Source of the DNA: Pseudidiomarina insulisalsae
GTDB lineage: Bacteria > Pseudomonadota > Gammaproteobacteria > Enterobacterales > Alteromonadaceae
Length of the DNA: 64,000 bases
Assembly (NCBI RefSeq): GCF_003987065.1
Contig: NZ_PIPY01000004.1
Span: 62,001 to 126,000, forward strand
Reading direction: 5' to 3'
In this document: in pieces, positions 1 to 64,000 of the stretch
Layout of the letters: each line of letters starts with the position of its first letter
Position numbering within the stretch: the first letter of the stretch is position 1
The notes under the pieces: generated by a model
Database searches by the model: none
The model's input: the letters and a program-made list of their open reading frames with translations, nothing else
What the model was told of the DNA's origin: nothing
Program-made: the position numbers and the translations under genes

Positions 1-1584
1 CAGCAGTGCGAACAGACCGGTCCAACGCGGGTGTCGCCAGGTCCATTGCAGGCAAGCGCGGTAGCGCGAGGGGCGCTGTTGCTGTTGTTTACGTCCCATG
101 ACGTGGGTCAACTTGCTTGCCAGTAACGGAATCAGCGTTTGTGCGATGAGCAGTGAGGCAATCAGTGACAGACAAATTGCAACGGCGGTATGCTCCAGGA
201 AAATCGTGATATCAATTTTTTTGCCAAAGATGTTAGGCAAAAAGACAATAGCGGTAGTCAGGGTCCCGGCCAGTACCGCCAGTGACACGTTGCCCACCCC
301 CTGCAGCGTTGCTTGTTCTTTACTAGCCCCTTGCTCGACTTCGTACTGAATACTTTCGGTGATCACCACCGCATTATCTACCAGCATACCGATCGAGAGC
401 ATCAGTCCCATCAACGACAGCACATTGAGCGAGTAACCCAAAAAGTACATGCCACCCAGCGCAATACAGATGGCGATGGGAACCGATAGCACCACTACCA
501 GGGTGGTGACAATATTGCGTAAAAACAGATAGAGCACGATAAACGATAGTAGCGCCCCGATCAGACCCGCCATCAGCAGGTCATGCAGTGAGGTTTTGAC
601 GCTGTTCGCGGTGTCGTCCATGATAAACAGGTTGATGCCGTCAAACTGTGGGTCCTGACGGATTTCTTCGACGACGCGCATGACCCGCTCAGAAACCTCA
701 ACCAGATTAGCGGAGGACTCTTTAAAGACATCCATTCCAATGGCATAGGTTTGATCCAGATGGCGGCCATCCGTTTTACGCGGCATTTCACGTTGTACCG
801 TGGCAATGTCTCCTAGCTTTAATGTCGGGGTAACAGGAAACTGACGAATTTCGTATTCGCTCTGGAACTCACCGACCGGGTTGACCAGAATCCGCTCATT
901 GGCATTTTCGATGTAACCCGCGGTCAGCGAGAAATTTGCCGCACGCAAGCGCGCGGTAATATCGGCAGCATTAAGCTGATGCTGGAGCAGGCGTTGCTGA
1001 TCGAGACGAATGACAACCTGCTGCTTCTCAACCCCATATAAAGTGACCTGCGAGACCCCTTCAACGCGCTCAATCGGCCGCCGCAGGCTGCGATCCAGTA
1101 AGTCATAAGCGTTATTCAGATCCCGTTGACTGGAAATACGCAACTGAAATACCGGCATATCTTCAGTGTTGAACTGCATTACCTGTACCCGATCGACATC
1201 ATCGGGCAGCAGGTGCTTGATACCATCGACTTTTTCCCGTGCTTCAATGCTTTTCGCGTTAATGTCTTCATCCCATTCAAATTGCAGGACGACTTCGGCA
1301 CGATCACCGCTGGAGAAGGAACGCATCCGCTTAATATTAGGGATGGTTGCCAGCGCCTCTTCCAACGGTCGGGTGATCAGCCGCTCGACTTCTGCCGGGG
1401 TGGAATTAGGGTATTGGACACTCACCACCATCTCCGGAATTTCAATGCCCGGAAACTTCTCCAGTGGCAGTAGCCGCGAGCTGATCGCGCCAAGCAATAG
1501 CATGGACAGAAACAACATACAGATGGTCACCGGACGTCTGAGGGCCAGGCGTGCCAGACTTGCTCCGATTTCGGCCGCGCTCAT
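1..1584 (-). CDS. RND efflux permease, second of a tandem pair (3' end outside window)
   Basis: Inner-membrane proton-driven RND exporter subunit. 528 codons are present without a stop, so the C-terminal half lies beyond base 1. Translation from 1584 gives a typical RND start (basic residues, RRPVT, first membrane helix) and further in the TM4 motif GMLVDNAVVITES. The start ATG overlaps the stop of the upstream permease (ATGA, 1581-1584), so the two are translationally coupled and probably made in fixed ratio with the adaptor gene further upstream. TM4 has Val-Asp-Asn where AcrB has two adjacent Asp. Substrate cannot be read from the sequence. Confidence 0.93.
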   Translation of the reverse strand, partial: MSAAEIGASLARLALRRPVTICMLFLSMLLLGAISSRLLPLEKFPGIEIPEMVVSVQYPNSTPAEVERLITRPLEEALATIPNIKRMRSFSSGDRAEVVLQFEWDEDINAKSIEAREKVDGIKHLLPDDVDRVQVMQFNTEDMPVFQLRISSQRDLNNAYDLLDRSLRRPIERVEGVSQVTLYGVEKQQVVIRLDQQRLLQHQLNAADITARLRAANFSLTAGYIENANERILVNPVGEFQSEYEIRQFPVTPTLKLGDIATVQREMPRKTDGRHLDQTYAIGMDVFKESSANLVEVSERVMRVVEEIRQDPQFDGINLFIMDDTANSVKTSLHDLLMAGLIGALLSFIVLYLFLRNIVTTLVVVLSVPIAICIALGGMYFLGYSLNVLSLMGLMLSIGMLVDNAVVITESIQYEVEQGASKEQATLQGVGNVSLAVLAGTLTTAIVFLPNIFGKKIDITIFLEHTAVAICLSLIASLLIAQTLIPLLASKLTHVMGRKQQQQRPSRYRACLQWTWRHPRWTGLFALL

Positions 1585-4500
1585 GCTTTTGACTCCTCTG
1601 CGACGGTGGTTACCTGTTTGCGGTCAATCAGCAAGTACAGACACGGAATAAACAGCAGTGTCAGTAACGTCGAGAACAGCAAGCCGGCGATGACACTGAT
1701 CGCCATCGGTGATCGGATTTCTGCGCCTTCACCTAAGCCCAGTGCCAGAGGTAACAGGCCCAGCACCGTGGTAAACATGGTCATCAGAATCGGCCGTAAT
1801 CGTTGCTGCGCGGCCTGGAAAACCGCGTCATAACGACTGGCGCCAAGGGCGCGTAATTGATTGATACGATCGACCAGAACAATGGCGTTGTTCACCACAA
1901 TACCGGCTAACATAATTAAGCCGATAAAGACGATAACACTCAGCTCAGTGTTCAATAGGTATAAACCCAGTACCGATCCCGCACCGGCTAAGGGCACGCT
2001 GAACAGAATAAAGAATGGATGAAGCAAGGATTCAAATTGCGACGCCATAATTAAATAGACCAAAAAGACGGCCAACATCAGTGCCATTTGCAACGATTTA
2101 AAGGACTGCTGCATTTCTTCATTCTGACCGGCAATCTCAGCATCTACCGTTAAGGGTAGCTGCACATCGGCCAGCGCCTGTTCAGCCGCGATAACAGCTG
2201 CGCCCAGGTCACCAAATGCAAGGTTGGCACTGATCACCGCGGTACGCTCCTGATCAATGCGCGTGATTTCGCTGGGTCCGATAATCTGACGGATCTCGGC
2301 CACGGCCTGCAACGGAATTTCACGCTCAGCACCGGGGTTGACGACCATCTGTTGCAAATCACGCAGGGAATCACGATCTTGTTGCTGACTACGCACCAGA
2401 ATATCGATTTTACGATCCTGTAAACTAAACTGCGTGGCAACCCGGCCACCGATCTTGGTCGCTAATAACTCTGACACCGCCGAACTCGTCAGCCCGTACT
2501 GTGCCAGGCGCGCATGGTCGAAGAAAATGGCGATTTCCGGCTGGCCTTCCGTCATATTGGTACGGATATCGGTAAAGCGGCTATCTTCAGCCAAAGCTGC
2601 GGCCACTTTAAGCGCTGACTGTTGCAACTGGTCGATGTCATAACCTCTGATCTCAATTGCCATCGGACTGCTGAAGCTGAATAACTCAGGGCGACCAAAC
2701 TTAACGCTGACGCCGGGCAGACGCTGTACGTAGTCGCGCAGGTAGCTTTGCACCTGTTGCTCGGCAAAGACGTCGCTGGCATCCGTCATCACCACATTAA
2801 AACGGCCCCACTGATTGCCATTTTGGCCGGGCGCCGCGTTCAGCAGACTGCCGGTGCCAGCAATGCTGTAAGCTTGTTTCACTTTTGCGGCAAGCTGCGG
2901 ATGACGCTCAAGGTGCTGCGCCAAACCGTTAAGTACAGCGTCGGTTTCCTGAATGGTGGCGCCCGGTTGTAGTTCCACTTCAACGTAGAATTCACCTTGC
3001 GCCATACTTGGCAACAAGCTCACCGGTAATAGCGGCACCAGCGCATAGCAGGCGGCGGCAACGAGGACGATGCTTGCCAGCGTCAGCCGGGCATGGGCCA
3101 GGGCGAGCTGTAGCAGTTTTTGATAGGTGTTCGCCAGGCGTTGATAGCTCCAGTCAAAGCCGCGCAGAACGGGCCGCATCAGCAGGCCAAGGGTTTTTGC
3201 CAGGCTGCGCCAGAGTGCCACTATGATGCTAACTATGGCCAGCGGTAGCCAGCGAAATATCAGTAATATCGGCGTCATTAACCAGAAGCGCCAGCCGCTG
3301 CGTTGTTGCGCGGCAGGGAAGTGTTGCCGCGCAGTAATAGCTGCGTCTGCGGTTTTCTGTTTGGCTGACAGCATCGGGATCAGCGTGAGCGCCACCAACA
3401 ATGAGGCCAGTAAAGAGAAAGTAACTGTCAACGCCTGATCAGCAAACAGCTGACCGGCGAGGCCTTCGACGAAGACCAGCGGAAAAAATACCGCCATGGT
3501 GGTCAGCGTCGAGGCGACAATGGCGCCGGTGACTTCACTGGTGCCTTGTTCAGCGGCGGTTGCGGCGTCGCTTTGCTCGCGGTGACGGGCAATATTCTCG
3601 AGCACCACAATGGCATTATCCACCAGCATACCCACCGCTAACGCAATACCACCCAGTGACATCATGTTCAGTGAAATCTGATAGCCATGCATCAGGTTAA
3701 AGGTGGCGATAATCGACACCGGAATTGCCAGTGAGATAATCACCGTTGGCCAAAGTCGCTGCAGGAACAGATAGATAATGACCATCGCCAGCAGACCACC
3801 GACAATGGCTGCATCTCTTACTTCAGCAATCGCTGCTTCAATAAATACCGCCTGATCTGAAATAGGCGTGATTTCAAACTGCGGCGGAATCACCTCGCGC
3901 TGTTGCAGATAGGCGAGATGACTCTGAATCGCTTTCGATACCTGAACGGTATTCGCGCCACCTTCTCTATAGAGCGAGACTTCCACCGCCTCACGCCCAC
4001 TAATGCGGCTAATGGAGTCACGTTCCTGATAGCTATTACGGACCTCGGCCAGATCGCTTAATAAAATCGGGCGACCATTACGGGTGGCAATATAGATAGA
4101 GCGGATATCGTCCAGGCTGCTGAACTGATTGATCGTACGCACCAGATATTCAGCGCGCTGGGCCTCCAGACGACCGCCGGAAAGGTTAATATTTTCCTCT
4201 TTCAGACGGCTCATGATAAGACTCATGGGAACTTTTAACTGGGTCGCTTTTTGTTCATCGACCAGCACCTGAATTTCGTCTTCCAGACCACCGCCTAAGC
4301 GTACTGAGGCGACGCCTTCAACGCTCTCCAGATGGCGTTTTAGTTCTTCGTCGGCAAAGGTGCGTAAGCGCTTAAGTTCGGTCACATTGGGGTTGCTGAG
4401 CTCAGCATAACCAAGCGCCAGGCGGAAAATGGGTTCCTCAGCCGGGTTAAAGCGCAGTAGCGCGGGCTTTTCAAGATCAAGCGGCAGGGGAACCAGATCC

Positions 4501-4835
4501 ATTTTTTCGCGCACGTCGAGACTTGCCATGTCCATGTCAGAGCCCCAGGCAAACTCAAGTAATACATCGCTTTGACCAGCACGGGAAATCGATTCGATGC
4601 GACGCACGCCTTTCACCGTGCCTAAGGCTTCTTCAATTGGTTTGCTGACCAGCTGTTCAACCTCACTGGGCGCACCACCGGGGTAGTCAGTACGCACAGT
4701 CAGCGTGGGGTAGGATAAATCGGGCAGCAAGGTCACAGGAATACGTCCTAATGACACCATTCCGAACAACAACACCGCCAGCGTAAACATAGCGACCGTG
4801 ACCGGTCGCCGTACAGCTAATTTCGCCAGACTCAT
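1581..4835 (-). CDS. RND efflux permease (AcrB/MdtBC superfamily)
   Basis: Full-length 1084-residue RND transporter, close to the usual 1030-1060. It has the expected two halves, each one helix, a large periplasmic pore/docking loop and a helix bundle. TM4, near residue 404, reads GMLVDNAIVVLEN, again Asp-Asn rather than the Asp-Asp of AcrB. It overlaps the adaptor gene by 4 bp (4832-4835) and the next permease by 4 bp, so the three form one coupled operon. No outer-membrane factor is encoded here; a TolC-like partner must come from elsewhere. Drug or metal specificity is not assignable; the first-helix and pore sequences look more like HAE-type drug pumps than CzcA/CusA metal pumps. Confidence 0.95.
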   Translation of the reverse strand: MSLAKLAVRRPVTVAMFTLAVLLFGMVSLGRIPVTLLPDLSYPTLTVRTDYPGGAPSEVEQLVSKPIEEALGTVKGVRRIESISRAGQSDVLLEFAWGSDMDMASLDVREKMDLVPLPLDLEKPALLRFNPAEEPIFRLALGYAELSNPNVTELKRLRTFADEELKRHLESVEGVASVRLGGGLEDEIQVLVDEQKATQLKVPMSLIMSRLKEENINLSGGRLEAQRAEYLVRTINQFSSLDDIRSIYIATRNGRPILLSDLAEVRNSYQERDSISRISGREAVEVSLYREGGANTVQVSKAIQSHLAYLQQREVIPPQFEITPISDQAVFIEAAIAEVRDAAIVGGLLAMVIIYLFLQRLWPTVIISLAIPVSIIATFNLMHGYQISLNMMSLGGIALAVGMLVDNAIVVLENIARHREQSDAATAAEQGTSEVTGAIVASTLTTMAVFFPLVFVEGLAGQLFADQALTVTFSLLASLLVALTLIPMLSAKQKTADAAITARQHFPAAQQRSGWRFWLMTPILLIFRWLPLAIVSIIVALWRSLAKTLGLLMRPVLRGFDWSYQRLANTYQKLLQLALAHARLTLASIVLVAAACYALVPLLPVSLLPSMAQGEFYVEVELQPGATIQETDAVLNGLAQHLERHPQLAAKVKQAYSIAGTGSLLNAAPGQNGNQWGRFNVVMTDASDVFAEQQVQSYLRDYVQRLPGVSVKFGRPELFSFSSPMAIEIRGYDIDQLQQSALKVAAALAEDSRFTDIRTNMTEGQPEIAIFFDHARLAQYGLTSSAVSELLATKIGGRVATQFSLQDRKIDILVRSQQQDRDSLRDLQQMVVNPGAEREIPLQAVAEIRQIIGPSEITRIDQERTAVISANLAFGDLGAAVIAAEQALADVQLPLTVDAEIAGQNEEMQQSFKSLQMALMLAVFLVYLIMASQFESLLHPFFILFSVPLAGAGSVLGLYLLNTELSVIVFIGLIMLAGIVVNNAIVLVDRINQLRALGASRYDAVFQAAQQRLRPILMTMFTTVLGLLPLALGLGEGAEIRSPMAISVIAGLLFSTLLTLLFIPCLYLLIDRKQVTTVAEESKA

Positions 4836-5926
4836 GATTGCTGCTCGCTCTCGATAACTTCAACCAAGGCAGCATCTTTCAGGTTCGCCTGACCACTGAT
4901 AACTAACTGCTCGCCAGCAGTCACGCCGTTGACAATCTCTACATGCGTTTCATCTTCAAAACCCAGTGTCACATCGACCTTGTGCGCCACGCCTTCGCTA
5001 TCAACAGTAAAAACGCTGTGTTTACCATCGAGGCTTTGCACCGCGTAGCGGGGCACGGTAATGGCATCGTCATGGGTCGCATAATGTAATTTCACATGCG
5101 CGAACATACCGGCTTTTAATGCCATTTCAGGGTTGGGCACACTCAGTACCACTTTAAAGGTGCCTGACTCGGTGTCGACCACCGGGCTGATACGCGCCAC
5201 TTGTGCCATCACCGTGCGCTCGCCAAGGGCACTCACCTTTAATTCGGCCATTTGTCCCGCCCGGACAAACTGTAACTCGCGCTCAGGCAGGTAGACGTTA
5301 CCTTGCAGTTCGTCCAGCGCAACAATATGGAATAACTTTTGTGGCTGATACTGACTGATCATATTCCCGGTTTTGGCATAGCGGTTCGCTATAAAGCCGG
5401 CAATTGGCGCGCGAATCTCAGTTTCAGCCAGGTTCAGCTTCGCCATGTCATAGCGTGCTTGCAGTAAGTCGGCCTGAAATTTAAGTTTGTCGTAAGCGTC
5501 GGCGCTGATCATGTCACGCTCGGCCATATCTTTGACGCGCTTAAGTTCTTGCTTGATGCTGTTCAGCTCAGCCTCGGCCTGTGCCAACTGAATGCGATAC
5601 TCATCATCGCGTAACTTCGCCAGTAACTGACCGGCTTCAACCCATTCACCTTCTTCAGCAAAAATCGCTTCAACAATGCCGTTGGCTTTACTGATTACGT
5701 CGGTTTCTTCACGTGCTTCCAGGGTCGCCGTAGTGCGAAAGCTCGAAGTAATAGCACTGCGTTCAACGGTCTGTGTGGCGACCGGAATGCGTACCGCTAC
5801 TTCTTCTTTGCTTTCTGCTTGATTTGAGGCGCCGGCCTGACCGCAACCGTTTAGCAACAGACTTGAAGTCAGAATTAAAGCAGCCAAGCCGGCAAAGCTT
5901 GTTTTAGAACCTAATGTCGTATTCAT
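4832..5926 (-). CDS. RND efflux periplasmic adaptor (membrane fusion protein), lipoprotein
   Basis: Periplasmic adaptor that would link the RND permeases to an outer-membrane channel. I start it at 5926, giving 364 residues; the longer frame adds ten residues from a start with no ribosome site, while 5926 has a purine-rich GGGG stretch just upstream. From that Met there is a hydrophobic stretch ending in a lipobox LNGC (Cys28), so it should be lipid-anchored. Next come the first lipoyl half, an alpha-hairpin coiled coil (about 100-165), the second lipoyl half and beta-barrel domains, the HlyD/AcrA order. First gene of the operon with the two permeases. Confidence 0.93.
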   Translation of the reverse strand: MNTTLGSKTSFAGLAALILTSSLLLNGCGQAGASNQAESKEEVAVRIPVATQTVERSAITSSFRTTATLEAREETDVISKANGIVEAIFAEEGEWVEAGQLLAKLRDDEYRIQLAQAEAELNSIKQELKRVKDMAERDMISADAYDKLKFQADLLQARYDMAKLNLAETEIRAPIAGFIANRYAKTGNMISQYQPQKLFHIVALDELQGNVYLPERELQFVRAGQMAELKVSALGERTVMAQVARISPVVDTESGTFKVVLSVPNPEMALKAGMFAHVKLHYATHDDAITVPRYAVQSLDGKHSVFTVDSEGVAHKVDVTLGFEDETHVEIVNGVTAGEQLVISGQANLKDAALVEVIESEQQS

Positions 5927-6156
5927 CTTAAACACCCCAGTTGTTATTTTTCGCATCGGCGTAACAGCTCGCAGCCCCCACGGCTACTTATTACGACGAA
6001 GCAGACTTTAAGAAGGTTTATGCAGGGACTGTGCCAAAACTAAAAACAAATTGAAGAGCAGGGCAGTAACGTCAGCCAACAAGCGGTTTATCGGGATGTG
6101 GTCATGGATGAGGCGAGTGGCTCAGAGAGGTAAGAAACAACTTTTTCGGATATAAA

Positions 6157-6180
6157 AAAAGCACGCCGAAGCGTGCTTTT
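6157..6180 (-). terminator. Intrinsic terminator of gltA
   Basis: On the minus strand a GCACGC stem, a TTCG tetraloop and GCGTGC are followed by a run of seven T, right after the gltA stop. It would also work partly on the plus strand. The rest of the 5927-6205 gap shows no gene that I can support. Confidence 0.9.
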
Positions 6181-6205
6181 TACCAATAATTAGCGTAATT
6201 CGCTA

Positions 6206-7486
6206 TTAGTCGCTCAGCGGTTTGAATTCGCGCTGCGCTTCGCCAGTATAAAGCTGACGCGGACGACCAATCTTCTGGTTAGCTTCACCCATCATTTCGT
6301 GCCAGTGCGAAATCCAGCCAACGGTACGCGACAGGGCAAAAATGACAGTAAACATATTGGTTGGGATACCAATCGCTTTCAGAATAATACCGGAATAGAA
6401 GTCTACGTTCGGGTACAGCTTCTTCTCAACGAAGTAGTCGTCTTCCAACGCGATACGCTCAAGTTCCATTGCAACATCAAGCAACGGATCGTCAATGTTC
6501 AGTTCTTTCAGTACTTCGTGCGCACTTTCACGCATCACCGTAGCACGCGGGTCGAAGTTCTTATAAACGCGGTGACCAAAGCCCATCAGACGGAACGGGT
6601 CGTCCTTGTCCTTCGCTTTTTCAATGTAGCGTGGAATATTGTCGACCGAGCCAATCTCTTTCAGCATGCGCAAACAGGCTTCGTTGGCACCACCGTGCGC
6701 CGGGCCCCAAAGTGAAGCGACACCTGCGGCAATACATGCGTATGGGTTGGCACCTGAAGAGCCCGCCAGACGAACGGTTGAGGTGGAGGCGTTCTGCTCG
6801 TGATCAGCATGCAAAGTGAAGATGCGGTCCATTGCTTTGGCGATGACCGGGTTTACTTTGTAGTCCTCAGCCGGTACCGAGAACATCATGTTGAGGAAGT
6901 TCTCTGAGTAGGACAGATCGTTTTTCGGGTAAACGAACGGCTGGCCGATACTGAATTTGTAAGCCATTGCTGCAATGGTCGGCATTTTCGCGATTAAGCG
7001 ATACGCGCTGCGCAGACGCTGCTTTTCGTCATGAATATCAAGGTCATCATGGTAGAACGACGACAGGGCACCGGTCACCGCGCACAGCATTGCCATCGGG
7101 TGCGCGTCGCGGCGGAAGCCGTTAAAGAAGTTGTGCAGGCCCTGATGCACCATGGTGTGTTTAGTTATGGTGGTTTTAAAGTCCCGGTATTGCGATTTAT
7201 TTGGCGCTTCACCGTGGAGCAGCATGTAACATACTTCGAGATAATCTGCTTGCGTAGCCAGCTGATCAATTGGATATCCGCGGTGCAGAAGGATGCCTTT
7301 CTCACCATCAATGTAGGTGATTTTTGATTCACATGAACCTGTGGCTAAGAAGCCAGGGTCAAAGGTAAAGTACCCGTGTTTTCCTAAAGTACGCACGTCA
7401 ACTACATCATAGCCGGCTGTACCAGATAACACTGGTAATTCAATGGATTGGCCGTCAATCTGCAGGGTGGCTTTACGATCAGCCAT
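6206..7486 (-). CDS. gltA: Citrate synthase, type II
   Basis: Condenses acetyl-CoA with oxaloacetate to citrate, entry step of the TCA cycle, cytoplasmic. 426 residues, the size of the hexameric NADH-inhibited Gram-negative type. The catalytic triad falls at the same positions as in E. coli: His264 (GPAHGG), His305 (GFGHRVYK) and Asp362 (NVDFYSG). The start has a clear AAGGAG ribosome site 7 bases upstream. It diverges from sdhC across a 443-bp regulatory region, the classical gamma-proteobacterial arrangement. Confidence 0.98.
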
Positions 7487-7536
7487 AAGGAAATCTCCTT
7501 GCTTTAATCTGCTTCATCACTAAAAAAGAGCGCTAG

Positions 7537-7566
7537 AATTTACTTGATCTTAACCACCAATGTCAA
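7537..7566 (-). promoter_or_regulatory. gltA sigma70 promoter
   Basis: On the minus strand a perfect -35 TTGACA (7561-7566) is followed after 18 bp by TAAATT (7537-7542). This would start transcription about 45 bases before the gltA ATG. The rest of the divergent gap (7567-7812) contains AT-rich DNA in which I see no gene; CRP or ArcA control is plausible by analogy with E. coli but no convincing site was found. Confidence 0.6.
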
Positions 7567-7812
7567 TTCAAACGGGTGTTTAATTGCGGCAGTACGACCC
7601 AGCTAACGCCAGATAAAAGTTTCATTGTTACGCATAAGTATGGCATTTGGATGACAGATCCGCACACTTATCATGCAAGTTGTTTTGTTTATACGGTGAA
7701 ACCCCGAAAGTGTGTATACGACTAAGGTAGTGTTGCATCAAGTTCGAGTTTGGAGTCTGTTGATCTAAACCGAAAAAAAACACGTTTTTCTTGGAAAGTC
7801 GGCGCCAGAGAA

Positions 7813-7841
7813 TTGTAATTCATAGTCATGGCTTATATACT
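7813..7841 (+). promoter_or_regulatory. sdhCDAB sigma70 promoter candidate
   Basis: TTGTAA (7813-7818), 17 bp, then TATACT (7836-7841) gives a start about 80 bases before sdhC. A second overlapping candidate is TTGGAA (7791-7796), 17 bp, TGTAAT (7814-7819). Both match four of six at -35 and five of six at -10, so which one is used cannot be settled by eye. Confidence 0.5.
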
Positions 7842-7929
7842 TTGGCGGCGATCTCACAGGGTCCTCTGCAACGAGGATGTTTGAAGTTCCGAGCATGTTA
7901 ACAATGCTTTTCCAAAAGGCACAACAATC

Positions 7930-8304
7930 GTGAAAAAACAAAGACCTGTAAATTTAGAACTTACAACTATCAGCTTTCCAGCTGCAGCCATCAGTTCCAT
8001 TCTGCATCGGGTTTCAGGCGTTATTACGCTGATCTCCGTGGCATTACTGGTCTGGGCGCTAGCTGTTTCACTGCAGTCAGCCGAGGGCTTTGCAATGGTG
8101 CACGACCTGTTCACCAGCTTCATTGCTAAGTTTATCGCCTGGGGCATCCTGACCGCCTTAAGCTACCACTTATTAGCCGGTATTCGTCATATGTGTATGG
8201 ATTTAGGTTATTTCGAAGAGCTTAATTCCGGCCGTATCAGTGCACAAATTACCTTTGTGCTGACGATCGTGCTTTCAGTCTTAGCAGGGGTATGGTTATG
8301 GTAA
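7930..8304 (+). CDS. sdhC: Succinate dehydrogenase cytochrome b556 subunit
   Basis: Membrane anchor of complex II that with SdhD binds heme b and ubiquinone. 124 residues with three predicted helices. The start is a GTG at 7930; no in-frame ATG lies upstream and the first residues KKQRPVNLEL match the conserved SdhC start. The motif SYHLLAGIRHMCMD carries the heme-ligand His region, and SILHRVSG is the quinone-site helix. First gene of sdhCDAB; its stop overlaps the sdhD start. Confidence 0.96.
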   Translation: MKKQRPVNLELTTISFPAAAISSILHRVSGVITLISVALLVWALAVSLQSAEGFAMVHDLFTSFIAKFIAWGILTALSYHLLAGIRHMCMDLGYFEELNSGRISAQITFVLTIVLSVLAGVWLW

Positions 8305-8654
8305 AAGTAGCTACAACATTTGGCCGTAGCGGCACTACAGATTACGTTCTGCTACGCGCATCGGCAATTATTCTGGCGTTGTACGCCATTTTCATGGTGA
8401 GTTTCCTGGTTTCTGCGGAAACCGTTAATTATGCCGTGTGGACGAACCTGTTCGCCGGTCTTGGCATGAAAATTTTCACCATGTTAGCTCTGACCTCTGT
8501 GTTAATTCACGGCTGGATCGGTATCTGGCAGGTTCTTACTGACTACATTAAACGGTCGGGTTTACGAGCTTTCATTCAATTCGTTGTATGCGTCATGCTT
8601 ATCGTGTGCTGGTTCGCCGGCCTGCTGGTAGTGTGGCCTGTGGAGGGTGTGTAA
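8298..8654 (+). CDS. sdhD: Succinate dehydrogenase hydrophobic membrane anchor
   Basis: Second membrane anchor of complex II, 118 residues, three helices. The conserved segment IHGWIGIWQVLTDY contains the heme-ligand His and the Asp-Tyr pair near the quinone site. I use the second ATG (8298), which has AGGGG 7 bases upstream; the ATG at 8292 lies directly on that ribosome site. Overlaps sdhC by 7 bp and ends immediately before the sdhA GTG. Confidence 0.94.
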   Translation: MVKVATTFGRSGTTDYVLLRASAIILALYAIFMVSFLVSAETVNYAVWTNLFAGLGMKIFTMLALTSVLIHGWIGIWQVLTDYIKRSGLRAFIQFVVCVMLIVCWFAGLLVVWPVEGV

Positions 8655-10421
8655 GTGAGCGTACAAACACTCGAATTTGATGCAGTAGTCATTGGTGCCG
8701 GTGGCGCAGGTATGCGCGCGGCATTGCAAATTTCAGAATCAGGCATGAGCTGTGCGCTGATGTCTAAAGTTTTCCCGACCCGCTCGCACACAGTGTCAGC
8801 ACAGGGTGGTATTACCGTTGCCTTGGGTAACGCCCACGAAGATAACTGGGAATGGCACATGTTCGATACCGTCAAAGGTTCGGACTATATCGGTGACCAG
8901 GATGCCATCGAGTACATGTGTAAAACCGGTCCGGAAGCTATTTTAGAACTGGAAAACATGGGTCTGCCATTCTCGCGTTTTGAAAACGGCAAAGTCTATC
9001 AGCGTCCGTTTGGCGGTCAGTCAAAAGCCTTTGGTGGCGAGCAGGCAGCGCGTACCGCTGCGGCTGCTGACCGTACTGGTCACGCTTTGCTGCATTTGCT
9101 CTATCAGCAAAACGTAAAGAACAAGACCACGGTTTTTTCTGAGTGGTATGCGCTTGATCTGGTGAAAAACCAGGACGGCGCAGTGGTCGGTGTGACCACC
9201 CTCAATATTGAAACCGGCGAAGTTTTCTATGTCAAAGCCAAAGCCGTCGTGCTGGCGACAGGTGGCGCGGGTCGTATCTATGCCTCAACCACCAACGCTC
9301 ACATTAACACCGGTGACGGTGTTGGTATGGCGCTGCGTGCTGGCGTTCCTATGCAGGACATGGAAATGTGGCAGTTCCACCCAACCGGTATTGCCGGCGC
9401 CGGTACCCTGGTGACCGAAGGTTGCCGTGGTGAAGGTGGTTACCTGTTAAATAAAGACGGCGAACGCTTCATGGAGCGTTACGCACCAAATGCCAAAGAC
9501 CTTGCCTCACGTGATGTCGTGGCACGCTCAATGATGACTGAGATCCGCGAAGGTCGTGGCTGTGAAGGTCCCTGGGGACCGCACCTGAAACTGAAGCTGG
9601 ACCATTTAGGCCGTGACGTTTTAGAAAGCCGTCTGCCGGGCGTTTGTGACCTGGCGAAAACTTTTGCTCACGTGGATCCGGCCGAAGAGCCAATTCCAGT
9701 GATTCCAACCTGTCACTATATGATGGGTGGTATTCCTACAGATGTGAACGGCCAGGCGTTACAAATTGACGCCGAAGGTAAAGCGACGCCGATTCAGGGC
9801 TTGTTTGCCTGTGGTGAGATTGCTTGTGTATCAGTACACGGCGCGAACCGCCTGGGTGGTAACTCACTGCTTGATCTCGTGGTCTTTGGCCGCGCGACCG
9901 GTCTGCACCTGGGTGAAGCACTGGCAGCGAACACTGAAGCACGCGAAGCTAGTCAGGATGATATCGATGCGGGTCTGGCTCGCGTCAATCGCTGGGAAAA
10001 TACCAAGCAGGGTGAAGATCCGGTACAAATCAAGAAAGACCTGCAGAAGTGCATGCAAATGAACTTCTCGGTCTTCCGTGAAGGTGAAGCAATGAATGAA
10101 GGTTTGGCGGAGCTGAAAGAAATCCGCGAACGCCTGAAAAATGCCCGCCTTGATGACAATAGTGCCGAATTTAATACCCAGCGTATCGAGTGCCTGGAAC
10201 TTGATAACCTGATGGAAACTGCCTATTCGACCGCAGTATCGGCTATCTTCCGTACCGAGAGCCGCGGCGCCCATAGCCGTGCTGACTATCCGGACCGTGA
10301 TGATGATAACTGGCTGGTACATAGCGTTTACCGTCCGGAAAAAGAAGACATGGTAAAACGTGAAGTGAATATGCAGCCGAAACTGCGTGAAGCATTCCCG
10401 CCAAAAGCGCGGACTTACTAA
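8655..10421 (+). CDS. sdhA: Succinate dehydrogenase flavoprotein subunit
   Basis: Catalytic subunit of complex II, oxidising succinate to fumarate at a covalently bound FAD on the cytoplasmic face. 588 residues, the same as E. coli. GTG start with a GGAGG site 8 bases upstream. The N-terminal GAGGAG Rossmann motif binds FAD; His45 in [11 protein letters not shown] is the covalent FAD attachment residue, at the E. coli position. The substrate-site motif HPTGIAG and the [14 protein letters not shown] motif are intact. Confidence 0.98.
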
Positions 10422-10436
10422 GGTTAGGTGACAACG

Positions 10437-11150
10437 ATGAAGAAGTTAGTTATTTCAGTTTATCGTTACAACCCGGATGTTGATAACGCACCTTACATGA
10501 AGGACTACGCCCTCGAAGTTGAGGACGGCCAGGACATGATGGTGCTGGATCTGCTGCTTAAACTTAAAGAGCAGGATCCTACGTTAGCATTCCGTCGCTC
10601 ATGCCGTGAAGGTGTGTGTGGTTCTGACGGTTTGAACATGAATGGTAAAAATGGTCTGGCATGTATCACCCCAATGTCTGCTCTTAAGGGCAACAAAATC
10701 GTGATTCGCCCACTACCTGGCTTACCGGTCATTCGTGACTTGATTGTTGATATGACGCAGTTCTATCAGCAGTACGAGAAAATCAAGCCGTATCTGATTA
10801 ATGACGACAAAACGCCACCTGCGCGTGAGCGTCTGCAGTCACCGGAAGAGCGTGCTAAGTTAGACGGTCTGTACGAATGTATCCTTTGTGCATGCTGCTC
10901 AACCTCATGTCCGTCATTCTGGTGGAACCCGGAAAAGTTCATTGGTCCTGCAGGTCTGCTGCAAGCCTATCGGTTCCTTATCGATAGCCGTGACACGGCA
11001 ACAGAGGAGCGACTTGGTGACCTTGATGACGCATTCAGTGTGTTCCGTTGCCACGGTATTATGAACTGCGTCAGTGTTTGTCCGAAAGGGCTGAACCCGA
11101 CAAAGGCTATTGGACACATCAAATCCATGCTATTGAGTCGCGCGATTTAG
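10437..11150 (+). CDS. sdhB: Succinate dehydrogenase iron-sulfur subunit
   Basis: Electron relay of complex II from FAD to quinone. 237 residues from the ATG at 10437, which aligns with the family start; a GTG at 10428 would add three residues and overlaps the likely ribosome site. Cysteines for the [2Fe-2S] cluster lie in SCREGVCGSDG and at the following GLAC; those for the [4Fe-4S] and [3Fe-4S] clusters in CILCACCSTSCPSFWW and CHGIMNCVSVCPKG. Last gene of the sdh unit, followed by an intrinsic terminator. Confidence 0.98.
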   Translation: MKKLVISVYRYNPDVDNAPYMKDYALEVEDGQDMMVLDLLLKLKEQDPTLAFRRSCREGVCGSDGLNMNGKNGLACITPMSALKGNKIVIRPLPGLPVIRDLIVDMTQFYQQYEKIKPYLINDDKTPPARERLQSPEERAKLDGLYECILCACCSTSCPSFWWNPEKFIGPAGLLQAYRFLIDSRDTATEERLGDLDDAFSVFRCHGIMNCVSVCPKGLNPTKAIGHIKSMLLSRAI

Positions 11151-11194
11151 TCTAATCGCGTTGATTTGCTATAGTAGTGGCCGAGCTGTATCGA

Positions 11195-11227
11195 AATAGC
11201 CATCCAGCTTGGATGGCTATTTTTTTA
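11195..11227 (+). terminator. Intrinsic terminator between sdhB and sucA
   Basis: Perfect 10-bp stem ATAGCCATCC / GGATGGCTAT (11196-11205, 11211-11220), 5-base loop, then seven T. It ends 25 bases before the sucA start, so any independent sucA promoter must lie in or before this hairpin. Confidence 0.92.
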
Positions 11228-11251
11228 TAAAACGAGTGTGAAGGAACAGCG

Positions 11252-14059
11252 ATGCAAGATGGCGTAATGCAAGCCTGGCTAGAATCCTCCCACCTGGCTG
11301 GTGGTAACATGGCTTATGTCGAGGAGCTATTTGAAGTTTATCTCGACGATCCTACTGCTGTTGGTGATGAATGGCGCGAGTTTTTCGACCAGTTGCCGCG
11401 TGAAGGTAGCGGCCAGGACACCAAGCACAGTGAAATTCGTGAGCAGTTCCGCAAGCTTGCCAAAGACAAGCTGAAGCAAGCTGGAACCGTGGTCAGCGGC
11501 GCACCGGATCAACAGCAAGTGCGCGTGTTACAAATGATCAACGCTTACCGTTTCCGTGGTCATCAACATGCGAACCTGGATCCGCTCGATTTATGGAAGC
11601 AAGAAGAAGTTCCGGACTTAACGCTGGAGCATCACGAGCTTTCCAAAGACGACTACGACAAAGAATTCAATGTCGGCTCTCTGGCTGTTGGCCAGGAGAC
11701 CATGAAGCTGGGTGAAATTCACAAGCTTCTGGAACAGATTTATTGTGAGTCGATTGGTGCTGAGTACATGCACATCGTCTCGACCGAAGAAAAACGTTGG
11801 ATTCAGCAGCGCCTTGAAGGCATGCGTGGTCGCCCGGAGTTTAAGAGCGAGCAGCAAAAGAAAATTCTGAAAGAATTGGTTGCCGCAGATGGCCTGGAAA
11901 AATATCTTGGCTCAAAATTCCCGGGTGCGAAGCGCTTCTCCCTTGAGGGCGGCGACAGTCTGATTCCGATGCTTAAGGCGCTGATTAGCCGCGCTGGCGA
12001 ACAGGGCACCAAAGAAGCCGTGATTGGTATGGCTCACCGTGGCCGTCTGAACGTGCTGGTGAACGTACTGGGTAAGAAACCGCAGGACTTGTTCGACGAA
12101 TTTGCCGGGAAACATGGCCAGGGCAAGGGCTCAGGCGATGTGAAGTACCATATGGGCTTCTCGTCTGATTTTGCGACCCCGGGTGGCGACGTTCACCTCG
12201 CGCTGGCATTCAACCCATCCCACCTTGAGATCGTCAACCCGGTAGTAATGGGTTCCGTGCGTGCGCGTATGGACCGTCTGGGTGATAAAGATGGCTCAAA
12301 AGTGCTGCCGATTACCATCCACGGTGATTCGGCGATTGCCGGCCAGGGCGTGGTGCAAGAAACCTTCAATATGTCGCAGACGCGTGCGTTCCAGTGTGGT
12401 GGCTCCATTCGTATTGTGGTGAACAACCAGGTTGGCTTTACCACCTCGAAGCGCGAAGACACGCGTTCAACGCAGTACTGTACTGACATCGCCAAGATGG
12501 TGCAGGCACCGATTTTCCACGTGAATGCTGATGACCCTGAAGCCGTGGTATTTGTGACCCAGCTGGCGATTGATTTCCGCAACGAATTCAAACGCGATGT
12601 CATGATTGACCTGGTCTGCTACCGTCGTCACGGCCATAACGAGGCAGACGAACCAAGCGCGACCCAACCGTTAATGTATGCGAAAGTGAAAAAGCATTCG
12701 GTGGCGCGTAGTATTTACGCGAAGCGTCTGGCCGATGCTGGCGTTGTTGATAAAGACCTTGAAGACAAGCTGGTGGATAATTATCGCGACCTGCTTGATC
12801 AGGGTGAGATCGTGGTCGACGAATGGCGTGAAATGAAGTCGCACTCGAGTGACTGGTCTCAATACGTCGGTAACGAGTGGGACGTGGAATACGACGCAAA
12901 AATCAGTAAGACCCAGTTAGAAGAGCTGGGTGTGAAGATGAGCAGTATTCCTGACGACCACAAATTGCACTCGCGGGTGAAGAAAGTCTACGACGAACGC
13001 ATGAAAATGGCGAAGGGCGAAAAGAAGGCCGACTGGGGCTTTGCTGAGACGCTGGCTTATGCTTCGCTGGTCGATCAGGGCGTACGCATTCGTCTGACCG
13101 GGCAGGACAGTGGCCGTGGTACTTTCTTCCACCGTCATGCGGTACTGCACAACCAGAAAGACGCTTCGACCTACATGCCGCTGAATAATATTCGCGAGGG
13201 GCAGGGGCCGATCGAGATTTATGACTCGGTACTGTCCGAAGAGGGCGTGGTGGCGTTTGAGTACGGCTACGCAACCGCAGAGCCGAACGCTTTAGTCTTG
13301 TGGGAAGCGCAGTTCGGTGACTTCGTTAATGGTGCGCAGGTGGTGATTGACCAGTTCCTGAGCTCCGGCGAGCAAAAATGGGGCCGTTTATGTGGTTTAA
13401 CCCTGTTGTTGCCGCATGGTTATGAAGGTCAGGGTCCTGAGCATAGCTCGGCGCGATTGGAGCGCTTCTTGCAGCTTTCCGCGGATCATAACTGGTCGGT
13501 GTGTGTACCCACGACACCTGCTCAGGTATTCCATATGTTACGGCGCCAACACCTGCGTCCGGTTCGCCGGCCGCTGATTGTTATGACGCCAAAATCACTG
13601 TTACGTCATCCGTTGGCAGTTTCGGAACTGGATGAGTTGACCGACGGTGTGTTCCAAAACGCGATTGGCGAAATCGATTCTTTAGAAGCGAAAAAAGTTA
13701 AACGCGTGGTATTCTGCTCGGGCAAAGTTTATTACGACTTGTTAAAAGAGCGTCGTGAGCGAGAGCTGCAAGACGTGGCGATTATTCGCATTGAACAGTT
13801 GTATCCATTCCCGGCAGATGAAGTGGCTGAAATCTTAAAAGATTATAAGCACGTGAAGGATTTTGTCTGGTGTCAGGAAGAGCCACAGAACCAGGGTGCA
13901 TGGTACAGCAGCCAGCATCACTTCTGGGCGGCAATTCCGAAGGGCGCTAACCTGGTTTATGCGGGCCGGGAAGCATCAGCGGCTCCGGCCGTTGGTTACC
14001 TCTCTGAGCACAACAAACAACAGCAAAAATTAGTCGATGACGCGCTAACCATTAAATAG
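11252..14059 (+). CDS. sucA: 2-oxoglutarate dehydrogenase E1 (thiamine-dependent)
   Basis: Decarboxylates 2-oxoglutarate and passes the succinyl group to the lipoyl arms of SucB. 935 residues, as in E. coli (933). AAGGA ribosome site before the ATG. The N-terminal helix expected to bind E2 (YVEELFEVYLDDP) is followed by the thiamine domain with GMAHRGRLNVL, HGDSAIAGQG and the ThDP/Mg motif around NNQVGFTT, then the transketolase-like C-terminal part with RGTFFHRHAVLH. Seven codons upstream of sucB in the same transcription unit; lpd (E3) is not encoded nearby. Confidence 0.98.
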   Translation: MQDGVMQAWLESSHLAGGNMAYVEELFEVYLDDPTAVGDEWREFFDQLPREGSGQDTKHSEIREQFRKLAKDKLKQAGTVVSGAPDQQQVRVLQMINAYRFRGHQHANLDPLDLWKQEEVPDLTLEHHELSKDDYDKEFNVGSLAVGQETMKLGEIHKLLEQIYCESIGAEYMHIVSTEEKRWIQQRLEGMRGRPEFKSEQQKKILKELVAADGLEKYLGSKFPGAKRFSLEGGDSLIPMLKALISRAGEQGTKEAVIGMAHRGRLNVLVNVLGKKPQDLFDEFAGKHGQGKGSGDVKYHMGFSSDFATPGGDVHLALAFNPSHLEIVNPVVMGSVRARMDRLGDKDGSKVLPITIHGDSAIAGQGVVQETFNMSQTRAFQCGGSIRIVVNNQVGFTTSKREDTRSTQYCTDIAKMVQAPIFHVNADDPEAVVFVTQLAIDFRNEFKRDVMIDLVCYRRHGHNEADEPSATQPLMYAKVKKHSVARSIYAKRLADAGVVDKDLEDKLVDNYRDLLDQGEIVVDEWREMKSHSSDWSQYVGNEWDVEYDAKISKTQLEELGVKMSSIPDDHKLHSRVKKVYDERMKMAKGEKKADWGFAETLAYASLVDQGVRIRLTGQDSGRGTFFHRHAVLHNQKDASTYMPLNNIREGQGPIEIYDSVLSEEGVVAFEYGYATAEPNALVLWEAQFGDFVNGAQVVIDQFLSSGEQKWGRLCGLTLLLPHGYEGQGPEHSSARLERFLQLSADHNWSVCVPTTPAQVFHMLRRQHLRPVRRPLIVMTPKSLLRHPLAVSELDELTDGVFQNAIGEIDSLEAKKVKRVVFCSGKVYYDLLKERRERELQDVAIIRIEQLYPFPADEVAEILKDYKHVKDFVWCQEEPQNQGAWYSSQHHFWAAIPKGANLVYAGREASAAPAVGYLSEHNKQQQKLVDDALTIK

Positions 14060-14072
14060 GTGATAATTGACC

Positions 14073-15689
14073 ATGGCTATTGATATTAAAGTTCCACAAC
14101 TCCCTGAATCTGTTGCTGACGCAACAGTCGCTACCTGGCACGTCAAACCAGGTGACAAAGTGTCACGCGATCAAAATCTGGTCGATATTGAAACCGACAA
14201 AGTAGTGTTAGAAGTCACTGCACCGGAAGACGGTGTCATGGGCGACATCGTCGCTGACGAAGGCACCACGGTCGGCGCTGAAGAAGTCATCGGTAAGCTG
14301 GAAAAAGGCGATGGCAAAGGCGACGGCTCTGATGACAAAGCGTCGAAAGATAAATCTGATAAGTCAGACGACAAGAAGTCAGACGACAAGAAGTCAGACG
14401 ACAAAAAATCTGATGACAAAAAGTCTGAGAAGTCAGATAAATCAGACAAAAAAGAAAGCAAGTCAGGTTCAGGCGAAAAGCATGAAGTTAAAGTACCGCA
14501 ACTGCCTGAGTCAGTGGCGGACGCCACCATCGCGACCTGGCATGTGAAAGCGGGTGAAAAGGTCTCGCGTGATCAGAACCTGGTCGATATCGAAACCGAC
14601 AAAGTGGTACTTGAAGTTGTTGCTCCGGCTGATGGCGTACTTGCTGAAATTAAGCAGGACGAAGGTGCCACTGTAGGTGCTGATGACGTCATCGGTATCG
14701 TTGAAGCGGGTGGTGAAGGCAAAGACAGCTCTGCTGATGATAAATCAGCAGACAAGTCGCAAGCAAAAGAGGACGACAGCGGCGATAGCGACGACAGTGA
14801 TAAAGAAGTCGTGGGTCCAGCCGTACGTCGCTTGCTTGCCGAGCATAACCTGAAAGTAGCGGACGTGAAGGGCACCGGTAAAGGCGGTCGTGTGACCAAA
14901 GAAGACGTAGAGAAGCACGTGAAAGAGGGTGGCAAGAAAGATTCTTCTGCTGCTAAAACCGAAAGCAGCGCACCAGCTGCCGCAGGCGACCGTGATCAGA
15001 AACGCGTTCCTATGACACGTTTGCGTAAGACCATTGCTAAGCGCCTGCTGGAAGCGAAAAATGCGACGGCGATGCTGACCACATTTAACGAAGTCAACAT
15101 GAAGCCGATCATGGACTTGCGTTCTAAGTATAAGGATGAGTTTGAGAAGCGTCATGACACGCGTCTTGGCTTTATGGGCTTCTATGTTAAAGCCGTGACT
15201 GAAGCACTGAAACGCTTCCCTGAAGTGAATGCATCGATTGACGGTGATGACATCGTTTATCACAACTACTTTGATATCAGCATTGCAGTGTCAACGCCAC
15301 GTGGCCTGGTGACCCCGGTACTGCGTGACACCGACAAGATGAGCATTGCTGAAATTGAAAATGGTATCCGTGACCTGGCGATTAAAGGCCGTGACGGCAA
15401 GTTGACCATGGACGACATGCAAGGTGGTAACTTCACCATTACCAACGGTGGTGTATTTGGTTCATTGCTGTCAACACCTATCCTGAACCCACCGCAGAGC
15501 GCGATTCTGGGTATGCATAAAATTCAGGATCGCCCAATGGCGGTCGACGGTAAGGTTGAAATTCTGCCAATGATGTACTTGGCTCTGTCGTATGACCATC
15601 GCATTATCGACGGTAAAGAGTCGGTGGGCTTCCTGGTCACCATTAAAGAGTTATTAGAAGATCCACAACGCTTGTTGCTGGACATCTAA
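14073..15689 (+). CDS. sucB: Dihydrolipoyl succinyltransferase E2 with two lipoyl domains
   Basis: Core subunit of the 2-oxoglutarate dehydrogenase complex, transferring succinyl from lipoyl-lysine to CoA. 538 residues, against about 405 in E. coli, because there are two lipoyl domains. Each carries the [11 protein letters not shown] motif; the lipoyl lysines are Lys43 and Lys177. A Lys/Ser/Asp-rich linker (about 95-133) with five-residue repeats joins them, a second acidic linker follows, then the E3-binding domain ([14 protein letters not shown], about 249) and the catalytic domain ending with the DHRIIDG motif. ATG 14073 fits the AGGTGA ribosome site better than the in-frame TTG at 14067. 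Confidence 0.97.
14361..14420 (+). repeat. 15-bp tandem repeat in the SucB linker
   Basis: Four head-to-tail copies of a 15-base unit encoding KSDDK; the first two are identical, the third differs by one base and the fourth by several. The repeat keeps frame, so slippage would lengthen or shorten the flexible linker between the two lipoyl domains by whole pentapeptides. Confidence 0.9.
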
Positions 15690-15699
15690 GCGGAGTAAG

Positions 15700-15745
15700 G
15701 CCGCATGTTGCATTCTGTGGACATACACATGCGGCTGTCTTTTTT
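15700..15745 (+). terminator. Intrinsic terminator after sucB
   Basis: Nine-base arms GCCGCATGT (15700-15708) and ACATGCGGC (15727-15735) enclose an 18-base loop and are followed by TGTC and six T. It separates sucAB from sucCD. Confidence 0.8.
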
Positions 15746-15784
15746 GCGCGCAAAACTGTAAAATATGCGCGAAATTTTCGGGTA

Positions 15785-15804
15785 AGCAGCATTAGGCTGC
15801 TTTT
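15785..15804 (+). terminator. Attenuator-like hairpin in the sucC leader
   Basis: AGCAGC (15785-15790), 5-base loop, GCTGCT (15796-15801) and four T, ending 27 bases before the sucC ATG. A possible -10 TAAAAT sits at 15759-15764, with no good -35. The hairpin may be a weak terminator, leaky attenuator or just a stabilising structure. Confidence 0.35.
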
Positions 15805-15831
15805 GTTGTTCAAACGAATCGGAAGATCATC

Positions 15832-16998
15832 ATGAATTTGCATGAGTATCAGGCCAAACAACTCTTTAAAGAGTTCGGTTTGCCAGTATCTGAAGGCTAC
15901 GCAGTAGACACTGCTGACGAAGCCGTTGAAGCTGCCAAGAAGATTGGCGGTGAGCGTTGGGTGGTTAAAGCACAAGTTCACGCCGGTGGCCGTGGTAAAG
16001 CGGGCGGTGTAAAACTTGTTTCCAGCCTTGACGAAGTACGTGACTTTGCCAGCAACTGGTTAGGTAAGAACCTGGTCACTTACCAAACGGACGCGAACGG
16101 TCAGCCGGTTGCGAAAATTTTGGTTGAGAGCCTGACTGATATCGCTTCAGAACTGTACTTAGGCGCAGTTGTTGACCGTGCTACACGTAAGATCGTGTTC
16201 ATGGCGTCAACCGAAGGTGGTGTTGAAATCGAGAAAGTCGCTGAAGAAACACCTGAAAAAATTCTGAAAGCAGTTGTTGATCCGACGGTCGGTGCACAGC
16301 CGTTCCAGGGTCGTGAGCTGGGCTTCAAATTAGGTCTGAACCCAGACCAGGTGAAGCAGTTCACCAAGATTTTCCTGGGTCTTGCGAAAATGTTCGAACA
16401 GTACGACTTCGCACTGCTCGAGATCAACCCGTTGGTCATCACTGAGCAAGGCAACCTGCACTGTCTGGACGGTAAGATCAATATCGACAGCAACGCGCTG
16501 TACCGTCAGCCAAAAATCCGCGAAATGCATGACCCGTCACAAGAAGACGAGCGTGAAGCGCAAGCGGCGAAGTGGGAACTGAACTACGTAGCGCTGGACG
16601 GCAACATCGGCTGTATGGTTAACGGCGCGGGGCTGGCCATGGGTACCATGGACATCGTTAAGCTTGCAGGCGGTCAGCCGGCGAACTTCCTGGATGTTGG
16701 TGGCGGCGCTACCAAAGAGCGTGTTACTGAAGCATTCAAAATCATCCTGTCGGATGACGCAGTACAAGCCGTATTAGTAAATATCTTCGGCGGTATCGTA
16801 CGTTGTGACATGATCGCAGAAGGCATCATGGGTGCAGTTGAAGAAGTAGGCGTTAAAGTTCCTGTAGTTGTTCGCCTGGAAGGTAACAACGCAGACTTAG
16901 GTCGTCAGAAATTAGCAGAAAGTGGCCTGAACATCATCGCAGCAGAGAGCTTATCTGACGCTGCTGATAAAGTGGTTGCTGCGGCAGGAGGTCAATAA
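15832..16998 (+). CDS. sucC: Succinyl-CoA synthetase beta subunit (ADP-forming)
   Basis: With SucD it converts succinyl-CoA to succinate with ATP or GTP formation. 388 residues as in E. coli. An N-terminal ATP-grasp domain ([18 protein letters not shown]) is followed by the CoA-ligase flavodoxin-like domain with FLDVGGGA and [15 protein letters not shown] ribosome site. Stop and sucD start share one base (TAATG), a coupled pair. Confidence 0.98.
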
Positions 16999-17870
16999 TG
17001 TCTATCTTGATCGATAAAAACACCAAAGTTATCTGCCAGGGTTTCACTGGTGGTCAGGGTACGTTCCACTCTGAGCAAGCTATCGCGTACGGTACGCAAA
17101 TGGTCGGTGGTGTAACGCCAGGTAAAGGCGGTCAGACGCATCTGGGCCTGCCAGTGTTTAACACTGTGCGTGAAGCGGTTGAAGAAACGGGTGCAACTGC
17201 ATCTGTTATCTACGTACCAGCACCTTTCTGTAAAGACTCAATCATTGAAGCTGCTGACGCAGGTATCGAACTGATCGTTTGTATCACTGAAGGTATCCCA
17301 ACGCTGGATATGCTGTATGTGAAAGAATACCTGACGCACAAAGGCGTGCGCATGATCGGTCCTAACTGCCCGGGCGTGATTACTCCAGACGAGTGCAAAA
17401 TCGGCATCATGCCAGGTCACATCCATAAAGCGGGTAAAGTCGGTATCGTTTCACGTTCAGGTACCCTTACCTATGAAGCGGTGAAGCAAACCACTGACGA
17501 AGGCTTCGGCCAGTCGACCTGTGTTGGTATCGGTGGTGACCCGATCCCTGGTTCTAACTTCATCGACATTCTGGAAATGTTTGAAAAAGATCCAGCGACC
17601 GAAGCAATCGTCATGATCGGTGAGATCGGTGGTACCGCAGAAGAAGAAGCTGCTGAATACATCAAAAACAACGTGACCAAACCAGTGGTGTCTTACATCG
17701 CTGGTGTAACGGCTCCTCCGGGTAAGCGTATGGGTCACGCGGGCGCTATCATCTCTGGTGGTAAAGGTACTGCGGACGAGAAGTTCGCTGCCCTTGAAGC
17801 CGCTGGCGTGAAAACCGTCCGTAGCCTTGCCGATATCGGTAAAGCACTGCGCGAGAAAACCGGCTGGTAA
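16998..17870 (+). CDS. sucD: Succinyl-CoA synthetase alpha subunit
   Basis: CoA-binding subunit carrying the phosphorylated histidine of succinyl-CoA synthetase. 290 residues, full length. The CoA-binding Rossmann domain ([15 protein letters not shown]) is at the start, [11 protein letters not shown] at the domain junction, and His247 in [11 protein letters not shown] is the expected phospho-histidine. Start overlaps the sucC stop by one base; strong terminator follows. Confidence 0.98.
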
Positions 17871-17898
17871 GCCACGCGCTGGTTAAAAAGTAAAGTAC

Positions 17899-17932
17899 AA
17901 AGGCACCTTCGGCAACGTCGGTGCCTTTTTTA
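17899..17932 (+). terminator. Intrinsic terminator after sucD
   Basis: AAAGGCACC (17899-17907) pairs with GGTGCCTTT (17920-17928), followed by T residues running straight into the ATG of the next gene. It closes the TCA block. Confidence 0.92.
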
Positions 17933-18837
17933 TGGCGATTGTCAGAATGATCATAAGTAAAGCTGTACTAACGCTATTGGCGCTGTGTGCGTTTGCCGGC
18001 AATTCAGTGCTGTGCCGCTGGGCTTTGGCTGAATACGAAATGGCGCCGGCGAGCTTTACCCTCATCAGGCTGTTAAGCGGCGCGGCGGTGCTGTTCTTTC
18101 TGATAAGAGGGCAGTCTGCCAGAATGCGGGCGTCGATGCCGCTGCGTGCCGGACTTTCATGGTGGGGCGCGCTGTGGTTAGCTGTTTATGCCTACGCTTT
18201 CGCCTTTGCCTATATTGAGCTGGCGACGGGAGTGGGAGCCTTAGTGCTTTTTACCTGCGTGCAGTTGAGCATGTTACTTATTGGCGCCTGGCGCGGCATG
18301 CGCTATAGCGCGATTGAGTTGCTGGGTATTATTATGGCGCTGGCAGGCTTTGGTTATCTGATTGCGCCGCAATTAGCTACGCCTTTTAGCGGCACTGCGG
18401 TGCTGTTAATGATGATCGCCGGCGTTGCCTGGGGGGCGTATAGCACGGTTGGACGTGGCGCGTCGACGCCACTTACCGATACGTTTATTCACTTCGCCCG
18501 TGCCGCTTTATTAAGTTTACCGTTGCTGCCACTTATCTTTCTGAGTGAGCCCCTGAGCTGGCCGCCGCTGGCACTCGCGGTAGCCTCAGGCGCATTAACT
18601 TCAGCAGTCGGCTATGCGATCTGGTTTAAAGTTTTACCGCACTTAAGGGTGAGTAGCGCAGCTGTTGCCCAGTTAGCTGTGCCAGTTCTTGCTGCTTGTG
18701 GCGGTATTATTTTTGTAGCAGAGCCGATAACTCAGCGCTTCGTGATCGCATGCGGCGTGATTTTAAGCGGCATTTTGCTGGTAATTCTGCGGCGGGAAAA
18801 AAAGATTGACGCAACTAAAACAAAACATATTAATTAA
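17932..18837 (+). CDS. EamA/DMT-family transporter
   Basis: Predicted inner-membrane drug/metabolite transporter of 301 residues with about ten helices in two EamA repeats (repeat 2 begins around GTAVLLMMIAGVAWGAYS). Substrate unknown; family members export amino acids, purines or other metabolites. The frame opens at 17932, inside the T-tract of the sucD terminator; an alternative ATG at 17947 gives 296 residues. Neither has a ribosome site, so the true start is uncertain. Its promoter must lie within sucD, or it depends on read-through. Confidence 0.85.
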   Translation: MAIVRMIISKAVLTLLALCAFAGNSVLCRWALAEYEMAPASFTLIRLLSGAAVLFFLIRGQSARMRASMPLRAGLSWWGALWLAVYAYAFAFAYIELATGVGALVLFTCVQLSMLLIGAWRGMRYSAIELLGIIMALAGFGYLIAPQLATPFSGTAVLLMMIAGVAWGAYSTVGRGASTPLTDTFIHFARAALLSLPLLPLIFLSEPLSWPPLALAVASGALTSAVGYAIWFKVLPHLRVSSAAVAQLAVPVLAACGGIIFVAEPITQRFVIACGVILSGILLVILRREKKIDATKTKHIN

Positions 18838-18931
18838 CTAGAATTCATCCTTTTACAAATTCTTATAATGCGCTAGGCTATTTCCTGAACAGTGACTACC
18901 ACACTAAAGTTGTCGCGACGGGGACACACCA

Positions 18932-19246
18932 ATGAAAAAGTGGATTTTGCTCGCTATCTTAGCGCTGGCTGCCTGGAACTACCATCTTAACAAACAGGCA
19001 GAGCAGCGGGGCGAAGAGCGCGGGCTGATTAAGGAAATTGTACAGGGGGTACAAGGCGCGGTGTTTAAACATGATCCGCGGTTTCGTTGTGACGGTCGGC
19101 GGTTTTGTCATGAAATGCGCTCTGCCGAAGAAGCTTTATTCTTTTTAAGTAATTGCCCGGAAACACAGCTGGACGATAATGCCAATGGTATTCCCTGTGA
19201 GGAAGACTTTCCGCCCGAAGAAAATCTTACCGCCGGGCAAAACTAA
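18932..19246 (+). CDS. Small membrane-anchored Excalibur-type calcium-binding protein
   Basis: 104 residues: an N-terminal signal or anchor helix (about 4-16), a short charged linker, then an Excalibur-like domain with four cysteines (RCDGRRFCHEM, SNCPET) and the terminal signature DDNANGIPCEEDF, a variant of the DxDxDGxxCE calcium loop. Such domains sit outside the cytoplasmic membrane and are often attached to nucleases or cell-wall proteins; here it stands alone. GGGGA ribosome site before the ATG. Role unknown. Confidence 0.8.
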   Translation: MKKWILLAILALAAWNYHLNKQAEQRGEERGLIKEIVQGVQGAVFKHDPRFRCDGRRFCHEMRSAEEALFFLSNCPETQLDDNANGIPCEEDFPPEENLTAGQN

Positions 19247-19315
19247 CACTCAGGCTTGGCCTTTGGCACGCTTCGATCGTATGCTGTACCTCATTGACGA
19301 TCGGGGTAACTTAGT

Positions 19316-20620
19316 ATGCACAAAAAGTTTGTTCTGTTCATTCTCTTAGGCTGCGCCATTGCGATTTGGTTTGCTGCTGAATGGTTGCGCGAGAACTCCC
19401 ACGCGCAAGTTCAGGTGCAAATGAGCAAGACTGATAAAGATGAGTGGTTTGTTGCCTATGGCTTTGATGAATCGGTCACGCGAGTGACCTTTGTGCGTAA
19501 TCCTGATCATTCCCGACTTGAGCGCTGGCAGGCCATCGATACCGACTTTTATATTGGTGTCGATAGCGAGACCAATGAAGAATATATCGCGCGTATCGAC
19601 GGTCTGGCTTTTAACAGCGTAGCTTTCCAGCTTGAACCTACCTATGTCACTTTGCGCAAAGATTATGCGCCATTCTCGCCCTTTAGTGACGGTGGCATGT
19701 CCTGGTTTACCGGACGTTTTAAAGTCTGTCCGCAAAGTTGTGCAAGCGCGCTGCGTTTTAGCTATGACTTTTCGATGGAGGCACCGCTGAGTGATTTTGT
19801 GCGCTTACCGGAACAAAGTGAACGCGGACAGCTTGAATGGCAGGAATCCGCCAGCGACGGACACGTCGTTTACGTTGGCCCACAGGCACCGGGGCCAACG
19901 GCCGAACACGGCTTTGAGACCATTATCGATCCTATTTTGCCGACCTCGTTAAAGCAGCGTTTATTGCGCGACGTGCCACCGTTGACTGCGTTCTTTAATC
20001 AACGCATGCCCCATCTTGAAGAGCGTCCAATGCTGTTGGCCTCGTTCAGTCCAACCGATGATGGGCGTTACGGTTATCAGGGCGGGGTCATCGGCAATCA
20101 GATGGTGCTGCACTGGTACGGGCACAGTATGGCCGAGCGTATTACCGCACCTTACTTTATTGAAGACACGCTGTGGTTTGTCGCGCATGAGTTTGCGCAT
20201 TTGTATCAGTCGGGGCAATTTAATAACGAGTCAGCCTGGATTCATGAAGGCGCAGCTGAATTTATGGCATTGGAATATCTGCGCTCTATTCACGCCAACT
20301 CAATATATCTGGCGCATCGCGTCCGTAAGGCGCAAGAGCAATGCGCCAACAGTAACGATAAGTTCGAACTACATTATGCCTGCGGCCTGCTGTGGGCCGC
20401 GGCAATTGACGAACAAATTAAGCGCGAGTATCCGCATGGCTTATTTTTTCTTTGGTACATGTATGTGCGTGAAATGGCCGAGCAAAGCTTTCCTGAGCCA
20501 GTTGATCTCTATTTTGAGCTGATGACTCAACTTACCAGTGAGAGCTTCGTGCAGGAAATGCGGGAAACCATCGCGCAGCGTTTCAATCAGTTACCTGACG
20601 AGACGGCTTCTCCGTTATAG
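19316..20620 (+). CDS. Membrane-anchored putative zinc metalloprotease (gluzincin-like)
   Basis: 434 residues: short cytoplasmic start, one helix (about 5-21), then an extracytoplasmic region. The zinc motif HEFAH begins at His291, and WIHEGAAEF follows, supplying a Glu 16 residues after the second His; M1-type gluzincins have HExxH-x18-E, so spacing is three shorter. The N-terminal 250 residues look like a beta-rich domain, with two close cysteines (CPQSC, about 138-142). No family name recognised. It lies downstream of the Excalibur-type gene in the same direction. Confidence 0.75.
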   Translation: MHKKFVLFILLGCAIAIWFAAEWLRENSHAQVQVQMSKTDKDEWFVAYGFDESVTRVTFVRNPDHSRLERWQAIDTDFYIGVDSETNEEYIARIDGLAFNSVAFQLEPTYVTLRKDYAPFSPFSDGGMSWFTGRFKVCPQSCASALRFSYDFSMEAPLSDFVRLPEQSERGQLEWQESASDGHVVYVGPQAPGPTAEHGFETIIDPILPTSLKQRLLRDVPPLTAFFNQRMPHLEERPMLLASFSPTDDGRYGYQGGVIGNQMVLHWYGHSMAERITAPYFIEDTLWFVAHEFAHLYQSGQFNNESAWIHEGAAEFMALEYLRSIHANSIYLAHRVRKAQEQCANSNDKFELHYACGLLWAAAIDEQIKREYPHGLFFLWYMYVREMAEQSFPEPVDLYFELMTQLTSESFVQEMRETIAQRFNQLPDETASPL

Positions 20621-21171
20621 CGTAGGTCTGACGGACAAAGTCGATCGTCAGGCGACTTGTCTGCAAAGCTCTTGCGCCAATACCGGCGATATCCGCGGGG
20701 CCCGGGATTAAGGTCTGACGGTTAGCAAAGCAAACATCGTTCAGACAAAACGGCTTCGGTACCTGCACCAGTTTTAATTGCGTCTTGCCGCTGGCGATGT
20801 GCGCTTCTATGGTTTTGCCTTGCAGTTGCGTTAGCGCTAAGTCTTCTGCTAATGACTGGTGCAAACTAAAGCCCGCCAGATTTCCGGTATCCAAATGTGC
20901 CGGAAAGCGTATCCCGTCATACTGCAGCTCAACCGTGATATGTCCATCACTGTAGCTGAAAGGTGTGGAGCCGGCGCCCAAAGCTGACTCGGTCCACTGA
21001 GTAATTTGTCACTTTGAGCTTATTGCCTAACATGTCGGCGGTGTAACTGTTACCGGTCGGTTTCAGTCCGATCCGGCGCGCTGCGGCAGGAGCTATATTC
21101 AGTGAGCCTGGCGCACCCGTATCAAGGAAAAAGCGTAGCTTATGCCCATTAATGGTTACTGGCATCAACAC
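20583..21171 (-). pseudogene. Broken retropepsin-like aspartic protease gene
   Basis: Two minus-strand frames each carry one aspartyl-protease active-site motif: LDTGAPGS in 20947-21171 and LDTGNLAG in 20583-20981. The first frame stops at 20947 and the second overlaps it in another register with only a TTG as possible start, so an intact two-domain protein would need a frameshift near 20950-20980. The upstream part also lacks a signal peptide, and the C-terminal half of the first domain seems missing. I read this as a decayed gene; a sequencing error or programmed frameshift is less likely but possible. Its 3' end overlaps the convergent metalloprotease gene by 38 bp. Confidence 0.65.
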
Positions 21172-21296
21172 TGCGTCCTTAAGCAGAGTTGAAGGATTCT
21201 GAAAAGTTCTGATGCTGTCATTGAACTATTTAGCTGCAACTGCCATACCTAAACTGTCAGAACCACACCTATCAAGACTTTGTCGGGGAGCAGTTT

Positions 21297-22253
21297 ATGA
21301 AATTAATAAAGACACACATTGTGCTCAGCTTATTGCTGGGCGCAGCTCTTTCCAGCCCTGCGACGCAAGCCGCGGAGCATAAGTTCGAGCAGGCGCCGGG
21401 GTATTATCATATGAATATCGGTGATTTTCGTATTACCGCGCTGAACGACGGTACCCGCGATATGGCGGCGCACCGGTTGCTGCATTGGGACGAGGAGAAA
21501 ATTCAGGCGGCGTTGGCAGAGCATTATTTAACGTCACCGGTTGAGGGCTCAATTAATGGCTTTTTAGTCAACACCGGCGAGCAGCAAATACTGATTGATA
21601 CCGGCATGGGTGACGGGGTCAGTCCTAACCTCGGACAACTGAGCGCGCACTTACAAGCGGCAGGCTACCAGCTTACTGATATTGATGCAGTTTACATTAC
21701 CCACATGCATGGCGATCACATTAGTGGGTTGTTGACCGACGGTGAACGTACGTTCCCTAACGCCAGGCTTTATGTGCACGAGCGCGACGCCAACTATTGG
21801 CTTAGCGAAACAGAAATGAATAAAGCTCCTGAGGGGCGCAAGGGTAGCTTTAAGAATGCTATGCGGCTATTTGCGCCTTATCAGAACGCCAACGCCCTGA
21901 TAACCTTCAGCGACGGTCAGCAGTTACACGATGGTATTATTGTCAATCCAACGCCGGGACACACGCCGGGTCATAGCGTTTACCGGGTAGAAAGCGACGC
22001 TGAGACGATGGTGATTTGGGGGGATACCCTGCATGTTGCAGCAGTACAATTCGCGCATCCAGAAGTCACCATTGCTTATGACAGCAACCCTGACGAAGCG
22101 CGCGCTCAACGCTTGCAGTTACTTGAGAAAGTCGCCGCCGAGGGACACTGGGTTGCCGGCGCGCATATTTCGTTTCCGGGCATTGGACGCGTGAAAAAAG
22201 AAGCTGACGGCTACCGCTGGGTACCCGCCAACTATACCACGCAAATTGATTAA
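21297..22253 (+). CDS. Secreted metallo-beta-lactamase-fold hydrolase
   Basis: 318 residues with a Sec signal peptide cleaved after about residue 25 (ATQA-A), so periplasmic or secreted. The dinuclear zinc motif is intact: THMHGDHISG for motif 2, the distal His in NPTPGHTPGHS, Asp in WGDTLH and the final His in GAHISF. The layout resembles lactonase-like and other broad MBL hydrolases (methyl parathion hydrolase, AHL lactonases) rather than true beta-lactamases. Substrate not assignable. Convergent with azoR, next to a LysR gene. Confidence 0.88.
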   Translation: MKLIKTHIVLSLLLGAALSSPATQAAEHKFEQAPGYYHMNIGDFRITALNDGTRDMAAHRLLHWDEEKIQAALAEHYLTSPVEGSINGFLVNTGEQQILIDTGMGDGVSPNLGQLSAHLQAAGYQLTDIDAVYITHMHGDHISGLLTDGERTFPNARLYVHERDANYWLSETEMNKAPEGRKGSFKNAMRLFAPYQNANALITFSDGQQLHDGIIVNPTPGHTPGHSVYRVESDAETMVIWGDTLHVAAVQFAHPEVTIAYDSNPDEARAQRLQLLEKVAAEGHWVAGAHISFPGIGRVKKEADGYRWVPANYTTQID

Positions 22254-22266
22254 GCTGAGTCTGGCC

Positions 22267-22827
22267 TTAAGCCAGTTCTGCTATGGCCTCGTCAGCAGCC
22301 TGTAAGGCCTGTTGACGGGGCGCTTCGCCTAAATTCACACCCTCAGCACGAATCACCGTAACATCGGTAATGCCAATAAAGCCCAATGCATTGCGCAGGT
22401 AGCTTTCCTGATGATCCATAGCTGCGGCTGCGCCTTCGCTGTAAATACCGCCACGACCCGAGGCGATATATACCTTTTTACCGGTCAGTAGCCCCTGGAG
22501 GCCCTGTTCTGTGTACTTAAAGGTCACTCCCGCTTTTAGTACCCGATCAAACCACGCCTTCAGTTGTGTAGGGATGGTGAAGTTGTACATAGGGGCGCCG
22601 ATCACCACGACATCAGCGGCAAACAGCTCGTCCAATAATGTTTGTGTTAACGGCTGTTGTTCTGCCAGCAGCGTTTCGGCGTCCAGGTGCGGCACCGGAT
22701 CGGTGACTAAATCACGGTAAACTACTTGATCCGCTTCGCCGGCAATGCGCTCGACAATCTGCTTACTAAGCTTACGGCTGACTGACTGTTCAACAAAAAG
22801 ACCTGAGTCCAAGTGTAAAATGTTCAT
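22267..22827 (-). CDS. azoR: FMN-dependent NADH-azoreductase
   Basis: Flavodoxin-fold NADH:quinone/azo oxidoreductase, 186 residues (E. coli AzoR 201). The FMN phosphate loop region with SVSRKLS, the FMN motif APMYNFTIP and the GRGGIY loop are present. It protects against quinones and electrophiles in the cytoplasm. It diverges from a LysR regulator across 137 bp that contain inverted repeats, which suggests control by that regulator. Confidence 0.93.
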   Translation of the reverse strand: MNILHLDSGLFVEQSVSRKLSKQIVERIAGEADQVVYRDLVTDPVPHLDAETLLAEQQPLTQTLLDELFAADVVVIGAPMYNFTIPTQLKAWFDRVLKAGVTFKYTEQGLQGLLTGKKVYIASGRGGIYSEGAAAAMDHQESYLRNALGFIGITDVTVIRAEGVNLGEAPRQQALQAADEAIAELA

Positions 22828-22910
22828 AAATGAATTCTCCAGAATTTGTGCGCTGTGAAATTATGAACGACAGTCTACAGGGTTCCAAAAATGGTTGTAG
22901 AGGGCTAATA

Positions 22911-22938
22911 TGGAATAAAACGTTCCAAAATTGGAACG
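22911..22938. promoter_or_regulatory. Inverted-repeat operator between azoR and lysR
   Basis: CGTTCCAA (22921-22928), two A, TTGGAACG (22931-22938) form an 18-bp interrupted perfect palindrome. A second overlapping pair TGGAA / TTCCA spans 22911-22927, and another half-site GGTTCCAAAA lies at 22881-22890. The position just before the LysR start suits autoregulation and divergent control of azoR. Confidence 0.65.
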
Positions 22939-22964
22939 AAATCGGTTATCACAAGGAGCCCCTG

Positions 22965-23888
22965 ATGAGTCTGCCCGATTTAACCAACTATCTTATCTTT
23001 GCCAGGGTGGTCGCCGCGGGCAGTATCAGTGCCGGCGCGCGTGAACTTGGTATGCCCAAGTCGACGATCAGCCGCAGGCTCAGCGAACTCGAAGAAGAGC
23101 AGGGCATCCGGCTGGTGCATCGCACCCGTCGCGGCCTGAAACTAACCGACGTCGGGCAGGCTTTTTTGCAACATTGCGAGGCGCTGGTAAGTGCCGCAGA
23201 AGCGGCGCAACAGGTGACGCAACTGGTACGTGAAAAGCCGCGCGGCACCATTCATGTCAGCGCACCCTACGGCCTGAGCCAGAGTTTGCTGACACTGCTG
23301 TTGCCACCATTTATGCAGGCGTATCCGGAAGTGGTGATTGAGCTGGTGGTTACCAACCGTCCGGTCAACTTGCTGGATGAAGGCATTGATGTGGCGTTAC
23401 GCGTGCGCTCGAGTATCGAAGACTCATCATTGATTGCCCGACCGCTGTCCGATGCACCGCTAACCTTGTATGGCGCACCTGAACTTCTTGAACGCCGCGG
23501 TATTCCCAAACATCCGTTAGACTTGCTCGATTTCCCGCAACTATCGCTGCATTACACCAGTGGGCGTTATGCCTATCAGTTGACGGCCGATGATGGTGAC
23601 CAGCTAACCATCAGTTTTCAGCCGCGCCTGATTACCGATGACATGCTGGTGCTACGCGAGGCGGCTATTCAAGGCGAGGGGTTGGTGGCGTTACCGAACT
23701 ATCTGTGTGTCGAGGCCGTCAGCGCCGGACAACTACAACGGGTGTTGCCCAACTGGCAGTTACCGATGGGCATTATGCACCTGGTGTATCCGCATCGGCG
23801 CGGGTTATTGCCGGCGGTACGGGTTTTTATTGATTATCTGGTGGAACATATTCCTGCGGTGGCGCAACGTTCCTTATTGATCGGATAG
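22965..23888 (+). CDS. LysR-family transcriptional regulator
   Basis: 307 residues from the ATG at 22965, chosen because AAGGAG precedes it and the family start (LPDLTNYLIFARVV) follows directly; the open frame extends 45 codons upstream through the operator. An N-terminal winged HTH (SISAGARELGMPKSTISRRLSELE) is joined to a LysR effector domain. It most resembles the large group that controls divergent quinone reductase or azoreductase genes. The effector is unknown, perhaps an electrophile or quinone. Confidence 0.92.
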   Translation: MSLPDLTNYLIFARVVAAGSISAGARELGMPKSTISRRLSELEEEQGIRLVHRTRRGLKLTDVGQAFLQHCEALVSAAEAAQQVTQLVREKPRGTIHVSAPYGLSQSLLTLLLPPFMQAYPEVVIELVVTNRPVNLLDEGIDVALRVRSSIEDSSLIARPLSDAPLTLYGAPELLERRGIPKHPLDLLDFPQLSLHYTSGRYAYQLTADDGDQLTISFQPRLITDDMLVLREAAIQGEGLVALPNYLCVEAVSAGQLQRVLPNWQLPMGIMHLVYPHRRGLLPAVRVFIDYLVEHIPAVAQRSLLIG

Positions 23889-23907
23889 CCGATGCTCTCT
23901 ACAATCA

Positions 23908-23925
23908 TTCAAACGATTGTTTGAA
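23908..23925 (+). promoter_or_regulatory. PsrA-like operator
   Basis: TTCAAAC (23908-23914), GATT, GTTTGAA (23919-23925). It matches the CAAAC-N4-GTTTG consensus known for the fatty-acid-responsive TetR regulator PsrA in Pseudomonas and Shewanella, 16 bases before the acyl-CoA dehydrogenase ATG. Binding is inferred. Confidence 0.6.
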
Positions 23926-23941
23926 AAAGAGCAGAGCAACT

Positions 23942-25168
23942 ATGGACTTTCAACCCAGCGCAAAAACGCTTGAGTACCGTAAGAAACTGATTCAATTCAT
24001 AAAAGATAATATAGAACCGATTGAATCGAATTATCATAAAGAAAACCGCCGGCTGAATGCCGACGGCAACTGGCGTCACTGGGAAGTCCCCCCCGTGGTT
24101 GCCGAGCTGAAGGCCAAAGCGCGTGAGCAAGGGCTATGGAATCTGTTTTTACCGGATGCGGAACTCGGAGCAGGCCTGACCACGCTGGAATACGCGCCGC
24201 TGGCAGAGGTAATGGGACATAGCTTACTGGCACCGGAAATCTTCAACTGCAACGCGCCGGATACCGGCAATATGGAAGTGCTTTACCATTTTGGTTCGCA
24301 GGCACAAAAGGAACAGTGGCTTGAGCCGTTATTGGCAGGTGAGATTCGCTCAGTTTTTTGTATGACCGAGCCTGATGTTGCTTCCTCAGATGCGACTAAT
24401 ATGCAGACCAAGATCGTCGCTGACGGCGACGAGGTAGTGATTAGTGGCCGCAAATGGTGGTCTACCGGGCTTGGCCATCCTGACGCTGCATTCGCTATTG
24501 TCATGGGCCTCACAGACGAGGATGCGCCGAAGCATCAGCGACATTCCATGGTGTTGGTGCCGCTCGATGCCAAAGGAGTAACTATTGAACGCATGTTACC
24601 GGCGTTTGGTGAATATGACGCGCCGTATGGCCATGGTGAAGTGGTCTTTGACAAGGTTCGGGTACCCAAAGAAAACGTGATTGGCGAACTTGGTGATGGC
24701 TTTAAAATAGCCCAGGGGCGCCTGGGGCCTGGACGCATCCATCACTGTATGCGCGCCCTCGGCGCCGCCGAGAAAGCCATGCAACTGTTTATGAAGCGTG
24801 GTCAGGATCGCATCGCCTTTGGTCGACCATTACTGCAGCTTGGTGGCAATTCTGAGCGGGTCGCTGACATGCGTATTGCTATTGATCAGGCACGTTTACT
24901 GACCTTTTTTGCCGCCTGGAAGATCGATCAGGTCGGCGCAATGAAGGCGCTGGCAGAAATCTCTGCGATTAAAGTTGTGGCGCCCAACGTACTGCAACAG
25001 GTGGTGGATGAAACCATTCAGTTATTCGGCGGTGCCGGCGTCAGTCATGACGTACCGCTGACGCAATTGTTCGCGGTGGCCCGGGCGCTGCGCATTGCCG
25101 ATGGGCCCGATGCTGTGCATCGTGCCACCATTGCCAAGGTTGAGCTGGCCAAATACCGGGAGCGCTGA
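23942..25168 (+). CDS. Acyl-CoA dehydrogenase family protein (ACAD11-like)
   Basis: FAD-dependent alpha,beta-dehydrogenation of an acyl-CoA, cytoplasmic. 408 residues from ATG 23942; the frame can open at a TTG (23921) but that lies in the operator. FAD/substrate motifs CMTEPDVASSDATN and the C-terminal QLFGGAGVSHD are present. Together with the following phosphotransferase-like gene it forms the two-gene bacterial counterpart of the fused ACAD10/ACAD11 proteins, linked to catabolism of 4-hydroxy fatty acids. Three bases separate it from the next start. Confidence 0.93.
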   Translation: MDFQPSAKTLEYRKKLIQFIKDNIEPIESNYHKENRRLNADGNWRHWEVPPVVAELKAKAREQGLWNLFLPDAELGAGLTTLEYAPLAEVMGHSLLAPEIFNCNAPDTGNMEVLYHFGSQAQKEQWLEPLLAGEIRSVFCMTEPDVASSDATNMQTKIVADGDEVVISGRKWWSTGLGHPDAAFAIVMGLTDEDAPKHQRHSMVLVPLDAKGVTIERMLPAFGEYDAPYGHGEVVFDKVRVPKENVIGELGDGFKIAQGRLGPGRIHHCMRALGAAEKAMQLFMKRGQDRIAFGRPLLQLGGNSERVADMRIAIDQARLLTFFAAWKIDQVGAMKALAEISAIKVVAPNVLQQVVDETIQLFGGAGVSHDVPLTQLFAVARALRIADGPDAVHRATIAKVELAKYRER

Positions 25169-25170
25169 AC

Positions 25171-26265
25171 ATGACGCAGACAACAGGCGTTGCCAACGCG
25201 CAGCTTGAAGATAAGGCCAGTGCGGTGCGCGCGGGCGAGCATTTACCCGTTGCGCAACTGACGTCTTATCTCAAGGAGCAGTTTCCGCAGCTTGAAGGTG
25301 AGCTGAAAGTGACGCAGTACAGCGGCGGAGCATCAAACTGGACCTATCGGCTGGAATTTGCCAACGCGGATTGGATTTTGCGGCGCCCGCCGGCGGGTAC
25401 CAAAGCAAAATCCGCCCATGATATGGGCCGCGAGTACCGTATTCAAAAAGCCCTGGAGCCGGTCTTCCGGTATGTGCCCAAAATGCTCCATTACACCGAC
25501 GATGAGACGATTATCGGTGCCGAGTTTTATATTATGGAGCGCGTTGCCGGCATTATTCCGCGTAAGAACCTGCCGCGCGAGCTAAAAATATCAGAAGCGC
25601 AAACCCGCGAGCTCTGCAAGAATGCGCTGGATTGCCTGATAGAGCTGCATAGCATTGCTATCCACGAGCATGGGCTTGACCAACTGGCCAAGGGCGAGGG
25701 CTATACCGAGCGGCAGGTGCTGGGTTGGAATAAGCGCTATCGTCAGGCGAAAACCTGGAATGTGCCGAAAAGTGAGAAAATTATGCGCTGGCTGGAGCAA
25801 AACAAACCAGCTAACGAGCGCCTGTGTATGACCCACAACGACTTTCGTTTTGACAACCTGGTTCTGGATAGCGCCGATCCCACTCACATTATCGGTGTGC
25901 TTGACTGGGAACTGGCGACCATTGGCAATCCGCTGATGGATCTGGGGAATAGTCTGGCGTACTGGATTGAAGCCGATGACGATGCGGTTGCCCGCTCAAC
26001 GCGACGGCAGCCGACCCACCTGCCAGGCATGATGACGCGTAAAGAGGTGATTCATTATTACTGTGAACGCATGCAGGTGGATGTTGCCGATTTCACCTTT
26101 TACGAAGTCTTCGGGCTATTTCGACTGAGTGTCATTGCGCAGCAGATTTATTATCGGTATCACCATAAACAGACACGCAATCCGGCGTTTAAGAACTTCT
26201 GGTTGCTGGTGCATTATTTGCACTGGCGTTGCCGCCGGCTGATAAAACAACAGGGGAAGTCATGA
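25171..26265 (+). CDS. Phosphotransferase family protein (APH fold, ACAD10/11 kinase type)
   Basis: 364 residues with the aminoglycoside-phosphotransferase/choline-kinase fold. Catalytic motif THNDFRFDNLV and metal motif DWELATIGNP are intact. In this context it probably phosphorylates a 4-hydroxyacyl-CoA before the dehydrogenase acts, as established for mammalian ACAD10/11; it is not expected to be an antibiotic resistance enzyme. Follows the dehydrogenase by 2 bp and overlaps the SDR gene by 4 bp. Confidence 0.9.
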   Translation: MTQTTGVANAQLEDKASAVRAGEHLPVAQLTSYLKEQFPQLEGELKVTQYSGGASNWTYRLEFANADWILRRPPAGTKAKSAHDMGREYRIQKALEPVFRYVPKMLHYTDDETIIGAEFYIMERVAGIIPRKNLPRELKISEAQTRELCKNALDCLIELHSIAIHEHGLDQLAKGEGYTERQVLGWNKRYRQAKTWNVPKSEKIMRWLEQNKPANERLCMTHNDFRFDNLVLDSADPTHIIGVLDWELATIGNPLMDLGNSLAYWIEADDDAVARSTRRQPTHLPGMMTRKEVIHYYCERMQVDVADFTFYEVFGLFRLSVIAQQIYYRYHHKQTRNPAFKNFWLLVHYLHWRCRRLIKQQGKS

Positions 26266-27026
26266 CGCATTCTGAGCGTAAAACCATTCTGATCACCGGT
26301 GCCAGCTCCGGCCTTGGCGAGGGTATGGCGCGCGAGTTCGCTGCCAAAGGCCGGCAACTGGCACTCTGCGCCCGTCGCACGGAACGGCTTGAACAACTTA
26401 AACAGGAATTGGAGCGCGAGTATCCGCAGTGCCAGGTCAGTATTAAGGCATTGGACGTGAATGACCATGATCAGGTTTTTGCGGTATTCAAAGCATTTAA
26501 GGACGAGTTTGGCACTATTGATCGGGTTGTGGTCAACGCCGGTATGGGTAAGGGCGCGTCCTTAGGCACCGGTTATTTTTATGCCAATGTGCAAACTGCG
26601 CAAACCAATTTCGTTGCCGCACTGGCCCAGTGCGAGGCGGCGCTGGAGATGTTTCGCGAGCAAAATGCCGGTCATCTGGTCACCATCAGCTCCATCAGTG
26701 CGCTACGTGGTATGCCCCGCGCGATGACTGTCTATGCCGCAACGAAAGCCGGCCTCTCGGCGTTAACCGAAGGCATCCGCGCTGATCTTATCAAATCGAA
26801 TTCGCCAATTAAGGTGAGCTGCATTATGCCGGGCTATATTCGCTCGGAGATCAACGAGAAGGTCAAAAACACGCCGTTTATGATTGATAATAAAACCGGT
26901 TGTCGCTTACTGGTGAAAGCGATTGAGAAAGAGCCGGTGAAGGCTTATGTGCCCAGTTGGCCCTGGGCACCGATTGGCTTTTTGATGAAGCGCCTGCCAC
27001 TGAAGTGGGTGATGAAGCTCGGCTAA
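26262..27026 (+). CDS. Short-chain dehydrogenase/reductase
   Basis: NAD(P)-dependent oxidoreductase of 254 residues. ATG 26262 overlaps the previous stop (ATGA). Cofactor motif TGASSGLGEG, NAG at the fourth strand, catalytic Ser in SSISALRG and YAATK are all present. Third gene of the fatty-acid-type operon; likely handles a hydroxy- or ketoacyl intermediate, substrate unproven. Its stop overlaps the convergent gene by 4 bp. Confidence 0.92.
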   Translation: MTHSERKTILITGASSGLGEGMAREFAAKGRQLALCARRTERLEQLKQELEREYPQCQVSIKALDVNDHDQVFAVFKAFKDEFGTIDRVVVNAGMGKGASLGTGYFYANVQTAQTNFVAALAQCEAALEMFREQNAGHLVTISSISALRGMPRAMTVYAATKAGLSALTEGIRADLIKSNSPIKVSCIMPGYIRSEINEKVKNTPFMIDNKTGCRLLVKAIEKEPVKAYVPSWPWAPIGFLMKRLPLKWVMKLG

Positions 27027-27472
27027 TCGACCGGGCATTCGCTGACACGCTCGGTCGCGATACTGAGCGTGCTGGCGGCGCCTGCGGGCAACTCATAAAC
27101 CAGTGAGGCGGCGGCGACACTTACGTGCCCGCGTGAACCCTGATGATATACCGTGAGCTTACCCGGTTGCAGCGCAATACTCAGGCAGCCGCTGGCTTGA
27201 GGTGCAGTCACCAGTCGCTGCCAGTCGCCTTCAGCAAGCTTTTCCACCCATACCTCGTAACCTTGCCAACTGGGCTCATTACCGCGCTTACAATGGTAAA
27301 CATAGAGCTGAGCGGCGCTGTCTTCAGTGATCAGAGTTTGCAATGGCGTACAGTTGGCCACCTTGGGAGGATCTGGCTTATAAACGGTGAGCTGATAGAT
27401 GAGCACGGCGACAAAAAGTACCGCCAACGCCACCACTGCGGCAAGAAACCAAAGTCCGATGCGCCGTAACAT
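27023..27472 (-). CDS. Membrane-anchored protein of unknown function
   Basis: 149 residues: an N-terminal helix (about 5-27) after MLRR, then a Pro/Lys linker and an extracytoplasmic domain with four cysteines (VANC, YHCKRG, SGCLS, SECPVD) that could form two disulfides. I recognise no family. Its ATG shares a base with the pirin stop (TAATG), so it is translationally coupled to pirin. Confidence 0.8.
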   Translation of the reverse strand: MLRRIGLWFLAAVVALAVLFVAVLIYQLTVYKPDPPKVANCTPLQTLITEDSAAQLYVYHCKRGNEPSWQGYEVWVEKLAEGDWQRLVTAPQASGCLSIALQPGKLTVYHQGSRGHVSVAAASLVYELPAGAASTLSIATERVSECPVD

Positions 27473-28437
27473 TATTGCTCCTTAGTTTTCGATGCGGGCA
27501 GCTCAGGTGCCAGCAAACGCTCGCCCCGATAGCTGGCAACCTTACCAAAACGCTCGTGTTCGCCGTTCCATTCGCGTTGGGCAATGCGAATGCGCTCAGC
27601 GTCACTACTGACGAAGTTCCACCACATTTGTACCGGCTGGGCAAAGGCTTCGCCGCCAATGACCATGACCAGCGTGTCCGCCGCCAGTTCAATAGTGACT
27701 GATTTGCGGCCGCTGCCAAGATAAAGCAGTTCATGCGCCACTGCCGTTTTACCCAGCAGATCAGCACGACCGCTGACGACATAAAGACCATACTCATAGT
27801 CGGCTTCCAGTTGCAGTTCAGCCACAGCCACGCGTGGTGTTTTTAACTGCATGGCAAAGGTTGGATGAAACTGTAATGCCGGTGAGTGATAGCGCCGTTC
27901 GCCGGCAACATAGTCACCGATCACCAGTGTCGCCTGGCACTCACCAAGCGCGAACTGCGGCAGGTTCTTGTAATGATCAAAGCGCGCTGTAGTTGCTTCA
28001 TTCGCCTCGGGCAATGCCGCCCAGAGCTGCAGGCCGTGCAATGGATCTTGTACCTGCGCGGCGGCGACTTCTGCATGGGAAATACCGTTGCCGGCGGTCA
28101 TCAGGTTAAGTTCGCCGGCGCGCAACGGTTGCTCGTAGCCGAGGCTATCCTGATGAAGTAACTGTCCCGACAGCAACCAGGTAATGGTCTGCAGGCCAAT
28201 ATGCGGGTGGGGTGGAATATCAAACTGACGGTAATCAGCCGTGGCCACGGGTCCGAAATGATCGACAAAGCACCAGGGCCCTATCATTCGTAACTGGCGT
28301 TGCGGTAAGCTGCGAAAGACACGCATTTGGGGCGTCAGCTGGCGCGCCTGTGCGGGTACCACCAGCGCGTCGCGGCGCAGGTGCGCGGATTCACAAGGTA
28401 CAGGTTGGTCTTCACTATCGGCACGGGTTCGCGTCAT
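27472..28437 (-). CDS. Pirin family protein
   Basis: Double-cupin pirin of 321 residues. The metal-binding motif HPHIGLQTITWLL, then the HxD and HAE segments (LLHQDSLG, GISHAEV), matches bacterial pirins; some (E. coli YhhW) oxidise quercetin and others bind regulators or pyruvate dehydrogenase. Cytoplasmic. The function in this organism is open. Coupled to the downstream membrane-anchored gene. Confidence 0.92.
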   Translation of the reverse strand: MTRTRADSEDQPVPCESAHLRRDALVVPAQARQLTPQMRVFRSLPQRQLRMIGPWCFVDHFGPVATADYRQFDIPPHPHIGLQTITWLLSGQLLHQDSLGYEQPLRAGELNLMTAGNGISHAEVAAAQVQDPLHGLQLWAALPEANEATTARFDHYKNLPQFALGECQATLVIGDYVAGERRYHSPALQFHPTFAMQLKTPRVAVAELQLEADYEYGLYVVSGRADLLGKTAVAHELLYLGSGRKSVTIELAADTLVMVIGGEAFAQPVQMWWNFVSSDAERIRIAQREWNGEHERFGKVASYRGERLLAPELPASKTKEQ

Positions 28438-28569
28438 TAGGGGTCTCCATCAGGTGCGCTTGCTCTTGCAGTATGCCAAAGCCAGGCATAAAGGTCGATA
28501 TACGACTATACGCTGACTTCCTTCTTCGACTAAGATTAGTTAAGGTGAGATATCTTACAAGGAGCCACT

Positions 28570-28746
28570 ATGATTCACGCTATCATATTGATTATCATCG
28601 GTATCGCTCTCATGTTGAGCGGCATCTGGGAACAGCGGTTGTTCACTATCGTACTCGGTGCGGTGATTGAATTGGTAGGCTGGGGTTGGTTTTTCCTGAA
28701 GTGGCGGGCACTCAAGAAAGAAGAGCGGATGGATAACAATGAATAG
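28570..28746 (+). CDS. Small membrane protein, 58 aa
   Basis: 58 residues starting MIHAIILIIIGIALML, with two hydrophobic stretches (about 2-17 and 24-43) around SGIWEQR, and a charged tail ending in ERMDNNE. A strong AAGGAG lies 7 bases before the ATG, and the gene overlaps the next one by 8 bp, so it is clearly translated as the first gene of this row. No family recognised; it is below common length cut-offs. Confidence 0.75.
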   Translation: MIHAIILIIIGIALMLSGIWEQRLFTIVLGAVIELVGWGWFFLKWRALKKEERMDNNE

Positions 28747-29023
28747 CACAGTGGGAAAGCGAATTGCCGCATTGGCCATCATGGTGATCGGTGTTTTAAG
28801 CGCGGTATTGGCGCCTGAGGGCGAAACCGTGGTGCGTTGGGTCGGTATCTTTTTGCTGATCGTAGGGGTGTATTTTCTGGTCACGCAGAAAGCCAGTTCG
28901 GAACAGCGTCAGCATACCGCACAGCAACGTACTGATGTACCGCCGCTACGCTGGTATCAATCAGCCATTCTGTGGGTACCGGTTGTCGCCATTATCATCG
29001 GTATTTTGGCATTTATTCTGTAA
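28739..29023 (+). CDS. Small two-helix membrane protein
   Basis: 94 residues with a hydrophobic N-terminal region (about 10-48, probably two helices split by APEGETVVR), a polar Gln-rich segment and a C-terminal helix (about 72-94). Start overlaps the 58-aa gene by 8 bp. Function unknown; co-transcription with pxpABC is suggested by the short gaps. Confidence 0.7.
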   Translation: MNSTVGKRIAALAIMVIGVLSAVLAPEGETVVRWVGIFLLIVGVYFLVTQKASSEQRQHTAQQRTDVPPLRWYQSAILWVPVVAIIIGILAFIL

Positions 29024-29045
29024 ACCTCAGCACGGAGTCGCCTGA

Positions 29046-29450
29046 ATGTTGTCACTTACCAAGCGTTTAGTGATTTTGGCCGGACTGGTTGGACTGCTGT
29101 TTTATAACGCCACAGTTGAGCAGTTATGGGCAACCATCGTCGATTATCAGCTGAACTGGTATAAATTGGGTGTGCCGCTGGCCTGGGGGCTGATTATTGG
29201 CGCGCTTGTTCAGTTGATCGGAATTTCTCAGCTTCGCAAATGGCTGGAACCGTTAACTTTTATCAGCGCTTCGCTGACCACCCTGGGGCTGACAGGTGCG
29301 GCCGCCGTTTATGCGGCACATCAGCAGGCGGGCTTGTTATTGCCACCGCTGATGATCAGCGCCATCGGTCTGGGGCTCTACTTGTTGGTCTATAGCTATG
29401 CCCGGTTTGGCAAGGCACAAGCGGATAAACCTGAAAACACAGAGTCGTAA
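29046..29450 (+). CDS. Membrane protein of unknown function
   Basis: 134 residues with about four hydrophobic helices (7-20, 42-60, 70-90, 97-117) and a charged tail. Ends only 2 bp before pxpA. No family recognised. Its place directly before the 5-oxoprolinase genes, where some bacteria encode DUF969/DUF979 membrane proteins, makes an accessory or transport role possible but unproven. Confidence 0.7.
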   Translation: MLSLTKRLVILAGLVGLLFYNATVEQLWATIVDYQLNWYKLGVPLAWGLIIGALVQLIGISQLRKWLEPLTFISASLTTLGLTGAAAVYAAHQQAGLLLPPLMISAIGLGLYLLVYSYARFGKAQADKPENTES

Positions 29451-29452
29451 CC

Positions 29453-30193
29453 ATGGACTTGAACTGTGATTTAGGTGAGGGCTATGGGGTATGGCGTATG
29501 GGGGACGACGCCGCAGTCATGCCCTATATTGATCGGGCCAACATTGCCTGTGGCTTTCATGCCGGTGATTTTGCCATTATGCAAGCGACGGTGCGGCTGG
29601 CAAAACAACACGGCACTATGATCGGCGCACATCCGAGTTATCCTGACCGCCATGGTTTTGGGCGCCGCTCAATGGTCGTCAGTGCTGATGAGTTACGTGC
29701 GCAGCTGCTTTATCAGATTGGCGCGCTGGAAGCGATCTGCCAGGCCGAGCAGGTGCCACTGCTTTATGTGAAACCCCATGGGGCACTTTACAATGACATG
29801 CAGGCAGACAGTCAGATTTTCACGACCGTGGTGCGCACTTTAAGCGAACTCAACCGCGGTCGCACTCAACCGCTGCAGCTGATGACGCTGGCGAAACTGC
29901 AACGTGAAACTGAATTAGATATCGCGGCGCGGCACGGCGTTGAGTTGATCTTCGAGGCATTCGCGGATCGTTGCTATGAAAGCAATGGCCAGTTACGGGC
30001 GCGACAGTTTGAGGGCGCGGTACTACACACGCAGGACGCGATTGTAGCCCAGGCGCTGGCTTTCGCCGAACAACGCTCAATTACCGCCCATGACGGCAGC
30101 GAGTTACTGCTTAGTGCCGATACGCTTTGCGTGCATGGTGACAACCCTCAGGCGCTGGCCGCAGTGCAGGCCATTCGCGAGCGTTTGTCATGA
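29453..30193 (+). CDS. pxpA: 5-oxoprolinase subunit A
   Basis: LamB/YcsF-family subunit of the ATP-dependent prokaryotic 5-oxoprolinase that opens pyroglutamate to glutamate. 246 residues with the signature start DLNCDLGEGYGVW, ANIACGFHAGD, GAHPSYPDR and KPHGALYN. The three pxp genes are consecutive and overlapping, the usual arrangement. ATGA overlap with pxpB. Confidence 0.96.
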   Translation: MDLNCDLGEGYGVWRMGDDAAVMPYIDRANIACGFHAGDFAIMQATVRLAKQHGTMIGAHPSYPDRHGFGRRSMVVSADELRAQLLYQIGALEAICQAEQVPLLYVKPHGALYNDMQADSQIFTTVVRTLSELNRGRTQPLQLMTLAKLQRETELDIAARHGVELIFEAFADRCYESNGQLRARQFEGAVLHTQDAIVAQALAFAEQRSITAHDGSELLLSADTLCVHGDNPQALAAVQAIRERLS

Positions 30194-30876
30194 TGCAATG
30201 GCAGTTTCAGACCGCAGCGCCCGACGCGCTGATGGTCAGTTTCGCGCAGCAGATTCAGCTGCAAATTAACCAGAAAGTGCAGCAACTGGCAGCACGCTTG
30301 CGTCACGAGGTCGCAGGCGTTTTTGAGGTCGTACCAAGCTATCAGACGCTGCTGGTTTATTACGATATTCTGCAATTGAACGAACGTCAGTTACGCCACC
30401 TGCTTGAGCCCATCGTGAATGAGGTGCTTAGCAGCGACACCGAAGCGCAGGACGAGAAGGCGCAGCTACATACCATCGATGTCTGTTATGACCCTGAACT
30501 GGCAGCAGATCTCAAGGCTGCCGCGCAGTTTCTTAACAGCAGTGTTGATGAGGTCGCGGCGCTGCACAGCGCCACCACCTATCATGTTTATGCGCTGGGC
30601 TTTGCTCCGGGGTTTGCCTATTTGGGTGATGTTCCGCAGGCGTTACGCATGCCCCGCCATGACTCGCCACGCGAGAAAGTACCCAAGGGGAGTGTGGCCA
30701 TTGCCGGACAGCAAACAGCTATTTATCCGCGCACTTCGCCCGGTGGCTGGCAGATTATTGGCCGTGCCGTTCACTGGCCACGTCTGCAGGCTGGCGATAA
30801 GGTCAAATTTCAGTCCATAAGCCGCGCTGATTACGATCGGCAACTGGCCCGACAGAGCGAGCCTGGCCATGACTGA
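30190..30876 (+). CDS. pxpB: 5-oxoprolinase subunit B (KipI type)
   Basis: 228 residues of the allophanate hydrolase subunit 1 (AHS1/KipI) family. The motif GFAPGFAYLGDVP and the ending PRTSPGGWQIIGR are diagnostic. Works with PxpA and PxpC to hydrolyse 5-oxoproline; Bacillus KipI was first named as a kinase inhibitor. Overlaps pxpC by 8 bp. Confidence 0.95.
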   Translation: MMQWQFQTAAPDALMVSFAQQIQLQINQKVQQLAARLRHEVAGVFEVVPSYQTLLVYYDILQLNERQLRHLLEPIVNEVLSSDTEAQDEKAQLHTIDVCYDPELAADLKAAAQFLNSSVDEVAALHSATTYHVYALGFAPGFAYLGDVPQALRMPRHDSPREKVPKGSVAIAGQQTAIYPRTSPGGWQIIGRAVHWPRLQAGDKVKFQSISRADYDRQLARQSEPGHD

Positions 30877-31813
30877 AGTGCTCCAGGTGCAACGCCCGGG
30901 ACTGCTGGCAACGCTGCAGGATTACGGCCGCTACGGCCACCTTGCTGAGGGCATCACCCATGGCGGGCCAATGGATGAACGCGCCTTTTTGTGGGGCAAC
31001 AGGTTATTGGGAAATGCGTTCAATGCGGCACAGATTGAAATAACCCTGGGCCAGTTTCAGGCAACCTTTTTGCAGGAGACCTTATTTGTGGTTACCGGCG
31101 CCGATTTCCCGCTCAAGCTGAACGGCGCGCCGGTAAAAACCTGGCGCGTAGTGCGCGCGCAAGCCGGCGATCAATTGCAGCTGGGTGTGAATGACCGCGG
31201 TTTACGCTGTTATCTGGCTGTTGCCGGTGGTTTTCAGGCAGATCCCGTATTTGGCAGCGTCGCCACCGTGGTACGCGACGAGCTGGGCGGGTTGCGGCAA
31301 AATGGCAGTCCCTTGCAAGCAGGCGATAAGCTTACGACCGGCCAGCCGCGCACGAAAACGCTGGAAACCCGACGTCCCAGCAGTCGTCTGAACTTAACCA
31401 TTGCCAAACAGCCGACCTTGTCAGTAGTGCCTGCTGCGCAGTGGTCGCAGTTTAGCCGGGCGGCGCGCGAGCAATTCGTCGGGCAGTCTTATGAGGTAAC
31501 CGCCAAACAGGACCGTATGGGCATAAGACTCAGCGGCGCCGAGGCGCTGCCTGACGTGCCCGAAGGGATGATTTCCGAGCCGCTGCCAATGGGCAGTATT
31601 CAGGTGCCGGCCAACGGCCAACCCATTGTGATGATGAATGATCATCAGACCCTCGGTGGTTATCCAAAAATAGGTGTACTCAGCTGGACCTCACGCAGTG
31701 TGCTGGCGCAATTGCCAGCTGGCCGCAAAGTGCAGTTTCGCTGGCAGGGACTGGAAGAAGCGCAGCGCGAATTAAGACAAGTATGGCGGTTTTTTAATAT
31801 TACCCGTAACTGA
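30869..31813 (+). CDS. pxpC: 5-oxoprolinase subunit C (KipA type)
   Basis: 314 residues of the AHS2 family, often labelled biotin-dependent carboxyltransferase. It shows [20 protein letters not shown] near the start in pieces expected of the family, the SNRMG-like segment [12 protein letters not shown] and the C-terminal [10 protein letters not shown]. Completes the PxpABC enzyme. Confidence 0.95.
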
Positions 31814-31837
31814 GTGACGACTCGCTGTGGCCAAGCC

Positions 31838-31866
31838 TTGCCAGAGCGCCAATAAACTGCGATCAT
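31838..31866 (+). promoter_or_regulatory. glnS promoter candidate
   Basis: TTGCCA (31838-31843), 17 bp, GATCAT (31861-31866); five of six and four of six matches to the sigma70 consensus. It would give a leader of about 33 bases carrying GGAGAAG. Confidence 0.4.
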
Positions 31867-31905
31867 AACGCTCTTTTTTGGAACGAGATTGGAGAAGTAA
31901 CGTCC

Positions 31906-33567
31906 ATGGCAGCCGACGCGCCTCGCAGTAACTTTATTCGCCAAATTATCGATAAGGATCTGGCCAGTGGCAAGCACGACCAAGTGCATACCCGCTTTCC
32001 GCCAGAGCCGAATGGCTTTTTGCATATTGGCCATGCCAAGTCGATTGTCCTGAACTTTGGTATCGCTGAAGACTACCAGGGGCAATGTAACTTGCGTTTT
32101 GACGACACTAATCCGCTGAAAGAAAAAGTGGATTACGTGAACTCGATCCAGGAAGACGTGCGTTGGCTGGGCTATCACTGGGAAGGCAAGCCACGTTATT
32201 CATCAGATTACTTTGATCAGTTACATGCTTATGCAGTGGAGCTGATCGAAAAAGGTCTCGCCTACGTTGATTTCTCAACCCAGGAAGCTATGCGGGAAAT
32301 GCGCGGCACGCTGAAAGAGCCGGGCGTTAACAGCCCTTACCGTGATACTTCGGTGGAAGAAAACCTTAAGCATTTTGCCGATATGACTGCCGGTAAATAC
32401 GAGGAAGGTAAGGCTGCGCTGCGGGCAAAAATCGACATGAGCTCACCGTTTATGGTGCTGCGTGATCCGGTCATCTATCGGGTGCGCTTTGCTCATCACC
32501 ACCAGACCGGTGACAAGTGGTGCGTGTATCCGATGTACGATTTTACCCACTGTATCTCGGACGCACTGGAAGGTATTACGCACTCACTTTGTACGTTGGA
32601 GTTTCAGGACAATCGCCGTCTCTATGACTGGGTGCTGGACAATATCAGCATTGATTGTCATCCACAGCAGATCGAGTTCTCGCGCTTAAACCTGCAATAC
32701 ACGGTCATGAGCAAGCGTAAGCTGAACCTGCTGGTGGAAGAGGGCAAAGTAAGTGGTTGGGACGACCCACGTATGCCTACCATTGCCGGTATGCGCCGTC
32801 GCGGCTACACCCCGGATTCCATTCGCGAATTCTGTCACCGTATCGGTGTTACCAAGATGGATAACCAGGTCGAAATGAGCATGCTGGAAGCCTGCATTCG
32901 TGACGAGCTGAACCAGCAGGCGCCGCGGGCCATGGCGGTCATTGATCCGGTACGTCTGGTAATTGAAAACTATCCTGAAGGTGAAGTAGAGCAGTTACAG
33001 GCGCCGAATCATCCGAATGATGAAAGTATGGGCAGCCGTGAAGTGCCGTTTGCGCGCGAGTTATTTATTGAGCGCGAAGATTTCCGTGAGTCAGCGAATA
33101 AAAAGTACAAGCGTCTGGTGCTCGATAAAGAAGTACGCTTGCGCAACGCTTATGTGATTAAAGCTGAGCGTGTGGAAAAAGATGCTGATGGCAACATCAC
33201 CACCATTTTCTGCAGCTATGATGCGGATACTTTGGGTAAAGATCCGGCCGACGGCCGTAAAGTGAAAGGCGTGATCCACTGGGTCGCTGCTGATCATGCC
33301 AAGCCGGCTGAGTTCCGACTGTACGACCGTTTGTTCCAGGTACCTAATCCAGGCGCTGAAGAGGACTTTTTCAGCACGCTTAATCCGCAGTCACTGATTG
33401 TCAAGCAAGGCTTTGTGGAGCCGAGTCTGGCGCAGGCGGAAGCGGAAAAGTCGTATCAGTTTGAACGTATTGGCTACTTTTGTGCGGACAGCAAGGACAG
33501 CTCAGCAGAACAGCTGGTCTTTAATCAGACCGTTGGATTGCGCGATACCTGGAGTGACGAGGCCTGA
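31906..33567 (+). CDS. glnS: Glutaminyl-tRNA synthetase
   Basis: Charges tRNA-Gln with glutamine in the cytoplasm. 553 residues (E. coli 554). The class I HIGH motif is in [12 protein letters not shown] (about 45) and the KMSKS counterpart is VMSKRKL (about 268); the catalytic core is followed by the two anticodon-binding beta-barrels. Ribosome site GGAGAAG. A perfect 6-bp hairpin at the stop (33558-33573) lacks a T-run. Confidence 0.98.
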
Positions 33568-33598
33568 GCCTCGCCACATCCTGATGGGCGGCGACTGA

Positions 33599-34417
33599 TT
33601 AATTCAGCGTCGCCAGTTCAATGCGGGCAGCCGCGCCGTAAAGCGCACTGGAGTCGCCCGCAACTTTCCCTTCTGGCGTAATGGTTGGCCATAGCGGCGG
33701 CAGCGACGCCAGAATGGCTTCAACTTCCGCAATTGCCTCAGCATTAGCTTCGCGCTGAACCTCAGTCAGTTCGTCCAGGCGTGAGCGAGCGATGGTGGTA
33801 AAGCCGTAAGCGTCCTGAAATTCATGTACGTTAACGACTTCGCCAGATTTGACACCAATGTCGTATTCTTCGCCCGCGGTGAGCAGCATAGTGCTTAAAC
33901 TCATCAGCACGTCCTTCACCTCTTTGCGCTGCACTTGCTCAGCATCTTTAATAGCAATGATCAGTGCGTCATAGGCAGCGTTTACCGCGTCATCGCCCTG
34001 TTCCTGATTCACCGCATCGGCAAGCGCGTTTAAGTGGTCGCCAAACCCCTCGACACCACGGGCGGAAAAGGCGGGAACCAGCGCCGCGTACAGCTCGTCT
34101 TCAGGGTGCTTCATATGCGTTTTGGCCATTGCCAGATGACCCTGGTCGTAAAGTTTCTTGCCCACGTAAAGGTGACCGCGAATCAGTCCCAGACGCGCCA
34201 GATATGCGCTGTCATTGACGCGCAAATCGACCATGCCTGAACCTTCGCCTTCGCCTTCACCCTCGCCTTCACCGGCGCCGGCAAAAGGTGCGATAATGGT
34301 CATGTTGTGTTGCTGATGACCATCTAAGTCATTGCTATTGTTATGGGCATTCGCTGCGGTAGTGGTGCCCAGTACGGCGGCGCCAACCGCCAGCCAGATT
34401 TTACGTTTCTCGTGCAT
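33599..34417 (-). CDS. Secreted Glu-Gly-repeat protein of unknown function, Fur-box neighbour
   Basis: 272 residues from ATG 34417, chosen because GAAGGG precedes it and a signal peptide follows (MHEKRKIWLAVGAAV to AANA-H). After a His/Asn-rich start (NNSNDLDGHQQHN) comes a Gly-Glu repeat (about 49-59) and then an all-helical domain with many His and acidic residues (GHLAMAKTHMKHPEDELY). I recognise no family with certainty; it recalls periplasmic helical iron or copper binders. It diverges from a PiuC-like gene across a Fur-like box, so an iron-related role is the best inference. Confidence 0.75.
   Translation of the reverse strand: MHEKRKIWLAVGAAVLGTTTAANAHNNSNDLDGHQQHNMTIIAPFAGAGEGEGEGEGEGSGMVDLRVNDSAYLARLGLIRGHLYVGKKLYDQGHLAMAKTHMKHPEDELYAALVPAFSARGVEGFGDHLNALADAVNQEQGDDAVNAAYDALIIAIKDAEQVQRKEVKDVLMSLSTMLLTAGEEYDIGVKSGEVVNVHEFQDAYGFTTIARSRLDELTEVQREANAEAIAEVEAILASLPPLWPTITPEGKVAGDSSALYGAAARIELATLN
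34242..34271 (-). repeat. Hexamer repeat encoding Glu-Gly
   Basis: Five near-identical 6-base units (CCTTCG and single-base variants on the plus strand) encode a (Gly-Glu) run in the secreted protein. Such a repeat can expand or contract in frame. Confidence 0.85.
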
Positions 34418-34477
34418 TTGTTGACCCTTCAGTTGCTTGTCTCTAGCGGGATTCGATATACTGCACATAATTCCACA

Positions 34478-34496
34478 AATGAGAGTCATTCTCAAT
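34478..34496. promoter_or_regulatory. Fur-like box in divergent promoter
   Basis: AATGAGAGTCATTCTCAAT is an imperfect 19-bp palindrome of the kind bound by Fur in Vibrio and Shewanella (consensus near AATGATAATCATTCTCATT). It lies 9 bases before the PiuC-like start and 60 bases before the divergent secreted-protein start. Confidence 0.7.
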
Positions 34497-34505
34497 AGCA
34501 AGCTT

Positions 34506-35156
34506 ATGATATTACATATCGAACAGGTCATTGATCCCGGTACTTTGTCAGTTATTCGCGAAAAATTAGCTCAGGAAAGCTTCAGCGATGGGACCGAAAG
34601 TGCAGGGTGGGCCGCCAGACAGGTTAAGAACAATCAGCAGCTACGCGCACCGCATCCTCTGATTGAACTGTTGCAAAAGCGTCTGGCCGGGCACGAGGTT
34701 GTGAAACTGGCCGCGCGGCCTGCGCAGTTCGTTAATGTCATGATTAATCGCTACGACATTGACCAGTCGTATGGTACTCATATGGATGATGCGCTTATGG
34801 GGCAGGTGCGCACCGATATGTCGTTTACGCTGGGCCTGACCCCGCTCAGCGACTACGAAGGCGGTGAACTGGTAATAGAAGACAGCTCCGGTGAGCGCTC
34901 CTGGCGCTTAGATGCCGGTGATGTGTTACTTTATCCGACGCAGTTTTTACATCGCGTGAATGCTGTCACCGCGGGTTCGCGGGTTGCTATGGTGGGCTGG
35001 ATCGAGAGCTTGTTACGCGAGCCACAGCAACGGGAAATCTGTTTTGATCTTTATCAGGCCATGCGCAGCGAATTTGACAAGCACGGTAAGTCGGCTAATT
35101 TTGACCTGTTAAGTAAAACCTACAACAATCTTCTGCGGCGCTGGAGCAAGCGCTAA
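34506..35156 (+). CDS. piuC: Fe(II)/2-oxoglutarate dioxygenase, PKHD-type hydroxylase PiuC
   Basis: 216 residues from ATG 34506; the open frame runs 23 codons further but that part is promoter and Fur box. The jelly-roll iron motif is complete: GTHMDDALM (His, Asp), the distal His in QFLHRVNAV and the 2-oxoglutarate Arg in GSRVAMVGW. PiuC genes are typically Fur-regulated and sit next to TonB siderophore receptors; here no receptor is adjacent. The substrate is unknown, probably a siderophore or a protein. Confidence 0.9.
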   Translation: MILHIEQVIDPGTLSVIREKLAQESFSDGTESAGWAARQVKNNQQLRAPHPLIELLQKRLAGHEVVKLAARPAQFVNVMINRYDIDQSYGTHMDDALMGQVRTDMSFTLGLTPLSDYEGGELVIEDSSGERSWRLDAGDVLLYPTQFLHRVNAVTAGSRVAMVGWIESLLREPQQREICFDLYQAMRSEFDKHGKSANFDLLSKTYNNLLRRWSKR

Positions 35157-35164
35157 GGCTTTCT

Positions 35165-35413
35165 ATGCAGTGTGTTTATCAGGCGGAAAATGTGGTCGAG
35201 GCAGAATTAGTCAAAGGTCTGCTCGAGGCGCATCATATTGCCTGTCATAGCGGTGGGTTTTACCTGCAGGGTGCGGTCGGCGATCTGGCTGCCAGTGGTT
35301 TTGCCAAGCTGTGGGTGGCCGACGAAGATGCGGCCCGGGCACTCACCCTGATTGAACAATATGAACAAGGCGAGTTTAAGCTCAGTGAAAGTGAGGAGAC
35401 TGACGCTGATTAA
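35165..35413 (+). CDS. DUF2007 family small protein
   Basis: 82 residues, soluble, with the DUF2007 pattern: an N-terminal beta-alpha unit on VYQAENVVEAELVKGLLEAHHI and a second half ending in VADEDAARALTLIEQYE. Described as putative signal-transducing or PII-like small proteins, with no firm function. Starts 8 bp after piuC, so likely co-transcribed. Ends converging on fur with a 4-bp overlap. Confidence 0.85.
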   Translation: MQCVYQAENVVEAELVKGLLEAHHIACHSGGFYLQGAVGDLAASGFAKLWVADEDAARALTLIEQYEQGEFKLSESEETDAD

Positions 35414-35856
35414 TCAGCGTCAGAGTGGTTATACTCGCAGGTTTCGGCGTTCTGGCATTCGCCATACAAGTACAAGCTATGATTGGTCAGCTTGATGTTA
35501 TTCGCCTGTGCCACCTGTAATTGGCGCTCTTCAATGACGTCGTCCTCAAACTCAAAGACATGACCACAGGTCAGACACACTAAATGATCGTGATGATCTT
35601 TCGCGCTTAATTCAAATACTGAGCGGCCACCTTCAAAATGGTGACGGGTGACAATACCGGCATCGTCAAACTGGTTTAAGACGCGGTAGACCGTGGCTAA
35701 GCCAATCTCTTCGTTCTTTTCCAGCAGAATTTTATACACGTCTTCAGCACTGATGTGCTGATTTTCGGGATTTTTCAGAATCTCCAGGATTTTGACCCGC
35801 GGAGACGTGACTTTCAGCCCTGCTTTTTTAAGTTGTTGTTCGCCGTTGCTGCTCAT
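35410..35856 (-). CDS. fur: Ferric uptake regulator
   Basis: Iron-sensing repressor, 148 residues (E. coli 148). Winged-helix DNA-binding half with GLATVYRVLNQFDDAGIV, then the dimer/metal half with KDHHDHLVCLTCG (regulatory metal and structural zinc ligands) and a C-terminal CQNAETCEYNH. Downstream of fldA on the same strand, the conserved enterobacterial-type order. Confidence 0.97.
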   Translation of the reverse strand: MSSNGEQQLKKAGLKVTSPRVKILEILKNPENQHISAEDVYKILLEKNEEIGLATVYRVLNQFDDAGIVTRHHFEGGRSVFELSAKDHHDHLVCLTCGHVFEFEDDVIEERQLQVAQANNIKLTNHSLYLYGECQNAETCEYNHSDAD

Positions 35857-35926
35857 CTATCTGCACTTTAGTTATCAATACCTGAGGCCATTATAGGCAA
35901 AGAATTATAAGAAAGGGAATGACCAG

Positions 35927-36451
35927 TTAAGCTAACTGGTCAAGCGCCATCTCATCACGTAGTTGTGCGCACCACTGCTGCACACGTTCTTTGGTCAATT
36001 CAGGCTGACGGTCTTCGTCAATACCCAAGCCGACAAAATGTTCGTCATCAACCAATGCGCGCGAGGCCTCAAATTGATAACCGGCGGTAGGCCAGTGGCC
36101 GATGATAATACCGCCGCGGGCTTCAACGATGTCACGCACCGTACCCATCGCGTCTAAAAAGTATTCAGCGTAGTCTTCCTGGTCGCCGCAGCCAAAAATA
36201 GCTACCAGTTTATTATTGAAATCAATTTCTTCCAGTTCGGGGAAGAAGTCGTCCCAGTCACACTGTGCTTCACCGTAATACCAGGTAGGAATGCCGAACA
36301 TGAGCAAATCGTACCCAGCAATATCTTCTTTGCTCGATTTTGCGATATCGTGCACATCAATCAGATTTTTGCCTAATTCTTTCTGGATCATTTGTGCGAC
36401 AGCTTCGGTATTGCCCGTATCGCTGCCGAAGAAAATTCCAACACTTGCCAT
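35927..36451 (-). CDS. fldA: Flavodoxin
   Basis: FMN electron carrier of 174 residues that replaces ferredoxin under iron limitation. The phosphate loop GSDTGNTEAVA and the flanking FMN loops (GIPTWYYGEAQCDWDD, GCGDQEDYAEYF) are intact. Lies 70 bp upstream of fur in the same direction; iron-responsive expression is expected. Confidence 0.96.
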   Translation of the reverse strand: MASVGIFFGSDTGNTEAVAQMIQKELGKNLIDVHDIAKSSKEDIAGYDLLMFGIPTWYYGEAQCDWDDFFPELEEIDFNNKLVAIFGCGDQEDYAEYFLDAMGTVRDIVEARGGIIIGHWPTAGYQFEASRALVDDEHFVGLGIDEDRQPELTKERVQQWCAQLRDEMALDQLA

Positions 36452-36493
36452 AGCTTTACTACTACCTTTGCGAAAAAAAGTGACGGCGCCAGC

Positions 36494-36709
36494 TTATAAG
36501 CCAGCTTCCCAGATAACTTGAATAATACCTTTAGCGATAAATCCGGCACAGCCCAGAAACAGGACTATCCAGACAAACCAGCGGCCGAATTTCGGCACAT
36601 CGCCTTTATTGAGTACGTCTTGTATTGCTAAACCAATGAGTACAAACAGGATCGCGATGGCAAAGTTTGTACCAAGAATCTCAATGGTTTCAAAATGCTC
36701 TGACAACAT
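36494..36709 (-). CDS. DUF2788-like small membrane protein
   Basis: 71 residues with two predicted helices (about 12-32 and 44-63). Matches my recollection of the DUF2788 family found beside fldA/fur in marine gammaproteobacteria; function unknown. First gene after a Fur-like box, 42 bp before fldA, so plausibly part of a Fur-responsive DUF2788-fldA-fur unit. Confidence 0.75.
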   Translation of the reverse strand: MLSEHFETIEILGTNFAIAILFVLIGLAIQDVLNKGDVPKFGRWFVWIVLFLGCAGFIAKGIIQVIWEAGL

Positions 36710-36732
36710 AACAGCGCTACCAGTTCGACGTT

Positions 36733-36752
36733 AAATGAGAATCAATTATAAC
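36733..36752 (-). promoter_or_regulatory. Fur-like box upstream of DUF2788-fldA-fur
   Basis: AAATGAGAATCAATTATAAC keeps ten of the first eleven bases of the Fur consensus half and then diverges; it lies 24-43 bases before the DUF2788 start. Weaker than the box at 34478. Confidence 0.5.
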
Positions 36753-36763
36753 ATGCAAGCCTT

Positions 36764-37555
36764 CTAGGTGCGAGAATGTTGCTCTAAAAAGGCCCGCACC
36801 AGACGGTTAAAAATGCGTGGTTTCTCGGCATGCAGCCAATGCCCGGTGCCTTCAATAATTTTAATATCGACGTTGTTAAAGCGCGAGGTAACAGCCTGAC
36901 GATGGGCTTCGGTCAGATAATTGGAGTCACCGCCTTTAATAAACAACACCGGGCCGTCAAACGAGCCCTTGCGCACGGCGCCGGAAATCTCATCGTAGCA
37001 GGCATCGATGACCGGCAGATTCAAGCGCCACTGATAGCTATCGTCGACGCGCTGCAGGTTTTTCAGTAAAAACTGCCGCACGCCGCGATCATCAACGGCT
37101 TGTGCCAGTTGCTGATCGGCATCCTGACGGCTTTTCACTTTGCTGAGGTCAATGCTTTCCAGCGCATCCAGAATATGGCGGTGGCGCGCGTCATAAGCCA
37201 CCGGCGCAACATCGGCGACAACCAGTACGTGGACTTGTTCCGGGTGACTTAAGGCAAACTCCATGGCCAGCTTGCCGCCCATGGAGTGACCGACAATGCT
37301 GACTTTCTTTAGCTTAAGATGAGCCAGCAGCTGTGCAACATCTTCGGCCATGACCTGATAATTCATCTTTTCACTGTGAAAGGAATCACCATGATTGCGA
37401 CAGTCCATGACAATCACCCGATGATCTTCCTCCAGGTCGCGGGCCAGCCGTTTAAGGTTGTCCAGGTCACCGAACAAACCGTGAATAAGTAACACGGCCG
37501 GGCCTTTATTGCCCATCACTTCATAGTTGACGATAGATTCTTGCTGATCAGTCAT
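36764..37555 (-). CDS. ybfF: Alpha/beta hydrolase, YbfF family esterase
   Basis: Cytoplasmic acyl-CoA/ester hydrolase of 263 residues. The oxyanion-hole region LLIHGLFGDLDN, nucleophile elbow VGHSMGGKLA and catalytic His in GTGHWLHAEKP are present. The order fldA-ybfF-seqA-pgm is the conserved gammaproteobacterial one. Diverges from seqA. Confidence 0.94.
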   Translation of the reverse strand: MTDQQESIVNYEVMGNKGPAVLLIHGLFGDLDNLKRLARDLEEDHRVIVMDCRNHGDSFHSEKMNYQVMAEDVAQLLAHLKLKKVSIVGHSMGGKLAMEFALSHPEQVHVLVVADVAPVAYDARHRHILDALESIDLSKVKSRQDADQQLAQAVDDRGVRQFLLKNLQRVDDSYQWRLNLPVIDACYDEISGAVRKGSFDGPVLFIKGGDSNYLTEAHRQAVTSRFNNVDIKIIEGTGHWLHAEKPRIFNRLVRAFLEQHSRT

Positions 37556-37587
37556 ATTGAATTCCTGTACCCTCGAGGTCGGTTGAG

Positions 37588-37593
37588 TATAAT
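37588..37593 (+). promoter_or_regulatory. seqA promoter -10 element
   Basis: Consensus TATAAT 45 bases before the seqA ATG; no convincing -35 at the right distance (CTGTAC at 37565-37570). Confidence 0.45.
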
Positions 37594-37638
37594 AGCGTGC
37601 ATATTGCTAGCTATAAACCCAAAAAGAAGTGAAAGCGC

Positions 37639-38139
37639 ATGAGCAAACGAATTGAAATTGATGACGACATTTATCGTTACCTGGTAAGTCACACGCAACA
37701 TATCGGCGAAAGTGCATCGTCCATTCTACGGCGTTTACTGGAGCTTGAGGGCACCGCGACCAGTGCTGAAGTGGAACCGGCGGTGGCCGAACAGGCGCAT
37801 GGGCGGACGATATTTGACACCATGACCGCTGCCGATCTGGCTGGCCAGCGCAGCGTGGTCGCGCGTTTTCTGTATATTCTTGGCATGCTGCATAAGTGTC
37901 ATCAGCAGACCTTTCCTAAGGTGCTGCAGATCAGCGGTCGTGACCGCCAGTATTTCTCGCGTAGTGCTGCTGAGCTCGAAGCCAGTGGCACCAGTACCAA
38001 TCCGAAACAGATCCCGGGCTCAGACTTTTATGTGGTGACCAACAACAATACGACACGGAAGAAGTCAATGTTGACCCAGGTGGCACTCGAGTTAGGCTAT
38101 GATCAGGCGCAGGCAGAAAAAATCAGGGACTTTTTGTAA
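37639..38139 (+). CDS. seqA: Replication initiation negative regulator SeqA
   Basis: Binds hemimethylated GATC sites, sequesters oriC and organises new DNA; 166 residues (E. coli 181). The N-terminal oligomerisation helix pair MSKRIEIDDDIYRYLVSH and the C-terminal DNA-binding part with IPGSDFYVVTNNNTTRK are conserved. Implies Dam methylation in this organism. Stop and pgm start share one base (TAATG). Confidence 0.96.
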   Translation: MSKRIEIDDDIYRYLVSHTQHIGESASSILRRLLELEGTATSAEVEPAVAEQAHGRTIFDTMTAADLAGQRSVVARFLYILGMLHKCHQQTFPKVLQISGRDRQYFSRSAAELEASGTSTNPKQIPGSDFYVVTNNNTTRKKSMLTQVALELGYDQAQAEKIRDFL

Positions 38140-39776
38140 TGGCGATGCATGACCGCGCCGGACATCCGGCTCTACCAGAGGATTTGACGAACGTTGCGCG
38201 ACTGGTCAGCGCTTATTTTGTCAATGAAGTTGATCCGCGTCAGCGCGCGCAGCAGGTGCAGTTTGGCACCTCAGGCCACCGCGGCTGTTCGTTGACCCAT
38301 TCATTTAACGAAGCGCACATACTGGCCATCAGTCAGGCGCTGGTGGCATATCGTGAAGAGCAGGGCATCACCGGTCCGTTAATGTTGGGCCGTGACACTC
38401 ACGCGCTATCTGAAGCGGCCTATATGACTGCGCTGGAAGTCTTTATCGGTAACGGTATTGAAGTGCATGCGCAAAGCGATGATGGGTATACGCCAACGCC
38501 GGTGATCAGTCATGCCATTTTGCGCTACAACCAAGGGCGCAGCGATGGCCTTGCCGATGGCGTTGTAATCACACCGTCACATAACCCACCGACCGACGGT
38601 GGTTTTAAATATAATCCCCCGCACGGCGGACCGGCAGACAGTAACGCCACCAAGACCATCGAAAAATACGCTAATGCATTGTTGTCGTCTGACCTGTTAG
38701 GGGTTAATGCGGTGAGTTACGGTGAAGCCCGCGCCAGCCACTTGTGCAAGCAGGTTGACTGGCGTGCCAGCTATATTGACGCGCTGGAGCAGGTTATTGA
38801 TATGCAGGCGATCCGCAAAGAACAGCTACGCATCGGCGTGGACGCGATGGGTGGAGCCGGCGCCAGTTACTGGAACCTGATCGCTGAGCGTTATCAGTTG
38901 GATATTGACGTTTACCATGACGAAGTCGATCCAAGTTTTCGCTTTATGACCCTGGACCGTGACGGCAAAATCCGTATGGATTGCTCATCGCCGTACGCGA
39001 TGGCGTCGTTATTGCAACTGAAAGATAAGTACCAGGTGGCGGTGGGGAATGACCCTGACTATGACCGCCATGGCATTGTCAGTCCCAAGCATGGCTTGCT
39101 TAACCCCAATCACTTTTTAGCGGTCGCCATTGACTATCTGTGCCGTCACCGCCAGTGGCCGGCATCGGCGGCGATCGGTAAAACCCTGGTTTCAAGTGCC
39201 ATGATTGATCGCGTGGTGCAAAGTCATGACCGCGAACTACAGGAAATGCCGGTAGGCTTTAAATGGTTCGCGCAAGGGCTACATGAGGGCGCCATCGCTT
39301 TTGCCGGCGAGGAGAGTGCGGGCGCGACATTTTTGGACCGCGACGGGCAGCCCTGGAGTACCGATAAGGACGGCATCATTATGGCCTTGCTGGCGGCAGA
39401 AATTGTCGCCGTGACCGGTCAGGATCTGGGGGATTATTACCTCGAGTTATGCGCGCGTCATGGCACCAGCTATTATCGTCGGCTCGATGTGGCTTCAAGC
39501 GCCGAACAGAATCAGGCGTTTGCCGGTATCCGTGGCTATAAGTTGAAGCTAAGTGAACTTGCCGGGGATCCGGTGCAGGAGATCATGACCAAAGCACCGG
39601 GCAACGGCGCGCTGATTGGCGGTGTGAAAGTGACCACGGCAAATGGTTGGTTTGCCGCACGCCCGTCCGGCACCGAGCCGATTTATAAAATCTACTGCGA
39701 GAGCTTTGTCAGCGAGGAGCATCTGCAGCAGTTAGCGACCGAAGCACAACAACATGTCAATGAGTGGCTCGCCTAA
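38139..39776 (+). CDS. pgm: Phosphoglucomutase, alpha-D-glucose specific
   Basis: Interconverts glucose-1- and glucose-6-phosphate. 545 residues (E. coli 546). The phosphoserine loop is in VVITPSHNPPTDGG, the metal loop in GNDPDYDRHG and the phosphate-binding loop in ARPSGTEP. Coupled to seqA. Its stop overlaps the convergent MFS gene by 4 bp. Confidence 0.97.
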   Translation: MAMHDRAGHPALPEDLTNVARLVSAYFVNEVDPRQRAQQVQFGTSGHRGCSLTHSFNEAHILAISQALVAYREEQGITGPLMLGRDTHALSEAAYMTALEVFIGNGIEVHAQSDDGYTPTPVISHAILRYNQGRSDGLADGVVITPSHNPPTDGGFKYNPPHGGPADSNATKTIEKYANALLSSDLLGVNAVSYGEARASHLCKQVDWRASYIDALEQVIDMQAIRKEQLRIGVDAMGGAGASYWNLIAERYQLDIDVYHDEVDPSFRFMTLDRDGKIRMDCSSPYAMASLLQLKDKYQVAVGNDPDYDRHGIVSPKHGLLNPNHFLAVAIDYLCRHRQWPASAAIGKTLVSSAMIDRVVQSHDRELQEMPVGFKWFAQGLHEGAIAFAGEESAGATFLDRDGQPWSTDKDGIIMALLAAEIVAVTGQDLGDYYLELCARHGTSYYRRLDVASSAEQNQAFAGIRGYKLKLSELAGDPVQEIMTKAPGNGALIGGVKVTTANGWFAARPSGTEPIYKIYCESFVSEEHLQQLATEAQQHVNEWLA

Positions 39777-41074
39777 ACCGGCGAGCTCTCTTTTTTCGTG
39801 TCTTCAGTTTCACTTTCCTGCCCCGCCAGCGCGACCTGATACTCGTGCTCATCCACCAGCGAGGTCAGTAGCTCGTCAGAGGTCTGTGACGGATTGAGCA
39901 TAGCGTAACTACTGGTCAGCTGTTCATCCGCCTTCGCACGACGGGTCACGCGATACAGGGAATACAGACAAACGATGATGGTCAGCATCATAATCAGTAA
40001 GAAGAAATAATTCACCGCACCAAACTGCATGAGCGCAGCCACAGCTGGCGCACCGATAATCGAACCGACGCCGCCGACCTTAATGATCGCACCGGTGGCA
40101 CCGACCATTTGATCTTTTTCCAGATAATCATTGGTGTGCGCCATACCGAGCGAATACAACGGCAGTACGCTGGCACCAAACAAACAGACGCATAGATAAA
40201 TCAGCCAGACCACCGAAGCGCCCAGTTGCGACAGAATAAGCGCCATAACGGAACCTAAACCTGCGCAGACGGCCATAATGACGCGTCGGTCAAAGCGGTC
40301 GGAAAGCAGGCCGATAGGAGCCTGGGCTAACATGCCGCCGAGAATAAATGAGGCCATGAACAAGGACACTTCGCCAACGCTTAGGCCGATATAAATGGCA
40401 TACATGGGTCCAATGCCGTAAAACATGGCATAACAGGCCTGCATGATAAAGGCGTTGACAATTCCCAATGGCACCAGGCGCAGCAAGCTCAGAATAGGAA
40501 CTTTCTTCGCTTCGTGGGTGGTTGGTTCTACCGTGACGCTAATCAGAATTGGGATCAGCGCCAGGTTAATCAGTAGCGCGGCAATAGCAAAGGCGATAAA
40601 GCCTGACGGGTCGGCCACGCCAAGGATTAATTGACCGGCGACCAGGCCACCGTATATCAGCACTAGGTAAACAGAGAGTAAAGTACCTCGGTTTTTGTTG
40701 TCGGCCATGGTATTTAACCAACTCTCGACAATGACAAAAATGGCTGAAATGGCAAAGCCGGTGAGAAAACGCATGATAAACCAGACCGTAGGGTCGACCC
40801 ATATCGCCTGAATAAGAATGGTGGCGGCTGCCAGCGCGGCCAGGCCGCCGAAAGCGCGAATATAGCCGACCCGCCGAATGTCTTTAGGGGCACGGGTGGT
40901 GCCAAACAAAAAGCCGATAAAATAGGCGGACATGATGACACCGGTAGTCAGGGTGCCGAAGTTCTCAATCGCCGCTCTTAAACTGAGCAGCGTACTGGTC
41001 ATGCCTACGCAGATACCGATCAGGGTGATACTGGATAACAGAGAGCTAATGGCGCGTAGTTGTTGTTTGAGCAT
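39773..41074 (-). CDS. MFS transporter (YcaD-like)
   Basis: 433 residues with about twelve helices and a polar C-terminal tail (about 385-433). Loop 2-3 has the reduced MFS motif GTTRAPKDIRRVGYIRAF. Resembles the YcaD/UMF-type group of uncharacterised transporters; substrate unknown. The polar tail of about 50 residues is longer than in YcaD. Confidence 0.88.
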   Translation of the reverse strand: MLKQQLRAISSLLSSITLIGICVGMTSTLLSLRAAIENFGTLTTGVIMSAYFIGFLFGTTRAPKDIRRVGYIRAFGGLAALAAATILIQAIWVDPTVWFIMRFLTGFAISAIFVIVESWLNTMADNKNRGTLLSVYLVLIYGGLVAGQLILGVADPSGFIAFAIAALLINLALIPILISVTVEPTTHEAKKVPILSLLRLVPLGIVNAFIMQACYAMFYGIGPMYAIYIGLSVGEVSLFMASFILGGMLAQAPIGLLSDRFDRRVIMAVCAGLGSVMALILSQLGASVVWLIYLCVCLFGASVLPLYSLGMAHTNDYLEKDQMVGATGAIIKVGGVGSIIGAPAVAALMQFGAVNYFFLLIMMLTIIVCLYSLYRVTRRAKADEQLTSSYAMLNPSQTSDELLTSLVDEHEYQVALAGQESETEDTKKESSPV

Positions 41075-41163
41075 GCCAACAAATCCTTGCGAGATCGGTG
41101 AAAATCAGTCGGTGAATGCAAGAAAGTGTAACACGTCAGATATTTTTCGGAAACGTCAAGAGG

Positions 41164-41172
41164 TTATCCACA
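41164..41172 (+). promoter_or_regulatory. Perfect DnaA box upstream of DUF2066-hda
   Basis: TTATCCACA, the consensus 9-mer. It lies 9 bases before the -35 of the promoter that should drive the operon containing hda. Confidence 0.6.
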
Positions 41173-41181
41173 GCTTGTTAC

Positions 41182-41210
41182 TTGCCCAGCGCCAGAGGGC
41201 TGTTTATGAT
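41182..41210 (+). promoter_or_regulatory. Promoter of DUF2066-hda
   Basis: TTGCCC (41182-41187), 17 bp, TATGAT (41205-41210). The -10 contains the ATG at 41206, which therefore cannot serve as the start of transcripts made here; this supports the start at 41239. Confidence 0.5.
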
Positions 41211-41238
41211 GGGCACAGAAGAGGTCAATGAGAAGTTT

Positions 41239-42330
41239 ATGCGACATTTCATTTTGATGTTTGGGCTACTGCTAAGCCTGCTTGTTACCGGCGCGGTATC
41301 ACCGGGCCATGCAGCGGTGGAGCTAAAAGAGCTGTACCAGTACCGTGTGCAGGTGAACAGCCAGCTTGCCAGTGAGCGTACAGAGGCGCTGCAAGAAGCG
41401 CTGCGCGCGACCTTACTGAAGTTAACCGGTGACACCGATATGCTGGACCATCCCGCAGTCGCTGACGCCATGCGAAATGTACGTGATTACCTGGTGCAGT
41501 ACGGTTATCAGCAGGATGAGCAACTGTGGCTCTGGGCACAATTTGATCAGCCGCAAATTGACCGTTTAATTCAACGTGCGGACTCGGGTATCTGGAGCAA
41601 TTTACGACCTCAGCTCTTAGTTTGGCTGGTTGCCGAAGACGAAGATTTGCAACGGCAGGTATTTGCTGCCGATAGTGAGGCCATTATTGTGCAACAAATG
41701 CGCAATGCTGCGGCGCGGCGCGGCCTGCCAATTCAACTACCACTATTGGATCTGAACGATACGATAACGGTCTCCGTCATCGATATCTGGGCACGGTTTA
41801 TGGATACCATCAGCTTTGCCAGCACCCGTTACAGTCCTGACGGTATTATCGTCGCACGAATTTATCAGACCGATCCCAGCATGGTGACCGCTACGCAACC
41901 CGAGCGCTGGTCCGGCGACTGGACACTGAATTTAGGTGAATTACGCTGGAGCGGACAAGTGCGGGCAATGGATCGCAGCGAGCTTGGCGCTGAAGTGATC
42001 CGCGAGGTGACCGAACAATTGGCAGAACGTTATCGGATTGGGGGACAGACCGAAACCATCAATCAATGGACAGTGACGGTTGAAAACTTAACCTCATTGG
42101 AAGCGACCATTGCAGCGGAACAATTGTTGGCGCAACTGCCAGCAGTGCTGAAAGTGCAATTGGTGGGATACGGCAATGCCACCGGGCGTTTCGACTTAAC
42201 CTTACAAACCGACCCCGCACGAATTCGTCAGGCGATGGATTTAAGCAAGCAACTGCAGGCGGTAAGTGCAGCCGAAGACACGCAGCCTGACGCCAGTAGT
42301 GCCGTATTCAGGTGGATTGCGCAACCATGA
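41239..42330 (+). CDS. DUF2066 domain periplasmic protein
   Basis: 363 residues from ATG 41239. Signal peptide MRHFILMFGLLLSLLV to GHAA. The DUF2066 region covers most of the rest (VNSQLASERTEALQEALRATLLKLTGD onwards, shown here only in part as a landmark at about 40-65). No known function. Upstream ATGs lie in the promoter. It overlaps hda by ATGA, as commonly seen in marine gammaproteobacteria. Confidence 0.88.
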   Translation: MRHFILMFGLLLSLLVTGAVSPGHAAVELKELYQYRVQVNSQLASERTEALQEALRATLLKLTGDTDMLDHPAVADAMRNVRDYLVQYGYQQDEQLWLWAQFDQPQIDRLIQRADSGIWSNLRPQLLVWLVAEDEDLQRQVFAADSEAIIVQQMRNAAARRGLPIQLPLLDLNDTITVSVIDIWARFMDTISFASTRYSPDGIIVARIYQTDPSMVTATQPERWSGDWTLNLGELRWSGQVRAMDRSELGAEVIREVTEQLAERYRIGGQTETINQWTVTVENLTSLEATIAAEQLLAQLPAVLKVQLVGYGNATGRFDLTLQTDPARIRQAMDLSKQLQAVSAAEDTQPDASSAVFRWIAQP

Positions 42331-43007
42331 CGCTGCAACAATTGCCCTTAAACGTGCAGCTGCCGCGTAATGAGACCTTTGCCACTTTAGTGCCCGGCCC
42401 GAACGCTGAAGCGTTGCGGCTGGCGCGTGCTGGCGAACAGGATCTAACCTACCTTTGGGGGCGCGCCGGCGTGGGCAAAAGTCACCTGTTACATGCGCTC
42501 TGTAGTGAGGCGCAAAATCAGGTAATTTATCTGCCATTGAATGAGTTGAAAGACAGTGTCGACGCCCGCATTCTGCGCGGGTTGGAAAGTTATGCGCTGA
42601 TTTGTCTGGATGACATTGACGCGGTGGTGGCAGAGCAGGACTGGGGCTTTGAGCTGTTCGCACTCTTAAACCGGGTGCGCGATCAGGCCACCAGCCGCAT
42701 GCTGGTAACGGCGTCGACTTCACCGGGGCAGTTGCAGGTGGCGTACGCCGATGTCCGCTCGCGGTTAAGCTGGGGGGTGGTAGTGCAGTTACATGAGCTG
42801 AGCGACAGCGACAAAATAACTGCCTTGCAGCAGCGTGCTCATGCCATGGGGCTGGAATTACGCAGTGACACTGCGCAGTTTATGGTACAACGTCTGGGAC
42901 GTGATATGTTGGAGTTGATCGCCAGCCTCGAGCGTCTTGATAAAGCCTCGATTGCCGCGCAGCGCAAGCTGACGATCCCTTTTATTAAGGTCGTACTGGC
43001 AATTTAA
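42327..43007 (+). CDS. hda: DnaA inactivator Hda
   Basis: AAA+ protein that with the sliding clamp stimulates ATP hydrolysis by DnaA (RIDA), limiting re-initiation. 226 residues. The clamp-binding motif QLPLNV lies at the N terminus, a Walker A-like GRAGVGKSH at about 50, and the ending AQRKLTIPFIKVVL matches E. coli. Start overlaps the DUF2066 stop; a TTG at 42312 is not needed. Confidence 0.95.
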   Translation: MTLQQLPLNVQLPRNETFATLVPGPNAEALRLARAGEQDLTYLWGRAGVGKSHLLHALCSEAQNQVIYLPLNELKDSVDARILRGLESYALICLDDIDAVVAEQDWGFELFALLNRVRDQATSRMLVTASTSPGQLQVAYADVRSRLSWGVVVQLHELSDSDKITALQQRAHAMGLELRSDTAQFMVQRLGRDMLELIASLERLDKASIAAQRKLTIPFIKVVLAI

Positions 43008-43402
43008 TTGCCGGATTCCTTCTTCTCATCTTTTAGTTTCTTCAGGCCCAGTCCCAGGGCACGGCCCTGATGCCGGGCAAACCAGGTACAACCGATAAAG
43101 GCTAACGTTGTTAATAACAGCTCGATGGCCGCCCACCAGCGCTGTTCAGGAGCCACATAAAGCATGGTCAGGCTGTGCAGGAAGTACCACATCAGAATAA
43201 AGTTGGCCCAGGCGTGGGTATAGGGCTTGCCACGGATAATGCCGATTAATGGGAACAGCAAGGGCACCACATACACCAGGGTGCGAAATAACAACGAATG
43301 TTCACTATAGCCGGTAGCAAACTGCCACAACAGCACCCATACCAGCAATCCTAAATAACTGACTAAGGCTAACCAACGATAGCGGGCAACCGCAGGACTC
43401 AT
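43004..43402 (-). CDS. DUF2069 membrane protein
   Basis: 132 residues, four helices, Lys/Glu-rich tail (GLKKLKDEKKES). Matches DUF2069, regularly found next to wrbA/hda; function unknown. 12 bp after wrbA, same operon. Ends overlapping hda convergently. Confidence 0.85.
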   Translation of the reverse strand: MSPAVARYRWLALVSYLGLLVWVLLWQFATGYSEHSLLFRTLVYVVPLLFPLIGIIRGKPYTHAWANFILMWYFLHSLTMLYVAPEQRWWAAIELLLTTLAFIGCTWFARHQGRALGLGLKKLKDEKKESGN

Positions 43403-43414
43403 AACTCCGTTCTC

Positions 43415-43987
43415 CTAACGACCAAGCTGAATGGCGGTGCGCGCCACGCGCTCACCTAATTGCTCAGCAAGTTTATTTTCGTACTGATTAATGGTTGAAC
43501 CGGCTGCATGCTCAACGTGAGAAGCGCCATAGGGCGAGCCACCGGCGTCGGTCTGCTGCAATTCAGCTGCAGTGTAGGGAATACCGACGATCATCATGCC
43601 CTGATGCAGCAACGGCACGGCCATCGACAACAAAGTGCTTTCCTGACCGCCATGCATCGAGCTACTTGAGGTAAAGACTGCCGCAGGCTTATCGACTAAC
43701 ACGCCTTTGAGCCATTCTTTCGACGTTTGCTCCCAGAACTTTTGCAGGCCACTGTACATATGCCCGAATCGGGTCGGACTGCCCATGATCAAGCCGTCGC
43801 ACTGCTCGAGATCATCCTTATCGACAATCAAATCACGCCGGCAGGCGGCATTCTCATCGCAATCGACCGTGCGCAGCACCGCTTCGGCACCGGCTTTAGT
43901 TATGCCAGCGCTGATAGCATCGGCCAATTGTTGCGTAGCGCCATTACGGCTGTAGTACAAAACCAGAATACGGGTTGTGTCACTCAT
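43415..43987 (-). CDS. wrbA: NAD(P)H:quinone oxidoreductase, WrbA type
   Basis: Tetrameric FMN quinone reductase, 190 residues. FMN phosphate loop YYSRNGATQQLA, GSPTRFGHMYSGLQKFWEQT and STSSMHGGQE-like segment (SSSSMHGGQE) are typical. Start overlaps arsC (ATGA). Confidence 0.93.
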   Translation of the reverse strand: MSDTTRILVLYYSRNGATQQLADAISAGITKAGAEAVLRTVDCDENAACRRDLIVDKDDLEQCDGLIMGSPTRFGHMYSGLQKFWEQTSKEWLKGVLVDKPAAVFTSSSSMHGGQESTLLSMAVPLLHQGMMIVGIPYTAAELQQTDAGGSPYGASHVEHAAGSTINQYENKLAEQLGERVARTAIQLGR

Positions 43988-44337
43988 TTGACGATCTCCA
44001 GTACTGCCTCCGGAGGTCGGCCTAAACGCGCTTGCGAGCCTTTCACCACAATGGGCCGCTCAATCAGCTTTGGATGCTCGACCATCGCAGTAATCAGCTG
44101 TTCTTCATCGCTCACATCTTTTAATTCAAGTTCTTTATAAACATCTTCTTTTGAGCGCATCAGCTCGCGCGCCGAAACAAACCCCAGCTTGCTAAGCAAT
44201 TCTTTAATTCTTTCGGCACTTGGTGGGTTTTTTAAGTACTCAATAACTTCAGGCTCAATACCTTGTTCCTGCAACAGAGCTAAAGTTTGTCGACTTTTCG
44301 AGCAGCGCGGGTTGTGATAAATACTAACTTCAGACAT
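43984..44337 (-). CDS. arsC: Arsenate reductase (glutaredoxin type)
   Basis: 117 residues; Cys12 in YHNPRCSKSR is the catalytic cysteine, with the arsenate-stabilising Arg in RPIVVKGSQARLGRP. Chromosomal orthologue (YfgD type) in the hda-bepA neighbourhood rather than part of an ars operon, so its physiological role may differ from arsenic resistance. Confidence 0.93.
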   Translation of the reverse strand: MSEVSIYHNPRCSKSRQTLALLQEQGIEPEVIEYLKNPPSAERIKELLSKLGFVSARELMRSKEDVYKELELKDVSDEEQLITAMVEHPKLIERPIVVKGSQARLGRPPEAVLEIVK

Positions 44338-44420
44338 GCTAATACCTCATAAAAAACGATGGCGTTACTGGTTAGTAGTTATTAGTTTAATAACGAACAG
44401 CGAACGTAGTGAGCGCTCGA

Positions 44421-44462
44421 ATAACGAATAACGAATATCTAATATCTAATAACGAATAACGA
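44421..44462 (+). repeat. Heptamer tandem repeat between arsC and tlpA
   Basis: Six contiguous 7-base units: ATAACGA twice, ATATCTA twice, ATAACGA twice. A further ATAACGA (44390-44396) and a variant ACAGCGA (44397-44403) lie just upstream. It ends 32 bases before the TlpA-like start. The pattern is a symmetrical A-A-B-B-A-A order. Confidence 0.85.
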
Positions 44463-44494
44463 TTTTGTATTTACAAAAGCTTACGGGAATTACT

Positions 44495-44953
44495 ATGCGT
44501 TGTCGATTGTTACGCCTGGCACAGCTACTGACACTGGCCACTTTTATCGGCGCTTGTGCGCCTGCTGCTGATTTTCAGACCAACCAGGGAAGCGCGCACC
44601 GCTGGAGCGAGCTCGAGGGCGGTTACGTGATTGTGAATTATTTCGCTGAGTGGTGTGCGCCTTGTCTGCGTGAGCTGCCAGAACTGAACGAGTTCCACCA
44701 TAAGCATGGTGACAAGGCGCAACTTTTTGGCGTCAGCTTTGATGGTTTAACGAACACTCAACTGGCGCAGTTACAGCAACGCTATGGCATTGAGTTTCCG
44801 CTGATCCTGAACGAGCCTGCGGCACAACTGCCATTTCCAGCGCCGCAAATGCTGCCGGCCACCTATGTGGTGACGCCGGCAGGCGAGGTGAAAGGACCAT
44901 TGCTGGGCGAACAGACAGAACAGTCATTGTTGCAGGCGATTAACGCTGATTAG
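44495..44953 (+). CDS. TlpA/ResA-like thioredoxin lipoprotein
   Basis: 152 residues from ATG 44495, preceded by GGGAAT and followed by a lipoprotein signal ending IGAC (Cys21). Thioredoxin fold with active site AEWCAPC at about 58-64 and a cis-Pro in MLPATYVV. Probably a periplasmic disulfide reductase. Position next to arsC and bepA is typical. Overlaps bepA convergently by 4 bp. Confidence 0.88.
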   Translation: MRCRLLRLAQLLTLATFIGACAPAADFQTNQGSAHRWSELEGGYVIVNYFAEWCAPCLRELPELNEFHHKHGDKAQLFGVSFDGLTNTQLAQLQQRYGIEFPLILNEPAAQLPFPAPQMLPATYVVTPAGEVKGPLLGEQTEQSLLQAINAD

Positions 44954-46404
44954 CGCATACTTTCGACTTCGCGCTTTTTCGCCATCAACTGCTCAATGCG
45001 AGCCTGAATACGACGTTGTTCCAGCCGATTATCGTTGTGGGTATGCGCGTTGTGAAGATGATCAATAGCGCGCTCAAACTGTCCGTAGAGTGCCATCAGT
45101 TCAGCATTCGCTTCATGCATACCTGCGGTGTTACCAAGCAGACGATGGGCGTCAATGAGCAGTGAGTACGCGATGGTACTTTGCGGGTTACGGATCAGAT
45201 AGCTGCGTAATAACTCGATGGCCCGTCTGGCGTCACCACTTTTCACCGCGGCGTTGGCATAATTGAGGGTGACTGTCTGCTCATTGGGCATACGCTGGTA
45301 CGCCTGCTCCAGCATGCTGAGCGCTTCATCATAACGCTTTTGCGCCAGTAAAATATCGGTCTGGACGTCCAGATAAAACGTATTCAGCGGCTCGGCATTA
45401 TAGAGCGGAGCCAGTGCCTGCTCTGCGGCATCGGCCTGCTCACTGTCGAGCAGGGCGATTGCCAGACCGTACCGGGCTGCTTTGGCAATGGCCGGGTTGT
45501 CGCTTTGCATATCTTGCCGCGCAGCCTGGGCGTTATAGTTACGCAAATGGCGCACTAACACCCGGTACTTAGCCAGCCAGAAAGCCTCTTCGTTACGGTT
45601 AAAGTCGCGTTGTTGGCGCAGCTGCTCGGCCCGCAAGCGCGTATCGGCAATGCGCGATTCACTGAGCGGGTGGGTCAGCAGCATTTCCGGTGGCTTACTG
45701 ACGTAACGGTATTTTTCTGCCAGACGTCCGAAGAAGTCGGGCGCGCCCATGGGGTCAAAGCCGCTGTTGGCTAAAATAGTTAAGCCGATGCGGTCGGCTT
45801 CCTGCTCAAAGAGCCGGGTGTAGTTGATGCTGCGTTGTTGCATACCCGCGACGCTGGCCTGCGCTGCTGCCATACCGGCTTCGGGGTTGGCGATACCCAC
45901 CAGAATGGCGCCTAACAGGGTGACAATGGATAGCGGGCTGGTGCGCTCCATGGCTTCCATATTGCGCACGATGTGCCGCTGCGAGACGTGTGCGATTTCA
46001 TGCGCAAGTACCGATGCCAACTCCGACTCATTACGGGTTTCGGCTAATAATCCGGTATTTATGCCAATATGGCCGCCAAAGAACGCGAAAGCGTTAATCT
46101 GGTCCTGATTCACCCAGAAAAAAGTAAAAGGAAAGCGGACGTCATTGGCGTTGCGCACCAGACGGGTACCAATATCATGCAGATAGGCATCGAGTACCGG
46201 GTCGCCGACAATGGGAGCAGACGCGCGAATCTGGCGCATGTACATGTCGCCGACGGCTTTTTCCCGTTCAATGGACATCACACTGCCGCCGGCGGTGCCT
46301 ATTTCTGGCAGACGCGTCTGTTGTGCGGCGCTGGTTGCTGAAGCGAAGGCAAAAACAGCGGCCAGGCTTAGCGCTGTGAGATGTGATTTGAACGAATACA
46401 ACAT
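44950..46404 (-). CDS. bepA: Outer-membrane quality-control metalloprotease/chaperone BepA
   Basis: Periplasmic M48 protease with TPR domain that assists or degrades LptD and other outer-membrane proteins. 484 residues (E. coli BepA 487). Signal peptide to about residue 27, zinc motif HEIAH starting at His135, third ligand Glu in FEQEADRIG, and four C-terminal TPR-like repeats (about 300-470). Divergent from perM as in E. coli. Confidence 0.95.
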   Translation of the reverse strand: MLYSFKSHLTALSLAAVFAFASATSAAQQTRLPEIGTAGGSVMSIEREKAVGDMYMRQIRASAPIVGDPVLDAYLHDIGTRLVRNANDVRFPFTFFWVNQDQINAFAFFGGHIGINTGLLAETRNESELASVLAHEIAHVSQRHIVRNMEAMERTSPLSIVTLLGAILVGIANPEAGMAAAQASVAGMQQRSINYTRLFEQEADRIGLTILANSGFDPMGAPDFFGRLAEKYRYVSKPPEMLLTHPLSESRIADTRLRAEQLRQQRDFNRNEEAFWLAKYRVLVRHLRNYNAQAARQDMQSDNPAIAKAARYGLAIALLDSEQADAAEQALAPLYNAEPLNTFYLDVQTDILLAQKRYDEALSMLEQAYQRMPNEQTVTLNYANAAVKSGDARRAIELLRSYLIRNPQSTIAYSLLIDAHRLLGNTAGMHEANAELMALYGQFERAIDHLHNAHTHNDNRLEQRRIQARIEQLMAKKREVESMR

Positions 46405-46487
46405 AAAGTCAGGAAACCTACTCGGTACGGCCAGTTTATAGAGTTCACTATAGGGAAAAGGTTCCCTTATTTGAATAGTTTAAACTG

Positions 46488-46493
46488 TATAAT
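46488..46493 (+). promoter_or_regulatory. perM promoter -10 element
   Basis: Consensus TATAAT preceded by CTG, 60 bases before the perM ATG; the -35 (CCTTAT at 46465-46470) is poor. Confidence 0.4.
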
Positions 46494-46552
46494 ATCAGCA
46501 AACACAGTTATTATGAGCGCCAGCACAACCCAATTCAGGAGATGGTTTCGCT

Positions 46553-47632
46553 ATGTGGGATTACTTAAAGGCCTGGTATCAACGTAAATTCTCGGATCCC
46601 GATGCCATTACGCTGTTCCTGCTACTTGCGGTGCTGTTTTTACTGATTATCTTTTTTGGCCATTTGCTTGCGCCTATTCTGGTTGCCATCGCGTTGGCAT
46701 ATTTGCTCGACTGGCCCATTCAGCGTTTACAGGCAGTGGGTCTGAGCCGTTTATTAGCCGTGTTAATCGTCTTTACGCTGTTCATTGCTTTGAACGTGTT
46801 GCTGATCCTGTTTTTTGTCCCCGTTATCTGGCAGCAGAGTATTGCTTTGATAAGTGAGCTACCGGATATGTTCACTGAGCTCAAGGAGCAACTCGATCGC
46901 TTACCGGAGATGTTCCCCGGCTATGTCAGCGAAACCAATATCCACAGGTTCATTGAGAATATCAATCAGCGCGTCTTACAGCTTGGCGAAGTCATTATCA
47001 GTCAGTCATTGAGCCGTATTATTGGTTTTATGGCGTTACTGATCTATCTGATTGTGGTGCCGCTGCTGATGTTCTTTATGCTGAAAGATAAAAGCGAGTT
47101 ATTAGGTCACATCAGCCGTACCTTGCCGGCCAACCGCCGGTTGATTTCGCAGGTCAGCGACGAAATGAACCTGCAAATTATGAATTATATTCGCGGCAAA
47201 GCGATTGAAGTCGTGATTGTCGGTGTGGTCAGCTATGTCACCTTTGCGTTGCTTGATTTACGCTACGCGGCCTTGCTGGGCGTACTGGTAGGCTTGTCGG
47301 TGCTCATCCCTTATATTGGTGCAGCCGTGGTGACCTTGCCGGTCGCCTTGGTGGCGTTATTCCAGTTTGGCTGGTCGGCAATGTTTGCTTACGTGATGAT
47401 CGCGTACCTGGTGATTCAGGCCCTTGATGGCAACCTGCTGGTGCCTTTATTGTTCTCTGAAGCGGTGAGCTTGAACCCGGTTTATATTATCGGTGCGGTG
47501 TTGATTTTTGGTGGCTTGTGGGGCTTCTGGGGGGTATTTTTTGCGATTCCGTTGGCCAGTCTGGTAAAAGCTGTGATTACCGCACTTTCCAGCGATGCGC
47601 CGATCCCTCCGCAGGAAAAACCGGCGCCTTAG
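46553..47632 (+). CDS. perM: AI-2E family transporter PerM
   Basis: 359-residue inner-membrane protein with about seven or eight helices and the family block MFFMLKDKSELL, plus the conserved DGNLLVPLLFSEAVSLNP near the end. Family includes AI-2 exporters and Na+/H+ antiporters; E. coli PerM function is unsettled. AGGAGA ribosome site. Confidence 0.92.
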   Translation: MWDYLKAWYQRKFSDPDAITLFLLLAVLFLLIIFFGHLLAPILVAIALAYLLDWPIQRLQAVGLSRLLAVLIVFTLFIALNVLLILFFVPVIWQQSIALISELPDMFTELKEQLDRLPEMFPGYVSETNIHRFIENINQRVLQLGEVIISQSLSRIIGFMALLIYLIVVPLLMFFMLKDKSELLGHISRTLPANRRLISQVSDEMNLQIMNYIRGKAIEVVIVGVVSYVTFALLDLRYAALLGVLVGLSVLIPYIGAAVVTLPVALVALFQFGWSAMFAYVMIAYLVIQALDGNLLVPLLFSEAVSLNPVYIIGAVLIFGGLWGFWGVFFAIPLASLVKAVITALSSDAPIPPQEKPAP

Positions 47633-47647
47633 CTTAAGCTCGCTGCA

Positions 47648-48115
47648 TTAATCTTCTAACGCGTCGAGCACCACCTGGTGATGGTCTTTGGTTTTGAATT
47701 TATCAAAGACCTTCCCGATAGTGCCGTCCTGATCGATCAAAAAACTAATGCGGTGGATACCATCGTATTCACGGCCCATAAACTTCTTCAGTCCCCAGAC
47801 GCCAAAAGCTTCGGCCACCGAGTGGTCTTCATCACTTAGCAGGGTAAAGTTCAGCTCATCGCGCTCAGTAAACTTCGCCAGACGCTTAGGCGCGTCGGGG
47901 CTAATACCGATAGTCACGACATTGTGGCGGGCCAGTTCCTGCTGGTGGTCACGCAGTTGTTGTGCCTGCACGGTGCAGCCAGGTGTCATCGCTTTTGGAT
48001 AAAAATAAACCAGCACTTTACCTTCTTTAAGCAAATCGGTGAGTGCTACCTGCTCCTCATTAGCGTCAGGTAACTTAAACTCTGGAGCCTTATCTCCGGC
48101 TTTCAGGGTATTCAT
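47648..48115 (-). CDS. bcp: Thioredoxin-dependent peroxiredoxin BCP, one-cysteine
   Basis: Reduces hydroperoxides, cytoplasmic, 155 residues. Peroxidatic Cys47 lies in KAMTPGCTVQA. The resolving cysteine that E. coli BCP has five residues later is Gln here, and there is no other cysteine in the protein, so it must use an external thiol for resolution. Convergent with perM. Confidence 0.95.
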   Translation of the reverse strand: MNTLKAGDKAPEFKLPDANEEQVALTDLLKEGKVLVYFYPKAMTPGCTVQAQQLRDHQQELARHNVVTIGISPDAPKRLAKFTERDELNFTLLSDEDHSVAEAFGVWGLKKFMGREYDGIHRISFLIDQDGTIGKVFDKFKTKDHHQVVLDALED

Positions 48116-48261
48116 AGTGGACCTCTTTATCAGGGTTATATCAGCTTCATTGAAACGCTGCCTATCTTAGGCAAACTAATCGCCAAACGCAAAGCGACAG
48201 GCCTTGTGTTTAACCGCGTTCAAAAGTACCATTGTCGACTTAAAAAAGATCAGGAGTAGCA

Positions 48262-49149
48262 ATGTTAACAGGTAGTATCGTCGCGTTAGTGACACCTTTC
48301 ACCGAGCATGGCAACGTCGATTACGCAGCCCTCGAAGATTTAGTCAACTGGCATGTCGAGCAAGGTAGTGATGCCCTGGTGATTATGGGTACCACCGGTG
48401 AATCAGCCACCATGAGCCACGATGAGCACGTGCTGGTGGTGAGTGCTGCCTGTGAATTGGCTGATGGTCGTATTCAGATTATTGCCGGCAATGGCTCCAA
48501 CTCTACTGCCGAGGCGGTGCACCTGACCGAGCGTATGGCTAAGCTGCCTGTTGCTGGTTTTCTGAATGTAAATCCCTATTACAACAAGCCTTCTCAGCGT
48601 GGCCTGCTGGCGCATTATCGCGCCTGCTGTGACGCCAGTGATTTGCCGCAATTACTTTATAACGTACCTGGGCGCACCGGTGCCGATGTGCTACCGGAGC
48701 AGGTCGCTGAACTGGCGGAGATTCCGAATATTGTCGGTATCAAAGAAGCCACCGGGGATCTGAGCAGAGTCGCTGAGTTACGTCGCTTATGCGGCAGTAA
48801 CTTCATTCTGCTAAGTGGCGATGACCCTACCGGCTGTGACTTTATGCTGCAGGGTGGCGATGGTGTTATCAGCGTTACCGCCAACGTTATGCCTGCTGTT
48901 ATGAAGCAAATGGTAGATGCTGCAGTGCGCGGTAATAACGAAGAAGCAAAAGCGCTGGATGAAAAAATGCAGGCCGTACACGAAGCAATGTTCGTCCAGG
49001 CCAACCCCATTCCAGTGAAATGGGCACTGGCGTGCATGGGCAAATTAGAACCTAATTACCGGTTGCCAATGACGGAGCCGGAACTTCCGCAACAACAACA
49101 TATCGAACAAACATTACAACAAGCTGGAATTCTAAGCGCGGAGTCATAA
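48262..49149 (+). CDS. dapA: 4-hydroxy-tetrahydrodipicolinate synthase
   Basis: First committed step of lysine/diaminopimelate synthesis, condensing pyruvate with aspartate semialdehyde. 295 residues, TIM barrel. MGTTGESATM, YNVPGRTG (active-site Tyr) and the Schiff-base Lys in GIKEATGD are conserved. AGGAG ribosome site. Coupled to bamC by TAATG. Confidence 0.97.
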   Translation: MLTGSIVALVTPFTEHGNVDYAALEDLVNWHVEQGSDALVIMGTTGESATMSHDEHVLVVSAACELADGRIQIIAGNGSNSTAEAVHLTERMAKLPVAGFLNVNPYYNKPSQRGLLAHYRACCDASDLPQLLYNVPGRTGADVLPEQVAELAEIPNIVGIKEATGDLSRVAELRRLCGSNFILLSGDDPTGCDFMLQGGDGVISVTANVMPAVMKQMVDAAVRGNNEEAKALDEKMQAVHEAMFVQANPIPVKWALACMGKLEPNYRLPMTEPELPQQQHIEQTLQQAGILSAES

Positions 49150-50210
49150 TGAACGTTTTTTCTAAGGGAATTATCTGTCTGTCGACGCTGGCCCTGGCGG
49201 CCTGTAGCTTTACCCCGCGCGAGCGCGCCGAGGGTGGCTTCGACTATACCAACGTCGAGCGGACCGGCAAGTTACAGCCAGCACCAGGTAAGCAACTGCC
49301 TGCTAGTTCGCGGCAATTTGAAATACCGGACACCCAGGTGCAGGGCGCGGTCGGTCGTGACATGAATGTGTTGCCCCCGGTTCTGGTGCGCGGTACAGCG
49401 GCGGGGAGTCGCGCCAGCGATGCCAGCGAACTGACCGCCGTCGACTTTTCTGAACTGGATGGTATGGATGACTTGCCGGCCTTTACCTGGGACGGTATTA
49501 AAGCGACGTTAGCGCGTAAGAATATTGACATTGTCAGTGAGACCGAAGAACAGTCACTGACCACCGGTTGGGTGGCCGAACAGATGCTGGTCGGTGAAGA
49601 CGAACTGGAAGCAACGGTCAAACGTCGCTTCGAGGTGACCATGGAAGTTCCTGATCATCGCCGAACCGCCACGGTAGTGGTCGATATGGTTGACAAGCAA
49701 GTCAGCGGACCGGGCGCGGCAATGGCGCCGGCGGGCGTCAGTGACGGCAATGCCGAAGCCAACTTGCTGAACAGCATGATTAATGAAATTGCGGTGCGCC
49801 AGCAGGGGGTCTTTGAAGCTGCGGAAGCCGCTGCCACGGTTGAAGTCAAACCGACCTTTAATGACGCCGGTTACCCTGCCTATGAGTTGAATATTGGCTT
49901 TGACGTGGCCTGGCCACTGATGGCTGATGTACTGGCTGGCCTTGGTTTTGAAATTGATGATTTAAACCAGACGGCGGGTATGTACTATCTTGAGTATATG
50001 CGTGATCCGGGCTTTAGCCTGACTTTCTGGAACAACCGTGAAGAAGGTAAGCTGGATATTCCAGATGGCTCGTATCAGTTGAATGTTAAAGGTGATGATG
50101 ACACTACCACCATCACCTTGTACCAAGGCGATGAACCTTTATCCGCTGCAGATGTGGACCGTTTATACGGACCCATCGCTGCAGAAATTCGTCAGCGTAG
50201 CGCGCTGTAA
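49149..50210 (+). CDS. bamC: Outer-membrane assembly lipoprotein BamC
   Basis: BAM-complex lipoprotein, 353 residues. Lipobox LAAC with Cys19. An unstructured N-terminal stretch and two helix-grip domains (about 95-215 and 235-345) are expected; DYTNVERTG near the N terminus matches the BamD-binding segment. The dapA-bamC-purC order is conserved in E. coli. Confidence 0.93.
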   Translation: MNVFSKGIICLSTLALAACSFTPRERAEGGFDYTNVERTGKLQPAPGKQLPASSRQFEIPDTQVQGAVGRDMNVLPPVLVRGTAAGSRASDASELTAVDFSELDGMDDLPAFTWDGIKATLARKNIDIVSETEEQSLTTGWVAEQMLVGEDELEATVKRRFEVTMEVPDHRRTATVVVDMVDKQVSGPGAAMAPAGVSDGNAEANLLNSMINEIAVRQQGVFEAAEAAATVEVKPTFNDAGYPAYELNIGFDVAWPLMADVLAGLGFEIDDLNQTAGMYYLEYMRDPGFSLTFWNNREEGKLDIPDGSYQLNVKGDDDTTTITLYQGDEPLSAADVDRLYGPIAAEIRQRSAL

Positions 50211-50240
50211 CTTGTGATTTAGCTGGAGAACCTGCTGCTC

Positions 50241-50954
50241 ATGGAAAAACGTACTGAACTTTATCGTGGAAAAGCCAAAACGGTTTTTACAACTGATGAT
50301 CCGGAGCGTTTGATCTTGCACTTCCGTAACGATACCTCGGCTTTTGACGGCGAAAAAGTTGAGCAACTTGAACGTAAGGGCATGATCAATAATAAGTTTA
50401 ATAACTTTATTATGGCCAAGCTTGAGGCAGCAGGGGTAGCAACGCAAATTGATCGCGTACTAAGCGATACGGACACCTTGGTCAAACGCCTGGACATGAT
50501 CCCGGTAGAATGCGTCGTGCGTAACTTTGCTGCAGGTAGTCTGGTGCGCCGGCTCGGAGTAGAAGAGGGCAAAGAACTGACGCCACCAACCTTCGAGTTG
50601 TTTCTGAAAAACGATGCCCTGCATGACCCGATGATTAACGAAAGTCATGCAGTGGCGTTTGGCTGGGCTTCAGCTGAGCAGCTAGGCACCATGAAGCAGC
50701 TAACCTTTAAGGTCAACGACGTGCTTAAGCAGCTGTTTGCTGATGCCGGCATGCTGCTGGTGGACTTCAAGTTAGAGTTTGGCGTCGACGCCGACGGTAA
50801 CATCGTATTAGGCGATGAATTTAGTCCTGACGGTTGCCGTTTGTGGGACAAAGAGACGCGCAAAAAGCTCGATAAAGATCGCTTCCGCCAGGGCTTAGGT
50901 GGGGTTGTTGAAGCTTATGAAGAAGTCGCGCAGCGCCTGGGCGTGCAACTATAA
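50241..50954 (+). CDS. purC: SAICAR synthetase
   Basis: Phosphoribosylaminoimidazole-succinocarboxamide synthase of purine synthesis, 237 residues as in E. coli. YRGKAKTVF at the start, [15 protein letters not shown] and VDFKLEFG are family signatures. Overlaps the DUF2897 gene by 6 bp, tail to tail. Confidence 0.97.
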
Positions 50955-51076
50955 CTGATCATCTTTGTCATCACGCTCATCTGAATGCCGTTGCTTACGC
51001 GACGGCATTTTCATATGTGCGGTATGCTTTACCAGCATGATATTGCCGATCACCACGGCAAAGACAACCAGCAAAA

Positions 51077-51092
<16 letters not shown>
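50949..51092 (-). CDS. DUF2897-like small membrane protein, 47 aa
   Basis: 47 residues: [17 protein letters not shown] and a single helix to about residue 21, then a basic and finally acidic tail ([10 protein letters not shown]). GGGAGAT ribosome site. It overlaps the M15 peptidase gene by 16 bp and purC by 6 bp, so it is tightly packed at the end of the yffB-dapE operon, where E. coli has the small gene ypfN. Assigned to DUF2897 from memory of the conserved GNIMLVK-x-KM pattern. Too short for usual cut-offs. Confidence 0.75.
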
Positions 51093-53285
<2,193 letters not shown>

Positions 53286-53349
53286 TGTGGTCTCTTATTT
53301 TTTGAGTTGGCTCAACAGTTGCCCGACATTGTGACAAAAGCCTTGTGGA

Positions 53350-53372
53350 TTCTCCACAGTTTGTGTGGATAA
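53350..53372. promoter_or_regulatory. Paired DnaA boxes upstream of yfbV
   Basis: TTCTCCACA (53350-53358, plus strand, fits TTNTNCACA) and TTATCCACA read on the minus strand (53364-53372), separated by 5 bp and inverted. They lie 108 bases before yfbV; a -10 like TATAAA is at 53419-53424. Nothing else noted in the 194-bp gap. Confidence 0.5.
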
Positions 53373-53479
53373 CTCTGTGAGTTAGCTGCTGTGAACTAGT
53401 TAAGTCACTGAAAAATAATATAAAATCAATATGGTTAAAGCTTGACCAGGTTGATCAAAAGGACAGCAAAAGGATAAAA

Positions 53480-53893
53480 ATGAAACATTCTCTTTGGCAC
53501 GTTTTTAAAACCGGACAAGAGTACGCTGCTATCTGGCCGCACCACGCGGTCGTGGCGGCGATGACTGAAACCCGGGTCGTGCCGGCGGTGAAGTTCGCGG
53601 CGCGGTGGATGCCACCGGCGGCGGTCGTTAATTTGCTGGTTCAGTATCAGTGGTTGGGCATGAGTATGGCGCCACAGGCGCTGATCAGCTCACTGTTTTT
53701 ATTATCGCTGCCAGTGCAGGGCTGGTATTGGCTGGGTAAACGCGCGCTGACGGAGCTCGATCCGCGACTGAAGCACTGGTATCTGGAACTGGCGCAAAAA
53801 CTGCAGGTGCAGCCGCGGACTAAGCCCAAACGCATGGACTTAGCGCGGCTGCTCGATAAGGCGTTACGGGATTTACCGCCTGAGGAGCATTAA
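53480..53893 (+). CDS. yfbV: YfbV/UPF0208 family membrane protein
   Basis: 137 residues with two helices (about 48-66 and 70-86). The segment [15 protein letters not shown] is diagnostic of UPF0208 (DUF412). E. coli YfbV limits MatP-linked macrodomain effects. AAGGA ribosome site. Overlaps xthA tail-to-tail by 4 bp. Confidence 0.9.
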
Positions 53894-54699
53894 AGTTTAA
53901 ACTCGCTCCATACCGGGGCATGATCCGAAGGTTTTTCGATGCCGCGCAGCTCATAGTCGATACCACTGTCAATCAGCTTATCAGCAAGCTCTGGGGTGGC
54001 CAGAATCAAATCGATTCGCAGCCCGCGATTGTCATCGAAGCCGCGCGAACGATAGTCAAACCAGCTGAACTGATCGGTACTATCATGATGCTGCAGCCGA
54101 TACGTATCGACCAGTCCCCAGTCGAGCAGGCGGTTCAGCCATTCGCGCTCTTCCGGCAGAAAGCTGCACTTACCGGTGCGTAGCCAGCGCTTGGCATTAG
54201 CGTCGCCGATACCAATATCACAGTCCTGGTGCGAGATATTCATGTCACCCATGACCACCACGGGCTGGCTTGGATCAAGGTCTTGCTGCAGATAGTGCAT
54301 CAAATCGGCATAGAATTTTTCTTTTGCCGGAAACTTCAGTGGATGATCACGGCTTTCACCTTGTGGAAAGTAGCCGTTTAAAATACGTACCCGGGTACCA
54401 TCATCCTGAACCAAATCACCCATGATCATACGGCGCTGTGCATCTTCCGCGTCGCCGGGAAAACCAAACTGCGGGTTTTCCAGCGGACGCTTGCTTAACA
54501 GGGCGACACCGTAATGACCTTTTTGCCCATGGTAAATCACGTGATAACCCAATGCCTCAACGTCGGCGAGCGGGAACTGCTCGTCGTGGACTTTGGTTTC
54601 CTGGAGGCCAATCACATCGGGCTGATGCTTTTCAATGAGCGCTTGCAACTGGTGTAAACGGGCGCGAATACCGTTGATATTAAACGAAATGACTTTCAT
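53890..54699 (-). CDS. xthA: Exodeoxyribonuclease III
   Basis: AP endonuclease and 3'-5' exonuclease of base excision repair, 269 residues (E. coli 268). [14 protein letters not shown] (Glu metal ligand), [13 protein letters not shown], and the C-terminal DHAPVWSEF are conserved. The 182-bp gap upstream shows no gene. Confidence 0.97.
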
Positions 54700-54881
54700 C
54701 GTTTTGCGTGTTCCCTTACCAAAAATAGAGTAGCTGATTAGCGTCTGCTAAAAACAGTCTGTTGAATGACGGCGATAAGCATATCAGAAGCCGAAATGGG
54801 GTGCGACCTTGAGGCTGTTGCAGTGCCGAAATTTGGGTATACTGGCGCCAGCATCAAAACGAACAATATGGAGAGAGCAAC

Positions 54882-55949
54882 ATGGCAACCCAGTGGTTGC
54901 AGTTACGTGCCGGCAAGCGGGCGTGGTTGCAGATTAAGGAGCAAGGGCTATCTGAGGCCGATATTAAGTTGTTGGTTGGCGCTTCAGGCGGGCCTAAATG
55001 GTTTGTCTTACAGGGCCTGGACCGCTATCTGTTTGGCGAGCTATTTGCGCAACGCGAGCAACCACTGGACTTGCTCGGTACCTCAGCCGGAGCGTGGCGC
55101 TTTGCCGCCCTGGGACAGAAAGACCCGGTTGCTGCCAGCGAACTTTTTGCCCGCCTCTACAGCACGCAAACGTACAGCGCTAAACCGGACGTGAAGGAAA
55201 TTACCGATGAGGCACGCAAACTGCTGGCCGAATATATTCCCGACAACGCAGTGCAGGAAATTCTGTCGCAGGAGCGGTTTCGTCATCACTGGATTGTCGT
55301 GCGCTGCCGCGGGCTGACCGCCTCTGAAGGGAAACGGCAGCTGGTTGGCCTGCTGGCCTCAGCTGCGGCCAACTCGCTGAAACGGCGCTGGCTGGGTAAG
55401 TTCTATGAGCGGGTGATCTTTCATCACCCGGCGTCGCCGGCGACCTTTGCCGAACACTGGAATGATTTGCCGACACGCTTTGCGACCTTGTCGCAGGATA
55501 ATTTTAAGCAAGCCTTACTGGCAACCGGTTCGATTCCGCTGGTGCTTGAAGGCGTGCGCGATATTCCTGGTGCGCCGGCGGGTATCTACCGTGACGGTGG
55601 CGTGACCGATTACCACTTTGACCTGGATTTTAGCGGCGTTGACGGTCTGGTGCTGTATCCGCATTTTCATCATGAGGTGATCCCCGGCTGGTTTGACAAG
55701 CGTTTAAAAAGTCGCCGTACGAGTGGAAGCTTATGGCCTAATGTGATCCTTCTGACGCCAACGCAAGAATTTATTGATTCGTTGCCCTATCAGAAAATAC
55801 CTGATCGTAAGGACTTTGCTGAGCTCGACGCCAGCGAACGTATTAAGTACTGGCAAAAAGCAGTGGACCAGGGCAAGTGGATGGCGGATCAGCTGCATGA
55901 CTGGATCGCCACGGACAAAATTCGCGATCATGTGCAACTTTGGCAATAA
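54882..55949 (+). CDS. Patatin-like phospholipase
   Basis: 355 residues with the patatin Ser-Asp dyad: the nucleophile elbow GTSAGAW and the DGG motif YRDGGVTDYHF, plus an oxyanion-like LVGASGGPKW near the start. No signal peptide. Likely a cytoplasmic or membrane-associated lipid acyl hydrolase; substrate unknown. GGAGAG ribosome site. 33 bp before hemH. Confidence 0.85.
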   Translation: MATQWLQLRAGKRAWLQIKEQGLSEADIKLLVGASGGPKWFVLQGLDRYLFGELFAQREQPLDLLGTSAGAWRFAALGQKDPVAASELFARLYSTQTYSAKPDVKEITDEARKLLAEYIPDNAVQEILSQERFRHHWIVVRCRGLTASEGKRQLVGLLASAAANSLKRRWLGKFYERVIFHHPASPATFAEHWNDLPTRFATLSQDNFKQALLATGSIPLVLEGVRDIPGAPAGIYRDGGVTDYHFDLDFSGVDGLVLYPHFHHEVIPGWFDKRLKSRRTSGSLWPNVILLTPTQEFIDSLPYQKIPDRKDFAELDASERIKYWQKAVDQGKWMADQLHDWIATDKIRDHVQLWQ

Positions 55950-55982
55950 AGTTGCCGATTGCAGTGACAGATGAGGTAAGAC

Positions 55983-57071
55983 ATGGACTATCGCGGTTTT
56001 CCTGACTTCTCCCACGGCCAGGCAGATAAAATCGGTGTATTGGTGACGAATCTGGGTACGCCCGATGCGCCAGATGCCCCTTCGCTACGACGTTATCTGA
56101 GACAGTTTCTGGCTGACCCCCGGGTGGTCGAAGTACCACGTGCGCTGTGGTGGTTAATTCTTAACGGCGTCATTCTGCGCATTCGTCCGCGGCGTTCGGC
56201 AGCTGCCTACAAAACGGTGTGGACCGAGCGAGGCTCGCCTTTGTTGTTTCATACCAAAGATCAGGCCGCGAAGCTGCAACAAAAATTGCAACAGGACTAC
56301 GGCGATAACGTAGTGGTGGGTTACGCCATGCGCTATGGCTCACCCGCCATTGGCACAGTGATTGACGAAATGCTTGAGGCAGGCGTACGCAAGCTGGTGT
56401 TATTACCGCTGTATCCGCAGTATTCAGGAGCGACCACTGGCTCAACGTTTGACGCGTTAGCCCATGATTTTACCCGTCGACGCTGGTTACCTGACTTTCG
56501 CTTTATCAGTCATTACCATGATGATGCCGGTTACATTAAAGCGTGTGCGGCGCAGATTAAAGCATTCTGGACACAGCACGGGCAACCGCAAAAACTGATT
56601 TTTTCTTATCATGGTGTGCCACTGAAATACCTGCAAAAAGGCGATCCTTATCACTGTGAGTGTCACAAAACCTCGCGCCTGATTGCCAACGAGCTGGGGC
56701 TCGGTAACGAAGACTACCTGACCACCTTTCAGTCACGCTTTGGCCGCGAGGAATGGCTAAAACCGTACACCGATGCGACGTTAAAAGCGTTGCCTGAACA
56801 AGGCGTGAAAAATGTGCAGGTAGTTTGTCCCGGCTTCAGCGCGGACTGTCTTGAGACCATTGAAGAGATTGGCGAAGAAAACCGCGAGTACTTTGAAGAA
56901 GCCGGCGGCGAGTCTTATGCTTATATTCCGGCGCTCAACGCGACTGATGCGCATATTGACGCACTCGCTGCAATAGTGCAACGTGAGTTACAGGGATGGC
57001 AACTAACGCGCGATGAACAACAAAGCGCGGAGCGCGCACAACAGCTGGAAAAAGACTACGGATCCATTTAG
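55983..57071 (+). CDS. hemH: Ferrochelatase
   Basis: Inserts Fe(II) into protoporphyrin IX to make heme. 362 residues, at the long end for Gram-negative enzymes (E. coli 320). GVLVTNLGTPDAP near the start, the metal/active-site His in FSYHGVPL and CPGFSADCLETIEEI. It has the CxCxKT segment YHCECHKTS; whether a [2Fe-2S] cluster exists cannot be told. Confidence 0.96.
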   Translation: MDYRGFPDFSHGQADKIGVLVTNLGTPDAPDAPSLRRYLRQFLADPRVVEVPRALWWLILNGVILRIRPRRSAAAYKTVWTERGSPLLFHTKDQAAKLQQKLQQDYGDNVVVGYAMRYGSPAIGTVIDEMLEAGVRKLVLLPLYPQYSGATTGSTFDALAHDFTRRRWLPDFRFISHYHDDAGYIKACAAQIKAFWTQHGQPQKLIFSYHGVPLKYLQKGDPYHCECHKTSRLIANELGLGNEDYLTTFQSRFGREEWLKPYTDATLKALPEQGVKNVQVVCPGFSADCLETIEEIGEENREYFEEAGGESYAYIPALNATDAHIDALAAIVQRELQGWQLTRDEQQSAERAQQLEKDYGSI

Positions 57072-57098
57072 CGAACGAAAGAAGGAGCAAGAGCGACT

Positions 57099-58565
57099 GT
57101 GGTAAGCGACAATGGACAGGAAAGTTTAGCACAGGTAGTTCAAGCCTTAGTGTCGGAGCACCCGGGAGAAACGGGGGTGCTCCCTCTGGTTGAGGCCCGC
57201 GAGGCATTTGCAGCGCGCATTTTGCTCGCAGAGCAAGCCCAGCACCAGTTGGACGTGCAGTATTATATCTGGCGCCATGATATTACTGGCACGCTGTTGT
57301 TCGAAGCCCTGCATGAGGCGGCTGAGCGTGGCGTGAAAGTACGTTTGTTACTGGATGATCTCAGTACTGTTGGCCTTGATGCCACACTCAAGGGCTTGCA
57401 CCAACATCCGAATATCGAAGTCCGCTTATTTAATCCACTGAAGCTGCGTCGCCCCCGCTTTATTAATTATCTGTTTGAGTTCCGGCGGCTGAACCGCCGT
57501 ATGCATAACAAGGCTTTTATTGCTGATGGTCAGATGGTCATTAGTGGCGGTCGTAATATTGGCGATGAATACTTCGGTGCTATCCGCAACCTGCTGTTCG
57601 CCGACTTAGACGTCATGTTTATTGGTGACGTGGTCGATGATGTACAACAGGACTTTGACCGTTACTGGGACAGCGAGCCGGCGGTACCCTTAGATGAATT
57701 GTACAGCTTGACTAAGCCGCAAGATTTGTCGGTGTTGCAAAAAATTGCCGCGCGCTACAAGGACGATCCAAAGGCACAGGAGTATGTGAAGGCCATTGAG
57801 GAACTGCCATTTCTGAGCAAACTAAAAGCGCAGGAACTGGAGATCATCTGGGCGCGAACGCAACTCATCAGTGACTCGCCGGAAAAGGCACTGGGCCGCG
57901 CGAAACCGCAACAGATGGTGCCGCATCAGTTGCAACAAGCTATCGGTTCACCACAGTCACATGTCACTCTGGTCTCTCCTTATTTTGTTCCCACCAAGGC
58001 CGGGATAAAAGAGCTGATAGCTCTGGCGCGTCGGGGGGTACAGATTATTATTCTGACCAACTCGCTGGAGGCAACGGATGTGGCGGTGGTACACGCCGGT
58101 TATGCCAAGTGGCGACGCACGCTGTTAAGTCATGGAATTCAGCTGTTTGAAATGCAGTGCCTGACGCCGCTGGCAAGAAAGGACGCGCGCAAACAACGCC
58201 GCCAACGCCTCAAAGGTAAAGAGCGTTTTGGTAGCGCCGCCTCAAGCTTACACGCCAAGACCTTTATGGTCGATATGGCACGGGTCTTTATCGGCTCACT
58301 GAATTTCGATCCGCGCTCGGCCGCGATCAATACTGAGCTTGGCTTTTTAATGCATAGTAAGGCGCTGGCTGGCAGCCTCGAAAAGGCGATTGTGGAAACC
58401 TTACCCCATTACGCTTATCAGCTACGATTAATTAAGAACAAAATTGTCTGGGTGGAGCATTTAGGCGAACAACGCTCTTACTATAAGTCCGAACCGAATG
58501 CTTCTATCTGGCGCCGTTTGGCGGTGCGCATTCTGGAACGCTTACCGATCGAACGTTTGCTGTAA
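57099..58565 (+). CDS. clsC: Phospholipase D family, cardiolipin synthase C-like
   Basis: 488 residues with GTG start and AAGGAG upstream. Two HKD motifs: MHNKAFIADGQ (about 140) and SLHAKTFMVDMARV (about 386), each followed by the GG/GS-N motifs (GGRNIGDEYF, GSLNFDPRS). Length and motif order match ClsC (YmdC), which makes cardiolipin from phosphatidylglycerol and phosphatidylethanolamine; a YmdB partner is not adjacent. The C-terminal basic tail may touch membranes. Confidence 0.88.
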   Translation: MVSDNGQESLAQVVQALVSEHPGETGVLPLVEAREAFAARILLAEQAQHQLDVQYYIWRHDITGTLLFEALHEAAERGVKVRLLLDDLSTVGLDATLKGLHQHPNIEVRLFNPLKLRRPRFINYLFEFRRLNRRMHNKAFIADGQMVISGGRNIGDEYFGAIRNLLFADLDVMFIGDVVDDVQQDFDRYWDSEPAVPLDELYSLTKPQDLSVLQKIAARYKDDPKAQEYVKAIEELPFLSKLKAQELEIIWARTQLISDSPEKALGRAKPQQMVPHQLQQAIGSPQSHVTLVSPYFVPTKAGIKELIALARRGVQIIILTNSLEATDVAVVHAGYAKWRRTLLSHGIQLFEMQCLTPLARKDARKQRRQRLKGKERFGSAASSLHAKTFMVDMARVFIGSLNFDPRSAAINTELGFLMHSKALAGSLEKAIVETLPHYAYQLRLIKNKIVWVEHLGEQRSYYKSEPNASIWRRLAVRILERLPIERLL

Positions 58566-58592
58566 TCACTCTGTTCTTTGAGGGGAAGTGCA

Positions 58593-59948
58593 ATGCGGTT
58601 AACATTTTTAGGAGCCAGTGAAACGGTTACCGGCTCGAAATACCTGCTCGAAACTGAAACAACACGTGTGCTGATTGACTGCGGTCTGTTTCAGGGTTAC
58701 AAGTGGCTACGCGAGCGTAACTGGCAGCCGTTGCCACTGGGCATTAACGAGGTCGATGCGGTGGTATTAACGCATGCGCACCTTGACCATTCGGGCTTTT
58801 TACCGGTGCTCTATGAGCATGGCTTCCGTGGCAGGGTTTATACGCACCATGCCACCGTGGGCTTATGTCAAATCTTATGGCCAGATAGTGGGCGTATTCA
58901 GGAAGAAGACGCGAAGTTTTATAAAAAGCATCGCTTGAGCAAGCATGCCGAGCCGCGGCCTTTGTATGATGAAGCCACTGCTAACGCGGCACTAAAGTTA
59001 CTGCACGGAATAAACTACGACGCGCCCTTCAGCGTCGGCGATATACAGTTTCAGCTGCAGCCAGCCGGACATATTCTCGGCGCCGCGTCGGTCGTCGCCG
59101 AACACCAGGGAACGCGGATTGCATTTAGTGGCGATGTGGGTCGCCCGAACGATATTATGATGAAACCGCCGCGCCCGTTGCCCGAGGTGGACTATGTGTT
59201 GCTTGAGTCGACCTATGGCGATCGCCGTCACGACGATGGTGATCCCTGGCAGCAATTAGCCGAAGTCGTCAACGAGACGGCGGCGGCTGGTGGAGTACTG
59301 ATGATTCCCAGCTTTGCCGTAGGGCGCGCGCAGCTGTTACAGCACATGCTGGTCACGCTGATGGCGGAGAAACGGATTCCGCGGTTACCTATTTTTCTCG
59401 ACAGTCCAATGGGCATCCAGGTGTCGGAACTTTATGCTGAGCAACATGACTACCATCGTCTGACGCAACAACAGTGTGATGCGGCTGAACAACAGGTGAT
59501 CTACAGCCGCAGCGTGGAAGATTCCAAGGCCATCGCCAAACAGGGCGCGCCGCATATTATTATTGCCGGCAGTGGTATGGCGACCGGTGGACGCATTCTG
59601 CATCATTTTAAGCACTGGCTCGGTGATCATCGCAGTAGCGTATTGTTTAGTGGACATCAGGCGGGCGGTACCCGGGGCGCGAAAATGCTGCAGGGCAATG
59701 AACGGATTAAAGTGCATGGCGAGTGGCTGCCAGTGAAAGCCAGAATTCGTCAGCTCGATGGTTTGTCCGCCCACGCGGATTATGCGCAATTAGGCGACTG
59801 GCTGAAGCAATCAGCATTGCCGCAACAGGTGAAGATTTATCTGGTGCACGGTGAGCCTGACGCGCTTGAGGCGATGTCGGACTATCTGAAGCAGACCAGT
59901 TCTTATGATGTACACATTGCGGCATACCGGGAGGTACTGCATTTCTAG
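58593..59948 (+). CDS. Metallo-beta-lactamase/beta-CASP RNase-like protein
   Basis: 451 residues from ATG 58593 after GAGGGGAA. MBL motif LTHAHLDHSG, Asp in FSGDVG, beta-CASP motifs around PSFAVGRAQ, GSGMATGGRI and GLSAHADY. Same family as archaeal/eukaryotic CPSF-73-like nucleases (Ysh1 domain), so an RNA endo/exonuclease is the standard annotation; experimental roles in gammaproteobacteria are few. Confidence 0.9.
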   Translation: MRLTFLGASETVTGSKYLLETETTRVLIDCGLFQGYKWLRERNWQPLPLGINEVDAVVLTHAHLDHSGFLPVLYEHGFRGRVYTHHATVGLCQILWPDSGRIQEEDAKFYKKHRLSKHAEPRPLYDEATANAALKLLHGINYDAPFSVGDIQFQLQPAGHILGAASVVAEHQGTRIAFSGDVGRPNDIMMKPPRPLPEVDYVLLESTYGDRRHDDGDPWQQLAEVVNETAAAGGVLMIPSFAVGRAQLLQHMLVTLMAEKRIPRLPIFLDSPMGIQVSELYAEQHDYHRLTQQQCDAAEQQVIYSRSVEDSKAIAKQGAPHIIIAGSGMATGGRILHHFKHWLGDHRSSVLFSGHQAGGTRGAKMLQGNERIKVHGEWLPVKARIRQLDGLSAHADYAQLGDWLKQSALPQQVKIYLVHGEPDALEAMSDYLKQTSSYDVHIAAYREVLHF

Positions 59949-59971
59949 ACCAGCTGCCGGACGCTGGCTTA

Positions 59972-61342
59972 TTAAGCGATCGTCACCATCACGACCAGTG
60001 TGGTGATGATCGCCAGAATGAAGTTTAATACCATTCCCTCACGGGCCATATCTTTCACTGTCAGGCGCTCCGATGAGAACACGATGGAGTTCGGTGGGGT
60101 TGCCACAGGCAGACAAAACGCCGTGCTGCAGGCAATGGTGGCGGGAATCATCAGTAGTTGGGGTGGTAACTCAAGCGCAATTGCGGCAGCGGCCATAATC
60201 GGCATCAGTAGCGTCGCCGTGGCCGTATTCGAGGTCACTTCGGTCAGAAATGATACACTCAGAGTCAGACAAAATATCAGTAACCAGAGAGGTAATGCGC
60301 CGAGCCCGGTCAAGGCTTCGCCAATGCGCTCACTCAGACCACTGCTGATAAAGCCCTGCGCCAGTGCAATACCGCCAGCAAAGAGTAACAGGATACCCCA
60401 GGGAATCGATACGGCAGCGTTCCAGGTCAATAAGGAATCGCCCTTTGAGTCGCGCACCATAAACATCACCAGCACCCCGGCGATGGCTACCGTGGCGTCG
60501 CCGACAGCGGTCAGGCCCGTCAGTGCCGTCCAGCCACCAAACGGCGTGGTGCGCGTCACCCACAGCAGCACCACCACAGCAAAAATCGCCAGTACTCGTT
60601 TTTCGGCCGATTGCATAGGTCCTGGCGGCTCAATACTGAGCGCGACCACATCATTAACCTTGCGGGATAACCACCAGGCCATCAGTGGAATAGCCAGTAC
60701 CACTAACGGAATGCCGACTTTGAGCCAGTCGGTAAAGCTAAATGACTGGCCAGTGGTGGTTTCATATACCGAGGCAAAGATTAAATTCGGCGGAGTACCG
60801 ACCAGGGTGGCAATACCGCCTACCGATGCCGAATAAGCCAGTCCGAGCAGCAAAGCGCGCTGAAAGGGCGCATCGTCGCAGGCATCGGCAAGCGCCAGTG
60901 CTACCGGCAACAGAGCGAGCACAGCCGCGGTATTACTAATCCACATGGACAGCAGGGCAGTGGCCAACATAAAAGCAAAAAGCATGCGTTTGCCGTGGCC
61001 ATTGCCGACCGTATGGACCAGTCCCAGGGCGAGCCGACGGTGGACACCGCTTAATTCAACCGCTTTCGCCAGCATAAAGGCAGCCATGAATAACCAGATG
61101 ATCGGGTTGCCCATGGCGGCGGAAACGTCGTTGAGTGAGCTGATACCACCCAGCGGCAACAGTACAAAAGGCAACAGTGAGGTGACGGGGAGGGGCAGCG
61201 CTTCACTGATCCACCACCAGGCAATCCAAACTGTTGCAGCTAAGGTCCAGGCAGGCGCATGAGAAAAATCGGCGAGTGAGAGGGTGGCAACATAGACCAT
61301 GACAGCGGCAAATGGCGCCAGCAGAAGATGCCAGTTATGCAT
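59972..61342 (-). CDS. SLC13/DASS family anion symporter
   Basis: 456 residues, about eleven helices, with the two SNT motifs that bind sodium and carboxylate: MWISNTAAVLALLP and EVTSNTATATLLMP. Also VGTPPNLIFAS and VATPPNSIVFSS. Na+-coupled dicarboxylate or sulfate uptake; exact substrate not assignable. 17 bp downstream of the c-di-GMP gene. Confidence 0.92.
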   Translation of the reverse strand: MHNWHLLLAPFAAVMVYVATLSLADFSHAPAWTLAATVWIAWWWISEALPLPVTSLLPFVLLPLGGISSLNDVSAAMGNPIIWLFMAAFMLAKAVELSGVHRRLALGLVHTVGNGHGKRMLFAFMLATALLSMWISNTAAVLALLPVALALADACDDAPFQRALLLGLAYSASVGGIATLVGTPPNLIFASVYETTTGQSFSFTDWLKVGIPLVVLAIPLMAWWLSRKVNDVVALSIEPPGPMQSAEKRVLAIFAVVVLLWVTRTTPFGGWTALTGLTAVGDATVAIAGVLVMFMVRDSKGDSLLTWNAAVSIPWGILLLFAGGIALAQGFISSGLSERIGEALTGLGALPLWLLIFCLTLSVSFLTEVTSNTATATLLMPIMAAAAIALELPPQLLMIPATIACSTAFCLPVATPPNSIVFSSERLTVKDMAREGMVLNFILAIITTLVVMVTIA

Positions 61343-61359
61343 AACACGATGCCCCTGCG

Positions 61360-64000
61360 TTAATCCAGATCGTTCAACAAGTCATTTAATGGCTTCGGTT
61401 TGGCAAAGTAATAACCCTGACCAAGGTCACAGCCAAGCTCGTTCAGACGAATAGCTTGTTCGGCCATCTCAATACCTTCGGCCACCACTTTAATATTGAG
61501 TTGGCGTGCCATGGCCAGAATGCCGCGGACAATGGCTTCGTCACTCGCTTTGTTGACTACTTCCTGAATGAACGCGCGGTCAATTTTCAATTTACTGACC
61601 GGCAGTTTCTTCAGGTAACTCAAACTGGAAAAACCGGTGCCGAAATCATCAATAGCGACAGACAAGCCCGCCTGGCGGAAGCGTTCGATGAGCTTAATGG
61701 CATGGGCGCTGTCGTCCATCAGAATACTCTCCGTCAACTCAAGCTCAATACATTCGCTGGGGATGTGATGCGACTGTAAGGTGGTGATGACCTGCTCAAA
61801 AAAGTTCGCACGATTAAACTGCAGGGCCGAGAGATTGACAGCCAGACAGAAGCCGGGCCTGCGTTCGAGCAATTGGCTCAGGTCATGACAGGCCTGCTCG
61901 AGGGCCCATTGACTGGCCGGGATGATTTGACCGGTGGTTTCCGCCATCGGAATAAAAATGTCAGGCGGAATGAAGCTGCCATCTTCTAACTGCCAGCGCA
62001 TCAATGCTTCGGCGCCGATAATTTTACCGGAACTTAAGGCGACAATGGGCTGATAAAATAATTGCAGCTGTTCATTATCGATCGCCTGCTGAAATTTACT
62101 GCGCAGATGCACGCTGAAGCGATGGGTCTGCTCAATGCACTGCTGATAAAAATTCAGATAATTGCGGCCCTGGCGTTTGGCCATGGTCATTGCCAGATCG
62201 GCATGCTGCATTAAGCTGACTGCGCTCTGTGAGTTATCGTCAAAGCAGGCAACACCAATACTGGCTGTCAGGTAGACTTTTTGCTTACGCACTTCATAAG
62301 GCTCGGCGATGATCTCCAACAAACGCTCACCCAGCACTGCCACATGATTTGGGCTCTCTTCACGTACGGCTACAACAAATTCATCGCCACCAAAGCGAGC
62401 GGCAAAACCGGGTGGGTTCAGTGCCGCCTGAATGCGCTTGGCGACCAGTTGCAGTACCAGATCGCCAGCTTCAAGTCCCATTGCCTCGTTGATCGACTTA
62501 AACCCGTCAAGGTCAATAAACATGACCGCCCACTGCTGTTTGCCCTGCGTCGCGCCGGTCTCCTGTAACTCTGCACTTAAGCGATGTTCAAAAGAGCGCC
62601 GGTTGAACAGCGAGGTTAACGCGTCATGCTCAGCCTGAAACGCCAGTTGCTGTTTGGCTACATAGCGCTCGGAAATATCCTCATGGATGCCGATAAAATG
62701 TGTTACCTTGCCGCCAGCGTCTGTGACTGGCGTGAGTTCAAGTTGATCCCAAAAGGATGAGCCGTCTTTGCGGTAATGCAGCACTTCAACATGACACTCG
62801 CGCTTACTCTCCAGTGCCTGGCGCACTTCGGTAATGATTTTCGGGTCTGTTTTAGGGCCAATCAGAAAGTCACAGGACTTGCCTGCAATTTCATCGATGT
62901 AATAGCCCGTCATGCGCTGGAATGCCTGATTGGCGTAGATAATGGGTGCATTTTCTTTTCCAGCATCGGAAATAATAATGCCGTTGCTGGTGACATTCAT
63001 GCTGCGCTCTAAAATTTGCAACTGTGCGTCTTTAGCTTTATCTCGGGTCACGTCCTTGGCAATACCAAATACCCCGGTAATTTCATCGTCAATTTTAATT
63101 GGCAGGTTGGTTACCACAATACTCCGCTGCTCGCCCTGACTGGTGTAGACATTAAGCTCGTACTGACAGGTCTCACCGGCCAATGCTTGCTTGAAGTTGG
63201 TTTCAGCAACTTTACGGTCATTGGGACGCACAAAAACACTGAAGTGAGCACCGATAACCTGTTCAGGAGCGGCCTCGAGGTTCGAAAGTACCGCATGGTT
63301 GGCGCTGGTAATCAGCCCATCGGTATCCAGTGAGTAAACGGCATCGGGATGAAAGGTAAAAAGCGAGCGGAACTGTTGCTCGTTGAGTTGTAATTGTCGT
63401 TGCTGATCATGCAGGCGTTGCTGAATACCGCGCAGACGCAGACTGTGCTTGCGCAACATACGATTTTGCTGCGACAGCGCCAAAAAGGCAACACAGAACA
63501 AAAAGCCCGAGAACGCAAGAATCATGCGCAGATTCGAAGCGCTACTGAGGTTGGCAAACGAGTACAGACTGGCGGACAGCGTGACCGGCTCGCTATATGG
63601 AATGTTGAGTTCCGCACTGGCAATCGCAAGTTCGTTACGATGACGCGGTTTACTGTTCTCGAAACTCAGTTGCCGCTCTTCGCCTAATGAGGCATAAATT
63701 TTCAGAAAGTCTGGCAAAACCCGGGTATCCGGGTTCACCAATCTGACCAGATCAAACACCACCAGCAGGTAATAATCTTTCGTTCCTTCCTGAGCAACCG
63801 GCACCAGCATGAGGCCCACCGGCTTACGATCCGACTTAAATTCGTCCGGCGGGATCATCATGGCAATGTCGTTGATCGGCGAGGCGAGCCAACTTTGCAC
63901 TTCCGGGTGACTGATTTGTTCCAGATAAGCGCGCTCATTATTGCGGTGCAACTGCCATTGCGGCACGCCACGCTCATCGAGCAAGTGGATGCCAAGGTAA
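61360..64000 (-). CDS. Membrane sensor PAS-PAS(LOV-like)-GGDEF-EAL, 5' end outside window
   Basis: At least 879 residues with no stop up to the window edge, so the true start is beyond 64000. Numbered from a TTG codon at 63984: extracytoplasmic sensor part to about 150, helix about 150-172, coiled coil about 175-200, PAS about 201-320, second PAS about 325-430, GGDEF (RFGGDEFVV about 528) and EAL (EALMRW about 656). GGDEF is canonical, so a cyclase is likely; the EAL motifs DDFGTGFSSLSYLK and ELTESIL are intact, so both activities are possible. In the second PAS, GKSCDFLIGP (Cys codon 62872-62874) aligns with the LOV cysteine motif. Confidence 0.9.
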   Translation of the reverse strand, partial: YLGIHLLDERGVPQWQLHRNNERAYLEQISHPEVQSWLASPINDIAMMIPPDEFKSDRKPVGLMLVPVAQEGTKDYYLLVVFDLVRLVNPDTRVLPDFLKIYASLGEERQLSFENSKPRHRNELAIASAELNIPYSEPVTLSASLYSFANLSSASNLRMILAFSGFLFCVAFLALSQQNRMLRKHSLRLRGIQQRLHDQQRQLQLNEQQFRSLFTFHPDAVYSLDTDGLITSANHAVLSNLEAAPEQVIGAHFSVFVRPNDRKVAETNFKQALAGETCQYELNVYTSQGEQRSIVVTNLPIKIDDEITGVFGIAKDVTRDKAKDAQLQILERSMNVTSNGIIISDAGKENAPIIYANQAFQRMTGYYIDEIAGKSCDFLIGPKTDPKIITEVRQALESKRECHVEVLHYRKDGSSFWDQLELTPVTDAGGKVTHFIGIHEDISERYVAKQQLAFQAEHDALTSLFNRRSFEHRLSAELQETGATQGKQQWAVMFIDLDGFKSINEAMGLEAGDLVLQLVAKRIQAALNPPGFAARFGGDEFVVAVREESPNHVAVLGERLLEIIAEPYEVRKQKVYLTASIGVACFDDNSQSAVSLMQHADLAMTMAKRQGRNYLNFYQQCIEQTHRFSVHLRSKFQQAIDNEQLQLFYQPIVALSSGKIIGAEALMRWQLEDGSFIPPDIFIPMAETTGQIIPASQWALEQACHDLSQLLERRPGFCLAVNLSALQFNRANFFEQVITTLQSHHIPSECIELELTESILMDDSAHAIKLIERFRQAGLSVAIDDFGTGFSSLSYLKKLPVSKLKIDRAFIQEVVNKASDEAIVRGILAMARQLNIKVVAEGIEMAEQAIRLNELGCDLGQGYYFAKPKPLNDLLNDLD

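Follow-up and report, generated by a model that had tools for sequence, protein, structure and literature searches.

LOV domains bind flavin and respond to blue light. Their flavin is coordinated at its pteridin moiety by a pair of Asn (available text of PMC9098866), and in the LOV phosphodiesterase SL2 the phosphate of FMN is bound by a pair of Arg (PMC8846402, in the part of the paper at hand). Natural relatives that are without one key residue are also known, namely the Gln-deficient LOV receptors, in which the replacements of the Gln include His (PMC9098866), and the Cys-less LOV-like proteins (PMC4682037), both sets being chosen, as far as the accessible portions of these papers go, for keeping the other LOV residues. 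In the KCNH potassium channels (EAG1, ERG and ELK), a PAS domain of LOV-related fold exists without a working flavin, and the accessible part of that study describes the flavin contacts of EAG1 as replaced by hydrophobic residues (PMC10468136). A different use of the fold is described, in the text available, for the cytoplasmic PAS domain of WalK, which regulates its enzyme through His and Asp ligands with zinc, the regulatory site (His, Asp, His, Glu) lying on the domain surface (PMC6624279).

Here, we compare these systems with a PAS domain of the marine bacterium Pseudidiomarina insulisalsae encoded at the end of a 64,000-nucleotide stretch of DNA, the whole of which is referred to as the window. 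This domain, PAS2, shares its fold, an in-register Cys and flanking blocks with the LOV domains of MrLOV (9vf7), Brucella LOV-HK and Chloroflexus Cagg_3753, but where those have Arg, Gln, Asn, Asn and Gln it has Asp, Ile, His, Asp and His. Judged against the accessible parts of the papers cited above, it shares a His for the late Gln with some Gln-deficient receptors but, unlike the Gln-deficient and Cys-less sets, swaps five contacts together with the Cys kept; it resembles the KCNH domains in fold and in the probable want of a working flavin, but four of its five replacements are Asp or His where those of EAG1 are hydrophobic; and it has candidate His and Asp ligands as in WalK, but in the cofactor pocket instead of on the surface and for a metal that is putative. 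The gene and its domains are arranged as follows.

61360..64000, minus strand: PAS-PAS-GGDEF-EAL gene, window part; C-terminal 879 residues of 1167 aa, continuing past the window end
63019..63381, minus strand: PAS1, with boundaries of our own; Pfam PAS_9 stretch ~63046-63348
62647..63018, minus strand: PAS2, the LOV-derived domain, placed by translation, structure searches and predicted fold
62161..62634, minus strand: GGDEF domain, motif ARFGGDEF, by Pfam
61396..62097, minus strand: EAL domain, motif GAEALMRW, by Pfam

The full-length frame of 1167 aa is counted from the first Met, its N-terminus lying beyond the window edge, and in Pfam terms consists of ~490 N-terminal residues without a match followed by PAS1, PAS2, GGDEF and EAL. 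By eye, these ~490 residues (L068 and L084, beyond position 64000) contain hydrophobic stretches resembling several membrane segments and a periplasmic part. The window protein scores 119.7 bits against Pfam PAS_9, above the cut-off of 27. The top NCBIfam match of its window part is the model for the phosphodiesterase DibA, NF045675 (residues 317-874, E 4.2e-143), which this part, without the N-terminus, matches at 477.9 bits, below the equivalog cut-off of 980; the match to the YtvA family blue-light photoreceptor NF052652, a model that extends beyond the LOV domain, is at 129.4 bits and likewise below its cut-off of 250. Because both output domains retain their core motifs (ARFGGDEF and EALMRW), the protein should make or break down c-di-GMP.

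The PAS2 translation (62647-63018, minus strand) reads ...GKSCDFLIGPKTDP...VLHYRKDGSSFWD...FIGIHEDIS..., the LOV block GxNCRFLQG appearing in it as GKSCDFLIG, LxNYxKDGxxFWN as VLHYRKDGSSFWD and FIGVQ as FIGIH. The first-pass annotation of this DNA had reported a LOV-like block in the second PAS of a PAS-GGDEF-EAL protein, in the letters that we find, and had listed the polar flavin contacts Arg, Gln, Asn, Asn and Gln as changed to Asp, Ile, His, Asp and His; all five replacements are present in the translation. The codons of the six pocket residues, read by eye from the window letters, are these.

62872..62874, minus strand: Cys49, LOV adduct position
62869..62871, minus strand: Asp50, replacing the LOV Arg that follows the Cys
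62860..62862, minus strand: Ile53, replacing the LOV Gln of FLQ
62776..62778, minus strand: His81, replacing the first flavin-ring Asn
62746..62748, minus strand: Asp91, replacing the second flavin-ring Asn
62683..62685, minus strand: His112, replacing the late Gln

When PAS2 is compared with the sequences of solved structures by phmmer, LOV proteins come top (best E 1.4e-30, among the best 60 of 158 distinct sequences at E <=0.001). An AlphaFold model built from a 14-row alignment has a mean pLDDT of 93.3 (43.5 from the single sequence), and its best VIA-align match, taken from the best 50 entries of a comparison with 1000 chains, is the LOV domain 9vf7 of Meiothermus MrLOV, with Z 22.2 and an rmsd of 1.0 over 124 residues, which bears out the LOV-like fold originally proposed. 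The pairing with Brucella LOV-HK is free of gaps, residues 1..121 of the model running with 21..141 (121 aligned), and sets C49 on C69, the residue mutated in the title of the structure entry (C69S); the earlier placing of the reactive Cys at the adduct position is thus upheld, and the same pairing rules out a misplaced Cys. For the Chloroflexus LOV entries, an offset of +36 matches C49 with C85, I53 with Q89 and H112 with Q148, a register that comes from range ends only and needs a one-residue gap before residue 49; the titles of these entries name C85A, Q89E, Q148H and others, i.e. mutated residues at the paired positions. Within the PAS2 model, His81, Asp91 and His112 lie in strands 75-82, 88-99 and 105-114, respectively, and Cys49 starts helix 49-52.

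Among 26 genomes of the genus, a profile search (E up to 1e-30) found the long protein in 13, in frames of 1160-1193 aa. Relatives of three frames that neighbour it in the window genome (354, 451 and 193 aa) are present in 13/13 of the 14-kb stretches around the 13 genes, so that the 13 long proteins are positional orthologs; among the remaining frames, those with matches in two or more genomes, some of them cut or antisense, occur in 3 to 10 stretches. The neighbouring genes, together with the GGDEF-EAL tree described below, rule out that paralogs were taken for orthologs. Nine of the 13 carry the recoded signature C-D-[IV]-H-D-H at the six LOV positions, two of these nine domains being letter-identical to loci of Pseudidiomarina atlantica (L007) and P. 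terrestris (L017), and the remaining four read C-[RA]-Q-N-N-Q. Close relatives that keep all LOV contacts had been named at the outset as a sign that the reading was wrong: three of the 13 do keep all six residues, one lacks the Arg only and nine are recoded, and LOV contacts retained in a part of the relatives would date the change without refuting the reading.

A second, shorter relative (frames of 890-903 aa) accompanies the long protein in 9/9 recoded genomes, with the Cys kept in eight of these nine copies, and in two of the four genomes of LOV type; having a LOV-like sensor to spare may have left the long protein free to change, although the numbers are small. The second PAS-GGDEF-EAL copy of the window genome (L002, G000:C1:156242-156595) is itself altered, reading CNQNSL, in which the Cys is kept and Asn, Ser and Leu stand at the Arg, second-Asn and late-Gln positions. 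Because of this alteration the window organism may lack a canonical LOV domain, the pocket residues having been compared for 4 PAS domains of 14 PAS_9 matches. The GGDEF motif also varies among the orthologs, being AGDEF in one recoded protein (L089, G002) and GSDEF and SGDEF in two of LOV type, with one GGDEY as well, and cyclase activity may vary with it.

The main tree was built from the GGDEF-EAL part of 57 rows, with PAS2 excluded, and was accompanied by 200 bootstrap trees. In it, the nine recoded proteins group together as a clade (100/100) within the 13-row ortholog clade (100/100), whereas the four LOV-type orthologs form a single clade in 0% of the 200 bootstrap trees, the LOV-type G006 being the first branch (fork 92/82); in an earlier tree of 14 rows, the order of the LOV-type orthologs was unresolved. 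Since the rows outside the ortholog clade are mostly LOV-type, LOV is the earlier state, and since the nine recoded proteins form one clade beside LOV-type orthologs, we infer one switch from LOV within the genus. A long stem, of 0.56 changes per column, leads to the recoded clade, and no intermediate between the two states was seen among the sampled domains.

Whether this pocket has been held or has decayed can be judged from the whole-protein alignment of the 13 orthologs, which has 1150 gap-free columns. Under a strict rule (both groups invariant, and different), 13 columns separate the groups, including those of the two Asn and the late Gln and hence three of the five contacts (p 1e-5), and under a looser rule 38 of the 1150 do so, with 5/5 contacts among them (hypergeometric p ~3e-8); these p values treat as separate events columns which, when changed on one branch, are not independent. 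The looser rule was chosen after the strict one, and the five positions had been named beforehand by the first-pass annotation. Eight of the looser-rule columns fall within PAS2 (17, 50, 53, 79, 81, 91, 99 and 112), and most of them would face the pocket. Cys49, Asp50, His81, Asp91 and His112 are invariant in 9/9 recoded orthologs, whose mean PAS2 identity is 66% over 36 pairs, while position 53 alternates between Ile (six) and Val (three); as 41 of the 124 PAS2 columns are invariant in the nine, the chance for the five named residues is 0.003, and their invariance is moderate evidence, at the level of sequence, for constraint. Because the recoding is one evolutionary event, the five replacements do not count as independent evidence. 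The dN/dS in PAS2 is 0.043 for the only unsaturated pair, four of five pairs being saturated. LOV paralogs in the genus vary piecemeal, with changing letters at the pocket positions, and random decay of a LOV pocket is not favoured, the replacements being group-specific and fixed where the paralogs change piecemeal. The change in PAS2 thus appears, with good support, to be both concerted and conserved. The domain had been described as 'a degenerate LOV fold now sensing another ligand, or a thiol/redox sensor'; the fold stands and this remains the best family of readings, but 'degenerate' is misleading because five pocket residues are invariant in all nine at the identity just given.

In a wider collection of 143 loci, all picked by similarity to the query, 139 have a tblastn match, giving 122 distinct domains of which 96 bear the Cys. 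Within these 96, the first Asn position holds Asn in 86, His in 9 and Ser in 1, the second Asn in 85, Asp in 9 and Ser and Val in 1 each, and the late position Gln in 79, His in 9 and Leu, Thr, Val, Phe or Ile in the other 8; all nine His at the first Asn and all nine Asp at the second belong to the recoded clade. Partial likenesses occur elsewhere. Asp at the Arg position alone is seen in the Cys-bearing relative L075; L119 and L120, which belong to another family of the order and lack the Cys, show His in place of both the first Asn and the late Gln and retain the second Asn; and L008 and L009 (an alphaproteobacterial MAG and Methylocystis), which lack the Cys too, show Asp for the second Asn and His for the late Gln, the block being similar in other respects. 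Because these four Cys-less domains carry it, the late-position His is not special to the recoded clade. Four Pseudomonas loci (L013-L016) have a PAS domain in which the LOV set (Cys, Arg, Gln, Asn, Asn, Gln) seems complete.

Outside the genus, no recoded domain was found in profile searches of 394 order-level genomes (E up to 1e-26; 30 of 32 matches read for the pocket) and 369 class-level genomes (E up to 1e-30; part of 38 matches read) or in a single-protein search of 295 genomes of the family (E up to 1e-24), the three samples overlapping. The best profile scores outside the genus are 147.1 and 146.8 bits; within it, the recoded nine score at least 220 and the LOV-type domains at most 162. 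A strict DNA pattern, which would miss some recoded orthologs such as L017 (His for Arg after HY), matched the window gene alone when run on 398 genomes from the phylum. Among viral contigs no relative was confirmed, and 381 plasmid records have a tblastn match, all below 60% identity, and stand as matches by similarity. Within the genomes sampled, the recoded type is known from one genus only. The signature is not described in the titles and abstract openings of open-licence literature on LOV, flavin loss or metal or non-heme PAS sensors, and nothing joining Pseudidiomarina and c-di-GMP was found in open-licence literature.

What such a pocket could still do with flavin can be gauged residue by residue. 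One of the phosphate-binding Arg is, we assume, the Arg that follows the LOV Cys, where PAS2 has an acid; as both ring Asn are gone as well and the late Gln is His, we infer that FMN is no longer usefully bound. A Gln-to-His change leaves the flavin of YF1 in place but no adduct forms, in agreement with earlier reports on AsLOV2, and it abolishes the light response of NmPAL (PMC9098866, in the text accessible). Because this His blocks the adduct in YF1, a blue-light role for PAS2 is unlikely and a working FMN photoreceptor improbable; by its residue set the domain would not be a standard LOV photoreceptor, and the recoding points to a present signal other than light.

We consider it probable, then, that PAS2 is a LOV domain re-specified as a constrained, non-photoreceptor pocket and serving as a non-photochemical sensor: a flavin-binding, blue-light domain in a c-di-GMP enzyme would have been converted once, in this genus, with the new pocket retained ever since. 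For the chemistry of that pocket, the version that we rank first, and advance tentatively as possible though in itself unlikely, is a metal or metal-thiolate sensor in which a His-Asp-His (two-His-one-carboxylate) site under the old adduct Cys controls c-di-GMP. His81, Asp91 and His112, on three sheet strands at the former flavin ring edge, would hold a transition-metal ion, Cys49 would sit above it as a labile or redox-active ligand, and either binding or oxidation would displace the sheet and the C-terminal helix, thereby setting the output of GGDEF-EAL. Residues that once touched one ring edge should lie within several angstroms of one another, so that the predicted model leaves room for a two-His-one-carboxylate metal site with a neighbouring Cys. 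Ranked second is a version of the same broad claim that needs no metal, a thiol sensor in which Cys49, activated by the adjacent His and Asp, would detect oxidants, NO or electrophiles; the Cys is invariant in 13/13 orthologs, recoded or LOV-type, and the His and Asp arose in its pocket, but it is the only pocket Cys, its contact with either residue is putative and its presence could be plain inheritance, which makes this account less likely again.

The further readings, heme or another ligand, no ligand at all, and altered flavin, rank close together below these. His and Cys are possible heme ligands, and a heme or organic ligand in the former flavin pocket would be one more version of the broad claim. 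We know of no heme signature, however, in which an acid and two His are fixed together as they are here, and hold such a ligand to be doubtful. In its favour, the available text of PMC10468136 proposes an FMN-to-heme change for the LOV-related PAS of ERG3, and that paper, with the hydrophobic contacts that its accessible part gives for EAG1, also lends something to an equally doubtful account in which PAS2 binds nothing and is a flavin-free structural or relay PAS with a drifting pocket, as in the KCNH potassium channels. The EAG1 PAS (4hoi) does superpose at Z 20.2 and an rmsd of 0.7 over 108 residues, but of the five new residues four have polar or charged side chains and do not vary among the nine, and it is the LOV paralogs of the genus that vary piecemeal, with changing letters. 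Least likely by a little is that PAS2 retains flavin in some altered binding mode, which would serve redox sensing or unusual photochemistry. Position 66, presumably a possible second phosphate contact, is Arg in 8/9 recoded and 3/4 LOV-type orthologs; crystal entries exist for the Chloroflexus LOV with Q148H; and, as far as the accessible texts go, Gln-to-His alone leaves flavin in YF1 (PMC9098866) and flavin reduction elicits a response from Cys-less LOV-like proteins (PMC4682037). In PAS2, however, the replacements extend to both ring Asn and to the Arg and Gln contacts, and an acid stands beside the Cys.

Rarely can a change of signal in a cofactor-binding sensor be observed while the old and the new state both survive; here LOV-type and recoded forms coexist at one syntenic locus in one genus and are separated by a short list of changed pocket residues. 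With one probable switch and few pocket changes, the questions of which changes removed the flavin, which installed the new chemistry and why the Cys stays would be testable with a handful of proteins. For annotation the case carries a warning, namely that a LOV-like block with its Cys does not alone make a blue-light receptor.
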